Of a stretch of DNA of 64,000 nt, positions 1 through 64,000 are shown piece after piece; the stretch's first letter is position 1, and every line of letters begins with the position of its first letter. Origin of the DNA: Ypsolopha sequella (taxonomy: Eukaryota; Arthropoda; Insecta; Lepidoptera; Ypsolophidae); the NCBI GenBank assembly GCA_934047225.1, contig OW204000.1, positions 10,062,001-10,126,000 on the forward strand, read 5' to 3'. The notes under the pieces were generated by a model. The model had not been told where the DNA came from. It did no database searches and worked only from the letters and a program-made list of their open reading frames with translations. Both the position numbers and the translations under genes were made by a program.

Positions 1-235
1 ATCCACGATACGGAACCCTAGGTACGCGAGTCTGACTCGCACTTAGCCCGTTTTTTTTAAATGTACGGTGAGCAAACTACCCCCATCACATCACGCTGCA
101 TCGACAGGGAAACGTGGGTGTACGAGTGTTGACTGTGACCCTTTTTAGGGTACCGTATTTTTTACAGTCCATACCTACTCGAATAGCCCATCGGGGAATC
201 ACGTCGTGACTACGAATTACATAATATTATGTAGA
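1..235 (+). repeat. SINE tail and short repeat fragments
   Basis: The first 50 bases carry an inverted head of the AAGTGCGAGTCGGACTCG repeat family next to ACGGAACCCTA. The rest resembles the tail of the tRNA-derived SINE found at 39330-39613 and 62212-62931: a CATCACGCTG-like stretch, GAAACGTGGGTGTACGA, and a terminal CACGTCGTGAC. The tRNA-like head is missing here or lies left of the window. Confidence 0.4.
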
Positions 236-813
236 AAAATGCAAAATCCTGTATGTAAATATAATTTACAGTTGCTTAAAATTTTCAATTTGCTTACATA
301 TACTTACTCTAGGAGCTCTATTAAAATTAATAAGTTGGCCCGATGATGTGTCGTAGACTTACACCATACGAAACCAGTAGTCATAGAGGAAAACCACCCG
401 AGTAGAGATGACATGCGGTCCATCTAATTTCGCAACACTTCTGTGTTTTCGCATAGACGCTATGCCAGTAACCTAACCGGTCGGCCACAGCTTCAGGCTT
501 CGAGAGGCGCACCGGTGGAGAGAACAAATGCATGAAGTTGTATAGAGCCAGCCATGGGTCGCCACTCGCGCGTCTTGTCCGGCTTCGAGTGGCTTGCGCT
601 TTCGGGACGGCCGTGTGCGGAGAGGCAGGCGGTTGAAACAGTGATCAAGCGCACAGGACGAACCTATAGCCGAGCGCTTTAAGCGAGCGAGCGCGTTATA
701 CATCCGATGCGGTGGAAGGCGCCGACGGGTGTCGTGGCAGGGTAAAGCCCGTCGCAAAAACAGCCTGGAAGCGCAGCAAGAAGCGCCGCCAGAAGCCTGA
801 AGCTGTGGCCCTG
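236..813. other. Intergenic, with an 18-bp inverted repeat
   Basis: No gene is supported. The stretch 483-500 is the exact reverse complement of 793-810, making a stem-loop of about 330 bp. The region 560-810 is much more GC-rich than its surroundings. Short open frames on both strands here show no recognisable domain. Confidence 0.4.
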
Positions 814-1496
814 GCGGCTTATTCCACAAATCCCCTGCGAAGATCCCCTGCGTCGGGGATTTGTGGACTTTTTGTCCAGAAATCCCCTGCCGACGCTCAA
901 GAAAAACGGCAGGGGATTTTTGGACAAAAGTTCCAGAAATCCCCTAACTCATTTATTTTTATGTTTTTAATAAACAACTAACAAGGTAATCAGTCTTTAT
1001 TTTTATACATTGGTACCATCGAGGAAACGGTTGCTGACCTAACTTAAAGCTTAGAACCGCTTGCAGCCTGCCAGCCGTTACCGCATCCACGCGCTCGACC
1101 AATGACTAGCAAGAGCGTGATATGGTATTACTACGAGTGTAAATTCATTGTTTTCTGGTGGCGGGTAACAGTTGAAATTTTTGATATGAGTATTCTATGA
1201 AATTCTTTATTTTACCGTTACGGCGCGGTGCGGGTCGGCGTTATCCTTTGTTTTATGCCCTTTAGAATAACCGCAGATTTTTGTTTTTAAATGATATGAT
1301 AATATTTTATAAAGATGTTTAATGTTAAAATTAAATAAAAATATATATTTTATATTGTAGCGTTGTTAATAAAACACAAATAAATAAAAAATAGGACATT
1401 TATTTATAATCAAAATAAGATTATTACACTTGGTTTAAAAATAGACAATGGTACCGATTCGGTATCGATATCGATTCGGAATTCGATATCTCACAT

Positions 1497-1637
1497 CTTA
1501 ACTTATTTGACAGGACTCAACGAATGTCGTTGATAGGACTAAAATAAATGTAAGCGTTCTGTCCTTGTCTTTTCGATTAAGAAAGAAAAAGACAGGACGC
1601 TTAAAATAAAGTTAGTCCTGTCAAACAAGTTAAGACG
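1497..1637. repeat. Palindromic MITE (copy 1)
   Basis: About 55-bp arms (AACTTATTTGACAGGACT and its complement) flank a small loop with AGAAAGAAAAAGAC. A related copy is at 46977-47118. It sits inside the element at 814-3242, so it was either inserted there or carried by it. Confidence 0.6.
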
Positions 1638-2317
1638 TGTTATGCCGAATGAATACCATTGGCAATTTTAAATCTATTGATAAATCGAAAAATTTACACC
1701 GATGTTTTTTTAAATAATGGGAGAAAAAGCGTAAGATACACAGACTGTTACAAGAGGCTGCGTCATAAAATTGAGGACTCGGAATTACTAATTAGACACA
1801 CGTAACAAAAATAAAATATGTTGCTTTGAAAATGTTTTCTGAAACTGTTATGGTTATTAATCAGGCATTGTTCCAGTTCAATAAAACTACTGATGGATGT
1901 CGGCATGTTTCATACACAGCTGTGTTGTGTATCATAAACGTATTCAATAATAACAATAGGTAAAAATATGAATTCTAAGCATATTGGAGGCTACAGAAAT
2001 ATTGGGAAGCGGTATTCCTAGTATCATTTAAGAATAAGCTTGGTAAGTAAGTCCGTAATTTATGACGTTGTTTTGTACACTTTCGGAATTAAATATTGCC
2101 GTAGACCCACTTTTATAAATTCACTTTTATTCTTATCAATTTATAACCAATGTTAGATAAATATTAAATAAACAAAAGGCATGTTTTTTAAAAGCAACAC
2201 AAATGTTTTATGAAATTAAAATAATAAAATTGCATAACCCATAATTTTTTTTCTAGTTTTATAAATAAATTCACTTTCAATTTAAAATATTTCTGTACCT
2301 ACATAAAAAGATTATGC

Positions 2318-2496
2318 ATTACGAAAGATTATTTTCTATGTTTCAACTAGAAATCAATCAGAAACAAATTTTAAGTAAGCAACTAAATCAGTTGGTAAGG
2401 TCGCAGGTTCAAATACTGGCCTGAGCATTTTTTTTTCAAAATATTTGTTTACTTTAAATTTGTTTCTGATTGATTTGTAGTTCGTAATGCATTCTA
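2318..2496. repeat. Inverted-repeat element with B-box-like centre
   Basis: Arms built on AATGCATTACGAA and AATCAATCAGAAACAAATT are inverted around a centre reading GCAGGTTCAAATACTGG, which resembles a pol III B box. A related sequence is cut by the end of the window at 63913-64000. Confidence 0.5.
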
Positions 2497-3242
2497 ATAA
2501 TAATTAATTATTGACTTTGAAAAATAAAATGGCTTTTTAAGTAAAAAAATACCTTAAATTTTATAGTTTATCGATTCTAGTATGTAATGCATTCTTATAG
2601 GTAATAAGAGTATACAAAGCGGTGGATTTCGCTAAAATAACATACAATATAAATACTGACGAATTCTATATTATATTTTTGCATACATAAAATTACAAAA
2701 ATTATTCTGAAATTAAATAACAAAAGTCATTCAATTATCGCGAAGGAATTGTCAAATAAGAATTCGTAGGAAAAATATTTTATTTTTTTGGGCTGTTGTA
2801 TTTGTTGTCGTCAACAATCGTTTTTGTATTTTTTATAAAATAAAATAAATAATAAATTAATACAGTGTTATTGTGGTGTCAAATTAATTTATAAAAGTTT
2901 TGTTTTAAAACCCTATTATGAAACTTAATTTAAACAATTTATTATATTTTAATGAATACAAGATTTTGTTTATTATTGTAAATATAAGAGACAAATTTTA
3001 TGTGAGCTAAACAGTGTCATTTTTAATGGTTATGTACCTTTGTATATGAAATAAATACTGTGATTACCTAATTAGTTGTTTTAATAAAAACATGAAAACA
3101 AATGATTAAGGGGATTTCTGGAACTTTTGTCCAGAAATCCCCTTACGTTTTCCTTGAGCGCTGGCAGGGGATTTATGGACAAAAAGTCCACAAATCCCCG
3201 ACGCAGGGGATCTTCGCAGGGGATATGTGGAATAAGCCGCCC

Positions 3243-4251
3243 TGGCGTATGGTCGGCGAACGATCCCTACCAAGCACGTATCCAGACTTTTGGTTCAGGG
3301 GAGGCGGATATTTGTTAAAAAAAACATATGTGAATGAAATATCCACACCTACATTACCACACTAGTACCACATTATTTTGTATAAATACTTGGGTTCTAT
3401 ACTTTATGAGTTTTTCTGTTCCCTTTGGCATCCATTGCATCACTGGCGTGAATGCGGCATACTGGTTTCTTTTCTATTTTGCCGTTTTATATAGAGAATT
3501 TGAAGGAAACTCAATTTTCGGTACTGACATTTTTGCATTTCTTTTAGGAATGACAAATCCAAATTATGTAATTTCTTTTGTGTATGAATGAGACAACGTT
3601 AAGCTAACAGCAACATTCATTTAATTTTTGAAAAAGGTCATCTGTAAAAAATTATTACGAATCTTATCATGGAAACGGATGGCATTTAGGACGAACTGTT
3701 TCTAAAAGTTTAATTTCGGTTATCAAACTTACAATAAATACGTAGATTGAAAACCTTGAAATCTTTGACTTGAAATCAACTTTTAAATAAAAAACAAATA
3801 ATTGAAATAGTTATTGAATTACAGGAATTATGAACTCATGAATCTGTAAGAAAATTTCGGCAATTTCATAGATAAAGACCTATTATATTCTTCCACTCAA
3901 CACAGACTACTCCCCAATGTTTTTGTCCCAATCATGCCGCCTTTAAATTTGTCCGGTCCCGTGTATGCTACTAGTAATTTATTTATTATAAATATTTTGA
4001 TTATCACATCTCCTGTGGCCCAACCTTTATTACTAAGGCATCCTTGCCAAATACTTATCTCTACACTCACGTTTCACCAACTATTTTTACATTCCAACAT
4101 GAAAATTACACATCAAAATAACCCGCTATTGATTAGGACTGCTAGGTCCCTTCCTAATTTACAAGATCCATTAGTGAGTCACCTAGAGGGGTTGAATTTA
4201 ACTGTTAGTCATTGTAATTCCCACCCGGCTCAGTCAGACATTGCTAAAACA
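3243..4251. other. Intergenic, nothing recognised
   Basis: AT-rich sequence. Open frames at 3334-3591 and 3934-4323 show no domain, no coding-like composition and no splice context; the second runs into a MITE terminus, which argues against a gene. Confidence 0.4.
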
Positions 4252-4440
4252 ATTTCTGTATCTTTGTTTTTAGGGTTCCTGATACTGAATTTTGAATTTA
4301 AGTGTTCTGTTTCGATTAATTAGAGAAAGGCAGTTTTTTCACAATCCGGCTGCGAAACCGCGGACCGCCGGACAGACAGGTAGACAGCGAAGTGACATTA
4401 ATAGGGCTTTGTTTTAACCTTTGGATACGGAACCCTAAAA
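4252..4440. repeat. Partial MITE end plus repeat tail
   Basis: 4285-4370 matches the terminus of the AGCGGTTT...CACAATCCGGCTG family (full copies at 20371-20690 and 32764-33124). It is followed by a TTTGGATACGGAACCCTAAAA tail of the AAGTGCGAGTC family. The opposite MITE terminus is absent. Confidence 0.5.
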
Positions 4441-4444
4441 AACA

Positions 4445-4560
4445 ATATGACTTAATAATCTATATCTAATAGTTTTATACAATAAATAAGTAATAAAACG
4501 AGGAAAAAACAAGTTAGGCTAATGTACTTAAATTTAATAAAATAATGCACGTGAATAAAA
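4445..4560. repeat. Repeat shared with 30920-31030
   Basis: AATAATCTATATCTAATAG and the following AT-rich stretch through ACGAGGAAAAA recur at about 30925-31020 in ADAP1 intron 3. Family unknown. Confidence 0.4.
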
Positions 4561-4568
4561 AAAATATA

Positions 4569-4843
4569 TATACAAGGTGACTTTTTGATCACCATTCAAA
4601 TTCATACTGGTGGCTTGGTAACTGATTAGTATCATGGATCAATAACAATTTTGGTGAAATTCGGAAAATGAAATTTTGACTCCCCATAGTGACTCACTCG
4701 GGACTGGAAGTGAATTTCTATGGGGAGCCGAAATTTCATTTTAGGAATTTCACAAAAATTGTTTTTGATCCAGATATACTGATCACTTATCAAGCCTCCA
4801 GTATGAATTTAGATGATGATCAAAAAGTCACCTTGTACTGTAA
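4569..4843. repeat. MITE with TACAAGGTGACTTTTTGATCA termini
   Basis: Long inverted arms start TACAAGGTGACTTTTTGATC and end GATCAAAAAGTCACCTTGTA, with further inverted matches inward (CCCCATAGTGACTC region). It looks like a TA-target MITE of about 275 bp. Confidence 0.65.
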
Positions 4844-4886
4844 TGTAGGTAAACAATGCAATAAATACAAAAAGATTGATAGATAA

Positions 4887-6077
4887 GGGTCGGTGGCTAT
4901 TCGTTCCGCCGAATTTCGTCCCGAGAAAATTCGTCCCGATAAGTATTTATTTTTGGTGTAAATTCGTTCCGCTTCAAAAAATATATACTGTATGTGATGT
5001 TCGTCCTCTTTTTGGGTGTCGATTCGTTCCCTTCGTCTTAACAATGGATCTTATACCTAAATTTCTATTTATTTTATATAAGAGTACTATCACTCTTAAA
5101 AGTTAAAAGGAATATTTTTTTTTTAAGTTTAATGATTATGTAGTAGGGAGAGACTACTAACATGAAATATTTAAGTATGTGTTAAATCAGCTCGCTCCCA
5201 TTATTAACTTGTCATTGGCATCAGAGTCCTTTGTTTGAGTCAGGATTCTGGAAAGTCATTGGTGTGCGGCCCGCCGCTCTTTACAAAAAATATACTGATG
5301 TTTTTTTAATTTAATTTTTTAAGAGACATTTTACTACTATTCTATTTGAAAATATTTTATTGATTAAGTAAAACAATTTTTATATATTATTTTTGGTTTG
5401 AAGATTTAAGTTGTTTTTATTTGTTTATTTATGCAATATCCTACATATTTATATGTCACGGTATTTTTATGATTTTATGCAGTAGTTTTATTAAATTTTG
5501 AATGTCTTTATCATAGCTGATCTATAAATAAAACTGGTCCTGTGAAATTATAATAATTGATGGTTGTGATTATCTGTGATTGTATTTTATAAGCAAATTA
5601 CTGTGCCTATATTCTTTTATTGAACTACTCCTCTGTTTGAAAATATTTTGTTGATTACCTATACCTAATTTTAATAATTTTTATGTGTTAGTTTAGGTTT
5701 GAAATTTTTTAATTGGAGCAAATTTTTTTATTTAAACAATGAGTACCAACTTTTTTATATGATAATAATTTTGAGATTATTTAAAAAAATATATTTAGCA
5801 GTTGTTATATATATAGTATGTCTACATATTTTGTTGATTTGTATTTATTTATTATTTTTAATAAACAGTCTTATGATTGCAAATTTACTTTTATTTTGTT
5901 CTGGTTACACTTCTTACTCCCACTGTACTATCGAGAAGCAATAATATTGTTAAATACCTAACGTTTATGTATCTTATGGGTTGCGGGACGAACTTACCCT
6001 TGTCGAGGCAAGCGGGTCGAATTTTCCCAAAAATAGAAAACGGGACGAATCCGGCGGAACGAATGTCCACCAACCCA
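4887..6077. mobile_element. TIR element with ATTCGTTCCGCC-repeat termini
   Basis: Left end 4887-5040 and right end about 5975-6077 are inverted relative to each other: GGTCGGTGGCTATTCGTTCC against GGAACGAATGTCCACCAACC. Both ends repeat short motifs (TTCGTCCCG, ATTCGTTCCG) in alternating spacing. The 0.9-kb interior is AT-rich and non-coding. It resembles the 814-3242 element in design but not in motif. Superfamily not recognised. Confidence 0.55.
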
Positions 6078-6189
6078 TAGATAAATACGCTACAAATGAA
6101 TATACAATATTATGCCTAACTCCGCCCGTTCAATTAGTCTTGCTAAGAAGAAGAGCAAGAAACTTAACAAGATCATTTTATTTTCTTTT

Positions 6190-6622
6190 TTAGGGTTCCG
6201 TACCTTAAAATAGAAAAAGGAACACTTATAGGATCACTTTGTTGCCCATCTGTCTGTCTGTCTGTCCGTTTGTCAAGACCCTTTTGCTCAGGCCCCGAGT
6301 GAGATATCAAGTTGAAACTGATATCTCCTACAGAAGTCTACGCCCCACCATGGTTGTAAAAAGATAAGGCTCAAAAAATATAAATATGTGAGTTGTCACG
6401 CGAAAAGGGACCTGAAGGATCTGAAAAAATTAGGCAAATTAGAGCTTTCAGGAGTAAGTTTTAAAATTCGTTTTTCTCTGGATAATTGTATTCCTTTAGA
6501 TCCCTTTCCCTGATGACCACTCACATATATTGCTCTTCAGATAATAAATTTCATACAAATTTTCTCACCATTAAATCTAGGCGCATTTCCAGTAGACTAA
6601 GAAACTTGAAATTTTGTTCACA
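6190..6622. repeat. Left half of the repeat hosting the Polinton
   Basis: Begins near AGGGTTCCGTACC and runs to the insertion point. Its reverse complement is present at about 52176-52450 and its other half continues at 20214-20360, so this repeat was split by the palindromic element. Confidence 0.85.
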
Positions 6623-6628
6623 GGTAGG
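6623..6628. repeat. Target-site duplication, left (GGTAGG)
   Basis: GGTAGG directly precedes the AGTAGTGTG terminus and recurs directly after the other terminus at 20208-20213. The uninterrupted copy at 52170-52175 has it once. A 6-bp duplication is the known Polinton value. Confidence 0.93.
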
Positions 6629-6974
6629 AGTAGTGTGTTTTCGCCGGTTCTGGACCACTGAGTAATTAGTTAATGAGATGTGTCAACATTTGCCAAAATA
6701 AAACTCAATTGACTATTAACTTAATACTGGTTTATGTGCATGCATGTAATTTATTAATGGGATCATTATTTATCTGTTGATAATGAAATAATTAACACGA
6801 AAGTTTTGTTATAGTCATTCCAAAGTTATTATTCACTTAATACTTTATGTGCATGTCATTGCTATTTGCAGTTTTTTTTTCTACAGCTGACACTTTTCTA
6901 ATGTTGTCTCATTCTAAACATGAAATTTTATAAAATGTGGATTTACCTCCCATTCCTAAAAAAATGTTAGTACC

Positions 6975-7606
6975 TACTGAATATCAAGTTTTCTTCAAAT
7001 TCTCCATACAAACGCCAAAGTTATTATTTTATTATATGTTTAAAATGAATCAATTATTGTATGGTTTGTTTTGAAGATATCTCCAGATGAATGTTACTAC
7101 ACGATATAAAAATTGATTTACTTTGGTCCAGTGACTGACGTCAATCATATATGCAGAAGTAACGTCTAAAACAATGCTCAGGTCACGTTTAGGTTTACTA
7201 AATTAGTATAGACCATTGATGTAATAAAATTGTTCTGAGGTATAGACATAGTAAAACTGATAGTAGTTAGATTTCAGGTACAATTATAAAATATTAATTC
7301 GTACTGAATATCAAGTTTTCTTCAAATTCTCCATACAAACGCCAAAGTTATTATTTTATTATATGTTTAAAATGATTCAATTATTGTATGGTTTGTTTTG
7401 AAGATATCTCCAGATGAATGTTACTACACGATATAAAAGTTGATTTACTTTGGTCCAGTGACTGACGTCAATCATATATGTAGAAGTAACGTCTAAAACA
7501 ATGCTCAGGTCACGTTTAGGTTTACTAAATTAGTATAGACCATTGATGTCATAAAATTGTTCTGAGGTATAGACATAGTAAAACTGATAGTAGTTAGATT
7601 TCAGGT
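6975..7606 (+). repeat. Subterminal direct duplication, left arm
   Basis: TACTGAATATCAAGTTTTC and about 300 following bases occur at 6975 and again at 7302 (period 327). A second duplicated block (CGAAAGTTTTGTTATAGT through TTTATGTGCATGTCATT) lies outside it at about 6790-6865 and 7675-7742. Subterminal repeats may be protein-binding sites; this is an inference. Confidence 0.8.
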
Positions 7607-7795
7607 AAAATGATTTTTGGAAAGATGAAAACATAATTGTTTCAGATCATTCTGTTGATGATGAAATGAGTAACGCGAAAGTTTTGTTATAGTAATTCCA
7701 AAGTTATTATTCACTTAGTAATGGTTTATGTGCATGTCATTTATTATTAGGATACTTGTTTATCTATATCATTTATTAACGATGTAAATTGTCTT

Positions 7796-7831
7796 TATAA
7801 GCAATAAAGATCTCTGACGACTTATCAGTCT
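7796..7831 (+). promoter_or_regulatory. TATA box and initiator, left-arm gene
   Basis: TATAA at 7796-7800 lies 31 bases upstream of the A of TCAGT (7825-7829), the classic arthropod spacing of TATA box and initiator. The first ATG downstream (7935) is the start of the spliced frame, which supports the call. Confidence 0.65.
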
Positions 7832-7934
7832 CGTTCTAGTTTTCGAACTTACTTTGTTATTTATAAAAGAAGACTTATTTTATTATTATTATAGTGGTGT
7901 TTTTGATCCCTGTCAGTCTATAAAAAACGAACAA

Positions 7935-8583
7935 ATGGAGGTAAGAATAACGAATCTTTATTTATTTTTTTACGTTTTATTCATAACCAAGTTTGATTCC
8001 TCAGGTTCTTTATTTTCTTTTCTTCATATTTTTGTGTTTTTAGTTGTTTTATATATTTTTTTTGTTTTGTTTTCAGAATTCAAGGGAATTGTATATCAAT
8101 GACGTGCAAGAAGATGAAGTGTTTGATCCAGTTAGACAGAACCCATATTATTATGCTCAGGACCCTTTAGCCAACTTTGAGGAGGAAATGGCGTCTAGAG
8201 CTAAGAAAAGGAAGATTAATCAAAAGCCTGATACTAATTTCGATGCGTTTTTCGATAAAAAGGTGCCAATAAAGATCAAGAGAGGAATCAGTTCGAATGT
8301 TGGGAAACCTAAAGAAAATGGTATACAATACATAGCATTATCAGAAGAAGACAATGCTACGCATCTTATAAAAATTGAGTTATTTGATTTACATAAGATC
8401 CGTGATATTCCACATGAAGAACAATGGAAACATGCTGAAGTTCGAGTAAAATATGTTAGTAAAACCCCTGACGATGAAATTAAACGAATGAGTGAAAGTA
8501 TTGTATACAAAATTACGAAGTTTATAGCTGATAACTCTAAATGTAAGAGCTATTTTATTGATTTTGGAAAGATGAAAAAATAA
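7935..8583 (+). CDS. Unknown 170-residue element protein, left copy
   Basis: Two exons, 7935-7940 and 8077-8583. The first exon holds only the ATG and one Glu codon and ends at GTAAGAATA; the 136-bp intron ends in a T-rich tract and TTTTCAG, in phase 0. The start is the first ATG after the predicted transcription start, in an ACAAATGG context. The protein has an acidic N-terminal part, a basic nuclear-localisation-like cluster (RAKKRK) near residue 50, and a Lys-rich end (KMKK). AATAAA at 8664-8669 lies about 80 bases past the stop. Its frame is open and unchanged in both arms, unlike the polymerase. I do not recognise the family; no catalytic motif is visible. Confidence 0.6.
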
Positions 8584-8676
8584 TCGTTTCACTTCCTTAC
8601 TTTTGTAAAATACGTTACAACTAATATTTTTATATTGCTCACATATAAGGTTTATTAAGTCAAAATAAAACAACTT

Positions 8677-9105
8677 GGATTTATCTTAGAAGTTGATCTT
8701 GAATATCCCATTGAAAAACATGATCTACACTCTGATTTACCCTTCTGTCCTGAGCTCATAAAAACTTCAAATAATGCAGGTGAAAGATTGATCACAAGTC
8801 TTAATCTAAAATCAAAGTACGTGATTCACTACGTTAACTTAATACAATGTCTAGAACATGGATTAATTTTAACAAAAGTTCATCGTGTGTAGCAATTCAA
8901 CCAGAAACCTTGGTTAAGAGAATATATAGACTTAAACACTAAATATCGTTCCCAGGCTACTTCTGCTTTTGATAAAGACTTCTATAAATTAATGAATAAT
9001 TCTGTTTACGGTAAGACGATGGAAAATGTTGAAAGGAAGGTTAATGTCAAACTTGTAACACATTGGGAGAACAACGGTAAAAAAAATGGGTGCGTCAAGT
9101 CTGTC
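8677..9105 (+). pseudogene. Family B DNA polymerase fragment (motifs A, B), left
   Basis: In one frame it carries a motif A-like DLEYP at 8695-8709 and a motif B-like NNSVYG at 8995-9012, the arrangement of protein-primed family B polymerases of Polintons. An in-frame TAG at 8890-8892 breaks it. The exonuclease domain upstream and the YxDTDS-type motif C downstream are absent: sequence past about 9105 becomes unrelated and then repeats the 3' flank of the 170-residue gene (9297-9375 matches 8606-8675). It cannot make an active enzyme. Confidence 0.8.
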
Positions 9106-9471
9106 AAGCAGACCGGGATATCAAAACCGAACTGTGTTTTCGAAAAATTTTATTGCGGTCCAATTAAAAAAAAACAAAACATGTCTATAACAAACCAATT
9201 TATCTCGCATTTTGTATTCTAGACTTATCCAAAACACTCATGTACCAATTTCACTACGACTACATGAAAATAAAATACGGTCAAAATGTAAAACTAATGT
9301 AAAATACGTTACAACTAATATTTTTTTATATTACTCACATATAAGGTTTATTAAGTCAAAATAAAACAACTCATATCACATAACATAATCTTTTATTTAT
9401 AATATCATCAAAGCAATCTGTTATAATAGTAGTTTAACATAAAATCGTTTAATATGGTATTATCATGATCG

Positions 9472-12107
9472 AACAGATTAATAAAATAGTCTAAAGAATA
9501 CCTTTCCATTTTAAAATAAATAAATAACAAAGCATATTCCCCCACATACTGAAGTTAAAATACTTTGAAGAATCTTAGTGCTATGTATCCAATTATCCAT
9601 TGCTTATAATTTCTATTTAAAAATGATAAATGACTTCCTGTTGGTTTCCTTCAAAAACTGTCGAAATATTCTCCAACTTTATTTATAAAATGAATCAATT
9701 TAATAGTTCACATGCTTTTTATTGTATAATTTTATTTATTAAGATTGTATATTTGACATATCTGGTTATAACTATTTATAACACAACGAATATAACATTG
9801 CACTGTAATATACGAGTACGAATACAACAATTATTTTTTCACAACAAAAAAAGAAATTATAGCTTTTGAGAATGTTTTATAGACTTGTCAATTCAAGCGA
9901 TACTCTCAGGAGAGAGATATCACAAATTAAATACAATAAAAAAAATATCGTGTAATCTACCCAAACAACTCCAAGCATTTTGAAAATAACTGAACATTAT
10001 AAACAGATTAATAAAATAGTCTAAAGAATACTTTTCCATTTTAAAATAAATAAATAACAAAGCATATTCCCCCACATACTGAAGTTAAAATACTTTGAAG
10101 AATCTTAGTGCTATGTATCCAATTATCCATTGCTTATAATTTCTATTTAAAAATGATAAATGACTTCCTGTTGGTTTCCTTCAAAAACTGTCGAAATATT
10201 CTCCAACTTTATTTATAAAATGAATCAATTTAATAGTTCACATGCTTTTTATTGTATAATTTTATTTATTAAGATTGTATATTTGACATATCTGGTTATA
10301 ACTATTTATAACACAACGAATATAACATTGCACTGTAATATACGAGTACGAATACAACAATTATTTTTTCACAACAAAAAAAGAAATTATAGCTTTTGAG
10401 AATGTTTTATAGACTTGTCAATTCAAGCGATACTCTCAGGAGAGAGATATCACAAATTAAATACAATAAAAAAAATATCGTGTAATCTACCCAAACAACT
10501 CCAAGCATTTTGAAAATAACTGAACATTATAAACAGATTAATAAAATAGTCTAAAGAATACTTTTCCATTTTAAAATAAATAAATAACAAAGCATATTCC
10601 CCCACATACTGAAGTTAAAATACTTTGAAGAATCTTAGTGCTATGTATCCAATTATCCATTGCTTATAATTTCTATTTAAAAATGATAAATGACTTCCTG
10701 TTGGTTTCCTTCAAAAACTGTCGAAATATTCTCCAACTTTATTTATAAAATAAATCAATTTAATAGTTCACATGCTTTTTATTGTATAATTTTATTTATT
10801 AAGATTGTATATTTGACATATCTGGTTATAACTATTTATAACACAACGAATATAACATTGCACTGTAATATACGAGTACGAATACAACAATTATTTTTTC
10901 ACAACAAAAAAAGAAATTATAGCTTTTGAGAATGTTTTATAGACTTGTCAATTCAAGCGATACTCTCAGGAGAGAGATATCACAAATTAAATACAATAAA
11001 AAAAATATCGTGTAATCTACCCAAACAACTCCAAGCATTTTGAAAATAACTGAACATTATAAACAGATTAATAAAATAGTCTAAAGAATACTTTTCCATT
11101 TTAAAATAAATAAATAACAAAGCATATTTCCCACATACTGAAGTTAAAATACTTTGAAGAATCTTAGTGCTATGTATCCATTGCTTACAATTTCTATTTA
11201 AAAATGATAAATGACTTCCTGTTGGTTTCCTTCAAAAACTGTCGAAATATTCTCCAACTTTATTTATAAAATGAATCAATTTAATAGTTCACATGCTTTT
11301 TATTGTATAATTTTATTTATTAAGATTGTATATTTGACATATCTGGTTATAACTATTTATAACACAACGAATATAACATTGCACTGTAATATACGAGTAC
11401 GAATACAACAATTATTTTTTCACAACAAAAAAAGAAATTATAGCTTTTGAGAATGTTTTATAGACTTGTCAATTCAAGCGATACTCTCAGGAGAGAGATA
11501 TCACAAATTAGATACAATAAAAAAAAAATCGTGTAATCTACCCAAACAACTCCAAGCATTTTGAAAATAACTGAACATTATAAACAGATTAATAAAATAG
11601 TCTAAAGAATACCTTTCCATTTTAAAATAAATAAATAACAAAGCATATTCCCCCACATACTGAAGTTAAAATACTTTGAAGAATCTTAGTGCTATGTATC
11701 CAATTATCCATTGCTTATAATTTCTATTTAAAAATGATAAATGACTTCCTGTTGGTTTCCTTCAAAAACTGTCGAAATATTCTCCAACTTTATTTATAAA
11801 ATGAATCAATTTAATAGTTCACATGCTTTTTATTGTATAATTTTATTTATTAAGATTGTATATTTGACATATCTGGTTATAACTATTTATAACACAACGA
11901 ATATAACATTGCACTGTAATATACGAGTACGAATACAACAATTATTTTTTCACAACAAAAAAAGAAATTATAGCTTTTGAGAATGTTTTATAGACTTGTC
12001 AATTCAAGCGATACTCTCAGGAGAGAGATATCACAAATTAAATACAATAAAAAAAATATCGTGTAATCTACCCAAACAACTCCAAGCATTTTAAAAATAA
12101 CTGAACA
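9472..12107 (+). repeat. 530-bp tandem array, five copies
   Basis: Units start with AACAGATTAATAAAATAG at 9472, 10002, 10532, 11062 and 11583. Unit four is 521 bp, from losing a CCAATTATC-type block and single bases; the others are 530 bp. The units differ at only a few positions. Each contains a short open frame of 79 codons that I do not regard as coding. The array lies between the two polymerase fragments, where motif C should be. Confidence 0.95.
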
Positions 12108-12362
12108 TAACACATGAAAAAAGTTATAATTCAAAAAAATATTAAACATATAAATAAATCACTTAACTATACACGAGAACTTCACTAAATAATACATTTT
12201 TATTCATGATATATAATTATGTTACTTAAGCATCATTATAAATTTATCCTAAAGTGCCCCCATAAAGTGTCCGTAGAATTCGATATCAAATACCTTTTAG
12301 AATCATCAGATGACAATGTATTTTTTTTTTATCTTGCAAATAACAAATTTGGTATCACTTAA

Positions 12363-13076
12363 GCAAATAAAAAGGTTCCCGGTTTATTTAAAGATGAACA
12401 TGAAGGTGAAATTTTATTGGAGTTTGTAGGATTGCAATCGAAATTGTACTGCATAAAAACTGAAAGTCAAGAAATAAAAAAAGCAAAAGGTACAAAAAAG
12501 TGTATCACGAAAAACCTAGAGTTTTCAGATTATGATAACGTCTTATCACGTGGCAAGGAACTCAGAAAGACAAACGTACATTTCAAGTCAATAAAACATC
12601 AGTTATTTACACAGGAGCTTAACAAGGTGGTATTATCACGCAGGGACAACAAAACATTTATTTTAAAAGATAATATATCAACACTATCTTGGGGCCATCA
12701 TTTACTATTTTGGGCAGTACTTTTCAAAATGGATGCAGGGTTTTTGAGAGATGTGATGGTATCAAAACATACATACATTCACAGAAATGGTACTAAAATT
12801 ACAACAGGACTATATGCTGAATCAGATTTTAAAATTTTTGTTAAAGTAAAGAAGAACACAGATGTATTATTTCTATCATTTGTTGAATGGCAGATGATAT
12901 CCGATGATTTGTATAAATATTATGTTGGTGAAATTTATAATCTTAAGTCGTTTACATACTTATTTTGTGAAAAACGATGTTCTTTAACTTTTATAAATTT
13001 TATTTTCATAGCCCTATATGAATATCTACTATTATGTATAACAAAAAAGAGTTCAGAAACTCCAAAACGATTATGA
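12363..13076 (+). pseudogene. Family B DNA polymerase C-terminal fragment, left
   Basis: The frame opens after a TAA near 12360 without a plausible ATG, so it is a 5'-truncated piece. The first ~100 residues resemble the C-terminal thumb region of Polinton-type polymerases (a segment with GLFKDEH, then FVGL, KLY and KKAKG). After about 12665 the frame continues with sequence I cannot assign, possibly a read-through into a neighbouring gene remnant. The copy at 15342-16055 is the same. Confidence 0.7.
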
Positions 13077-13703
13077 AGTTGTTTTAAACTTTATAAATAA
13101 AATAACAAAATATTTGAAAACAAATTGTATCTCAAATAACAATATATTAAAAAGTATACTAGCATTTAATGTAGACTCAAACTCTATTGTAGAATTAGAA
13201 CTTATAACTAACTGTTTAGATTACTTTTACATTTTTACTATTACATAAGTGAAAAATAATTTTTGATACCTATTAATAGACTGATTATTATAAAATTGTT
13301 ATATTTTTTATTTATTTCTCCTGCATCTAACATTTTTTTTGTCTTCGATGTACTATTAGCTGCAGGTGTGAACTTGATCAGCACATATCATGTTTTCATT
13401 TATGCTAAACGATAACAATCTTGATGTTCTCACATAGTCAGCATTTTTGATATTAAACAAGTCTCAGCCTGTGTGAAACCTACACCACACAGTTTTGCAA
13501 TGTAAGTTGATTTTTTGTTTCGAGGCCAGCAAACATATACAAGAAAGTGGTGAAAATATTAACTAAAGTGTACTTAAGTGCAAAGTGTAAAGTGTAAGTA
13601 AGAGTTATGAATAAATAAAACATTTGATTGATAAAAATTATATCTTTTTATTTATTATATGAACTAATTAATTCTAAACCTGATAAAACGATTATATAAA
13701 AAT
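13077..13703. other. AT-rich spacer in the left arm
   Basis: No gene seen. TTTATT at about 13647 would be an AATAAA signal for the minus-strand frame ending at 13704. The same spacer is mirrored at 14715-15341. Confidence 0.5.
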
Positions 13704-14207
13704 CTACTTGAAAATAGAAAATTTATCAATATGGTTGTCATAATACCATTTCTTAATACAACATACATTTCGAAGAGCACATTCATTTTCATGAAAAATA
13801 CAATTCATTTTTTTGTTAGTGTTTACATAGTTTTTAAACAATTTAAAAAAACTTGGACATCCCTTATCACCCATATTTATAACAGTACAGCTGTTACAGA
13901 TTTTATTTAACCATTTAATTTTTTCTAAACCTTTAACAATAACGATTTTATTTTCTAAAATAGGCACTATTACTATTTTAAAATCCTTATAATCCATATA
14001 TCCTTGTGACCAAATGATACCCCTGTTTCTTTCTATCCAGGCAACTTGCTTCTTTTCTCCTTTTGTTAAACATTGGAAAGGAAACGGAGGTTTTATCAAA
14101 AATACTTGGTTTCGGTCATTAGTTATCAATGCGAACTCCTTTAAAATAAACTCATTTTGATAATCTTTAAATCCTTGAATATCAACAAAAATGCAATCAG
14201 TGCTCAT
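13704..14207 (-). CDS. Unknown 167-residue Cys-rich element protein
   Basis: The ATG at 14207 opens a 167-residue frame ending at TAG 13704. Its N-terminal two thirds lie in the unique centre of the palindrome and its last third lies in the left arm. Visible features are an N-terminal VDIQGF segment, a CNSC pair, and a His/Cys-rich tail (FHENEC, CC), suggesting metal binding. VDIQGF could be the first acidic motif of an exonuclease-like fold, but that is weak. The 3' third is repeated in the right arm with an extra T in a T-run, so only this copy is full length. It overlaps the upstream frame by 11 bases. Confidence 0.5.
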   Translation of the reverse strand: MSTDCIFVDIQGFKDYQNEFILKEFALITNDRNQVFLIKPPFPFQCLTKGEKKQVAWIERNRGIIWSQGYMDYKDFKIVIVPILENKIVIVKGLEKIKWLNKICNSCTVINMGDKGCPSFFKLFKNYVNTNKKMNCIFHENECALRNVCCIKKWYYDNHIDKFSIFK

Positions 14208-14547
14208 GATATATTTTAATGATGTTGCTTAGTGGTTTGTGTTCAAATATATAGTCGTTCAGTATAAGACAAAAGGCAGCTGTTTGGTTTGGTAATTCAC
14301 GATCACTCTCTATCTCAACACGTACATCAACCGATCCTGACTTCAGATACTCATTTTGACGAGAGCAATCAATAACAAACAGCGGAGCTATATCCTTAAA
14401 TTCTTCCAACCTTAACAACGGTTCAGGTCAACGACCATAGTACGACTGTTGGAATTTAACAAATTGATCATATAATTAGCTGTTGTGCACTATTCAAAAC
14501 GCTGTCTCCATCTTCGTACACAACGTGTTGAAAATTTAGAAGTTTTC
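13871..14547. other. Unique centre (loop) of the palindrome, 677 bp
   Basis: This is the only part of the element present once. On the minus strand it contains the 5' part of the 167-residue frame and the end of another frame. The arm/centre junctions share GTGATAAGGG (13861-13870 inverted, and 14548-14557); the sequence beyond each differs. Confidence 0.9.
14197..14418 (-). pseudogene. C-terminal remnant of an element protein
   Basis: The last 73 codons of a frame ending 11 bases inside the 167-residue gene. There is no ATG at the start; upstream in frame a TGA appears and similarity-like sequence continues past it, so it is the 3' end of a longer, broken gene. It contains a DCSRQNE segment that I associate with uncharacterised insect virus- or transposon-related proteins. 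I cannot name the family. Confidence 0.45.
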
Positions 14548-14551
14548 GTGA

Positions 14552-14687
14552 TAAGGGATGTCCAAGTTTTTTTTAATTGTTTAAAAACTATGTAAACACT
14601 AACAAAAAAATGAATTGTATTTTTCATGAAAATGAATGTGCTCTTCGAAATGTATGTTGTATTAAGAAATGGTATTATGACAACCAT
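14552..14687 (-). pseudogene. Mirrored 3' fragment of the 167-residue gene
   Basis: This is the inverted copy of 13704-13866, so the matching sense reads along the + strand here. The T-run after CCAAG has one more T than in the other copy, shifting the frame, and the 5' part is missing. It marks where arm duplication cut into the gene. Confidence 0.7.
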
Positions 14688-15341
14688 ATTGATAAATTTT
14701 CTATTTTCAAGTAGATTTTTATATAATTGTTTTATCAGGTTTAGAATTAATTAGTTCATATAATAAATAAAAAGATATAATTTTTATCAATCAAATGTTT
14801 TATTTATTCATAACTCTTACTTACACTTTACACTTTGCACTTAAGTACACTTTAGTTAATATTTTCACCACTTTCTTGTATATGTTTGCTGGCCTCGAAA
14901 CAAAAAATCAACTTACATTGCAAAACTGTGTGGTGTAGGTTTCACACAGGCTGAGACTTGTTTAATATCAAAAATGCTGACTATGTGAGAACATCAAGAT
15001 TGTTATCGTTTAGCATAAATGAAAACATGATATGTGCTGATCAAGTTCACACCTGCAGCTAATAGTACATCGAAGACAAAAAAAATGTTAGATGCAGGAG
15101 AAATAAATAAAAAATATAACAATTTTATAATAATCAGTCTATTAATAGGTATCAAAAATTATTTTTCACTTATGTAATAGTAAAAATGTGAAAGTAATCT
15201 AAACAGTTAGTTATAAGTTCTAATTCTACAATAGAGTTTGAGTCTACATTAAATGCTAGTATACTTTTTAATATATTGTTATTTGAGATACAATTTGTTT
15301 TCAAATATTTTGTTATTTTATTTATAAAGTTTAAAACAACT

Positions 15342-16055
15342 TCATAATCGTTTTGGAGTTTCTGAACTCTTTTTTGTTATACATAATAGTAGATATTCAT
15401 ATAGGGCTATGAAAATAAAATTTATAAAAGTTAAAGAACATCGTTTTTCACAAAATAAGTATGTAAACGACTTAAGATTATAAATTTCACCAACATAATA
15501 TTTATACAAATCATCGGATATCATCTGCCATTCAACAAACGATAGAAATAATACATCTGTGTTCTTCTTTACTTTAACAAAAATTTTAAAATCTGATTCA
15601 GCATATAGTCCTGTTGTAATTTTAGTACCATTTCTGTGAATGTATGTATGTTTTGATACCATCACATCTCTCAAAAACCCTGCATCCATTTTGAAAAGTA
15701 CTGCCCAAAATAGTAAATGATGGCCCCAAGATAGTGTTGATATATTATCTTTTAAAATAAATGTTTTGTTGTCCCTGCGTGATAATACCACCTTGTTAAG
15801 CTCCTGTGTAAATAACTGATGTTTTATTGACTTGAAATGTACGTTTGTCTTTCTGAGTTCCTTGCCACGTGATAAGACGTTATCATAATCTGAAAACTCT
15901 AGGTTTTTCGTGATACACTTTTTTGTACCTTTTGCTTTTTTTATTTCTTGACTTTCAGTTTTTATGCAGTACAATTTCGATTGCAATCCTACAAACTCCA
16001 ATAAAATTTCACCTTCATGTTCATCTTTAAATAAACCGGGAACCTTTTTATTTGC
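15342..16055 (-). pseudogene. Family B DNA polymerase C-terminal fragment, right
   Basis: Mirror of 12363-13076, with the same open frame and the same missing 5' part. No change that would restore or further break the frame was seen. Confidence 0.7.
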
Positions 16056-16310
16056 TTAAGTGATACCAAATTTGTTATTTGCAAGATAAAAAAAAATACA
16101 TTGTCATCTGATGATTCTAAAAGGTATTTGATATCGAATTCTACGGACACTTTATGGGGGCACTTTAGGATAAATTTATAATGATGCTTAAGTAACATAA
16201 TTATATATCATGAATAAAAATGTATTATTTAGTGAAGTTCTCGTGTATAGTTAAGTGATTTATTTATATGTTTAATATTTTTTTGAATTATAACTTTTTT
16301 CATGTGTTAT

Positions 16311-17364
16311 GTTCAGTTATTTTTAAAATGCTTGGAGTTGTTTGGGTAGATTACACGATATTTTTTTTATTGTATTTAATTTGTGATATCTCTCTCCTGA
16401 GAGTATCGCTTGAATTGACAAGTCTATAAAACATTCTCAAAAGCTATAATTTCTTTTTTTGTTGTGAAAAAATAATTGTTGTATTCGTACTCGTATATTA
16501 CAGTGCAATGTTATATTCGTTGTGTTATAAATAGTTATAACCAGATATGTCAAATATACAATCTTAATAAATAAAATTATACAATAAAAAGCATGTGAAC
16601 TATTAAATTGATTCATTTTATAAATAAAGATGGAGAATATTTCGACAGTTTTGGAAGGAAACCAACAGGAAGTCATTTATCATTTTTAAATAGAAATTGT
16701 AAGCAATGGATAATTGGATACATAGCACTAAGATTCTTCAAAGTATTTTAACTTCAGTATGTGGGGGAATATGCTTTGTTATTTATTTATTTTAAAATGG
16801 AAAGGTATTCTTTAGACTATTTTATTAATCTGTTTATAATGTTCAGTTATTTTCAAAATGCTTGGAGTTGTTTGGGTAGATTACACGATTTTTTTTTTAT
16901 TGTATCTAATTTGTGATATCTCTCTCCTGAGAGTATCGCTTGAATTGACAAGTCTATAAAACATTCTCAAAAGCTATAATTTCTTTTTTTGTTGTGAAAA
17001 AATAATTGTTGTATTCGTACTCGTATATTACAGTGCAATGTTATATTCGTTGTGTTATAAATAGTTATAACCAGATATGTCAAATATACAATCTTAATAA
17101 ATAAAATTATACAATAAAAAGCATGTGAACTATTAAATTGATTCATTTTATAAATAAAGTTGGAGAATATTTCGACAGTTTTTGAAGGAAACCAACAGGA
17201 AGTCATTTATCATTTTTAAATAGAAATTATAAGCAATGGATAATTGGATACATAGCACTAAGATTCTTCAAAGTATTTTAACTTCAGTATGTGGGGGAAT
17301 ATGCTTTGTTATTTATTTATTTTAAAATGGAAAGGTATTCTTTAGACTATTTTATTAATCTGTT
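16311..17364 (-). repeat. 530-bp tandem array, two copies
   Basis: Inverted equivalents of the left units, at 16835-17364 and 16311-16834. The loss or gain of three units relative to the left arm accounts for the whole 1.58-kb arm-length difference. Confidence 0.95.
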
Positions 17365-17730
17365 CGATCATGATAATACCATATTAAACGATTTTATGTT
17401 AAACTACTATTATAACAGATTGCTTTGATGATATTATAAATAAAAGATTATGTTATGTGATATGAGTTGTTTTATTTTGACTTAATAAACCTTATATGTG
17501 AGTAATATAAAAAAATATTAGTTGTAACGTATTTTACATTAGTTTTACATTTTGACCGTATTTTATTTTCATGTAGTCGTAGTGAAATTGGTACATGAGT
17601 GTTTTGGATAAGTCTAGAATACAAAATGCGAGATAAATTGGTTTGTTATAGACATGTTTTGTTTTTTTTTAATTGGACCGCAATAAAATTTTTCGAAAAC
17701 ACAGTTCGGTTTTGATATCCCGGTCTGCTT

Positions 17731-18159
17731 GACAGACTTGACGCACCCATTTTTTTTACCGTTGTTCTCCCAATGTGTTACAAGTTTGACATTAACCTTC
17801 CTTTCAACATTTTCCATCGTCTTACCGTAAACAGAATTATTCATTAATTTATAGAAGTCTTTATCAAAAGCAGAAGTAGCCTGGGAACGATATTTAGTGT
17901 TTAAGTCTATATATTCTCTTAACCAAGGTTTCTGGTTGAATTGCTACACACGATGAACTTTTGTTAAAATTAATCCATGTTCTAGACATTGTATTAAGTT
18001 AACGTAGTGAATCACGTACTTTGATTTTAGATTAAGACTTGTGATCAATCTTTCACCTGCATTATTTGAAGTTTTTATGAGCTCAGGACAGAAGGGTAAA
18101 TCAGAGTGTAGATCATGTTTTTCAATGGGATATTCAAGATCAACTTCTAAGATAAATCC
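17731..18159 (-). pseudogene. Family B DNA polymerase fragment (motifs A, B), right
   Basis: Mirror of 8677-9105, with the same in-frame stop and the same breakpoints. Because the stop is shared, the damage happened before the arms were duplicated or was copied between them. Confidence 0.8.
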
Positions 18160-18252
18160 AAGTTGTTTTATTTTGACTTAATAAACCTTATATGTGAGCA
18201 ATATAAAAATATTAGTTGTAACGTATTTTACAAAAGTAAGGAAGTGAAACGA

Positions 18253-18901
18253 TTATTTTTTCATCTTTCCAAAATCAATAAAATAGCTCTTACATTTAGA
18301 GTTATCAGCTATAAACTTCGTAATTTTGTATACAATACTTTCACTCATTCGTTTAATTTCATCGTCAGGGGTTTTACTAACATATTTTACTCGAACTTCA
18401 GCATGTTTCCATTGTTCTTCATGTGGAATATCACGGATCTTATGTAAATCAAATAACTCAATTTTTATAAGATGCGTAGCATTGTCTTCTTCTGATAATG
18501 CTATGTATTGTATACCATTTTCTTTAGGTTTCCCAACATTCGAACTGATTCCTCTCTTGATCTTTATTGGCACCTTTTTATCGAAAAACGCATCGAAATT
18601 AGTATCAGGCTTTTGATTAATCTTCCTTTTCTTAGCTCTAGACGCCATTTCCTCCTCAAAGTTGGCTAAAGGGTCCTGAGCATAATAATATGGGTTCTGT
18701 CTAACTGGATCAAACACTTCATCTTCTTGCACGTCATTGATATACAATTCCCTTGAATTCTGAAAACAAAACAAAAAAAATATATAAAACAACTAAAAAC
18801 ACAAAAATATGAAGAAAAGAAAATAAAGAACCTGAGGAATCAAACTTGGTTATGAATAAAACGTAAAAAAATAAATAAAGATTCGTTATTCTTACCTCCA
18901 T
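18253..18901 (-). CDS. Unknown 170-residue element protein, right copy
   Basis: Mirror of 7935-8583: exon 1 at 18896-18901, intron 18760-18895, exon 2 at 18253-18759. Splice sites, start context and the whole translated product match the left copy. Two convergent copies pointing to the element centre could give complementary transcripts if termination fails; this is an inference. Confidence 0.6.
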
Positions 18902-19004
18902 TTGTTCGTTTTTTATAGACTGACAGGGATCAAAAACACCACTATAATAATAATAAAATAAGTCTTCTTTTATAAATAACAAAGTAAGTTCGAAAACTAG
19001 AACG

Positions 19005-19040
19005 AGACTGATAAGTCGTCAGAGATCTTTATTGCTTATA
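19005..19040 (-). promoter_or_regulatory. TATA box and initiator, right-arm gene
   Basis: Mirror of 7796-7831: TTATA (minus-strand TATAA) at 19036-19040 and the initiator with +1 at about 19009, same spacing. Confidence 0.65.
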
Positions 19041-19229
19041 AAGACAATTTACATCGTTAATAAATGATATAGATAAACAAGTATCCTAATAATAAATGAC
19101 ATGCACATAAACCATTACTAAGTGAATAATAACTTTGGAATTACTATAACAAAACTTTCGCGTTACTCATTTCATCATCAACAGAATGATCTGAAACAAT
19201 TATGTTTTCATCTTTCCAAAAATCATTTT

Positions 19230-19861
19230 ACCTGAAATCTAACTACTATCAGTTTTACTATGTCTATACCTCAGAACAATTTTATGACATCAATGGTCTA
19301 TACTAATTTAGTAAACCTAAACGTGACCTGAGCATTGTTTTAGACGTTACTTCTACATATATGATTGACGTCAGTCACTGGACCAAAGTAAATCAACTTT
19401 TATATCGTGTAGTAACATTCATCTGGAGATATCTTCAAAACAAACCATACAATAATTGAATCATTTTAAACATATAATAAAATAATAACTTTGGCGTTTG
19501 TATGGAGAATTTGAAGAAAACTTGATATTCAGTACGAATTAATATTTTATAATTGTACCTGAAATCTAACTACTATCAGTTTTACTATGTCTATACCTCA
19601 GAACAATTTTATTACATCAATGGTCTATACTAATTTAGTAAACCTAAACGTGACCTGAGCATTGTTTTAGACGTTACTTCTGCATATATGATTGACGTCA
19701 GTCACTGGACCAAAGTAAATCAATTTTTATATCGTGTAGTAACATTCATCTGGAGATATCTTCAAAACAAACCATACAATAATTGATTCATTTTAAACAT
19801 ATAATAAAATAATAACTTTGGCGTTTGTATGGAGAATTTGAAGAAAACTTGATATTCAGTA
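19230..19861 (-). repeat. Subterminal direct duplication, right arm
   Basis: Mirror of 6975-7606, again with a 327-base period. Confidence 0.8.
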
Positions 19862-20207
19862 GGTACTAACATTTTTTTAGGAATGGGAGGTAAATCCACA
19901 TTTTATAAAATTTCATGTTTAGAATGAGACAACATTAGAAAAGTGTCAGCTGTAGAAAAAAAAACTGCAAATAGCAATGACATGCACATAAAGTATTAAG
20001 TGAATAATAACTTTGGAATGACTATAACAAAACTTTCGTGTTAATTATTTCATTATCAACAGATAAATAATGATCCCATTAATAAATTACATGCATGCAC
20101 ATAAACCAGTATTAAGTTAATAGTCAATTGAGTTTTATTTTGGCAAATGTTGACACATCTCATTAACTAATTACTCAGTGGTCCAGAACCGGCGAAAACA
20201 CACTACT

Positions 20208-20213
20208 GGTAGG
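20208..20213. repeat. Target-site duplication, right (GGTAGG)
   Basis: GGTAGG directly after the CACACTACT terminus; pairs with 6623-6628. Confidence 0.93.
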
Positions 20214-20360
20214 TCTTTTAAGCACAATTATAGGAAAAAATCGGAAAGTTATAAATATTTAATTATTTAGGAAGTCAATATGACCAACTTAATGAGATCC
20301 TTTAGATACATAAAGTTGTATAGAACGTAAATGTCAAGTTAAGTTGGTCGGTTATAACTG
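20214..20360. repeat. Right half of the repeat hosting the Polinton
   Basis: Continues the host repeat from 6190-6622. It matches the reverse complement of about 52020-52169, including GTCAAGTTAAGTTGGTCGGT near its end. Confidence 0.85.
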
Positions 20361-20370
20361 CAAATGGAAT

Positions 20371-20690
20371 TAAGAGCGGTTTAGCAGCCGGATTGTGAAA
20401 AAACCGCCTTTTTCTAAATAATCAAAACAGAACACTTATATTTAAAACTAACTCAACCAAAACCTCATTACCTATATATTGTGTAATTTGTGTATGCTGC
20501 CATAGCAAAGTTTCCATTGGTTTTTGTAAATTTGAATTTTAAGCTTGCAGAAACCAATGAAAACTTTGCGATGACATTTTACACAAAACATAGGTAATAA
20601 GGTTTTTTTGAGGAACTAGTGAATGTTCTGTTTCGATTAATTAGAAAAAGGCGGGTTTTTCACAATCCGGCTGCTGAGCCGCTCTGTCTG
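20371..20690. repeat. MITE, AGCGGTTT/CACAATCCGGCTG family
   Basis: About 50-bp inverted termini run from AGAGCGGTTTAGCAGCCGGA to TTTTTCACAATCCGGCTGCT. An inner inverted pair (CCAATGAAAACTTTGCGATG and its relative) is also present. Another full copy is at 32764-33124; partial ends lie at 4285, 45790, 49079 and 59070. Confidence 0.8.
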
Positions 20691-21224
20691 CCAGGGGTGG
20701 GGCAAAAGTAAGAAAACTCGATATAAGTAACATGCGACATGAGTATGTATGACATAGGACATGAAAATAGGTAATTTTATATGAGAAACTCCATTGCTTC
20801 ACGCTGTAATTTTAAATTCTACTAAATTAATAATTTTGTTACTTACCATAACAAAATGGCATAAACCTGACCTGGGTAAGGGGTGGGTGGGGCAAGTGTC
20901 CTACCTTGCCCCACCGTCCGTACGCCCAATGTCTATGCGTCCTTCCGTCTGTTTAGGCTTCCGTCCCCGAAGGAAGCCAAAGTCTGTCTGTCCGTCCGAC
21001 CGTCTGTCCATCTGTCACAGGGGTTTACTGCTTCAGCCGTTATCGGTAGCCAATTTAAATTTTTACAGTATATATTTTACTATGTCCTCTATCACGGCAA
21101 CTAAATCCACGGGATTACCCATACAAAAATGCCTCAAATAGATACGATTTTTTTAACAAAGACCGAAAAGTATGAGAAGGATCATGACAATGATTAATTA
21201 CTTAAAGATTACAGGTAATAGTAG
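20691..21224. other. Intergenic, short GTCTGTCCGTC-rich stretch
   Basis: Contains two GGGGTGGGGCAAAAGT-like and GGGTGGGTGGGGCAAGTGTC blocks and a simple GTCCGTC/CTGTC-rich run, typical of degenerate transposon remains. No gene. Confidence 0.4.
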
Positions 21225-21725
21225 TTTATGCTACTAGGGCGAAAAGGAATAAATTAAGAGGACGTAACCAAGTAATTTATTGCTTTTACGTCCGTGTATC
21301 ATACTACGGTTTTCAATGCATAGTGTGAGGAAATAAAACAAATATAATCAAAGAAAACAATTTAATTATTAAAGTTGAAAGTTACATTGTTACAATTTTG
21401 CAAGTTAATGATTGGCTCAAAAGGACTGTATCCAGAGCCGTTAAACAATGGGAAAAAAAAGTATAACATTTATGGTACACAGGAAAGGTTGCAGGTTAGC
21501 TAACTTATCGTATACAAATAAAAAAAAAATAAAGCCCTAGGGCAAAATAATCGACTTTCTGTTCGGTTTTGACGCATAAAAAGTGGGCCTTTACGAGCAC
21601 TTGCATTGAAAAATATATTATAATATCTTAACCAGTGTCGCCAAATAAGCAGCTCGATGTTTGTCAGTACGAATATCGACGCAAACGGTATTGAAATAAT
21701 GTTCATATCAGCGCGCATGTAGGCT
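21225..21725 (-). repeat. Repeat family shared with 37417-37795
   Basis: The reverse complement matches 37417-37795 over most of its length (the stretches with AAAGTCGATTATTTTGCCC, GGCTCTGGATACAGTCC and AATTTATTCC). A fragment recurs at about 50990-51070. The end CAGCTCGATGTTTGTCAGTAC also matches the body of the element at 40492-42063, which links the families. Confidence 0.65.
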
Positions 21726-21821
21726 TTAGAAGTGCACTACTTAATTTTGTTTTAAAAGTGAAATAGATATTGGTATATGGCAATTCACGCCAATAGTTCA
21801 ATATAAGTTTGGTTTATGAAT

Positions 21822-22244
21822 AAAATGCGATATGCGAAAAAAATACGGGTTTTACTTTTCTGTGTATTTCATGAAATACACGGATAATCTTAATAAATTT
21901 CTGGTATATGCATTTTGACTATATGTATAATCTAGGGTTTTGAAATTGGAAAACATGTTTGGATAAATTTTCCTCGATAGAAATAACTGTTGAAATGAAG
22001 TCTTCAAACACACTTTTTCTCCTCGTTTGACGAAAAGGAACCATATACAGAACTCAAACAAATTTTATTAGGTGTGTTTCAACAATATCTAGAGATTTTA
22101 TATTTGAAATTTTGCTAGATATTTTAGTATTTTTATAAAAATAAAAAACTAACATTTTTCGCTTTCGCCCTGAATCCGCCCCTCTCGCACTGAGCGTGTT
22201 TTCGCTTGGAGTGACAGTGACAAAAATAAAATTCGCATAGCCTC
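21822..22244 (-). repeat. TTAA-type MITE (GGCGATATGCG family)
   Basis: Internal sequence is shared with 48627-49034, including TCGATAGAAATAACTGTTG and CTCGCACTGAG. TTAA follows at 22245-22248; the other end is degenerate. Confidence 0.6.
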
Positions 22245-22289
22245 TTAATGTCGCTATGGCATCTATATATTGTTGTTATTTACAATAAT

Positions 22290-22366
22290 ATTTTTAGGGT
22301 TCCTAACCCATATTATGTGGTGGTACGGAACCTTTCGTGCGCGAATCTGATTCGCACTTGCCCAAT
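22290..22366 (-). repeat. Short AAGTGCGAGTC element
   Basis: Minus-strand order is GGGCAAGTGCGAATCAGATT, GGTTCCGTACCACCAC, then GGAACCCTAAAAAT, the minimal ~75-bp form also seen at 51925-52000 and 53700-53776. Confidence 0.6.
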
Positions 22367-22425
22367 TATTTATTACTACTTTATTAGGTATTAGTGTAGA
22401 TCACGTAAATGATTCTGTCTGGCCA

Positions 22426-22637
22426 GATCACATAAAATAGTAGAATACCTGTCTTGTGGAGTGAGCGGTCTTTTCAGGGTCTGCTGTATGACGGAGAGCC
22501 AACCAGCTCTGTCGTCGTGCGTCATAGCAGCCAAGCTATACGTCCGCTCTGGTGTGATCAGGTGGAAGGGAAACCTCGCCTCCTTGCAGCCGTTGCCGGT
22601 ATTTGAGACCTATAGGTATGGAGGAACCGTTCGATTC
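22426..22637 (-). pseudogene. Antisense copy of ADAP1 exon 6 with intron flanks
   Basis: The reverse complement matches 36279-36486, i.e. nearly all of exon 6 plus about 18 bases of the intron past its donor, so it is a DNA-level copy and not a processed transcript. Only a couple of substitutions are seen in the ~130-base core, but there is a 5-base deletion near the exon end and a 5-base insertion near its start, both breaking the frame. Heads of the AAGTGCGAGTC repeat lie on both sides (22366 and 22640-22670). It lies 1.1 kb upstream of ADAP1 exon 1 in opposite orientation. Confidence 0.85.
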
Positions 22638-22670
22638 GCGCGAGACCGACTCGTACTTGCCCAAATTATT

Positions 22671-23739
22671 TTTATATTTGATTCCGGTGCTTTGAAAATA
22701 TGTGAAAGGACTAACTTTTAAATAGTTTATAGTAGGTATTTTCTTTCAGTGAAGAAGTTACGATTACAAAACCGTGATGTTTTACGATTATTATTAAAAT
22801 ATGAGTCATACTATCCGTAATTTCAATTGATACGAGGTAACTGCGCCAAAATTAGACAAAAAGTGAATTACGTACTTCATTACCAGTACATATTAAAAAT
22901 GTGACTATAAAGAAGCATAATTAAAGAAAATACAAATTAATTTAAGCATATAAAAAAATGGGTATATTAAAAGAATTTTGTAAGTATTTATGTTATTTTT
23001 TGTTAACCCTTTGTGAGTGAGAAGTCATGTATCAAAATGTCGTATGTGCTAAAATGTACGGTTATATGTATAGGTATTATTTTTATTCGCCATTAACATG
23101 ACTGAAGAGATTCACGTGTATTTAACTGTTGAAACAGCCGTTAAAAAACTGTTTTTGTTAGAGCACGTGATTGTGTTCCGCTTGAGTTACTGAAAAAAAA
23201 TGATGGCAACCCGACATACGGCTTAAGTAGATAAAGATTGTTTGTAGCCTTACAAAGAATGTCATTTGCTCTTGGAAACCTTTCGATATGAATGAATTAA
23301 CTGTATATAATTTCCCATTCCCATAATCTACTAGAGTCTAGTCTACACTACACAGCTAACAAACAGTAGAGTACTCTGCAGTCTGCTCTACATACATAGT
23401 ATTTACGCGAGACAGCTCTTGTATCGCGTACTACGACGGCACACAAGCAAACACAATTTTACAATTTACGAGACATCTACTCACACTAGTGCCTAGTTTC
23501 ATTCATGTACCGAAACTGGACCTTTGTTCCCGTCCTTATCTTACTAGAAAGAATGAACTGTGTATGAATGAGATGGAGAATCCCTTACTGAAATGGCGTT
23601 TGTTGAACCGAGCTGCTCCGCGTCGGTCGAAGTCTCGCTCCCTCGCGCAGCGGCAGAGAACGCGTTGTTCGACTTTCGAGAGACGTCGTACGCTAGTGTA
23701 CATTGTACATGTCTTCATTATTGATGCAAAACTTCCACG
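22671..23739 (+). other. Upstream region and 5' UTR of ADAP1
   Basis: No repeat recognised in most of it. From about 23590 to the ATG the sequence is more GC-rich (GCGTCGGTCGAAGTCTCG), as expected for a promoter/5' UTR. No clear TATA-initiator pair was found, so the start site is not assigned. Confidence 0.4.
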
Positions 23740-23821
23740 ATGGTTGATCATAACGAGAGATTGTTGTTGGAGTTGCTAAAGAAAACTGGAAATAATGTGT
23801 GTGCTGATTGTGGATCCGAAG
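23740..23821 (+). CDS. ADAP1: ADAP1 exon 1 (residues 1-27)
   Basis: Encodes the N-terminal helix and the first zinc pair CADC. The donor is GTATGT at 23822; phase 1. The codon split with exon 2 gives Asp28 of the conserved DPDW. Confidence 0.93.
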
Positions 23822-26800
23822 GTATGTGCAAACCGTGTTGTTATAGTGATATTCGCATCCCCGTGAAGCATGGTATTCCATGGGGAGAAAAGGCGGGGGG
23901 CGTAAGTGCGTCCATGCTTTAGATTTGAGTTCAGTGACCTCGGTGTAAAATGCATTCAATCAAAACAAATCATCACATTCAGTGCATGCATAGAACAAAC
24001 AAATTGAATAATACATAAGAATGTGTTTTGTTTGGGAATTATTGTGACATTCAACTACCAATCTAAGTATATAAAATTCTTCTTGTTTGTGTGACAGCTA
24101 GGTACTCTAGGTAGTCAATCAATGACGCATTGGCTCTATAAATGTGTTTTGTACTAAAATCATGTAACATTGATGGCAAATTAAAAAACTTATTCAATTG
24201 TGATGAATATAACTATGATTTCAACAGCAGAACAGTTTTTAAACAACATGAACTAAGCGTATGCAAAATAGAAATATACTTACTCATATTTACATGGAAA
24301 GAAGTGTTTACTTGCAATATTCTTATTACTCTGTGTTCATTTATTCTGTTTGTGGTACAATTGCTTATTATTATTACACAACTAGTATGATTAAAACATA
24401 CAGCTCTGTGTTATTTAGGTTATTTACGAGTGGCTCAGAAGCCACATTTGCTTGTGTGTGTACGTTTAGCTTGTGACGTCTCATCGGTGTAAGTACCTGA
24501 TATCGTCGTAAACACGGATGTGTACAAACTACATCGATATACGATAAACTACAAAACATTCGTGTGGCAAACGCCCAATATACCGACAGACAGGTTTACA
24601 AGTTGTAATTTCTGCACTAGGTGTACTTACCTACTAGACTTGTTGTTTACCAAGACTGCATTATAATTACAATGTCCTACAGATAACTTTGCGGGAGCCA
24701 AAATGTGTTTTTTTAGGAGAACTATCGCGGTGTACTATTTTACACGGGCTGAATTACTAAAATAAGAAGACTGGAATTGCAAATCAAAACTAAAAAAGTT
24801 CCAAATATTTCATTATGTGTAGAGATTTGCGGGAAAAAAAACGATAATTATTTTAGCTTGTAAAACAGCTTTTTATGAATTTTAAGTAATTTTAGAACAT
24901 TTATTTTTATTACGTTTTTTATGAAAACTTGAAACTCTATTTTGTTGACTAACCGATAGTTACGTCATTTGCTTGACTTGCCCGTTTGTGACGGTTAACG
25001 TTTGAACGGTTATGGTTATCGTCTATTTATTTGATGAAGTTATATACATAGTTTAGAAGAGAAAAACAAATAATAAATACTACTTTTGAAATAAATTTAT
25101 TTATCGATCGATATCAAATGTAAAGTAAAAATAATCAAATATCTTCCCTGGTACTAATTTAGTGTATATTGAGTGTAAAAAGTTAACTGGATCACCAAGT
25201 AACTTTCGCAAAAATCACAACTTTATTTCTGTTTTTTTTTTCTAAATAAATGTTTAGATATTGTTGTTGTTTGGATTAAATACAAATAAAAACCGGCCAA
25301 GTACCTACCTACGTGTTGTGCCACGCGCAGTGTAGAGTTCCGCAGTTTTATAAGTTGTCGACTATAACTTGTAAAGCCTACTTAGTTGTAATAGTTTTCC
25401 TTTTAACTTCGTTATATATATAACACTACTGCCAATCCGGATACTGAAAAAAAAAAAAAACAATTCCCATACAAAAAATTTATAACGTCATTACTGCCCC
25501 GCCCATCCTCCTAGTGCTCCTATATTTGGCCACAAAATATTCCCCGTGAGTGGTTCTACTGAAGTACTGAGTTCGGTTTAGTGGACTATGTACAAAGCAA
25601 ATATTGATAGAAAACCACACAAATCGATGTACAGGATAGCCGTTTGGTACAAAATTCAAAAAGTTTATTTTGCAAAGTAGGTATATATAATACACGTTTC
25701 ACAAGTCAAATTTTAATCTTATAAAAATATATGTAATAAAATAATAAATGTACATGAACTACTTAGATTAAATGTTTATTTAATTTATGTAGCAATGTAC
25801 ACGGGTAGTTCTTAAAAATATTCCCATGGGCGCCGCCCGCGCCCAAACGGCTATCCTGTACATCGATTTGTGCGGTTTTCTATCAATATTTGCTTTGTAC
25901 ACAGCTAGTCCACTAAACCGAACTCAGTACTTCAGTAGAACCATTCACGGGGAATATTTTGTGGCCAAATATAGGAACAATAGGAGGAATGAGTAAAGAT
26001 TTGAAGAATCTATGACAAACGTCATCATGGATGAATTGGGGAATTTAGAAATTTTAGCGAATCCTTTTCGTAATCTTGACGTACCTCAAATATTTCTTGA
26101 TGTTTTGACTCCATTTCTATAGTATATTGACGAAAAATTCATTTCACATGAAAAAAAAATGGATACATGAACTCGGCACAACAGAAGTATGACCCAAATT
26201 CGTCAGTGAATACAAAATTTTCGACGACAGTGGAATCTGATGTATTAACGATACTGAATCACCTCCTAAATTACTTTCCATTTAAATTGAAAGACCTTAT
26301 ATGTGAGATAAATTGTATTTTCATTTGTTTTTCAGACCCAGATTGGGCGTCTTACAATATTGGAATATTCATCTGCATGCGATGTGCTAGCGTCCATCGT
26401 AGTATGGGTGCACACATCAGCAAAGTCAAACACCTAAAACTGGATCGATGGGAAGATTCTCAAGTCCAGAGAATGAAAGAAGTTGGTAACACAACTGCAA
26501 AGGCCAAGTACGAGTATAGAGTTCCTCCATGCTACAGAAGACCAGTGAAAACCGATCCTCAGTATGTTATTTATATAGTATTACATAATTATAATATTAT
26601 TAAAACTCGCGTGAGCTGACATACTAAATTATTATTACATACGGCTTGAACACTCACGTGTGATTGTTGTTGACTATATGCCAACCGTTTCTAAGAACGA
26701 CACTCGCCTTGATAATGCCGAAATTGTATCGGTGAAACGATTGGCATATAGTCAACAACAATCACACGTGAGTGTTTTGTAATTAATATGTAATTAATAT

Positions 26801-29800
26801 CAAGAACAATGCTGAATATGCACACAATTCCTAATAATAATTCAATGGCTTGATTGCTATGGGTTTGTTTTAGAATACAATATTTTTCTCTACATGTACC
26901 TACGTACTTTATTTCTCCTTCATATTCTATCACATGATTTATAAGGATCTCGTCAACTTCATTGGAAAGATACCGTGTTACTACAAAACGGTGTTTAACT
27001 TTAGACAGTGTTTAAATCTGTTGTTGTCGCCTTTTCTTTCATATTGTCAAAGAGTGACAGCAACAGATTTAAACACTGTCTAAAGTTAAACACCGTTTTG
27101 TAGTTACACCGTTAATGTTTATTACAGAGTTCTTATTGAGCAGTGGATTCGCGCGAAATACGATCGCGAAGAGTTCTGCCATCCTGAGCGTCAAAGCTAT
27201 GTGTCCGGTTCTATGGAAGGTTTTCTCATGAAGCGGGGGAAGGAAGACAGTCGCTACCAGCTCAGAAAATTCATACTCAATGAAACTGATGATACACTAA
27301 AGTGAGTCAAAAACAGGTTTACGTCTATACATTATTTTTTGAAATTTAAAATTAAATACGCTTTTTATCAAGTCTATCGAACGAAACATTCTATTTCGTT
27401 ATTTTCGAATAGTGAATTTCAAATTCCAACCAGATTAGATGCACGGTTTATTTTTTCATTTCTAATATTATATAGTTTTAGAAATTTTGGACACATTTTT
27501 CCGTTTATGATTTTGGTGGTTTTTACTTTGATGCTTTTTACGTCGCGCATGCAATTTTACCTCAAATTTTACCAAAATCACTTGATTTTATTTAGTTCTA
27601 GTACCTAGCACAGTTCACAGTGCCGTCTAGTTGGACACCCCATGAACGTATTATCAGATGGTTTTATGTTCTTGAGGGGAAAATTGAACTATACGGTATT
27701 TTTTTTTTACTACCAAAGAACGAGAACGCCATCTAAATCCGTTTAACGGTTTAATAGTAGTTACGTAAACGACAAACATACATTTTTGATATTTTTTTCC
27801 GGGTCCAAGGAGCCCAAAGAAGTTTACTTTTAACAATTTGTTCTTGGCATGGACAAAACTTACTCACGAATTATAAGTAGGTATACACATTATCTGCAGA
27901 TATTTATAAAATGACTTTTAACGAAAACTAAGTACCTATAAAGCCGATTCTGAAGGCTTTAATTTTAGTTATAGTGCTGTCAAAACTTAAAATTTTCCAA
28001 AGTAATTTAACTTCAGTTCCTAAAACTTAAGGACTACTTTGCAATGAAGAAAATTTAGTTTTGACAGCACTATAACTAAAATTAAAGCCTTCAGAAACGG
28101 CTTTAGTATGTAAAAAAATTATGTAAATTTTTAATTTAAAGCATAAAAAATGTGTCTAATTTGACCTGACCTAGCAGATTAAGAGCTGTATCTTAACCTG
28201 GCAATTTCTGTATGCGACAATAAGAGCCTCAAAAGTCTAAAATAGCCATGCATGACGTACCAAATACGAAAAGTTCCACGCCTCTCAGACGCTACGTCAC
28301 AAACCCTGACCAAATATTTGCCAGCTACGTAATTTTGAGCTCATTATCAACTGTTTGCGATAATGAATAAGCTATCATCTTTTGGCACTGTGATCTTAAT
28401 TTCTTCAGCAAACATTCGGGTTATTGCTCTATGTTGACGTAACGTTGTGAAATTTTCATGATATATGCGACGCCACGCAACGTCACCTCCTGTAAAGAAT
28501 GTGACGTCACTATGACTACATGATATACACGAATATTATACTAAGGTGTGTTAATTCGAAAACCGTTTCGAGATTTAGGTTTAATAAGCCGTATTTAGAA
28601 CTTGTGGTCTAAAAAATCGCATGATGATGAATATTTTTACGAAAATGGTGCAACTTCCATTAGACTTCGTGTGACATCACTTGAGAAAAGGCTGTTTAGA
28701 AATGTGTCCTTTGCTATCAAGATAAATTTATAATAATTTGTTTTCTACTGATTTGATAGATGGATGACAGATGAGTAGACAGACAGAGACAGACCACTTT
28801 TTTATAAGCAAAGGTCCAAATCAGTATAACGCCTAAAATGCCCCAAGTGACGTCATATCTGAAAATTCTTTAAAAAATCATGAAAAAATAATCGTCAAAT
28901 TATATACCATAATAATGAAAACTATGATCCAAAATGGCGCATATTCTCCGAAAAAAAAAACTTGGAAATTGAGCTATGGGTATTGTTTCTATCCGCAGAT
29001 TTTTATGGTATTATCTGACACAACTATTTAGGATAGAACCTTGGCGTAGTAAAATTGTAACGTAGGGTGTGTTACGTAATATTTTAAATGTCCCTACTAA
29101 CTACATAAGAGGTTTGTGTCTGATATAATACAGCTGGCACAGCTCTAGCATTTACAAAAAAAAATAACCACCATAAAATGTTATAGTCAATTATTATGTT
29201 CATCGTATAAACAAAAAAAACGTGCTTTTTTAGGGTAGCAATAAAAGCTCCGACAACTAAATTAAAAATCAGGATGTTCAATTTATGAATGTTACTGCTT
29301 TAAATACTAATCTACTAAAAACTTCTGTATCTACTAATAAATATACGAAAACTACCGAATGAAATACTGAAAATTCCGAAAACTACTGTCAGCTATTTTT
29401 ATCGCAGATCTCCGAATATTTTTTTTTTGTATGTCATTCATTCCGTTAAAACTTAGAGACCTCGCCTCGCTCCGTTCCGCTTAGCTCGGCTTCTTATTTT
29501 ATCTTACATGTAAACCTAACACGCTCCTCGCTTCGTAATTTTGTTTTTGACTATGTTTTTTCGGTAAGTTCTTTTGGGAGTTCAGTAATTTATTCGGAGG
29601 TTCATTATTTAAACCAGGTGGTCGTGAGAAATTTTAGTTTGCTACGTTTAATTTATTTTGTCGGTAGATATTACACAGTTAAATTAGTATATTCAATAAC
29701 TAATTTTGCCGCTGCTCAGACAGTGTGCAGCAGTTCGCTGGGGTTTAATTTGTTTTTCGGAGGCTTTATTATTATCCTTTTTTTGTAATTAGTTACATAG

Positions 29801-32800
29801 GGCAACACATACAAGCCTGAAATTACAAATCTAATACACTAACTGAATGATTGTCTGACTGACTATAAACGGCTGGTCGGGCGGATCCAGCCTGCGAGCC
29901 AGGGGGGGGGGGGTCACAGGCTCTGAATTAGTCCAAGTATATAATAAAAATTTGTGCCATTTTATGTGTCTGTACGTAAATTTAGCGTGTCTGTATAGAA
30001 AAAAGAGGGGGAGATCATGACCCCCATGACCCCCCCCTAGATCCGCCGTTGGTGGACCTAGGAACATGAAATTTGGAATGTAAGTTCTTTGTATGACCTA
30101 AACATTCGCTAAGAAGGGATTATAAGAAATTCCCGCGGAATCGGGAGAAACGGGACTCACGCGAGCAACGCCGCAGGGCGTCCGCTAGTAAATAGTAATT
30201 TTAAAAGACAACATTTATTTTTATTAGTTTTTAGTAAGTATATCAAGCCCCTCGCAAATTTTCAGTACTTAAACAGAAGTCTAATACTTGTCAAAATAAA
30301 TTAACTTGGCCAAGTATAGGGGCAGTTACCTCACTTCACAATATATTTTTATATTATCAAATTAAGGATGGTCGTCAGTCGTCATAACGCGACCAACTCA
30401 GTTGTGGGCGCGGCCAATACTCATGCTGTTTCATTTCGCTGGTGCACGCACAATTTCGTCGCCGGCGCAAAATTGAAAACTTGTTTCAGGAGAAACCACT
30501 TTTAGAAAGACTGGACGTTTTCATACATTATTTTTGGTTATTATTAATCTAGTTAACATTTTTGTTGTTTGACCCCTATTAATTTTATCTAAAACAATAA
30601 AAGCACATTAGTAAAAACCGTTAAATTTACGTATTTTAGGGGTTTGTTGTTAACATATTACTCAAATTTCACGGTTTTTAGTTCGACTTAAACATAAATC
30701 TAGATAATATTAATGGAATCAGCCTAAAATATTATAATAACATTCTATAGATACCCAACAATGTGGTGACAGCGTTTGTATGGAGGTTTGCGCGTAAAAG
30801 GTTAGTAAAATGATTAATACACAGAGTACAGAGTTCAGTACCCAAAGGGTAATAAACATCAAATCCAATTCCAAACGATTTATTTTCGTAATACACGTTA
30901 AATATAATGTAAAAGAAAAAACAATATAACTAAATAATCTATATCTAATAGTTTTATATAATAAATAATAATACGAGGAAAAATACGAAAACAAATGAAA
31001 GTTAGGCTTACTTAAATTTCATAAAATGAATAAAAAATAAAAGGATAATGACTAAGGCCTACCTGCAGCATGATCGAGAAAAAATCCTTAACCCTCGGGT
31101 TAACTAACCCAAGGGATGAACATTTCATTACTTCTATTGCATACCATGATAATATCGAAGAGAGTTAGTAATCCCGAGCTAAGCGATTGTTTGACATTTG
31201 ACATTTATTTAGAATGTTACCATAAAGTAATTAGTTGCAACCAATGAGGTTTATATCTATAAAAATAAAATTTTATATCTATAAAATGTCATTGGAAACA
31301 ACACAATTTAAATCAAACTGGTAACATTACTTCACTAACCCGAGTTTAACTAGAGGTGAGAGTCGGTTTAAATTCTAATGACTTTCTCTTAGTTTAACCC
31401 TAGTTTAAACCGAGATTTTGATTGGTGCAAGCATGGTGCAAGAGAGCTTTTTCTTAACCCTCTATTTTTTGACTTAACCAGAGTTAAAGTTGAGTTAAGA
31501 ACATGCTGCAAGTGGGCCTAAGTTATTCATTGGTGAAGCGATGTGGCCGGGCAGTGCGGCGGCGGGGCTGCCCCATTTGGTAGCGTAATATAAAAATCGG
31601 GCCCGTAATTATTTTGAATTTTCACAAAGATTTTTTTACGCAGACTTTTTTCCGTACAAGTGAGTCACACTTACTCACGCACTTTCGTCAGCGTTGCTCA
31701 CGGTATGGTTGCTCACGCACACACACCGAAACGCACAAGGTCCTATCCTTATAGCATTTTGAATAGATAGTACCTATAAACATTCCAAACCACATTTCCA
31801 GATACCACGTGAAAGAGCACAAGGAACCAAAAGGCATCCTGAAGTTGTCCGAGCTGAACGTCTGCTTCGCGCCGCAAAAGATCGGCCACATGAACTCGAT
31901 GCAGATCACCTTCCTCAAGGACGGCTCCACCAGGCACATCTATGTCTACCACGAGGACCCAGAGGTCATCAACTGCTGGTAAGAGCCGACAAATATAGCC
32001 ACCTACCAGTTGGCGGTATTGACCAAAAACTCAGTAAACCTTCGTACACACGCACACGTAATATTGTTGGCAATTTTACAGACTGCCATTTTTAAATTCT
32101 AAAGAAAAAGTGTGTGGGTTTGGATGTAGGAGGTAATATGTGGAACTACTGATCCGTTTTAAAAAATCTTTCACTTTTAGAAAGCTACATCATCCCTGAG
32201 TACTATAGGCTATAATTTGCTTCCTGGGGTCGGGCAGTTCCCTAGGGAAATGACATAAGCTATTTATTATTTGTTGTCTGTTGACGTGCAATTCCCTAGA
32301 GACATACAGATAGGGTCAGACATATCAAATAATTTTCATAAAAACAAAAAATCAAAGTCACATTAATGAAAAGTCAAATTATTGGTGCGAAAAATATTAT
32401 AAGATTTAATAGGACCAGTGGCAGGACGAGCAAAATGCTAGGGGCCTCCGGCCCGGACAGACAGGAGAGGGCTGCTAGCACACAGGATCTTAACAACATT
32501 TTGTGAACATATTCTATCGTGTACCGGACATCATCATTAATAACTGAGATCGCGTTTCCTTAGAATGAATGAAATTGTTTCCAATTTCAATGTCTTGCAA
32601 CCTGCCACTTTTTTAAATTAAAATTACGCTTATTTATTAGAAAAGGCTTTAGAATTTAGATAGAAGACATATTTGTCCCGTTGCCATGGAAATTCTCAGT
32701 TTAAAATCCACTTCTAGACACGAAATAGAAAAGTCGTCAATATCTATTTACTAATAGGTAATACTTTAAGAGCGGTTTCGTAGCCGGATTGTGAAAAACC

Positions 32801-35800
32801 CGCCTTTTTATAATTAATCGAAACGGAATACTTAAATTCAAAATTCACCCAATTTTTATTCAACAAAATCTTATTACCTATGCCTATGTAATGTGTATGC
32901 TGTCATCGCCAAATTTCCATTGGTTTCCGTTAATTAGAATTTCTTTTTTTTTTAATCAAATTTACAGAAACCAATGGAAACTTTGCGATGGCAACATACA
33001 TAAGACATAGGTAATGAGGTTTTGTTTAATAACTATTGAGCAAATTTTGAATTTAAGTGTTCTGTTTCGATTAATTATAAAAAGGCGGGTTTTTCACAAT
33101 CCGGCTGTGAAACCGCTCTTAAGTAGTAAAAAACTCGTGTCTGTATATGGAATATTTTTTCAATATTTTAAATAAAATTGGTTATTAGTTTTGTATTGAG
33201 GCCAAACCTACAATTTTTAGAATTCTCGTCTGTCTGTGTGTATGAATACTCGAGAACCAATCAACGGATTTAGATGCAGTTTTCATTTTTATCATTGTCG
33301 TGGCCCTAGTCAACATATAGGCTATAATGAGTGTTAATAAAATAACGCCCAAGCCGAAAAGCGGACAGAGATTGAATAATGGCAGGTGGAGCTGCGGGCG
33401 AATAGAGAACTTCCTGATTCATTAATCATAAATAATCATTTTATATCTTCACGTTTTTCTTAAGTAAGCACTGCATTTCTGTTATTCGTAAGCCTTCCTG
33501 TGACTACTATGGATCTGTGCCGAGAGATCATTTTCAAAATTAGAATCAATAAAAAAATATTTAAAAATTAGAATCAATAAAAAAATATTTAAAAATTAGA
33601 ATCAATAAAAAAATATTTAAAAATTCTATGGGAAAAGAAAGTAACTTAGATGTTATATCCATCAAACATTCCATGGCTCGATATTTGCACATTGATGATG
33701 TCATTTACCACTTTTTCTGAACTGAAAGCCCGAACTATTTAAATTTTGACGAAAAATATTCTTGTTACTTATTTCAAACGCTCTTTAAATTAAAAGTTAC
33801 TATAACGTTGGTTATACTTCTTTACACTAAGGGAGGGCCCCATCCCATGAATTTGCCACGTTCCTCCAACCGTGTAGTTGCGTCACTGGATAGGACTACC
33901 CAAAAACTAAATCAACGCGGGCGAAGCCAGGGACAAAAGCTCAAAGTAAATAAATCAAAACTCAACATAACGCCGCATGTGTAATAATTACTAATCAGCC
34001 TCACCATCTCAGGTACATGGCAATCCGATGCGCCAAGTTGCATCAGCTCCAAGTGGCGTTCCCCGCGGCCTCAGAGTCGGAGCTGCTCCTGCGCCTTCCC
34101 AAAGACTTCGTGAGAGAAGGCTGGCTCTGGAAGACCGGGCCTCGATCGTCCGACTGCCACAGGAGGAGGTGGTTCACACTGGATAACAGGAAACTCATGT
34201 ATCATGATGAGCCGTTAGACGCGTATCCGAAAGGAGAGATTTTTTTGGGTGAGTTATTTTACAGAGCGGACAGAGTTCTCCTGCTAACCCTTGCGGTGCA
34301 CATTGATTTGTGCTCGGTCTTTTGTTAGTCCCCATCCATGTGTCATGTACACTCATGGGCCAGCTATAGCCAAATTTAAGAAAATTATATAATTCGAGGT
34401 ACTCATTTTTCGTATTACCGCAGTTAGCCAAAAACCATAATGGCCATCTCAAAGTAATAGCTAATAGAAAAGATGACGTCAAATAGCAATTGATAGCAAA
34501 GAAGATAAATAACCAGGTCCAATCGCAAACCGAAGCATTCCTTTTTCTATTCTAGTCACTCACTACATCTTTTAGCCCGCAACGATCCCGTATGTCTATA
34601 TTTTTCACTCTATCATTCAATGTTAAACCACACATACTCCGTAAGGAACGCATTTTCACTGCATTCACTCTATTGGATATTTATTTTGCCATACCCAACA
34701 TTCACTACCATACATAAGTGTAGGAACCAACACTCCACTAGGAACCGCCAATCGTACCTTTGCAGTCAAATTTTGGCTACCGATATAGGAGTGCAGGGCT
34801 CCTGCCACTTTATTTCCCGCATTCACTCATCTTTCAATTTCACCGTCACACTTTCCATCGCGCGTAAATAGACAACCCGTAGACCTGCTCTACTTCCTTG
34901 TCTCCAATCTTATCCTATCTTATCATAGCACAAATAAAGTGCCATCATCCCCGGTGCTAGTTCTATCGGGGACGTTGGCACAGATCAATTGCCATCGCAG
35001 TGCCATCGTCCCCGGTGATGGTGTTTATCAAGGAAGATAGCATAAACCAAGAGCCATCGTACCCGGCAAAACAAAGAGAGAGACAAAGATGAATACTTAG
35101 TTATTACTGCAAAAAAATACGATTATAAATGAAAAGAGTTGCTTTGTATTTTTAATATTTCTCGTAAGCAATGAACTAAAAGTTAGTTCGTTGCTCGTAA
35201 GTAAATCTTTATCATTACAAAATGTGTATTATGAATGAATGTAAAAATCAATGCGCTATCCTTGTGATTGACAGCGTTGCGCCCTGACAGAAACTTATTT
35301 TAATGCAAATTCTTGCTATTGTCGGCACTTGGTAAAACTTGAAATACATCTTGAATTAAAAGCAGTTGTACCTAAGTAGTTTCACTATCTATTTATGTTT
35401 TCTCCCAACATGGAACATTATCATCGTTTACGTCGCTCAGAACCTGTACCTAAAATCAATAAAGTTATTTAAATTAACATATTCCTATGAAAATGGTGTA
35501 AAATCCGAAACCGGTTGGGAGAAAACATAAATAATTAGTGAAACTACTGTACAAGTGCTTTTAATGCAAGATTTAAATATGTTTTTAATTTTTTTTTCTT
35601 TACTTTCGTTAGACATGCGGGTATAACGAGTAATTTTTACGTATGTTTTAAAATATTCCTTCAGCTGTTTTGTTTTTTTTTTTTTTCAAAAAAACAGTTG
35701 GCTGGAATGTAATGATGTAGTACGTATTATGTATATTGTCCTTACAATCAGCTCATGAAGCGCTTTCGTTCGGTACCCCACACGATTTTGACGACATGAA

Positions 35801-38162
35801 AAAATAAAAACCGGAAGCAATCAAGGGTGTAATTTTGGTAGTGTATAGCTGACTGGACGTGCACTATCTAACATGGATTGTATAGAAAGCGTTCGGAAAT
35901 ACGATCTCTGCCGAACAGTGGCGAAGAGTCCTATGCGCATTATTTATGTGGTTACTACTATACTGTCGAATACATTCTGATAGTGTACTCGTAATGGAAG
36001 TGTCGTTACGTAACATTATGCAGTATGTCACGCAGTGACGTATTTAACGCCGTGAACATTGAATTATTGCCCCTTTGTACGGTACAAAGCGTACGGTACA
36101 TTGTGGCGCAAGCGCTCAACTCATTCCTTTGACTCATACCCAGCCCATACCTATTTAAAAATTGTGTTATATCATGTATGATAATAAGTCTATCTCGCTT
36201 AGTGCCCGGAACGGCAACCTCATGCTTACTTAATACGCGTCACTGGCTGACGGAACGAACTCTAATTTGCAGGTCATGAATCGAACGGTTACTCCATAAA
36301 GGTCTCAAATACCGGCAACGGCTGCAAAGAGGCGAGGTTTCCCTTCCACCTGATCACACCAGAGCGGACGTATAGCTTGGCTGCTATGACGCACGACGAC
36401 AGAGCTGGATGGCTCTCCGTCATACAGCAGACCCTGAAAAGACCGCTCACTCCACAAGACTCAACAGGTATTAATTTATGTGGTCTTTCGAAGGCTTAAG
36501 AACAGACATCATGACGCGAACAACTCGGTAGAGGGCGTGGCCAAATGTCATGCTGTTTCATTTCGCTATAAGGTGCATGCTCCATGAAACTTGCGAGGAC
36601 AATACAATCGTGCCGATTTCGTCGCCGACGCAAAATTGAAAACTTCTTTCAGGAGAAACCACCTTTTGGCAAGACTGTGGATGTTTTCAAACATTATTTT
36701 TGGTTATTATTAATCTGGATTACATTTTCGATGTTTGACTCTTTATAATTTTTTGATTTTATCATTTTATCATATTGTTTTATTAAAGCACATTCGACTA
36801 TACTTTTGGTAAAAAACCGTTAAATTTATCTATTTTAGGGGTTTTACGATTTTTAGTCCGACTTAAACATAGATCTAGATAATGTTAATGGACTCAGCCT
36901 AAAATATTATAATAATATTCAATATACAAGACATCCCAAAATGTGTTGACACCCTCAACAAACGTCAAAAATCGTTTGGAAAAATTGGGTATGGACTATG
37001 GTGGTTGATGGTGGTTTGACACTTCAATGATCGGTCACAAAGTCCGTATGGATTTATTTGGTTTATTCTGTTTATAACTTACTTACCAACGACAGCTGAG
37101 CGTGATTAATCTGTTTATTTTGATAATTTCTACCAAAAATTATTTTAATATTATTGTTGTAGGGAGAAAATGAACTGCAGTGACGGTTGTTAGAAAAAAA
37201 AAAACTGTTCTCGCTACACCAAAAGTTTGCTGTAGAATATAAATATTACCCACAAGCGTATAACCAAACTGAAGCGCAAGCTTCCTATACAAGGCAACGT
37301 AAAAAATTTGACCTTGGAATTAATTAACCTTCATTCATTTCATGAGGAATAGAATAGAACCAAGTTTCATTAGTAATAGAGAAAGAGTCGCCCCAATAGA
37401 AGATCAAATTAAATTTTTCAATGCAAGTGCTCGTAAGGGCCCACTTTTTATGCATCAAAACCGAACAGAAAGTCGATTATTTTGCCCTAGGGCTTTATTA
37501 TTATAATTTTTTAAATTTATTTACGAGAAGTTGGCTAACCTGCAACCTTTCCTGTGTAGCATAAATGTTATACTTTTTTTTTACACTGTTTAACGGCTCT
37601 GGATACAGTCCTTTTGAGCCAATTATAATTTAAAATTCACAAGATTATATTTGTTTTATTTCCTCACACTATGCATTGAAAAACGTAATATGATACACGA
37701 GCGTAAGAGCAATAAATTACTCGGTTACGTTTAAAACACTCGTTTTCCGTAATTTATTCCTCTTCGCCCTTGTAGCATAAACTACTATTAACGCGCGTGT
37801 TTCAATAAAAGGTACGCAGTTTGGTTAAAAAGTGATAATGTGCATACAAATCTTCGCCACTGTTCGGAAAAGTTCGTATTTCCTTACACTTTCTATACAA
37901 ACAATACGGTTACGTGGTACGTCCGGTCGCTCGGCCCCTCCGTCGCTGAATATCATATTCGCAAAACTATAGATTTGTATGCGCATTATTACTTTGGGAG
38001 TACTATACCTACTGTGTTTATAAATCTGTCGACTCTATGTCATACATATTTCAATCAATAAATAACTCTAAAAATCTTTTTCTTTCTTTATTTTCAGTGG
38101 AAGCAACCCTCGTCAGAAAAAGAACAACGTCAAATTCAATAAGCATATTTTCAGGAAGGTAG
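23740..38162 (+). CDS. ADAP1: ArfGAP with dual PH domains (centaurin-alpha)
   Basis: Seven exons (23740-23821, 26336-26561, 27128-27301, 31802-31978, 34013-34248, 36273-36467, 38098-38162) join in frame to 384 residues; vertebrate ADAPs have about 374-380. The protein stimulates GTP hydrolysis on Arf (ARF6-type) GTPases at the plasma membrane and is recruited by PIP3 through its PH domains. Residues 5-125 are the ArfGAP domain, with a C4 zinc finger (C21, C24, C41, C44) and the catalytic Arg at 49 in SVHR. PH1 spans about 132-235 (KRG, then RKF, phosphoinositide-type basic residues), PH2 about 254-355 (KTGPR, RRRWF). The C-terminal tail is short and basic. The ATG at 23740 gives the usual N-terminus just before the zinc finger. 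All introns are GT-AG. Every exon is intact, so the gene is predicted functional despite heavily transposon-loaded introns. Confidence 0.95.
26231..26301. repeat. MITE end beside ADAP1 exon 2
   Basis: GATGTATTAACGATACTGAA through TTGAAAGACCTTATA matches the terminus of the full MITE at 39622-39893. It ends about 34 bases before the exon 2 acceptor. The opposite terminus is not seen nearby. Confidence 0.7.
26336..26561 (+). CDS. ADAP1: ADAP1 exon 2 (residues 28-103)
   Basis: Completes the zinc finger with CMRC and holds the catalytic Arg (HRSMG). The acceptor follows TTTGTTTTTCAG; the donor is GTATGT at 26562; phase 2. Confidence 0.95.
26648..26778. repeat. Hairpin MITE in ADAP1 intron 2
   Basis: The 34-bp arm at 26650-26683 (ACACTCACGTGTGATTGTTG start) is perfectly inverted at 26743-26776. 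Confidence 0.75.
26973..27111. repeat. Hairpin MITE beside ADAP1 exon 3
   Basis: About 55-bp arms, ACTACAAAACGGTGTTTAAC on the left and the complement on the right, with TTTAGACAGTGTTTAAATC. Same family as 44043-44182 and 44478-44616. It ends about 16 bases before the exon 3 acceptor. Confidence 0.85.
27128..27301 (+). CDS. ADAP1: ADAP1 exon 3 (residues 103-161)
   Basis: Encodes the end of the ArfGAP domain (EQWIRAKY) and the start of PH1 (EGFLMKRG). The acceptor TTTATTACAG has a weak pyrimidine tract; the donor is GTGAGT at 27302; phase 2. Confidence 0.95.
27945..28108. repeat. Hairpin MITE, AGCCGATTCTGAAGGC family
   Basis: Inverted arms contain AAGCCGATTCTGAAGGCTTT and TAGTGCTGTCAAAACT. 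Relatives are at 53920-54056 and 56033-56450. Confidence 0.75.
28541..28860 (+). repeat. Repeat shared with 60568-60880
   Basis: TTTCGAGATTTAGGTTTAATAA, CTTCGTGTGACATCACTTGA and ATGACAGATGAGTAGACA occur in the same order in HLH54F intron 1. Family unknown. Confidence 0.65.
28861..29878. other. ADAP1 intron 3, nothing recognised
   Basis: AT-rich with simple A and T runs. No coding segment or clear repeat end seen. Confidence 0.4.
29879..30190. repeat. Short inverted element plus SINE-like 3' fragment
   Basis: GGCGGATCCAG (29880) and CTAGATCCGCCG (30040) are inverted around G- and C-runs. The following 30060-30190 ends in GCCGCAGGGCGTCCGCTAGTA, a common end of lepidopteran retroelement remnants. 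Confidence 0.4.
30361..30790 (+). repeat. Repeat shared with 36488-36960
   Basis: Shares TCATGCTGTTTCATTTCGCT, TCAGGAGAAACCAC and AATCAGCCTAAAATATTATA blocks with the copy just after ADAP1 exon 6. Confidence 0.7.
31056..31522. repeat. MITE-like element in ADAP1 intron 3
   Basis: Inverted ends AAGGCCTACCTGCAGCATG and CATGCTGCAAGTGGGCCTAA flank a stretch with several GTTAA/TTAAC motifs. Confidence 0.6.
31802..31978 (+). CDS. ADAP1: ADAP1 exon 4 (residues 161-220)
   Basis: Core of PH1 (EPKGILKL, then KIGHMNSMQITFLKDG and YVYHED). Acceptor CATTTCCAG, donor GTAAGA at 31979, phase 2. Confidence 0.95.
31979..32763. other. ADAP1 intron 4, first part
   Basis: No coding segment or recognisable repeat end seen. 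Confidence 0.35.
32764..33124. repeat. MITE, AGCGGTTT/CACAATCCGGCTG family (full)
   Basis: Perfect outer palindrome TTAAGAGCGG...CCGCTCTTAA with about 50-bp termini and an inner inverted pair around CCAATGGAAACTTTGCGATG. TTAA is at both edges. Confidence 0.85.
33185..33412 (-). repeat. Retroelement-like repeat (copy 1)
   Basis: The reverse complement aligns with 61152-61362 (ATTATAGCCTATATGTTGAC, ACTCGAGAACC regions); a third copy is at 56972-57204. The ends carry CCCGCGGCTCCAC/GGGCAAAAGCTAG motifs typical of lepidopteran retroelement ends. Confidence 0.6.
33535..33627 (+). repeat. 28-bp tandem repeat, three copies
   Basis: TTAGAATCAATAAAAAAATA plus TTTAAAAA repeats three times without change. 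Confidence 0.9.
34013..34248 (+). CDS. ADAP1: ADAP1 exon 5 (residues 220-299)
   Basis: End of PH1 (HQLQVAFP) and start of PH2 (REGWLWKTGPR, RRRWFTLD). Acceptor CCATCTCAG, donor GTGAGT at 34249, phase 1. The exon is GC-rich against an AT-rich intron background. Confidence 0.95.
34249..35349. other. ADAP1 intron 5, first part
   Basis: No coding exon seen. About 34940-35065 repeats GTGCCATC-rich, CCCCGGT-containing motifs several times, a small imperfect tandem region. Confidence 0.4.
35350..35580. repeat. Inverted-repeat element in ADAP1 intron 5
   Basis: TAAAAGCAGTTGTACC and TTTATGTTTTCTCCCAAC on the left are inverted on the right (GTTGGGAGAAAACATAAA, TGTACAAGTGCTTTTA). Confidence 0.65.
36273..36467 (+). 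CDS. ADAP1: ADAP1 exon 6 (residues 299-364)
   Basis: Core and C-terminal helix of PH2 (RAGWLSVIQQ). Acceptor TAATTTGCAG, donor GTATTA at 36468, phase 1. This is the exon with an antisense copy at 22426-22637. Confidence 0.95.
36488..36960 (+). repeat. Repeat shared with 30361-30790
   Basis: Begins about 20 bases after the exon 6 donor. Same sequence blocks in the same order as in intron 3. Confidence 0.7.
37417..37795 (+). repeat. Repeat family shared with 21225-21640
   Basis: Runs from TTCAATGCAAGTGCTCGTAA to TTGTAGCATAAACTACTA; inverted relative to the copy upstream of ADAP1. Confidence 0.7.
38098..38162 (+). CDS. ADAP1: ADAP1 exon 7 (residues 364-384, stop)
   Basis: A VEATLVRK segment follows TTTATTTTCAG and reads to TAG at 38160-38162. 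The tail is Ser/Arg-rich. The position and the VEA start match the usual ADAP C-terminus. Confidence 0.88.
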
Positions 38163-38369
38163 TTGCACTAGCTGAAGGTACACTAGCTGTTTGTGAAATA
38201 GTCTGTACTCAAGGCTTAATATAATGCCAATCATGAATAATTTTATTAATATTATCGCTGCTATTCTTAATAATCTATTTATTATATCATGTCTAGTATA
38301 CAATTTTTAATCATAATTAACGTTTTAATTGGGTATCGTTATTGACGTGTATCAATAGTATTTTGTGTA

Positions 38370-38835
38370 ACTTTGACATATAGTGAGACGTTGGGACATT
38401 GGGATTACTTGTTTACGTGAGTTTCGTAATAGACTGCACAAGTGTCCCAATGTCTAATTATGTCCAGTTGCAAACAATACTTTATCTACGACCATCAAAA
38501 ATATCGTCTTCGCGTGACATTATTTATTTTAACTAAAAATTTCGCGAAAAATGAGAAAAATAACACTCGTCATGATATTGTCATGATACGGTGTTTTACC
38601 GGAGTCTAATGAATTATTATATGAGTGAATTAGTATGCATGACATGCCTGAGACCAATCAGAAATTAGAACGAGAAAAGAGGGCGTGGCTTACGAAATTA
38701 ACTTGTCGTCGCTTGTGATTGGTTCTGTAGCGGTGTTATAAAAAATTTGGCCAACCACAGCGCAGAATTGCGGTGTTATAATGTAATATTATACACGTAT
38801 CATCGGTCAAAGAATGTAGATACTTATAAAACTGC
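38370..38835 (+). repeat. Repeat in the ADAP1 3' region
   Basis: Matches 55250-55830 (GTTTCGTAATAGACT, GAGGGCGTGGCTTACGAAAT, CGCTTGTGATTGGTTCT). If the mRNA ends near 39070, this lies in the 3' UTR. Confidence 0.7.
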
Positions 38836-39045
38836 TGTTGATGTTGTAATTACTATAGTAGATAACATTATTTTACTTGACAATCTGTTTTAAATACATT
38901 TTTACACTGATTAAGACGTTGTATGTAGTTTTTTCTGTACATAACATTTCAATGTGGCCGTATATTATGGCTTTAGCTTTACTTTTAGAGCTGTCAAATT
39001 CTAAATATATCTTTTATTACATCAATTTAAGTACTCGTATTTTGC

Positions 39046-39073
39046 AATAAATCAATTTTAGTTCGGCAATAAA
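39046..39073 (+). promoter_or_regulatory. Candidate ADAP1 polyadenylation signals
   Basis: AATAAA at 39046-39051 and 39068-39073, about 0.9 kb past the stop. Other AATAAA sites exist, so the choice is tentative. Confidence 0.35.
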
Positions 39074-39100
39074 GCCTTCAAAATCAACTATTGTACAGTA

Positions 39101-39240
39101 CCCGGCTGTAAATAATGCACATCGGCTATCTTCGGCTTCGTAGAGCGTCGTCTCTGTCACTGGACTGTTAGTGCTTCGTGCGACAGAGATGACGTTACGA
39201 TACGATGTGCATTATTTTCTGCCGCGACCTGTATAATGTT
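39101..39240. repeat. Inverted-repeat element
   Basis: AATAATGCACATCG and CGATGTGCATTATTT are inverted, with GAGACGACGCTCT-like inner matches. Confidence 0.45.
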
Positions 39241-39329
39241 ATGTATTTAAATTAATATTTGGTTTCTACACCCCGTTGCACGAAAACAAGATAAGTTTAA
39301 AATTAATGCTGCCACTTTATTGTTCACTT

Positions 39330-39613
39330 GAGACCCAGGTTCGATCCCAGTTGGGCATGTACCAATGAGTTTTTCGGAACTATTGTGCATAGCATTTGTA
39401 TTTGTATTACTTAATACTTACCACTCGTATAATCGTGAGGAAACCTGCATGCTCTAAAAAGCGTGTATTTGTGCCCGAAGAACAGCAGTAGAACTCACCA
39501 CCCATCACGTTGAGACGTCATAATCGTCAGTGAAACGCGGGTGTACCGACTGGTGGACTGTAACTTGCATATCACGGTCTAACACCCGATCGGGAATTCA
39601 TGTCGTGACGTTA
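39330..39613 (+). repeat. tRNA-derived SINE (5'-truncated)
   Basis: Starts at the B-box region (CAGGTTCGATCCCAG) and continues with the SINE body to TCATGTCGTGACG. It aligns with 62250-62931 apart from the MITE inserted there; CGTCAGTGAAACGCGGG here corresponds to that insertion point. Confidence 0.75.
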
Positions 39614-39621
39614 TATATATA

Positions 39622-39893
39622 TATATAAGGTCTTTCAATTTATATGGAAAGTAATTTAGGAGGTGATTCAGTATCGTTAATGCATCACATTCTACTGAAA
39701 AGTACTTTTTTTTGGGCGAAATTTTTCTTCACTTGTCCATACAAACTGAGTCAGCTGATCGAACCACTTTGTACTGAGAAGTGAAAAAAAAGTTCGCGCA
39801 AAAAAAAAGGGCTTTGCAGTGGAATGTGATGTATTAACGATACTGAATCACCTTCTAAATTACTTTCCATTTAAATTGAAAGACCTTATATAT
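39622..39893. repeat. MITE inside a TA microsatellite
   Basis: TAAGGTCTTTCAATTTATAT and its complement at the other end, about 70-bp termini, flanked on both sides by (TA)n. The family end at 26231-26301 lies beside ADAP1 exon 2. Confidence 0.85.
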
Positions 39894-40001
39894 ATATAGT
39901 TTTTTTTTCTTTTTCGTACGAAATGTAACGCCGTTAAACGAATAGATGTACATAGTTTAGGTTACTCGTATAATAATTGAATCTAAAATTTTAATCGTTA
40001 A

Positions 40002-40361
40002 GAGGCCTGCGGAGCAATCCTAGTTCATACAAACGAAATACCAAAACCATTTGTAAATGATAGATATTCTTAAAGCAATGTGTATTTATTCCGATTGCAT
40101 AACAGAATATCTAGGTTCCCAAATATATATTGAATAAGAACACTGATTAAAACATGAAATTTGAGAAAAATAAGCTTTCTATGGAAACTTTTAATTGCTT
40201 ATATGTCATCTTTAAATCGGTGTCTTTTCAAAATATATATTTGGGAATCTAGTTATTTTGTAATCCAATCTGAATAAACACACAGTATTCTAAGAATATC
40301 TACGTTTTCCAAATTGTTTTGGTATTTCGTTTGTATGAACTAGGGTTGCTCCACCGGCCTC
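40002..40361. repeat. TTAA-flanked MITE, GAGGCCTGCGG family
   Basis: Long inverted arms (TAGTTCATACAAACGAAATA on the left) with TTAA at 39998-40001 and 40362-40365. Confidence 0.8.
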
Positions 40362-40580
40362 TTAAGCAGCTCTATTAGCAACTCAAAATGATTTTTTGTG
40401 CTCAGAACGTGTACTAGGCAATATAAATAATTTAGTAAATCCCATATTAAAATAACAGTATAGATAATCGATCAAAACAAACAACTATTTCACAATTTAC
40501 TTGATAACACAATTAACCCAACTAGTTTCGCCTTATGGCGTATGACCATGCTAAATTAGCAACTCGATGTGTGTCGGTAC

Positions 40581-41453
40581 TAGAGATGAAACGGATATCC
40601 GGTTACTATCCGGTATCCGGCCATATTTTTGGTATCCGGTATTCGGCCGGATAGTAGTCAGTATCCGGCCGGATACCGGGTACTTAACTCAACATACAAA
40701 AAGTCGTTTAAATCACAAAATAGTTGTATCAATGATTGAATAATCTAAATTCTAATACATAAAGTGAATAAGAATTGAGCTATGGTAGATAAAGACAAGC
40801 TTTACATCAATTGTTGGGAATAAACGTTTATGCTTTTCTTCATACATTACACCAGCTTCTTTTGCTCTCACAATATACCGAATGTAGCTCAACATGTATC
40901 TTTTAATAAAAACACATGGTCATACTGAAACCATACTAAACAACTTTTCCAAAGAAACATACTTGTGGAAATGAAAAAATATTTTCATGTTTCCATACTC
41001 ATTTTGAAAACCTACTTTAAATTTTGAAAGGGCACTGGGCGGGCAGGTTTAATTTTGTTTTTTCAATATGTTACTTTGGAAAATTTGTTCAGTATGAACA
41101 GTATATTACGCGGTTTCATTTAAAGATACCTGTCCATTTATATACAGTATACACCACTCCAAGGAGACAAAAGATACATATTTACAAATTTCGTTAGGAT
41201 TGGTGATTGTTTCGCGTTTGCAAACCAGCGTTTGTATGATTGTGATACGATCATTTAGAAATGATCTTCATTTAAAAAATGCACGAATAATCTCGCCCAC
41301 TTGCACCCGCACGCACCTTGGTGCGTAATATTTAGACTTGCTCAATTAGTGCGAAATGCATATCTTGAGCCGGATATCCGGCCGCCGGATATCCGGCCTA
41401 GTGCCTCGCCGGATATCCGGTATCCGGCCAAATCACTATCCGTTTCATCTCTA
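40581..41453. mobile_element. Non-autonomous hAT element, exact 8-bp duplication
   Basis: Termini TAGAGATGAAACGGATA and its complement (ATCCGTTTCATCTCTA), flanked by GTCGGTAC at 40573-40580 and 41454-41461. An 8-bp duplication and TAGAG-type ends are hAT features. Subterminal CCGGATA motifs repeat in both orientations. Confidence 0.88.
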
Positions 41454-41889
41454 GTCGGTACAAATATCAACGGAAACGACATTGAAATAATGTTCATTTC
41501 AGCGTGCCTTGAAAAGTGGCTGTTACGACAACCACTGCGTCTCCGGCTAGCGCAAAATAGGAGAAAATAATACTTTTTACATGGACGCCATGAACTAAAA
41601 AAAAATTTGAATTTACATTTTTTAGATCTAAAAATTTCCTATAATTTGGTGAAATAATGATTAAAATCGCTTCAGGCGTTTGGAAGGAGTAAGAGAATTC
41701 TTGTGTTAATCATGTGAAACTTTCGATGACTTTCGTTTTTTTTTTGTCAAAACTTACAATAGAAAAACAGTTTATGAAACTTAAAATTTATTTTTGAGTC
41801 TATAATGCCTATCATATATTTTTATGAAAGTTTTTGGACCACCCGTGTGGGAGAAGTAGGCCTTCAAAGACAGGTCCAAATTGCCCTTA

Positions 41890-42019
41890 TCGTCATTCTC
41901 AAGGGATTCTACATAATAATTAAGTTCTTAACACTAGTTATCTATCCTAGTCAATGCTTGTGTGATAGATAACTAGTGTTAAGAACTTAATTATTATGTA
42001 AAATCCCTTGAGAATGCCG
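41890..42019. repeat. Hairpin MITE
   Basis: CATTCTCAAGGGATTCTACA and AACACTAGTTATCTATC are inverted on the right arm, with a very short loop. Confidence 0.8.
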
Positions 42020-42544
42020 ATAAGGCGAAACTAGTTGGGTTAATTGTGTTATCAAGTAAATTGGGAAACAGTACAAGTGTTTGTTTTCATCCATGATGAT
42101 GTTTCACCAAGAGCCGTATAGATAATCCGTAATAACTTAAATACAATTTCATTTGACCGATTTTGTGCATTTAAATCCGGTATGAAGAATAACGTTTTAT
42201 ACTCAAGAAGTGACGAAACTGAGAAACGTGAGAATGAAAAAGAAATATATTTGTTGAAGATTTACAAATTAATAAAATGAAATTATCATTAAAAATATCT
42301 CTTACAATATTATTCTGTTGAACAGACCTTTTTTTTTAATTATTTTAGGTAGGTATTACTTTAAATCAAACTATTCGTATTAATGTATAATGTGCTAGAG
42401 TATTTTTAGCCTCGAAAAATCACGAAGTAAAACTTCGGACTAACGCCTAAATTTAGATCATCCCAAAAAGTTATTTATCTGTACATCAATATCAAGCTGG
42501 CTATTCCGATACACCAACACTGGTTATAATGTAAAGACAAAAAA

Positions 42545-42826
42545 ACCAGCCAAGTGCGAGTCGGACTGCGCACGAAGGGTTCCGTACCATTATCTATAAA
42601 AACGGCAAAAAATATTGTAGGTATGTTGTATGGGAGCCCCCTTAAATATTTATTTTATTCTGTTTTTTAATATTTTTTGTTATAACGGCAACAGAAATAC
42701 ATCATCTGTGAAAATTTCAACTGTCTAACTATCACGGTTCATGAGATACAGCCTGGTGACAGACGGACAGCGGAGTCTTAGTAATAGGGTCCCGTTGGTT
42801 TCCCTTTGGGTACGGAACCCTAAAAA
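42545..42826 (+). repeat. AAGTGCGAGTCGGACT element, full length
   Basis: Head CCAAGTGCGAGTCGGACTG, AAGGGTTCCGTACC, a ~200-bp body, and tail GGGTACGGAACCCTAAAAAT. It serves as the reference for the short forms elsewhere in the window. Confidence 0.75.
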
Positions 42827-43163
42827 TGACATGGACTTTTATGTGTCTTAAGTCTCAAGACTGGTGTATGCCCTTTCTTGATTATGTATGTATGCAATAA
42901 TTTAGTAAAAAATATATTTATTGTAATTTACAAAGAGCAAGAATGCCCTTCTACCCTTCTCTTGCTTATAAATAAATACTCTGGTTAGGAAATAAGTATT
43001 CTCAAGTAAAGAATGAAAGTTTCCGTGAAAAAGTACGTATAGCAATACATTGTTTTATGTTATTTAATGATAAGTTATTGTTTTTTCATATAGTTTTAAT
43101 TATATAGGCATTAAGCACCCTGCCATACTTTAATGAAGGTTATCAGTTTTAAATATTTATTAG

Positions 43164-43494
43164 TTAGGGCCATTCTACATCTGAAAGTAAGAGTGGAGAT
43201 TAAGGGTCGATTGCGGCAAACACGCTCTCGCGTTTGGACAATTTAGCATATTTACGTTTTTACGTTTTCCGTGATTTTAGTGATCTTTCCGATTTTTTTT
43301 CTCGATGATTGTGATACTTGTGTCAAATCTGAAAAATCGTAATATTGTTCAACTTCTTAGCTACTTGCACAAATTTTATTTTTTAAAAATATTTTGATTT
43401 AATATGCTAAGTTGCCCAAACGCTAGAGCATGTTTGGCGCAACTGACCCTTAATCTCCACTCTTACTTTCAGACGTAGAATGGCCCTAACTAAT
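43164..43494. repeat. MITE with about 90-bp termini
   Basis: TTAGGGCCATTCTACATCTG and ATCTCCACTCTTACTTTC-type arms are inverted, running to CAGACGTAGAATGGCCCTAA. Confidence 0.85.
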
Positions 43495-43547
43495 ATATAA
43501 TTATAATTTATAACCTACATTAGAGTGTTGTTGGGTGCTTGATGCGT

Positions 43548-43797
43548 ATATAACGTGTAACAGAAAGGTGTAACCATATTTGAAGAGCTTATTCAGTCAA
43601 TGGTATAGAACAACTTTTACTATGGAGCCAAACCTGAAATCTCAAAAAAATAATCTGCCCACCCATACCTTTCCACCGAGCGGCATTGCATTTTTCTATG
43701 AAACAGTTAATTTTTTTTTTTTTTTTTCGAGATACGGGGTTTGTTTGTTGAATAAGCTCTTCAAATATGGTTACACCTTTCTGTTACACGTTGTATA
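43548..43797. repeat. MITE, ACGTGTAACAGAAAGGTG family (copy 1)
   Basis: Inverted ends ACGTGTAACAGAAAGGTGTA and TACACCTTTCTGTTACACG. Copy 2 is at 46252-46516. Confidence 0.8.
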
Positions 43798-44042
43798 ATT
43801 AAAACGGCTACTCACAATTTTATTGTTAGATATCACCTGACTTTTCTTTTAACTTAGAAATATCCTCAGTCTGGTACTGTTGGACCTGTATATTATATTA
43901 AGGTACATACTTGTATGTAGGTACTCTTGCAAAGTCCTAGTTTGACCAAATTTATTAGATTTTTATTTATTTAGAAACGCAAAGTTTTAAATGAGATTTT
44001 GTATGGCAATAAATAATTAATTTTTGTCTTATTTAAACACCT

Positions 44043-44182
44043 CCCGTGTTACTACAAAACGGTGTTTAACTTTAGACAGTGTTTAAATCTGTTGCTGTCA
44101 CTCTTTTACAATATGAAAAAAAAGGTGACAACGACAGATTTAAACACTGTCTAAAGTTAAACACTGTTTTGTAGTAACACCG
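44043..44182. repeat. Hairpin MITE (ADAP1 intron 2 family), copy 2
   Basis: Same arms as 26973-27111 (GTGTTACTACAAAACGGTGT). Confidence 0.85.
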
Positions 44183-44477
44183 CTCATGTTTAATTTTTTA
44201 ACAGATACAGATTTAAATGATGAATAAAAAAAAATATTTTTTAGTAAATGTGTGCTATGTGTGTGTGCTATATAGTAAGGTTCCAAAAAATTGGTAAAAT
44301 AAAGTAGAAAATGATATTATACCTCCAGTATACTATTTTATCGGATATATTCTAATAAAGCACAGGTTAAATGAATGTAATTCGCATAGATTATAAGAAT
44401 GGAGATGGGTTATGAAGGAAAACGTTCGAATTTCTAAGTAGGCTTAATTTCATTAGGTTTCGCAGTTACAATAATAA

Positions 44478-44616
44478 CTGTGTTACTACAAAACGGTGTT
44501 TAACTTTAGACAGTGTTTAAATCTGTTGCTGTCACTTTTTACAATATGAAAGATATGGCGACAACAACAGATTTAAACACTGTCTAAAGTTAAACACCGT
44601 TTTGTAGTAACACCGT
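44478..44616. repeat. Hairpin MITE (ADAP1 intron 2 family), copy 3
   Basis: Lies 296 bases after copy 2, same orientation-independent hairpin, nearly identical arms. Confidence 0.85.
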
Positions 44617-45983
44617 AAATATCTATCTTTATAATCGATCATTAGAAATAAATTATGATAACGTTATTTAAGAAAATGTCAGCTGTCATCATTTAAAATT
44701 ATGAAAATGTAATAAAATTACATGTTATATTTCATTAAGGTGTATGTATGTACGTAGTAGAGTTTTTTTACTGTAACTTTTATAAGTAATGTATTGAATC
44801 AAATAGCCTTTAGCGTAGTAAGTTTTAGTAAAATTTAAATTATTCTTTCTTCGAGAAATAGCCCACAAAAGCAATTTAAATGTTTCCTATAAATGTACAA
44901 TATACAGTATGTATTTAATTTTAAGTGTCAATCAATAATTACTGCCACTGCTCCAATATTAGACATGAATTTAGCAATAGATATAATCGAGTTTAAGTTA
45001 ATTATAATTTTGGCTTTAGTTACATAAATTAATTATTTAAACAAATTTTACCAAATCATTGCCTCGCTTAAGTTTTACTTTTAAACATTATTTTGTAGTG
45101 TGCCCTGGCATAATACACAATATAATATTAAAATATGAAAATAAACTTTCACCGGCTGATAATCTTTTATTAATTTCCAAATCCCTGTAAAAAATAATCA
45201 GCAAAATTTTTTCGTCTTTAATATATATATATTTTTTTTTTGTTAAAGCCTCAATTAAGTATGTCATAAAAAATATTCGTCACTTAATATGCCTTAAATG
45301 AAATAAAAACTTTGTAATTTCACAGGATTTCCCATGTGAGGCATTTTTACTAGATTTTTATTTCGTACGACCTTGGGACAACAGAATTTTTATGACTCAT
45401 TTTTGGTGAATCCCTTACACAAGGCTATAACAAAAAAAAAAACAAAAGATATTAAAGACGCAATTTCTTTTTTCCGTTCATTTTATAAAACTTCAAATCA
45501 AACAGAAGATGTAGTCCAATATTTTATATACTTTATTTGAGCTTTTAAGATCGCATCAAACAATAAGAAATTCGAAAAAGGTGCTGTGTCGTATGTCGGG
45601 TTACGATTGAACGGTTCTGAAGGTATAGTTCGATGTTATGAAGTGGCAATTTCTTCAGGACAAAACGAATAGGTACGTCTCTTGCGGTCCATATCTATGA
45701 AACAAATGCCACTTCACAGGTTTGACTCGATCCGTTCAACCAAGAGTAATCAAGAGTGAAACATCGCACCGGAACTTGAATTGGAATTTTTTTTTCACAA
45801 TCCGGCTGTGAAACAAAGTTGAACAAACTTTAGAATTCGAATTTCGAAAAACGTCTGCCTAAATTGTATAATAAATCATATAAATGTAAATTGTATAATA
45901 AGCATACTTTCAAGTTTGTAGGTAGACTCCACGTCCCGGAAATTTCTTATTTGTGAGTGACAGTGGTATTTCACTTTAATATA
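44617..45983. other. Intergenic, AT-rich
   Basis: No gene seen. 45590-45770 has weak inverted matches (CGATTGAACGGTTC against GATCCGTTCAACCAA), and 45795-45815 is an isolated CACAATCCGGCTGTGAAAC MITE end. Confidence 0.4.
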
Positions 45984-46250
45984 AAGTGTAATTTAATGAA
46001 AAGCCCGAACTCATCCTGGAGACTCGGTTAGTGATTAGGCACAATGTTTAATGACCCTTCAGGAGAAATTCCAAAAAAAAACTTGCTCCCGTACTGCTTG
46101 TACCAGGAATTTCATTTGAACTAGTCTTGTTCGTACGGGAACATTTTTTTTTTATGATTTCAAAAAAAGAATCATTGAACCTTGTTCCTGATCACTAACC
46201 GAGTCTCCAGTATGAATTCGGGTGGTTGATTAAATTACACCTTGTATATA
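45984..46250. repeat. MITE, GTGTAATTTAATGAAAAGC family
   Basis: Ends GTGTAATTTAATGAAAAGCC and GTTGATTAAATTACACC, plus inverted GGAGACTCGGTTAGTGAT and ATCACTAACCGAGTCTCC. A related element is at 54660-55012. Confidence 0.75.
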
Positions 46251-46251
46251 C

Positions 46252-46516
46252 AACGTGTAACAGAAAGGTGTATGTAACCATATTGAAGAGCTTATTCAGT
46301 CAATGGTATAGAACTTTTACTATGGAGACAACCATGGAATCTCAAAAAAAAAACTGCCCTTCCATACATTTCGGATGAGCGGCATTGCATTTTTCTATGA
46401 AACAGTAAATATTTTTTTCGAGGTACAGGGTTTGTTCCATAGTAAAAGTTGTTCTATACCATTGACTGAATAAGCTCTTCAAATATGGTTACACATTTCT
46501 GTTACACGTTGTATAC
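46252..46516. repeat. MITE, ACGTGTAACAGAAAGGTG family (copy 2)
   Basis: Directly abuts the previous MITE at TATATACAACGTG; same ends and body as 43548-43797. Confidence 0.8.
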
Positions 46517-46792
46517 AGGATACCGCGTTGAGATCGGTCAGTATGGAGAAAATCTAAACTATAGGTAGGTGATAGCGAATTTTGTCCTAAAGACTCGTCA
46601 TCGATTTTGGAGGAAATAAAAATTGCAATCACATATTTTTGATAATGTTAGCCGGGAATCGAACATGCTCATTTTGCAAACAAAGACATTCTGTATTATG
46701 CCATCCATAGAAATTAAAATAAATTATTGTTCTGTGATGCCATTATTCAGAGAGCAAGTATGTGTTGCTATACTCTATTTTTTTTTTGTATT

Positions 46793-46935
46793 AAAGTACT
46801 GAGCCTGAATACGACACTCTCATTGGGTCATTCAAATGAATAGGCTTTCATGGAGACGCACCAGCTTGAATGGACAATAATACGAAACGAAAATGAACCA
46901 ATGATCGTGTCGTATTTAGCCTCAGTACTTTATAG
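46793..46935. repeat. Inverted-repeat MITE
   Basis: AAAGTACTGAGCCTGAATAC is inverted as GTATTTAGCCTCAGTACTTT, and ATTGGGTCATT as AATGAACCAAT. Confidence 0.75.
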
Positions 46936-46976
46936 TAAAAACAAATGGAAAATTGTTAGTGGTTAATGTTGTCAAT

Positions 46977-47118
46977 TCGGTGTAACACGACTTAATTTAT
47001 TTGATAGGACTAACCTTATTTCAAGCGTCCTGTCTTTGTCTTTTCGATACAGAAAGAAAAAGCAGAACGCTTAAATTAAGTTTATTCCTGTCAAATAAGT
47101 TAAAACGAGTTACACCGA
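46977..47118. repeat. Palindromic MITE (copy 2)
   Basis: CGGTGTAACACGACTTAATT against its complement at the right end; relative of 1497-1637. Confidence 0.75.
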
Positions 47119-47208
47119 ATCGACACTATTATGTTCTGTGGTTAGCAGGGTCGTCTTAGGTAAAAAAAAAACATCGGTGTGGTGTGTTTGTTGGTCATTT
47201 TAAAATAT

Positions 47209-47845
47209 ACAGTGTGTCCCTCGTAAAAGTGCACACCCGAAAAGGGGTGAAACTAAACCTTATTTTATCGACAAAAAAATGTTTTTTTTTTTTTTTTTTA
47301 GAAAATCTTTGTTTTGTAAATTTACGTTTTAAAATTTATTTGCCTACCGTGGAGACTATGTATAAAATATGTCATAACTTTGGATCTACCGCGAGTAATG
47401 CAATGAAATAAAACTGTTATAATTATAATCCTTAAAAAATAGACGTCCCATACCAAATCAAAAACAAAACATAATCAACTACCATTACCATAAAAATAAT
47501 ATCCTAAAAGATTATTTCTTTAATTTTTCCGTCTTTTTTTTCAATAATAGTAAATTTTTTCAAAATAATGTCCCCGTTTCACTATACTTTTATTCCTATT
47601 TATCATTGCCTATTCCATTATCTTTCTAACAAAAAAAAATACAACATTCTATCATAAATACAATATTTTCTACGAGCGGTTAACCAAAGGCACTGCGCTC
47701 GCGTCCCATACAAATATACCCAGGTGGATAATTTTTTCAATATAAAAAAAAAAGTTAAAATAAAAAAAAACTTTGTTTTTGTCGGTATATTTAGATCTAG
47801 TTTCACCCACTTTCGGGTGTGCACTTTTACGAGGGACACACTGTA
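47209..47845. repeat. MITE, CAGTGTGTCCCTCGTAAAAG ends
   Basis: A 35-bp terminus beginning CAGTGTGTCCCTCGTAAAAG is inverted at the right, with TATA at both edges. Interior AT-rich. Confidence 0.8.
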
Positions 47846-47852
47846 TAAGATT

Positions 47853-48080
47853 CATCATCATCATCGTTTGGCCTTTATTTGATCCTGCTATTTTTTTCAA
47901 GTTGCGTTGTGAAATCCATTTTTTCACCTCTTGGGTGATGTTATGTAACTCGGAAGGCCTCTTGGAAAGCAGCGTGTTGGACATTCGTCCACTATCTGGG
48001 CCACGGTTTGCTTTGGTGTACCCCAGTCGCAGCTTGGTAAGCTTTTTGGGGCCCATTTGTGAAGGTGATAGTTACAAAAA
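47853..48080 (-). pseudogene. LINE reverse transcriptase 3' fragment
   Basis: On the minus strand a frame reads CDWGTPKQTV, then DECPTR, the C-terminal pattern of insect LINE ORF2 proteins. A frameshift follows, and the fragment ends in a GAT/ATG microsatellite, a common LINE 3' tail. Heavily 5' truncated. Confidence 0.65.
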
Positions 48081-48622
48081 ATTCGCTACCACTTTAGTTT
48101 AGCTGTTCCCCATACTGACCTATCTCAACGCGCTTACCTGTGCGGGTATTTTCCATTCGTCATGTAGAATTCGGCAAATTGTAAATTATATAATCGAAAA
48201 TCTTTTCCCAAAAAAATAGGTGTGATGACGAGCGGAGCGGAGCGAGGCGACCCTCAGTAATTCTAAAAGAATTACGACTAGGCAGATTGTAAAATGCTGA
48301 ATTCGACAGTATGACGATGACATCCATCGATATTACTTACTGTTCTTTCTGAAGAGCTACAAGAGTATTTTTTGCGCAAGTCCTATTTTTGTTTGTTTTC
48401 TCAGATGAGGAGCGGTGTCCTCCTTGAGTGACAACCACTTTGTTAAACTATCCGATTACTAATTTTACACGACATGTCTTCGCACCTTCTGACTTCTGGA
48501 GAACTGAAGAAACTAAAACGAATTGAAGAAAAGGAAATTTTCAAGCTAGAATTTATTAATCATTTGTGAAATGTGAAGTAATTTCTATCCTACACTTCAC
48601 TCACGTGAACTTTTTTTGTCTT
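48081..48622. other. Intergenic, nothing recognised
   Basis: A short GC-rich GAGCGGAGCGGAGCGAGGCG stretch at 48230-48250; no gene. Confidence 0.4.
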
Positions 48623-48626
48623 TTAA

Positions 48627-49034
48627 GAGGCTATGCGAATTTTATTTTTGTCACTGTCACTCCAAGCGGAAAATCGCGCAGTGCGAGAGGGGCGGATTCA
48701 GGGCAAAAGGGAAAAAAGTTGGTATATATTTTTATTAAAAAAACTAAAATAGCTAGCTAAATATCAAATCTCTAGATATTGTTGAAACACACCTAATAAA
48801 ATATGTTTGAGTTCTGTATATGGTTCCTATTCGTCAAACGAGGAGAAAAAGTGTGTTGGAAGACCTCATTTCAACAATTATTTCTATCGAGGAAAATTTA
48901 TCCAAACATGTTTTCCAATTTCAAAACCCTAGATTATATAGTCGAAATGCATATACCAGAAATTTATTAAAACTTTCCGTGTATTTCATGAAATACACAG
49001 AAAAGAAACATCCGTAATTTTTTCGCATATCGCC
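48627..49034 (+). repeat. TTAA-type MITE (GGCGATATGCG family)
   Basis: TTAA at 48623-48626 and 49035-49038; ends GAGGCTATGCGAATT and TTCGCATATCGCC. Body shared with 21822-22244, 57915-58340 and 62450-62844. Confidence 0.85.
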
Positions 49035-49078
49035 TTAAACAAAACTAACAGCTCCATTCATACTGAATGGGGCATTTA

Positions 49079-49260
49079 AGAGCCGTTCAGCAGGCGCATT
49101 GTAAAAAATCCGCCTTTTTGGAATTAATCAAAACTGAGCACTGAAATTCAAAATTTACGAAATAAATAAATTATCCAACAATACCTATGTATTTTGTGGA
49201 CTGTCATCGCAAAGTTTCCAATGGTTTCTCTAAATAAAAATTTTATAAATAGTATTTTAT
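49079..49260. repeat. Partial AGCGGTTT-family MITE
   Basis: AGAGCCGTTCAGCAGGCGCA and ATCCGCCTTTTTGGAATTAA match the left end of the family; no matching right end. Confidence 0.55.
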
Positions 49261-50559
49261 AATTACTTATTTGTGATAAATGACCCAATTAAATTTTATT
49301 TAAAACTTGTACCTTTTGGACTTGGCAATCACAGAGCATGAGGATATACCTATTTACTTCACTGTGAAATTACTTTTAGCCGTGGAGCAGATAAAGAAAT
49401 TGTCAAAATTTTGATGAAATCAATTTCTCATCACGTGATACCATGTGATTGCCTAGATCCACTATTGCCAGACTAGCAACGGTCCCCGCGTTCCGAAATA
49501 GAATTATTTCGCTAAAATCGATTACGAATGAATGAGGTGAATGGCTAATAATCCATGAGTGAAGCAAATGCGTTCATTCATTCGTATGACTTTCATGGCT
49601 CATGCGACGGAGGTGAGGCGATGTGAGCGTTGAACGGAATGGAATGTCAAAAATTGTTTTCGCTCCATTATTTCAGCAGTTCAAATCAGACAAACCATAG
49701 TATATGTTTTATTCGGCCATGAGAGAAACAAATAAAAAGTCGTGTGGAACTTTTCGTCGAAAAGGAAGAATTTATATGTATATATATTTTTTCGTCGCTA
49801 TCTGAGTCTACGTTAAAGAACAGTGCTACAAACTCTTCTTGTTCCATCACGAATCACGGCACTTCGACGAAATAAAATCAAATAATCGTATTGTATTCTG
49901 TGATAAGAGGTTATGGTTAAGATGTATCTTTTTTAATGCGGTCCGAATCATAAGCTATCTTTCACATCGTTTGCTAGCTCACAAATTACGGACCAGTCAT
50001 CGCTCACACTTTAATTCATTCATAGCTTTTATCTATGTAATTCTATTACGGACCGCAGGGCTAGTAAGTTTGAAATAAAATTTAATTCAGTCACAAAATT
50101 CACAAAAAATCTTAAAATATAAAATATGATTAAGACATTTATATTTTCCTGTGTAGTTTTAAGACAACTATCGAGTAATTTGCTACCTTCATAATCAAAG
50201 ATGAACAATAAAAGGTCTGACTTGGCTCTTCTCGGGATCTCGAAAATTTTACGGCAGCGCGGCGACTTGGCGTAATTTTTTTATTAAACAAGAATGTTTT
50301 TTAGGATTATTTTTAAGTTTTTTATTCTGTTTACGAAACAAAGCAATTTCATATTAACATTGCCTAACTATTCCATTTTTGATCATATATAGCACATATT
50401 CCACTCACAGGATGGCTAGAAGAGATTTCTTTGTAGAAATCAAACAAGCTTTTCCCATTTATTTAGTTTATATTATATTTTAATATATATATTACAGTTT
50501 CATGTACAATAATCCCACTATTTTTTGTTTTAATGTTTTATTTCATGTAAAGTAACGTT
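49261..50559. other. Intergenic, nothing recognised
   Basis: No supported gene. Weak inverted matches around 49525-49600 (GAATGAATGAGG, CATTCATTCG) only. Confidence 0.35.
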
Positions 50560-50700
50560 TTCACTATTAAAAAGTTATCAAATCTCATGTAGAGCCAAGC
50601 CCCTAACACTGCAAGGCCAACATCTACAAGCTCTAACTATAAACCCTACATCTTGGTACTATTATGGATTGGCCGTTTCGCCGCCGTCGCACATACACTC
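50560..50700 (+). repeat. Repeat shared with 54090-54250
   Basis: Shared blocks: TTTTCACTATTAAAAAGTTA, CTCATGTAGAGCCAAG and GCCGTCGCACA. Family unknown. Confidence 0.6.
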
Positions 50701-51221
50701 CCATGGACGTATTCTAAAAAAACAAGTAACTGGTCTTTAAAGTTATGTCAGGCAATAGTTCAATTAAACGGCCAATGTAATCATATTTTTTGACCAAGAT
50801 ATAGGGTTTGTGTGCAAATTCTAGCCTGCATACCAAATTTCAGCTTTATATGACTTTTGGAAGTTTGGAATAGAAATGTTTATATTATACAGAACTAGAC
50901 CACTTTTTATGAAGGATTGGAGGATGAAAGTTGATTTTGTTGTTTTTTGTTGGCTAATCCTGGCCCGCATACCAAGCTTTTTAGGACTTCGGGAAGTCCT
51001 ACGCTACGCTCGTGTTTTAAATCGTCCTCGTAATTTATTCCTTTTTGCCCTTGTAGCATAAACTACTATTTATAAAATATGAAGTTTGACAAGTTTAATT
51101 AAAACTAGAAGTACCAAACTTTTTAGGAACGAAACTCAAAGCAATTATGGATTTGCAGAAATAAATTTATCCTCGCAAAAGTTTATAAATATACGAATAT
51201 ATATTTTGATACCTACATATA

Positions 51222-51539
51222 TTAATTCATAACACTTTCAGAAGAATATGAATTTCTCATTTCATAATAAGTTTCTTTATATCCGTAGTTACAATATTGC
51301 ATTGAAGAGCAGGTTGTTGAATTCTGACTCATATTTCCTTCTGGATATGGTCTTTTCTCGTAGTCTAATTCCATGTAGTCTTGGCAGTAATTTTCAGAAC
51401 TGAAGCCAGGCTGGTTTTCTCCTTGAGTGTCATTCTTTCGGTTATTATCTTGTGTGGAGGAATCGCTTGTTGGAGAATTCCAACGTGGCGAAATAGAACA
51501 GCTCAGGGAACCACCGTGCTGGAAAGCAAAAGGCCAAGC
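51222..51539 (-). CDS. HLH54F: HLH54F exon 4 (residues 115-219, stop)
   Basis: Begins AWPFAF after a T-rich tract and TTGCAG, matching the HP[L/V]NL-xWPF junction of TCF21 proteins. TAA is at 51222-51224. The rest is low-complexity Ser/Tyr/Asn sequence. Confidence 0.92.
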   Translation of the reverse strand, partial: AWPFAFQHGGSLSCSISPRWNSPTSDSSTQDNNRKNDTQGENQPGFSSENYCQDYMELDYEKRPYPEGNMSQNSTTCSSMQYCNYGYKETYYEMRNSYSSESVMN

Positions 51540-54500
51540 CTGCAAAAAAAAATTTGTTAAAGAAATTAATTATTTTTTCATTCCTTGCTTACTTTATTCC
51601 TTTCCATAGTAATAAAAAAAAGTGGTATTAAGTAGTTTGGAAAAATAAGGACACACGGGGCAACAGTTTATGAATGAAAAAGCTCAAGTCATATTTTATT
51701 TACATTTTCTACAATGAAGACCTCCCATCTAGGTTTGATACAAATGCAAAGGGCTTTATTTATTGTTACAACATATTCGACCGCAGTTTTTATGTCCAAA
51801 CAAGTGTGATGGTTTTTCGGGAACATGTGTTGGCCTCTTTGGGTAACTTTGGAAACACAGCGATAGCTTTTTTGTGATGTAAATATTTGGAATTTCAGAT
51901 AAATATTGCAATAATAAGAAAAATAACCGGCCAAGTGCAAGTCGGACTCACGCATAAAGGGTTCCGTACCACCACACAATACGGGTACGGAACTCTAAAA
52001 AGATGGTAAATAATTGCACTTGCAGTTATGACCGACCAACTTAACTTGACACTTACTATCGATTCAAATCTGTGTATTTAAAGGGTCTAATTGAGTTGAT
52101 TATAAATAACTTCCGAAATAATTAAATATTGGTTATTTTCAGATTTTTTCCCATACGTGTGCTATAAAACCTACCTGTAAACGAAATTTCAAGTTTCTCA
52201 GTCAACTGGAAGTGCCCTATAGGTTTTCATAGTGAGCAAATTTGTATGAAATTGATTATGTAAAGTGCAATAACTTTTTTCTCGTCGAATTAGAAGAGTG
52301 ATTTTTTACAGCACCACGGGGCCATAGACTATCAGTCTTATCAGTTTGAACTTAATATCTTACACGGGGCCCGAGCAAGAGTCTTGACAGACGGACAACA
52401 AAGTAAACCTAAAGGTTTCCGTTTTTTTATTTTTAGGTACGGAACCCTATTTAGCGATTTTTCAACGTTTTTCAAGAAGAAAAGTGCATCGAAATAGGTG
52501 TATTGTCCTTAATATTCTAGGCAAACCAAAAATCGGGAAAAGGTAACACAATCATTATCATCATTCGAAGAAAAGAAAAGTAATTATCTAGCGTACATTT
52601 TTGGGAAATTGGTTTTGGAAATTACCAAAAAGATCGTAACAAAACATTTCGACAAGACAAAGGAAGCGTACAGTCAGAGAAACAATAAAGTGGAGCATCT
52701 CTTTAACGTCCGGAGATAAATTTTATTTATAATCAAGAACAGCTGCAAACTTTTGGTCAGCGCGCGCGCCTTCAGAGTCTGGAAGAGGACGTAAAACTAC
52801 GTGTTTGTTGTTCTAACCTTTTTGTTTCCAGTCTTTTTTAGTATTTCTGTTGTTTTACATGTGTTTACGTTACAATGCTTACAACGGAAGGGTTGGAAAA
52901 GTGACTGTTATTTCATAAGGAACAAAAAATTATTTTATATTAAGTAACTCTTATTTCAAATAGGGACAAAAATATTTGTATAGTACGAGTAAGTGGCAAA
53001 TATGTTTGCAGCTGATTTCTTCTAAGTTTGAAGTTGTAAATAAAGTTACAATTTAATTGAAATAAAACTCTATCTTAGTAGTTGGTACAAATTTGTTAAA
53101 TGCCAAGATAAACCATGCCTAATTTATGCTTTTTAAACAACGCGTTCAGAATTTTTAAATCCCTACATCGATCTTCGGAGAAGGAGTCTTCAACTTAATC
53201 CGCCGATGACAGCTTTTGTAGGTTTGCAGATCAGGAATAGTGTAATCTGCAGAGCAGTTATAAAACCTAATGCTTTGTAATAAGAGTGGTTTTTGATGAC
53301 ATCAGTAAGTGCACACAGTTAGTCAAAATCTGGCAAAAGCAATTCGTTTGATTCATTGCAATGCGGCGTTTGGAACGTGCCGAGCGGTTAGGATTGAATT
53401 AGGAGATGACAACTGTGACAGGAAATAAATTGTGAACAATTATCTCTGAAGGAACCTTGAGTTTTATTTTGCTGAAAACTGATACATTGAACTGATAAAT
53501 GATCAAGCAAGATGCAAGCAACAATGTTTCGCAAAGCAATAACAGGAGATGAGTCGGACTTGGTAGTTATAAAAGTTGATGAAAACCCCCGCAGATGCAT
53601 ATAGACTGCATAGGTGGATTTATAGGGAAAATTTATTGCCTACCAAAAATAGTTAAATCATTCATAAATATTTGGTATTTCAGATAAATAATTAGAAAAA
53701 TAACCGGCCAAGTGCGAGTCGGACTCGCGCACAAAAGGTTCCGTACCACCACACAATACAGGTGTGGAACGCTAAAAACATGATAAATTACAACAATATA
53801 AGGGACACTTATTTATATAGGCAAATTCATATTGTAGACTTGGTAAGTGGTCAGGACCACGGACCACCTTTTTTGCAGAATAAAAAAAAATGTGTGCCCT
53901 ATACTAACTTACCCAGTCAATGTAGCCGATCCTGAGGGTTTTAATTTTAGTTTTAGTACTATCAAATCTAAATTTTAATCATTGCAAAATAGGTTATAAG
54001 TCATAAGAACATAACCTAAATTACTTTGGAAAAATTCAAGTTTTGACTGCACCCTGGATAATATAGTACTAGTAAAACATTTCATGTAAAGTAGGTTGCC
54101 GAAATTCATAACACTTTCACTGTTAAAAAGTTACGAGATCTCATGTAGAGCCAAGACCCTAACTCTACAAGCCCTAAATCTACAAACCCTACACCTTGCT
54201 CAAAAAGTAAGGCTTGGCCGATTCGCGGCCGTCGCACACATGGACTTATTAAGAAACTACATACAATATTTCCATGAAATGGCGCTGATTGAATAGAACA
54301 TAAGTAATATTTTATCAGAAGTAAGGGATGTATAGTAGGTCATTTCATAACAAAAGTGGATCATAATTGAAAATTGTGTTTATCCAAAAACGGAATAAAA
54401 ATTTCTGGTTATTAATAATTAGTCAAAAGGATCAAGGATCGTAGCAGATGGAAGTCTGTAGTCTATGCCTACCCCTCTGGATGACAGGCGTGAGTTATTA

Positions 54501-57500
54501 AAGCTTTAATTAGCAATTAAAGAATTTCTTTCCGTTTTGACAACCTACAGTTAAATCAATTGATAAATTCTGTTTATACAAAAACAAAACGCGAATATCA
54601 AGTAGGTAATTCAAAATAGGCATGTATTTATATATGTAACCTATTAGTATGTAGTATATAGGATGGGATTTGGTCGGCCGCCTGGATTCGTGCTGGGGGC
54701 TCGGTTGGTGATCATAGGGGCTATTATGTATCTTTAGTTGCCATTTGAACTGGGTGCCTATCATCAAAAACATAGATACACTATCGAATTCCGATTGTCT
54801 AAGGATATGTTCGCACGAAGTGACGACACAGTTCGTAAATAATTCAATACCCACTAATAGCAATTTTGAAAGTTCCATTTTAGCTATGTTTTTGATGATA
54901 GGCACCTAGTCCAGTTGGCAACTAAAGATACAGAATAGAGGGGCTGGTCCCTGGCCGGGTCTCTCTCCGGTATGGGTTCGGGCGGTTGATTGGATTTCAC
55001 CTTGTACAATATATATTTTACCTTTTATTTTAATCGTATATTGCTACATAAAATAAATAATACCTTTAAACTAGTTCATGTACATTTATTATTTTATTAC
55101 ATTTATTTTTATAAGATTAAATTTTGACTTGTGAAACGTGTATTATATATATCTACTTTGCAGAATAAACTATTTGAATTTGAATTTGAAATGTCAAAAA
55201 AAATATTATTTAAAGTTATAGTAATTTATTCAAAAACAAAACACAAACATATCCGATAACAATAGTAATTTGCGCAACCGTGACATAATGACATTGGGAC
55301 ACGAACGAAGCGAGTTTCGTAATAGACTTGCACGAGTGTTCCAATGTCCAGTTGCACACAATGCTATATCTACGACCATCAAAAACAATTTCACAAAAAT
55401 TAGATAACAGATACAGATAAAATATATATAATAGATACTCGTCATGATACCAGAACCTCCATTTGTATATAGACGTCTGAGGCCAATCAGAAGCTAGAAG
55501 AGTAAAGAGGGCGTGGCTTACGAAATGAAGACAGACTGTTATCGCTTGTGATTGGTTCTCTAGCGGTGTTATAATAAATTTGGACAATATCAGCGCAGAA
55601 TAGCGGTGGGCATCGGTCAAACAATGTAAAACCCGGTAACATTATCTCGAGACCTGGCGTCGATGACGTCACGTCGCGTCGGCGCTCAGATATGGTGCGC
55701 AAAACAAGCATCCGTGGCGAGCGCGGGGAGGTGAAAGGAGAACGGGGCGGGTGGTTCGCATTCCAGCGAGGTCTCGAGATAATGTGACCGGGTTGTAGGT
55801 ACTTTTAAACCGCTTTTGATATTGTAACTACCCTATGGCAGTATGAGAGGAAATATATATTTTTTATATATCATTGACTAACCAATACTATCTATAAGTA
55901 CATAATAGGGTTCCGTTTGGAACCTTTCGGATACGGAACCCTAAAATGTGTCATTAAAATTTTCGAAAATGTTGTTTTTCTTTGTAAATTTTACTTTAGT
56001 TGTTTATTTATTAATAAAATATAGCTAGACAATATAGCCGATTCTGAAAGGTTGAATTTTAGTTTTAATGCTGTCAAAACTAAATTTTTTTCATCGCAAA
56101 AAAATCCTTAAGCGTTAAACTTAGAAAATACAAAATACAAAAATATTTATTTCGGTAAAAAAACACATTTTAACAAAAACATTGTTGAGGCCTTCTTGTA
56201 AGTATAAAAATACTTGTAACAGAAGACCCCACTCTTCCATAGCCATAAATTATTGAAATTTATACCAAAACAAATAATTGTAATAAACTTTATAACAAAA
56301 ATTAAAATATTTATAGATGACAATTAAAGTTAAATGCACGGTCTTATTCGTGAGTGTGTGTAAATGTGTGCATAAGTGTGAAGCTAAATTACTTTGGAAA
56401 AACTCAAGTTTTGACAGCACTAAACCTAAAATCTTTAGAATCGGCTTTATTTAGCATAATACCTACGTAAAAATGTTGACTAAATATTTATGTATTTTCG
56501 TATTTTAATTGTTGTACAAGCTACGTTCAAGTTTTCAGTTTTACGTAAACTTACTAATTTCCGGTATTGCACGTACAGTTTAAATTACCAATATTTTACC
56601 ATCTTTAACGTCAAAAAGGACAGCGTAAAAGAAATTTCCCTGGAGATGATCACACCCAGATATAGGGCCTTGAAAACTTTATAGGTCATACATAACTAGA
56701 AAACTCCCGTTCACAGTATACTGCACGAGCATTGGCGGTTAGCATTATTTTCTTTACTGTATGATGAGGTAATATTTTGATCCAGAACTCCCGGTCTAGA
56801 TGAGAAAAGCAGAATAAACGCTGCAAAAAGGATGGTAATCTTGTAAGGAAAAAAAGACTTCCTTCTTTCTACTATGCAATACTTTCCGCAATACCTACGC
56901 AATACAATAACTGTCTGTACGTATATATACCTACATACCAACGTATCAGTGCTCGATCGGTAATCTTCGAGTGTCTGAGGCCAAAACTACTATTTTTACA
57001 ATTTTTGTCTGTCTGTCTGTTATGTATGTAAATTCCGTTACAACTTGAGAACTAAGTGGATTTGGATGCGGTTATCGTTATTATCATCGTAGTGACCCTG
57101 TTCAACAAATAGGCAAAAGGGGCGTTGATAAAATAACCGCCAAGCCAAAAACTGATTTTGAAAGACTTCCAGACGAGCGAAGCCACGGGCAAAAGCTAGT
57201 TATTTATGAAAGTAAACGTACAATTTCTTCGAAAGCAAACAGGGTTAGAGGGCGTCCATAAATTACGTAACACATTTTTGGCTGAGTTTTGACCCCCCAC
57301 CCCTTCTATATAGTAACATCTTGGTGACATTCTTCTTAACCCCCGAACCATAATGTCACATTACTTTTATCATATTATGTAAGTATTTATTAAATCGCAA
57401 ATTGTCACGTGACATTTCTTCAGACGGGACTCTCTTCGTGACCTAAAGTGACACTCGATGACCACACCCCCCCTCCCCTAATAGCGTCACGTAATTTATG

Positions 57501-60500
57501 GACACTCCCTTACACACGTCGCGTCGGTTGGCTAAATTTTCAGCTTTTAATTTGCTAAGCCGTGTCGTGAGCCATGCCGCCGCGAACACCCAGAAAACGA
57601 AGCTTCACTATAAGGTTTTCCGTGTTTAACGGAACCCTGATACTAGGTTAATCCAGTAACTCACAAGGTTCAGAGGATGCGGAAACATCTGCGCCGCAGA
57701 ACGTGGCTCATCATGAAGCAATGCCCGGAGATGCGCGATGTACGACGCGGCCAGTCGCAGGGTGTCCAGCTTGGAGAGCTTGGTGTCTGCCGGTACCCAA
57801 GGAAGTGTTGTCTTCAACCTATATTTTTAGAGTTGTGTATTGTTATACATCCAGAACAGTGGCGTATTTTAAGATTTTTTGCCCTGGGCCTTTGTTTGTC
57901 ACCCCATAAATTAAGGCGATACCAAAAAGAAATGGGATTTTTTCGAATCCATTTACTGCACTATAACGTCATCTACGTATTTCATTTTTGGGTAAATGTT
58001 TATTGAGTATTTGATTAAGATTCTCACTGGAGGAAAAAGCGATTGGATGAAATTTTCTCGTTTTTCTTTTTCTTTTGAAAGACCTCTATATTGTTTTATT
58101 TTTTCCTGTAATTCTAAAACCCTAACTAATTTCATTGTGAAATTGCATTTAAAATGTGGATATTATGTGTTTGTAAAGTCTCCTTGAAAATCTTTTTGAC
58201 AAAATAGCTTAGTACATTTTATATTAATAAAAAAACGACTTTTTGCTACTTTTCCACGAATCCGTCCCACTCGCACTGAGGGTTTTTTCGCATATGGAGT
58301 AACAGGGACGCTAAGACTTTTACATATCGCCTTAACGAGAAAACAGCAAAAATATTTTATTTATAAAATAAAATCCGGCAGTGTGTTGATGTGGGCTGTG
58401 AAAAAACTAGAAACACCTTACAAACAAATAAACACCATTTATTCAATATTTACATATTTTCAACAGAACAATTTTCTTTAATGACAGTACTAAAGTCAAT
58501 AAAGCAATAAAATTAAAAGACTTTGACGAATAAACCAGATACGTACCTATCGATTGATAATGAAAAGGGCCCAAAGCTGAGCGTGAGGTGCAGCTTGCGC
58601 CGCCCCTTGCAGCCTGCCGCCCTGGGCCATGGCTCTTTTGGCCCTAGGGTAAATACGCCACTGATCCAGAAGAAGAGGCGTTGAAGAAAATATGTCGGTA
58701 TTGTATAGGTTCAAACAAATCTCTTTAAGGGTGCTCAAACGAAAATCAGTGAAATCCTCGAAATATCATGGAAAACTGTTTCTCTTGGGCAGCCACTCCA
58801 TAAAAAGATTTTTCATTCAATGAGAAAATAGAGAATATTATTTTTTGCTATAGTGTCATAGAATTCCAAGCTAATGAAGATATAGTAAAAATTCTACTAT
58901 TTCTTCAATTGCTCAGAATAATAAAAATAATAATTTAATAAAATGTAAGTAGAGTGTTTCGTAATAACTCTTATTGAATGAAAGATACTTTTTATAGTGT
59001 GGCTGCCCAAGAGAAACAGTTTTCCATGATATTTCGGGGATTTCACTGTTTTTTGTTTGAGCACCCTTAAGACCCGTTTAGCCGCCGGATTGTGAAAAAC
59101 CCGCCTTTTTCTAATTAATCGAAACAGAACACTTATATTCAAAATTTACTCAATAGTTCCTCAACAAAAAGTAAACTTTACATTTACCTGGGCGTTTAGG
59201 AACGCAACCATAAATTTTAATTCCTCTGACATGAAGTCTTACTTTACGAGGTTCTATAATTACTAAATTTATTAGCGAATAGAATAAAATTAATGAAAAA
59301 AAATTCTCCACGTTTTGTTTATTTATAACACTTTTTGCATGCTGTATAAAGGCGACACTTATAACTAACAACAATATCTTCCAGGCAACCTTCGGAAGCA
59401 AACAGAAAGATAGTTGAAGACTTGACGAAATAACATAAGGAAATTTTGTGGATTCGTTTTTATGAGGTTTGCAATTACATATTTCTCAGACTAGTGTACA
59501 TATTGGTGTTCAGTTCACCCAATATGAGCAATAATTCCAAACCTCATTAGGACGAAAACTCGCAAAAATGCTACTGTACTATAGGTACTATCGAGGACAT
59601 ATCTGCAGACTACTCTTCGCCCGTATTGCAATGGTGATAAGAACGAAAAGTGGGTCTGCCACAATTTCTTCGATGGTACATGCACTTGTGAAAAAAAAAT
59701 CGTCACGTTATATGTATATCTCAGGGTGTCAAAAATGTTTCCGGTGTGGACTGTGACTAGAGCATGTCACGGAAAAATGAAATATTTCCATACAAATTCT
59801 ACAAAAGTTGCCTATTCCCGTGACATGCAAATACCTCTGACACCCCCTCGGAGGTATTATCAGTGGTGTATTTACCCTAGGGCCAAAAGGGCCATGGCCC
59901 GGGGCGGCAGGCTGCAACGGGCGCCACAAGCTGCGCCTCGCGCTCAGCTTTGGACGCCTTTCATTATCAATCGTTAGGTACCTAACTGGTTTATTCGTTC
60001 AAACTTAGACCATCTCTAAGCGTTCAAGGTACCTGTCTTTTAATTTACATTGCTTTTTGACTATATTCATTAAAAAAAAAAAATATCAGAAAATATGTAA
60101 ATATTGAATAATTGGTGTTTATTTGTTTATAAATTATTTTTAGTTTTTTCATTCTTTATCATCACAGCCCACATCAACACTGCTGGATTTTATTTTATAA
60201 TTGAAATATTTTTCCTTTTTTTTCGTTAACTTATGGGGCCACAAACCTTACAGGCCCAGGGCGGCAAATCTTAAAATACGTCACTGCGTATTATATGTCG
60301 TGGCGATATATTTCAGGACGTACCTACAAAATGCTTTGGAGAGGACCCGCATCCGCGCCCTCTCTCGTGCGTTTGCTGCGTTTCGATGTGGCGGCTCCTG
60401 AGCACTTCGACCTAAACATTGCAATTGCGATTTTATTAGACCATTTGTTCCAGGAAATGAAAGGAAGAAAGTTGTTAATATCGATGAGAACAAGGATGAA

Positions 60501-61688
60501 GACACTTGGCTAGAAAATTGGAGAGTGACAGCAGGCGAAGTGTTAAATCCGCTTAGATTAAATTATGTTAAGGTGTGTTAATTCGAAAATCATTTCGAGA
60601 TTTAGGTTTAATAAGACGTATTTTAGAACTTGTGATCTAAAAAACCTCAAGATGATGGATATTTTTACGAACAAGGTGCAACTTCCATTTGCCTTCGTGT
60701 GACGTCACTTGAGGAATGGCTGTTTAGAAATATGTTCTTTGCTATCAAGATAAATTTATAATAATTTGCTTCCGACTAATTTGACAGCTGGATGACAGAT
60801 GAGTAGACAAAAAGAGATAGACCACTTTTTTATAAGCAGTCACACATCACAATCAGTGTAATGTCTAAAATTCTGAAGTGACGTTTGTTTGTTTTTTTGC
60901 TAGCTGATTACATGAACTGCATTGATTCAAAAAAATGATATTATAATAACAAAGTTAGATAGATGCTCATACAAGGAATGCAGGTCATTCAAAAACAGAT
61001 TAGGTGTCAAAGGAATCTTCCGAAAATTAAAATGTTTGATAAATTGTGGTGTCATATTTTTATTACCCTTGTTAACCAGAAAGTTAATTTAGTTCACAAC
61101 TAGATACCAGGGTGCACTAGTCTAACGATAGATTGTTTGGAACTTTATAAGAATACTAGCCTTTCGCCCGCGGCTCCACTTGTGTTTATTGCAACTGCCC
61201 GTTTTCAGCTTGGCCGTTATCAACATATATTATAGCCTATGTATTGACCAAGGTCACTACGATGATAATATAGAAAACTGCATCCAGATCAGTGGTTCTC
61301 GAGTTAAAATGGAACATACATACGTACAGACACACAGACAGAAATTCAAAAATTCAATACATCACCAATAACCATTTTATATTTAAAATTTCGCGGAAAT
61401 ATTCAATATATTAATTATTAGTATAGATTTGCGGATTTATGTTTTTTATAGGACAACTTATGTAGGCTTGACAACCTTTCAAACTTCTGTTTTAAATTAT
61501 AAAAAAAGTGTTTTTCCTTAGTTTAAAGTTGCCTTGCTGATATATTTTGAATCAATATTTAGATTTAACGATAAAAATTTCCGCTTACCAGAACTCGACT
61601 GGGTGTCTTCAAAGAAGAAATCATCATCATCATCAGCATCGGACCTTCTTTCTGCTGGAGAAGATTTATTCACTCTTTTTCTGGGCAT
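51222..61688 (-). CDS. HLH54F: bHLH transcription factor, TCF21/musculin class
   Basis: Four minus-strand exons (61688-61589, 60411-60324, 57818-57665, 51539-51222) join in frame to 219 residues; all introns are GT-AG. In flies HLH54F specifies caudal visceral mesoderm and founders of longitudinal gut muscles; vertebrate relatives are TCF21 and musculin. It acts in the nucleus as a dimer on E-box DNA. Residues 1-34 have a basic start (MPRKRVNK) and an acidic run D19-D23. The bHLH spans about 43-97: basic region [13 protein letters not shown] with the E-box-contacting Glu50, helix 1 VLSKAF, loop with [14 protein letters not shown], helix 2 [14 protein letters not shown]. Residues 115-219 start AWPFAFQ and are Ser/Tyr/Asn-rich with no fold recognised. 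The basic region and helix 2 come from different exons whose phases agree, which makes the model strong. Confidence 0.93.
51925..52000 (+). repeat. Short AAGTGCGAGTC element
   Basis: GGCCAAGTGCAAGTCGGACT, GGTTCCGTACCACCACACAA and TACGGAACTCTAAAAA in about 75 bases. Confidence 0.65.
52020..52450 (-). repeat. Unoccupied copy of the Polinton host repeat
   Basis: The reverse complement aligns with 6190-6628 joined directly to 20214-20360. CCTACC (minus-strand GGTAGG) occurs once, at 52170-52175, exactly where the palindromic element sits in the other copy. Confidence 0.88.
52451..53699. other. HLH54F intron 3, nothing recognised
   Basis: No coding exon or clear repeat boundary seen. Confidence 0.35.
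53700..53776 (+). repeat. Short AAGTGCGAGTC element
   Basis: CCGGCCAAGTGCGAGTCGGA, then the GGTTCCGTACCACCACACAA block; same minimal form as 51925-52000. Confidence 0.65.
53920..54056. repeat. AGCCGATTCTGAAGGC-family MITE (diverged)
   Basis: AGCCGATCCTGAGGGTTTTA and AATTCAAGTTTTGACTGCA ends; relative of 27945-28108. Confidence 0.6.
54090..54250 (+). repeat. Repeat shared with 50560-50700
   Basis: TTTCACTGTTAAAAAGTTAC, ATCTCATGTAGAGCCAAG and CGGCCGTCGCACACAT. Confidence 0.6.
54660..55012. repeat. Inverted-repeat MITE in HLH54F intron 3
   Basis: GTGCCTATCATCAAAAACAT and TATCTTTAGTTGCCA are inverted at 54885-54930; the outer end GGTTGATTGGATTTCACCTT resembles 46225-46250. Confidence 0.65.
55250..55835 (+). 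repeat. Repeat shared with the ADAP1 3' region
   Basis: Same order of blocks as 38370-38835, interrupted by a GC-rich MITE at 55631-55796. The frames reported across it are not genes. Confidence 0.7.
55631..55796. repeat. GC-rich hairpin MITE
   Basis: ACCCGGTAACATTATCTCGA and TCGAGATAATGTGACCGGGT ends; interior rich in CG dinucleotides (GTCACGTCGCGTCGGCG). Inserted in the 55250-55835 repeat, which is continuous at 38810. Confidence 0.8.
56033..56450. repeat. AGCCGATTCTGAAGGC-family MITE with an insertion
   Basis: Left end AGCCGATTCTGAAAGGTTGA, right end AGAATCGGCTTTATT. About 250 bases in the middle (56127-56375) are absent from relatives and start with a TACAAAAATATTTATTT stretch typical of non-LTR 3' ends. 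Confidence 0.6.
56972..57204 (-). repeat. Retroelement-like repeat (copy 2)
   Basis: Matches 33185-33412 and 61152-61362; ends with GAAGCCACGGGCAAAAGCTA. Confidence 0.6.
57248..57512. repeat. MITE, AGGGCGTCCATAAATTACGT ends
   Basis: Inverted ends AGGGCGTCCATAAATTACGT and ACGTAATTTATGGACACTCC, with C-rich blocks near both ends. Confidence 0.75.
57665..57818 (-). CDS. HLH54F: HLH54F exon 3 (residues 63-114)
   Basis: Loop and helix 2 of the bHLH, then FPHPLNL. The acceptor AAAAATATAG has almost no pyrimidine tract; the donor is GTGAGT (57664-57659), phase 0. Confidence 0.95.
57857..58663. mobile_element. hAT-type element A in HLH54F intron 2
   Basis: Ends CAGTGGCGTATTT and AAATACGCCACTG, flanked by ATCCAGAA at 57849-57856 and 58664-58671, an exact 8-bp duplication. 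It lies 38 bases upstream (in the gene's sense) of the exon 3 acceptor and contains a TTAA-type MITE. Inverted relative to element B. Confidence 0.85.
57915..58340 (-). repeat. TTAA-type MITE nested in element A
   Basis: TTAA at 57911-57914 and 58341-58344; ends GGCGATACC and ACATATCGCC. Element B at 60226-60229 has the same surrounding bases with a single TTAA. Confidence 0.85.
58726..59070. repeat. MITE, AAGGGTGCTCAAAC ends
   Basis: TTAAGGGTGCTCAAAC and GTTTGAGCACCCTTAA, with ATCATGGAAAACTGTTTCTC inverted inside. Confidence 0.8.
59070..59170. repeat. Partial AGCGGTTT-family MITE
   Basis: CGCCGGATTGTGAAAAACCC and ATTAATCGAAACAGAACACT; only one end present. Confidence 0.6.
59722..59846. repeat. 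Hairpin element
   Basis: GTGTCA...GTCACGG on the left is inverted as CCGTGAC...TGACAC on the right. Confidence 0.55.
59861..60286. mobile_element. hAT-type element B in HLH54F intron 2
   Basis: Ends CAGTGGTGTATTT and AAATACGTCACTG; flanks GGTATTAT and CGTATTAT match at 7 of 8 bases. Opposite orientation to element A. Its edge lies 31 bases from the exon 2 donor site. Confidence 0.8.
60324..60411 (-). CDS. HLH54F: HLH54F exon 2 (residues 34-63)
   Basis: Basic region and helix 1 ([19 protein letters not shown]). Acceptor AATGTTTAG, donor GTACGT at 60323-60318. The phase-1 entry and phase-2 exit fit the neighbours. Confidence 0.94.
60568..60880 (+). repeat. Repeat shared with 28541-28860
   Basis: Same blocks in the same order; in HLH54F intron 1 it is antisense to the gene, whereas in ADAP1 it is sense. 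Confidence 0.65.
61152..61362 (+). repeat. Retroelement-like repeat (copy 3)
   Basis: Begins ACTAGCCTTTCGCCCGCGGC and ends near ACAGACACACAGACAG; inverted relative to copies 1 and 2. Confidence 0.6.
61589..61688 (-). CDS. HLH54F: HLH54F exon 1 (residues 1-34)
   Basis: ATG at 61688-61686, basic start and Asp run, Ser-rich end; donor GTAAGC at 61588-61583, phase 1. It is the only ATG-opened frame upstream that joins exon 2 in phase, but N-termini of this family vary, so it is less certain than the bHLH exons. Confidence 0.82.
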
Positions 61689-62211
61689 TCTAATTTATCA
61701 CTCCAAATATTGTCACTTAAAACCCCAGTTATCACATTTTAAAATGCTATTTTTTTTGAAAATTTAATATTTAGTAAGGGTGGTTTTGGTCCCTCCAGTC
61801 TTGCGGCGTGACGTTAGAAGTTTGATATGCGTGCGCGCATTAGGCGGGCGGCTGCGCCTGAGTTGGGCGGCGCCTAACAACGCCCCACCCGTTACTAAAC
61901 TTCAGGATTACTTCCCAGCAAATGAGCGGTGGAATGATTGTTTGTTTTTATTGATGTGGTTTATGAGGGTTTCTTATTTATAATCTTTAAGATTTGTGAC
62001 ATTCCGTTTCACGTGAAGATGAACTTTCATCTCGTATTATTGTAGGAAAGTTCAACTAATTTTTCAAAGTTAGTTTTTAAGCTAAATCAAAGTTACCAAA
62101 CTATACTAGTATTTGAACCAGATTCAGGGATTATAGGAAATAATTAGGAAATTAATTATTTGTTTTTCCAAAACTTTGGATATTAGAACTTTACAGCTAA
62201 ATTCATGATAC
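61689..62211 (-). other. 5' UTR and promoter region of HLH54F
   Basis: A GC-rich block at about 61805-61890 (GCGGGCGGCTGCGCCTGAG) stands out 120-200 bases upstream of the ATG. No TATA-initiator pair found. Confidence 0.4.
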
Positions 62212-62931
62212 GGCGGGTATAGCTCAGGCGGTGGAACGCTCGCCTCTCAATCTTGAAACCCAGGTTCGATCCCCGGTCGGGCATGCACTAATGAGTTTTT
62301 CTGAATTTATGTGCATAGTATTTGCTGAACCGTGAAATACAACATCGTGAGGACACCTGCATGCCCTAAAAAGCGTGTGTCTGTACCTAAAAAACGGCGA
62401 TAGGGCTCACCACCACCCATCACGTTGGGACGCAATAATCGTCAGTTAAGGCGATATGTAAAAGTTTTAGCGTCTCTGTTACTCAATATGCGAAAAAACC
62501 CTCAGTGCGAGAGGGACGGAAAAGTAGCAAAAAGTCGGTTTTTTATTAATATAAAATGTACTAAAGTTGCTATCAAATTTTCGTTTAACCAGATCCTAGA
62601 TATTGTTGAAACCCATCAAATAAAATATAATTGCAGTCCATACGTCATTCTGAATTGTGAAACCAGGAGAATTGGTTTCGAAAAAGACCTCATTTCAATA
62701 AATATTTCTATCGAGCCAAATTTCTCCAATCGCGTTTCTGTTTTAACAGATCCCTAGAACAAGCTTCCAAAAATAATATATTATTTTATCAAAATAATAC
62801 ATTATTTACTGAAGTAAAAGTGTCGATTTTTTTTCCGTAGCGCCTTAAACGCGGGTGTAAGGATTCAATGCAAGTCACGGTCGACACTCGGGATCACCTC
62901 TGATACTACCTCGGGGATTCATGTCGTGACG
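62212..62931 (+). repeat. tRNA-derived SINE split by a MITE
   Basis: The head has an A box (TAGCTCAGGCGGTGG) and a B box (GGTTCGATCCC) at tRNA spacing, but the acceptor ends do not pair, so it is not a tRNA gene. The body ends TCATGTCGTGACG. The interruption 62450-62844 is a TTAA-type MITE. Confidence 0.8.
62450..62844 (+). repeat. TTAA-type MITE nested in the SINE
   Basis: TTAA at 62446-62449 and 62845-62848; ends GGCGATATGTAAAAG and GTAGCGCC. The SINE at 39530-39545 continues across this point without it. Confidence 0.88.
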
Positions 62932-64000
62932 ATTTATAATTGTATACCCAAATCATCGTTAGCTGAGACCTATTATCTATATTTATAAGTTATGATTTGT
63001 TGTTTCGTTCGAAATCGTAAGAATCGAGCCCTGAAAATACATAAAAAAGGTGTCAAAGCAATTAGCACCGTCAAAGTAAGGAGAAGAGACAAAACGAGAA
63101 CATTGAGGCCCTCGGGTTCACACTTCCTGACACCTAATACTTTATTGGGTGGAACTTGGAGAACTCGGGTCGGGTGACGGGTGAAGTCGGATGCTGCCAT
63201 GTGTGCTGCAGTTCATTCTGGTTTGACTAAAACATGGGGTTTGATGGTTTAGTTACTTGAAGCTCAAGTAAAGTCTTGATTCCACTGATGACGGCCCCAT
63301 ACCGAGGGTCGAAATACAACGAATAGTATATTTTTTTATTATTTTAATGGTAATAAATAAAAAAAGAAACAAGGAACGTCTTAAGTGTAGACGAAGTCAC
63401 GGGCAGAAGCTAGTCAATAATAATACCAGCAGTCCGATCCCGCTCATGTTTGAGATCCTAATTGTAAAGGTGTTAAACACCGCGGCACCGACGAAGACGC
63501 ATTTTAGAGGAATTGCTGCAAATAGTACGCAGCTAGGGTTGCCAGAATAAAGTAGGGATAATCAATACAAAATTTTGATAAGTTGTAATCACATAATTTT
63601 AAACAAAGGATTTTCAAAGGATTTATTTTAGGATTTATATACATTTTTAGTGTTATATTTAATCTTATAATAAAAGCAGGGGGTTGTGTCAAAGATGGTA
63701 CAACCGTAAATTATTTAAGTGGATACTTCTTATGTTGCGTCTTCCCAATCACAATAATAATTAGAATCAATAGTGGCTATAGATATCAAAATAATATGTC
63801 AGTGATGGGATGGCAGTGTATTCATTTACGAGGTCATTTCAAAATTTTTAGTCTTCCAATCAAGTAAGCATCATAAATAATAATAACAAATAATATTAAC
63901 TTATTATTTTTAAAGTGCATTACAAACTTGAAATCAAACAGAAACAAATTTAAAAGCACAAATATTTTGAAAAATTTCCTCGGGCCAAGTATTGAACCTG
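62932..64000. other. Intergenic, right edge of the window
   Basis: No gene supported. GACGAAGTCACGGGCAGAAG at 63399 is a retroelement end like 57180-57200. 63913-64000 matches the inverted-repeat element at 2318-2496 and is cut by the window edge. Confidence 0.4.

Follow-up and report, generated by a model that had tools for sequence, protein, structure and literature searches.

The 13.6-kb element in the analysed window, a stretch of 64,000 nucleotides from contig OW204000.1 of Ypsolopha sequella, is no artefact and no isolated case; it is a member of a multi-copy family whose copies inserted as mirror palindromes with several different centre junctions. Since the family members inserted in this form, they must have been copied as such. 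The family probably consists of non-autonomous derivatives of Polintons (Mavericks), which arose from fold-back template switching in protein-primed replication and were mobilised in trans.

Global alignment of the arms divided the element into two inverted arms and a unique centre. The left arm (6629-13870, plus strand, 7,242 bp) runs from the terminus AGTAGT to the centre or loop (13871-14547, 677 bp), and the right arm (14548-20207, minus strand, 5,660 bp) is an inverted copy of it that ends in ACTACT. A target-site duplication of exactly 6 bp, GGTAGG, lies outside each end (6623-6628 and 20208-20213). The arm and centre coordinates and sizes given in the earlier note proved correct on realignment, as did its description of AG...CT termini with a 6-bp duplication outside. 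Over the 5,660 bp of the right arm, the global alignment showed 7 mismatches; in addition there was an indel of 1 nt and a single gap of 1,581 bp, which corresponds to three 530-bp array units found only in the left arm; the outer 2,979 bp were without any difference. Chance is ruled out as the source of these mirror arms. Two tandem repeats were located in the arms: a 327-bp unit present twice at 6961-7614 (plus strand, mirrored at 19222-19875), and the 530-bp array, with five units in the left arm (9472-12108, plus strand) between a DNA polymerase B (PolB) fragment and the ORF at 12363-13076, and two units in the right arm (approximately 16314-17364, minus strand). Palindromes are generally known to result from faulty handling of long reads, but an assembly fold-back or false duplication is hardly credible here: the flanks differ on the two sides, the 6-bp duplications are exact, the arrays of the two arms differ in length (five versus two units), the palindrome is repeated at many sites, and in copies C38 and C17b arms differing by percents were nevertheless resolved.

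Several ORFs and gene remnants lie inside the element. A broken PolB fragment is situated at 8659-9222 (plus strand), of which the part 8893-9222 matched the Pfam family DNA_pol_B_2 with 27.0 bits (cut-off 25.8), while the related fragment of copy C38 scored 16.6 bits, below the cut-off. The preceding part, 8659-8892, is presumably PolB-like, and we take the first part of the ORF at 12363-13076 (plus strand, mirrored at 15342-16055 on the minus strand) to resemble the C-terminal region of PolB; a Pfam scan of this ORF gave no match. PHROGs returned weak matches only, the top one being a DNA polymerase family for 8893-9222 (E 0.0004), and a PDB sequence search with the PolB fragment gave one match at chance level. 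The C-terminal end of a double-jelly-roll capsid protein was identified at 14197-14427 (minus strand; PF21738, 63.8 bits), covering model positions 257-315 of 316. A 167-aa ORF (13704-14207, minus strand) spans the border between the left arm and the centre; it had 46 relatives with 46-59% identity and no Pfam family, and no relative was confirmed among 19 stretches of viral contigs. For a 179-aa ORF at 8044-8583 (plus strand, mirrored at 18253-18792 on the minus strand), none of 10 candidate relatives reached E <= 0.001. The ORF scans covered six ORFs of the window element, out of 22 listed of which some lie outside the element, and two ORFs of C38; among these eight, there was no match to a retroviral-type integrase, a packaging ATPase or a cysteine protease. 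A derivative that has lost its other half would be expected not to have the latter two. An Rfam scan of the window gave 0 matches.

The exact 17-nt end of the element was found in 68 copies in the genome (866.8 Mb), with 0 for the reversed control, and these ends formed 32 inward-facing pairs. Judged by the parts examined, 27 of the 32 pairs were palindromic, two of them probably being alleles; the other five, namely C4:25745065-25752652, C6:16596029-16612596, C10:26482067-26507978, C11:10663557-10689103 and C14:1237415-1251663, were not examined inside, and no asymmetric element was shown among the 32. One of the five, the pair on C10, may be asymmetric, as its far end matches the left arm over no more than about 186 nt. 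No asymmetric parent of the palindromes was found among the pairs examined. Copies C38 and C67 were considered as such parents from their coordinates; reading of their sequences showed that both are palindromic. A search of viral contigs with a 22-nt end pattern gave 0 matches.

The genome-wide search for the centre junction of the window, which the earlier note had called for, revealed the same centre at ten other loci, giving eleven in all (class A). Ten of the eleven had both perfect ends, and all ten of these complete copies carried a 6-bp target-site duplication, the ten duplications being distinct; no pair of class-A loci had flanks matching in register. One of them, C6, sits in a dispersed repeat, an unoccupied relative of which (91-95% alike) was found in the flank of another copy. 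The 6-bp duplication was also present at C38 and C67 (same site), C2, C14 at 11.7 Mb, C25, C17b, C23 and C29-B2, as well as at the pairs C11-2 and C10-2, both unexamined inside. It was not found where an end was missing: at C8b, at C16 and, within the sequence read, at the C14 copy near 1.24 Mb. The centre junction of the window is thus common to ten insertions that each have a separate duplication, and the palindrome therefore moves as a palindrome. This strongly supports the proposal in the earlier note of an integrated mirror-end molecule; the snap-back origin that it suggested for this molecule is compatible with the junctions described below.

The shared junction also bears on two other explanations. 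The first is that an ordinary asymmetric Polinton inserted and that conversion of its terminal repeats then extended towards the centre. The arms are nearly identical in most copies, so that some homogenisation may act, but one centre junction in ten insertions with different duplications contradicts inward conversion, because conversions that occurred separately would not all end at the same position. As an origin of the palindrome it fails, and we regard it as very unlikely. The second is that the palindromes at the various sites arose independently of one another from a hot spot in the parental element. Centres A, B, C and D cluster in a span of about 1.3 kb, as a hot spot would predict. 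However, this explanation is contradicted for class A by its one junction in ten insertions, and at some sites the left/right differences are the same in different copies, for example at 13690 and 13844 in C11 and the window; its probability is therefore put close to nil.

Seven centre structures have so far been seen in the family (A, B, B2, C, D, E and F), D and F once each. Copies C38 and C67 agree with the window as far as position 14550 and diverge beyond it, and the 167-aa ORF is unbroken over the left border of the centre; the right border (about 14548) is thus the new junction. At this fold-back junction A, a 3-nt microhomology, GTG (14548-14550), exists between the onward sequence of C38/C67 and the inverted arm. 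Junction F has a small insertion and junction C an extra inverted piece. Centres B2 and E both carry the junction of palindrome B: B2 corresponds to B with one additional switch, and E is the right half of B turned round plus a second fold-back. Since two centres carry the junction of a third, folding back recurs. Junctions A, F and C resemble template switching in general, and published work describes chromosomal fold-back repair; the founding and later palindromes could accordingly have formed in the chromosome, when an integrated copy underwent fold-back break repair or template switching at a fork, with the Polinton machinery merely mobilising the product. However, each such event must retain both functional ends at one locus and then be remobilised, and seven centre structures within one family suggest a process tied to the replication of the element itself. 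A chromosomal origin is therefore considered rather unlikely, though less so than the explanations above.

In several lineages the outer arms carried the same changes on both sides, and the inner arms mostly did not. For example, the outer arms of C13 showed 0/1824 differences within the copy and 79/1808 against the window, and those of C29 3/1980 and 169/1971, the counts against the window partly reflecting alignment around indels; in columns more than 10 from any gap, C13 showed 0 differences within and 22 to the nearest other copy. C2 and C25 had 2/2300 and 0/2298 differences within, and 46/2280 between them. Large indels were common to both arms of one copy in C13, C29 and C21b. A count of 247 against 24 sites includes columns beside indels; the recount away from gaps had the same direction and was much smaller, with 80 concordant-type versus 7 discordant sites of the outer arm in 844 columns more than 10 from any gap, and only 13 versus 5 in 530 columns at distances above 25. 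In the inner arm, 13 concordant-type and 21 discordant sites were counted, and the nearest relative was often an arm of another copy, not the partner arm. Six class-A copies (the window, C11, C12, C18, C21a and C6) were too alike for this test. By local alignment, since global alignment inflated their differences, the arms were 93-97% alike by segment in C38 and 97-98% in C17b, whose right arm is without about 790 bp. The arms of C18 differ by a 132-bp indel and those of C8a by an indel of about 170 bp; the inner part of the right arm of C13 is tandemly duplicated, so that the array value of 7.2 for this arm is not a unit count. Concert between the arms is thus not general across the family, although some conversion-like or copying process appears to have maintained the likeness between outer arms in several lineages.

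For the preferred origin, fold-back during protein-primed replication, we infer the following course. The displaced single strand of a Polinton replicon would fold back at short homologies and be extended to its own end, so that the resulting molecule would have the same terminus, which comprises the origin and the end used by the integrase, on either side. Copying could then proceed through the self-annealed hairpin, beginning at its single duplex end and passing along one arm, through the loop and back along the other. The outer arms could be evened out by repair or overwriting of the stem, and further template switches close to the loop would give rise to new centres. Intact Polintons of the same genome would supply the polymerase, integrase and capsid in trans; candidate helpers may be sought among the 126 PF21738 matches listed in the genome, 124 of which are without a stop. 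More tentatively, and with a chance that we put somewhat below even, the palindrome may be the working genome of a Polinton satellite lineage: a hairpin with one duplex end as its only origin, in which copying or repair of the stem evens the outer arms, repeated fold-back remodels the loops, and a one-ended replicon has no need of an asymmetric form.

To our knowledge, the protein-primed replication of Polintons has been deduced from their genes and hardly seen at work. A set of integrated palindromes, some with a common centre and others with centres of their own, and with precise insertion scars, is a natural record of replication errors such as are known in linear plasmids and protein-primed viruses, and makes Polinton replication testable from sequence. 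The family suggests that defective mirror forms can turn into a transposing lineage of their own, a little-described route for virus-like elements to rearrange and multiply. Annotation based on terminal repeats may mistake such palindromes for Polintons with giant terminal repeats. Among the open-licence papers listed in literature searches, there was no report of palindromic Polintons.

The family resembles Polintons/Mavericks in its (AGT)2//(ACT)2 ends, in a target-site duplication of 6 bp, in fragments of a double-jelly-roll capsid protein and, putatively, of PolB, and in its size range. In PMC8097293, this end motif is described, and intact vertebrate Mavericks are given as 12.7-24.6 kb long with terminal repeats of 46-1,447 bp (mean 402). 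Unlike these, the window element has terminal repeats of 5.7-7.2 kb and only 677 bp of unique sequence, and no complete gene set was seen in it. Adenoviruses, which also replicate by protein priming, produce defective snap-back or mirror-end genomes, in which one end is duplicated as an inverted copy at the other. The family is like these in having one end at both ends and a unique loop in the middle, whereas its mirror form is integrated and multi-copy, has moved, and has been repeatedly re-folded. In the Foldback (FB) transposons of Drosophila, a short loop separates long inverted repeats that contain tandem arrays; the family is similar in these respects of architecture, but differs in its Polinton ends, 6-bp duplication and capsid and PolB fragments. 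Finally, for fungal linear mitochondrial plasmids of the invertron type, which have terminal inverted repeats and a terminal protein, PMC1864894 reports a suspected snap-back mechanism and ties integrated copies to long inverted repeats through racquet or panhandle intermediates. In that account it is the adjoining host DNA that is duplicated, whereas in the family described here the element itself is the palindrome.

The inverted structure at 6629-20207 consists of a left arm (6629-13870), a centre (13871-14547) and a right arm (14548-20207), and re-alignment bore out the earlier note's account of its arms, centre, ends and 6-bp duplication. The 5,660-bp right arm differed from the left by 7 mismatches, one 1-nt indel and one 1,581-bp gap, the gap corresponding to three units of a 530-bp tandem array that has five units on the left and two on the right; zero differences were found across the outer 2,979 bp. 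The termini (AGTAGT...ACTACT) are bordered on either side by GGTAGG, exactly 6 bp. From the terminus inward, each arm carries a 327-bp tandem duplication, a 179-aa ORF for which relatives were sought and none found, a broken fragment of a family B polymerase (PolB; Pfam DNA_pol_B_2, 27.0 bits against a cut-off of 25.8), the 530-bp array, and a second ORF whose first part is presumably PolB-like and which gave no match in the Pfam scan. Within the centre, PF21738 (63.8 bits) matches the end of a capsid gene of the double-jelly-roll type, and a 167-aa ORF (13704-14207) lies mostly there too; this ORF has 46 protein-database relatives at 46-59% identity and no named family by Pfam. The element was taken as non-autonomous, because no complete replication or integration gene was present among the ORFs scanned (six of the window element and two of the copy C38). 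Elsewhere in the window, an ArfGAP-domain exon of a host gene at 26152-26619 (PF01412, 93 bits) places a eukaryotic gene near the element, and a palindrome at 39998-40365, with 182-bp arms 80% alike and 4 nt between them, is perhaps another small inverted-repeat element.

One assembly (866.8 Mb in 151 contigs) was searched with a centre probe (window 13500-14600), which gave at least 115 matches (40 of 214 first-look candidates scored). The earlier note had proposed looking for other loci with the same centre junction, and these were found: among the matches listed, the full centre and junction were common to 11 loci including the window (one from probe base 20 on), referred to as class A. Both halves were fetched for the ten non-window loci. 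Perfect ends and an individual 6-bp duplication were present in 10 of the 11, and the ten duplications were all different (GGTAGG, CCTGTT, AACAGA, GAGGTG, GTTAAA, ACCAGG, AAGCGG, TATAGC, TACATC and TCCAGG). The eleventh locus, C8b, has a 200-N gap, a fetched piece without the left end and the same right flank as C8a, and was counted as a duplicate of the C8a locus. This element, at C8:29.79 Mb, has its right flank in common with the copy at C8:29.15 Mb and may reflect a local duplication or an assembly problem. When class-A flanks (2 kb per side) were compared pairwise, the 29 matches obtained were scattered, and no two copies were brought into a common register at both flanks. Copy C6 was inserted in a dispersed repeat; the C11 flank contains an unoccupied relative of this repeat, 91-95% alike, in which the six target bases themselves read differently. 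The distinct duplications, the unshared flank registers and the unoccupied C6 repeat together show that the palindrome inserted whole, repeatedly.

The exact 17-nt end occurred 68 times in the genome (36 forward, 32 reverse), against 0 and 0 for a reversed-pattern control, in a census of exact ends only, which leaves out ends with a mismatch. These ends pair inward as 32 pairs, 7.6-25.9 kb apart, and four have no partner (C8 at 29.78 Mb, C14 at 1.27 Mb, C16, and C25 at 6.64 Mb). Inside 27 of the 32 pairs, parts were examined, and by these all 27 are palindromic; no asymmetric element was shown among the 32. The best candidate for a possible asymmetric relative is C10:26482067-26507978, a 25.9-kb pair with a CACAAT duplication, at whose far end the match to the left arm stops after about 186 nt.

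The family has inserted as palindromes with several centres. Class A comprises ten pairs with both halves read. Class B comprises C2, C14 at 11.7 Mb, and C38 and C67 (stretches L029 and L033), two contigs with one TATATA insertion at lengths of 15.5 and 12.4 kb, which are probably two alleles differing perhaps in the 530-bp array. Class B2 includes C29 at 2.1 Mb (duplication CACTAC; read at the centre and at both ends), C1, C8, C10, C23 at 1.2 Mb and C28 by centre-probe match coordinates only, and a seventh locus, C16, with one unpaired end. Class C includes C23 at 7.4 Mb, whose centre was read, together with C3, C4 and C30, which were assigned from coordinates and whose right flanks differ; classes D, E and F are C24 (a centre slice), C25 and C17 at 11.3 Mb. 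In positions of the window's left arm, junction A, at which GTG is shared, switches from about 14548-14550 to 13870, and B from about 264 bp beyond 14550 to 13521. B2 continues past the B junction through 171 nt of inverted arm and then switches again, from 13351 to 14374; C includes an additional 49 nt, inverted, derived from 12911-12959; D switches from 14083 to 14152; E has the right half of B turned round, then a new fold-back to 13425; and F switches from 12244 to 13794, a few bases having been inserted at the join. The B junction is present in both B2 and E, which therefore derive from a palindrome. Among the copies read, none reaches further than about 264 bp past 14550, a limit that would fit B as the founding palindrome. 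The junction traces appear to fit template switching, which leaves short shared sequence and small extra pieces.

The two outer arms of each class-A copy, compared from terminus to array, differed at 0 to 9 sites per 1.8-2.85 kb: 0/2842 in the window, 3/2842 in C11, 4/2393 in C18, 0/2525 in C21a, 0/1824 in C13, 2/2849 in C6, 3/2850 in C12, 3/1980 in C29, 2/1986 in C21b and 9/2835 in C8a. Outside class A, C2 and C25 differed at 2/2300 and 0/2298 sites within the copy, against 46/2280 between them. Compared with the window, the outer arm differed at 79/1808 sites in C13, 169/1971 in C29 and 168/1971 in C21b, and all three have large indels on both arms; six class-A copies are too alike mutually to judge joint arm change, which can be judged from C13, from C29 with C21b and, beyond class A, from C2 and C25. 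Over the ten class-A copies, 247 concordant-type and 24 discordant sites were counted, many of them adjacent to indels. Restricting the outer count to columns more than 10 from any gap left 80 concordant-type and 7 discordant sites (844 columns), and a limit of more than 25 left 13 and 5 (530 columns). The inner arm gave 13 concordant-type against 21 discordant sites, and its nearest relative was often another copy's arm. Five inner discordant sites were common to two or more copies, all near the centre at 13690-13871, and the final one falls on the junction base itself. A tree of 20 outer arms grouped them by lineage rather than side, with 7 of 14 inner branches unresolved; the exceptions were C29 and C21b, whose left arms paired together, and the right arm of C18, which fell with C21a. 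In several lineages the two outer arms have changed jointly; the inner arms mostly have not. Against such concert stand C38 (arms 93-97% alike by segment), C17b (97-98%, the right arm lacking about 790 bp), C18 (a 132-bp indel between arms) and C8a (an indel of about 170 bp). C29 and C21b combine a class-A centre with an outer arm lacking 6774-6904 on both sides, a segment also absent from the B2 and C ends read; the simplest reading would be exchange between lineages, then copying to the other arm. In the right arm of C13, about 2.7 kb of the inner part is duplicated in tandem.

The earlier note had suggested an integrated mirror-end molecule. Integration as a palindrome held, with ten duplications and one centre; the snap-back origin itself is a step that we infer. 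During protein-primed replication the displaced single strand may fold back, giving a product that would carry one end type at both sides, and a palindrome strand could then self-anneal into an extended hairpin whose one duplex end would serve as the start of copying. Terminal repeats of such replicons would be expected to behave much as the outer arms do; this likeness is no proof of hairpin copying. The main rival, a fold-back within the chromosome with mobilisation afterwards, is considered unlikely. Helpers acting in trans are plausible because the genome has at least 126 PF21738 matches (278 first-look candidates, 126 scored), 124 of them without a stop in the match. The match frames are near 410 aa, and Polinton-type capsid genes, seemingly intact, are thus abundant in this genome. 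The closest opposite-strand pair among the 126 matches listed is 19-20 kb apart (C1), so that these matches gave no sign of capsid genes within palindromes. Among the matches listed, the nearest capsid-bearing relatives of the centre were seen at C12:2234459-2235791 and C7:4422240-4423572, both 68% alike to the centre probe and adjoining full-length capsid matches (one with TGA).

Two comparison systems are the mirror-end defective genomes of adenoviruses and the FB elements of Drosophila. The window element can be likened to a mirror-end defective genome in its mode of working. By its ends, duplication and gene fragments it is classed as a Polinton derivative, with the Polinton gene set for comparison taken from a review of giant transposons (PMC6431247, in part). 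Intact vertebrate Mavericks, described as 12.7-24.6 kb long with terminal repeats of 46-1,447 bp (mean 402), have the same end motif and the same 6-bp duplication as the window element (PMC8097293, in part), and in cryptophyte Polinton-like viruses the terminal repeats range from hundreds to thousands of bp (PMC12220804, in part). For invertron plasmids, snap-back and racquet or panhandle intermediates are described, together with integrated copies with long inverted repeats (PMC1864894, in part). Compared with these systems, the mirror form as a transposing, diversifying lineage looks new.
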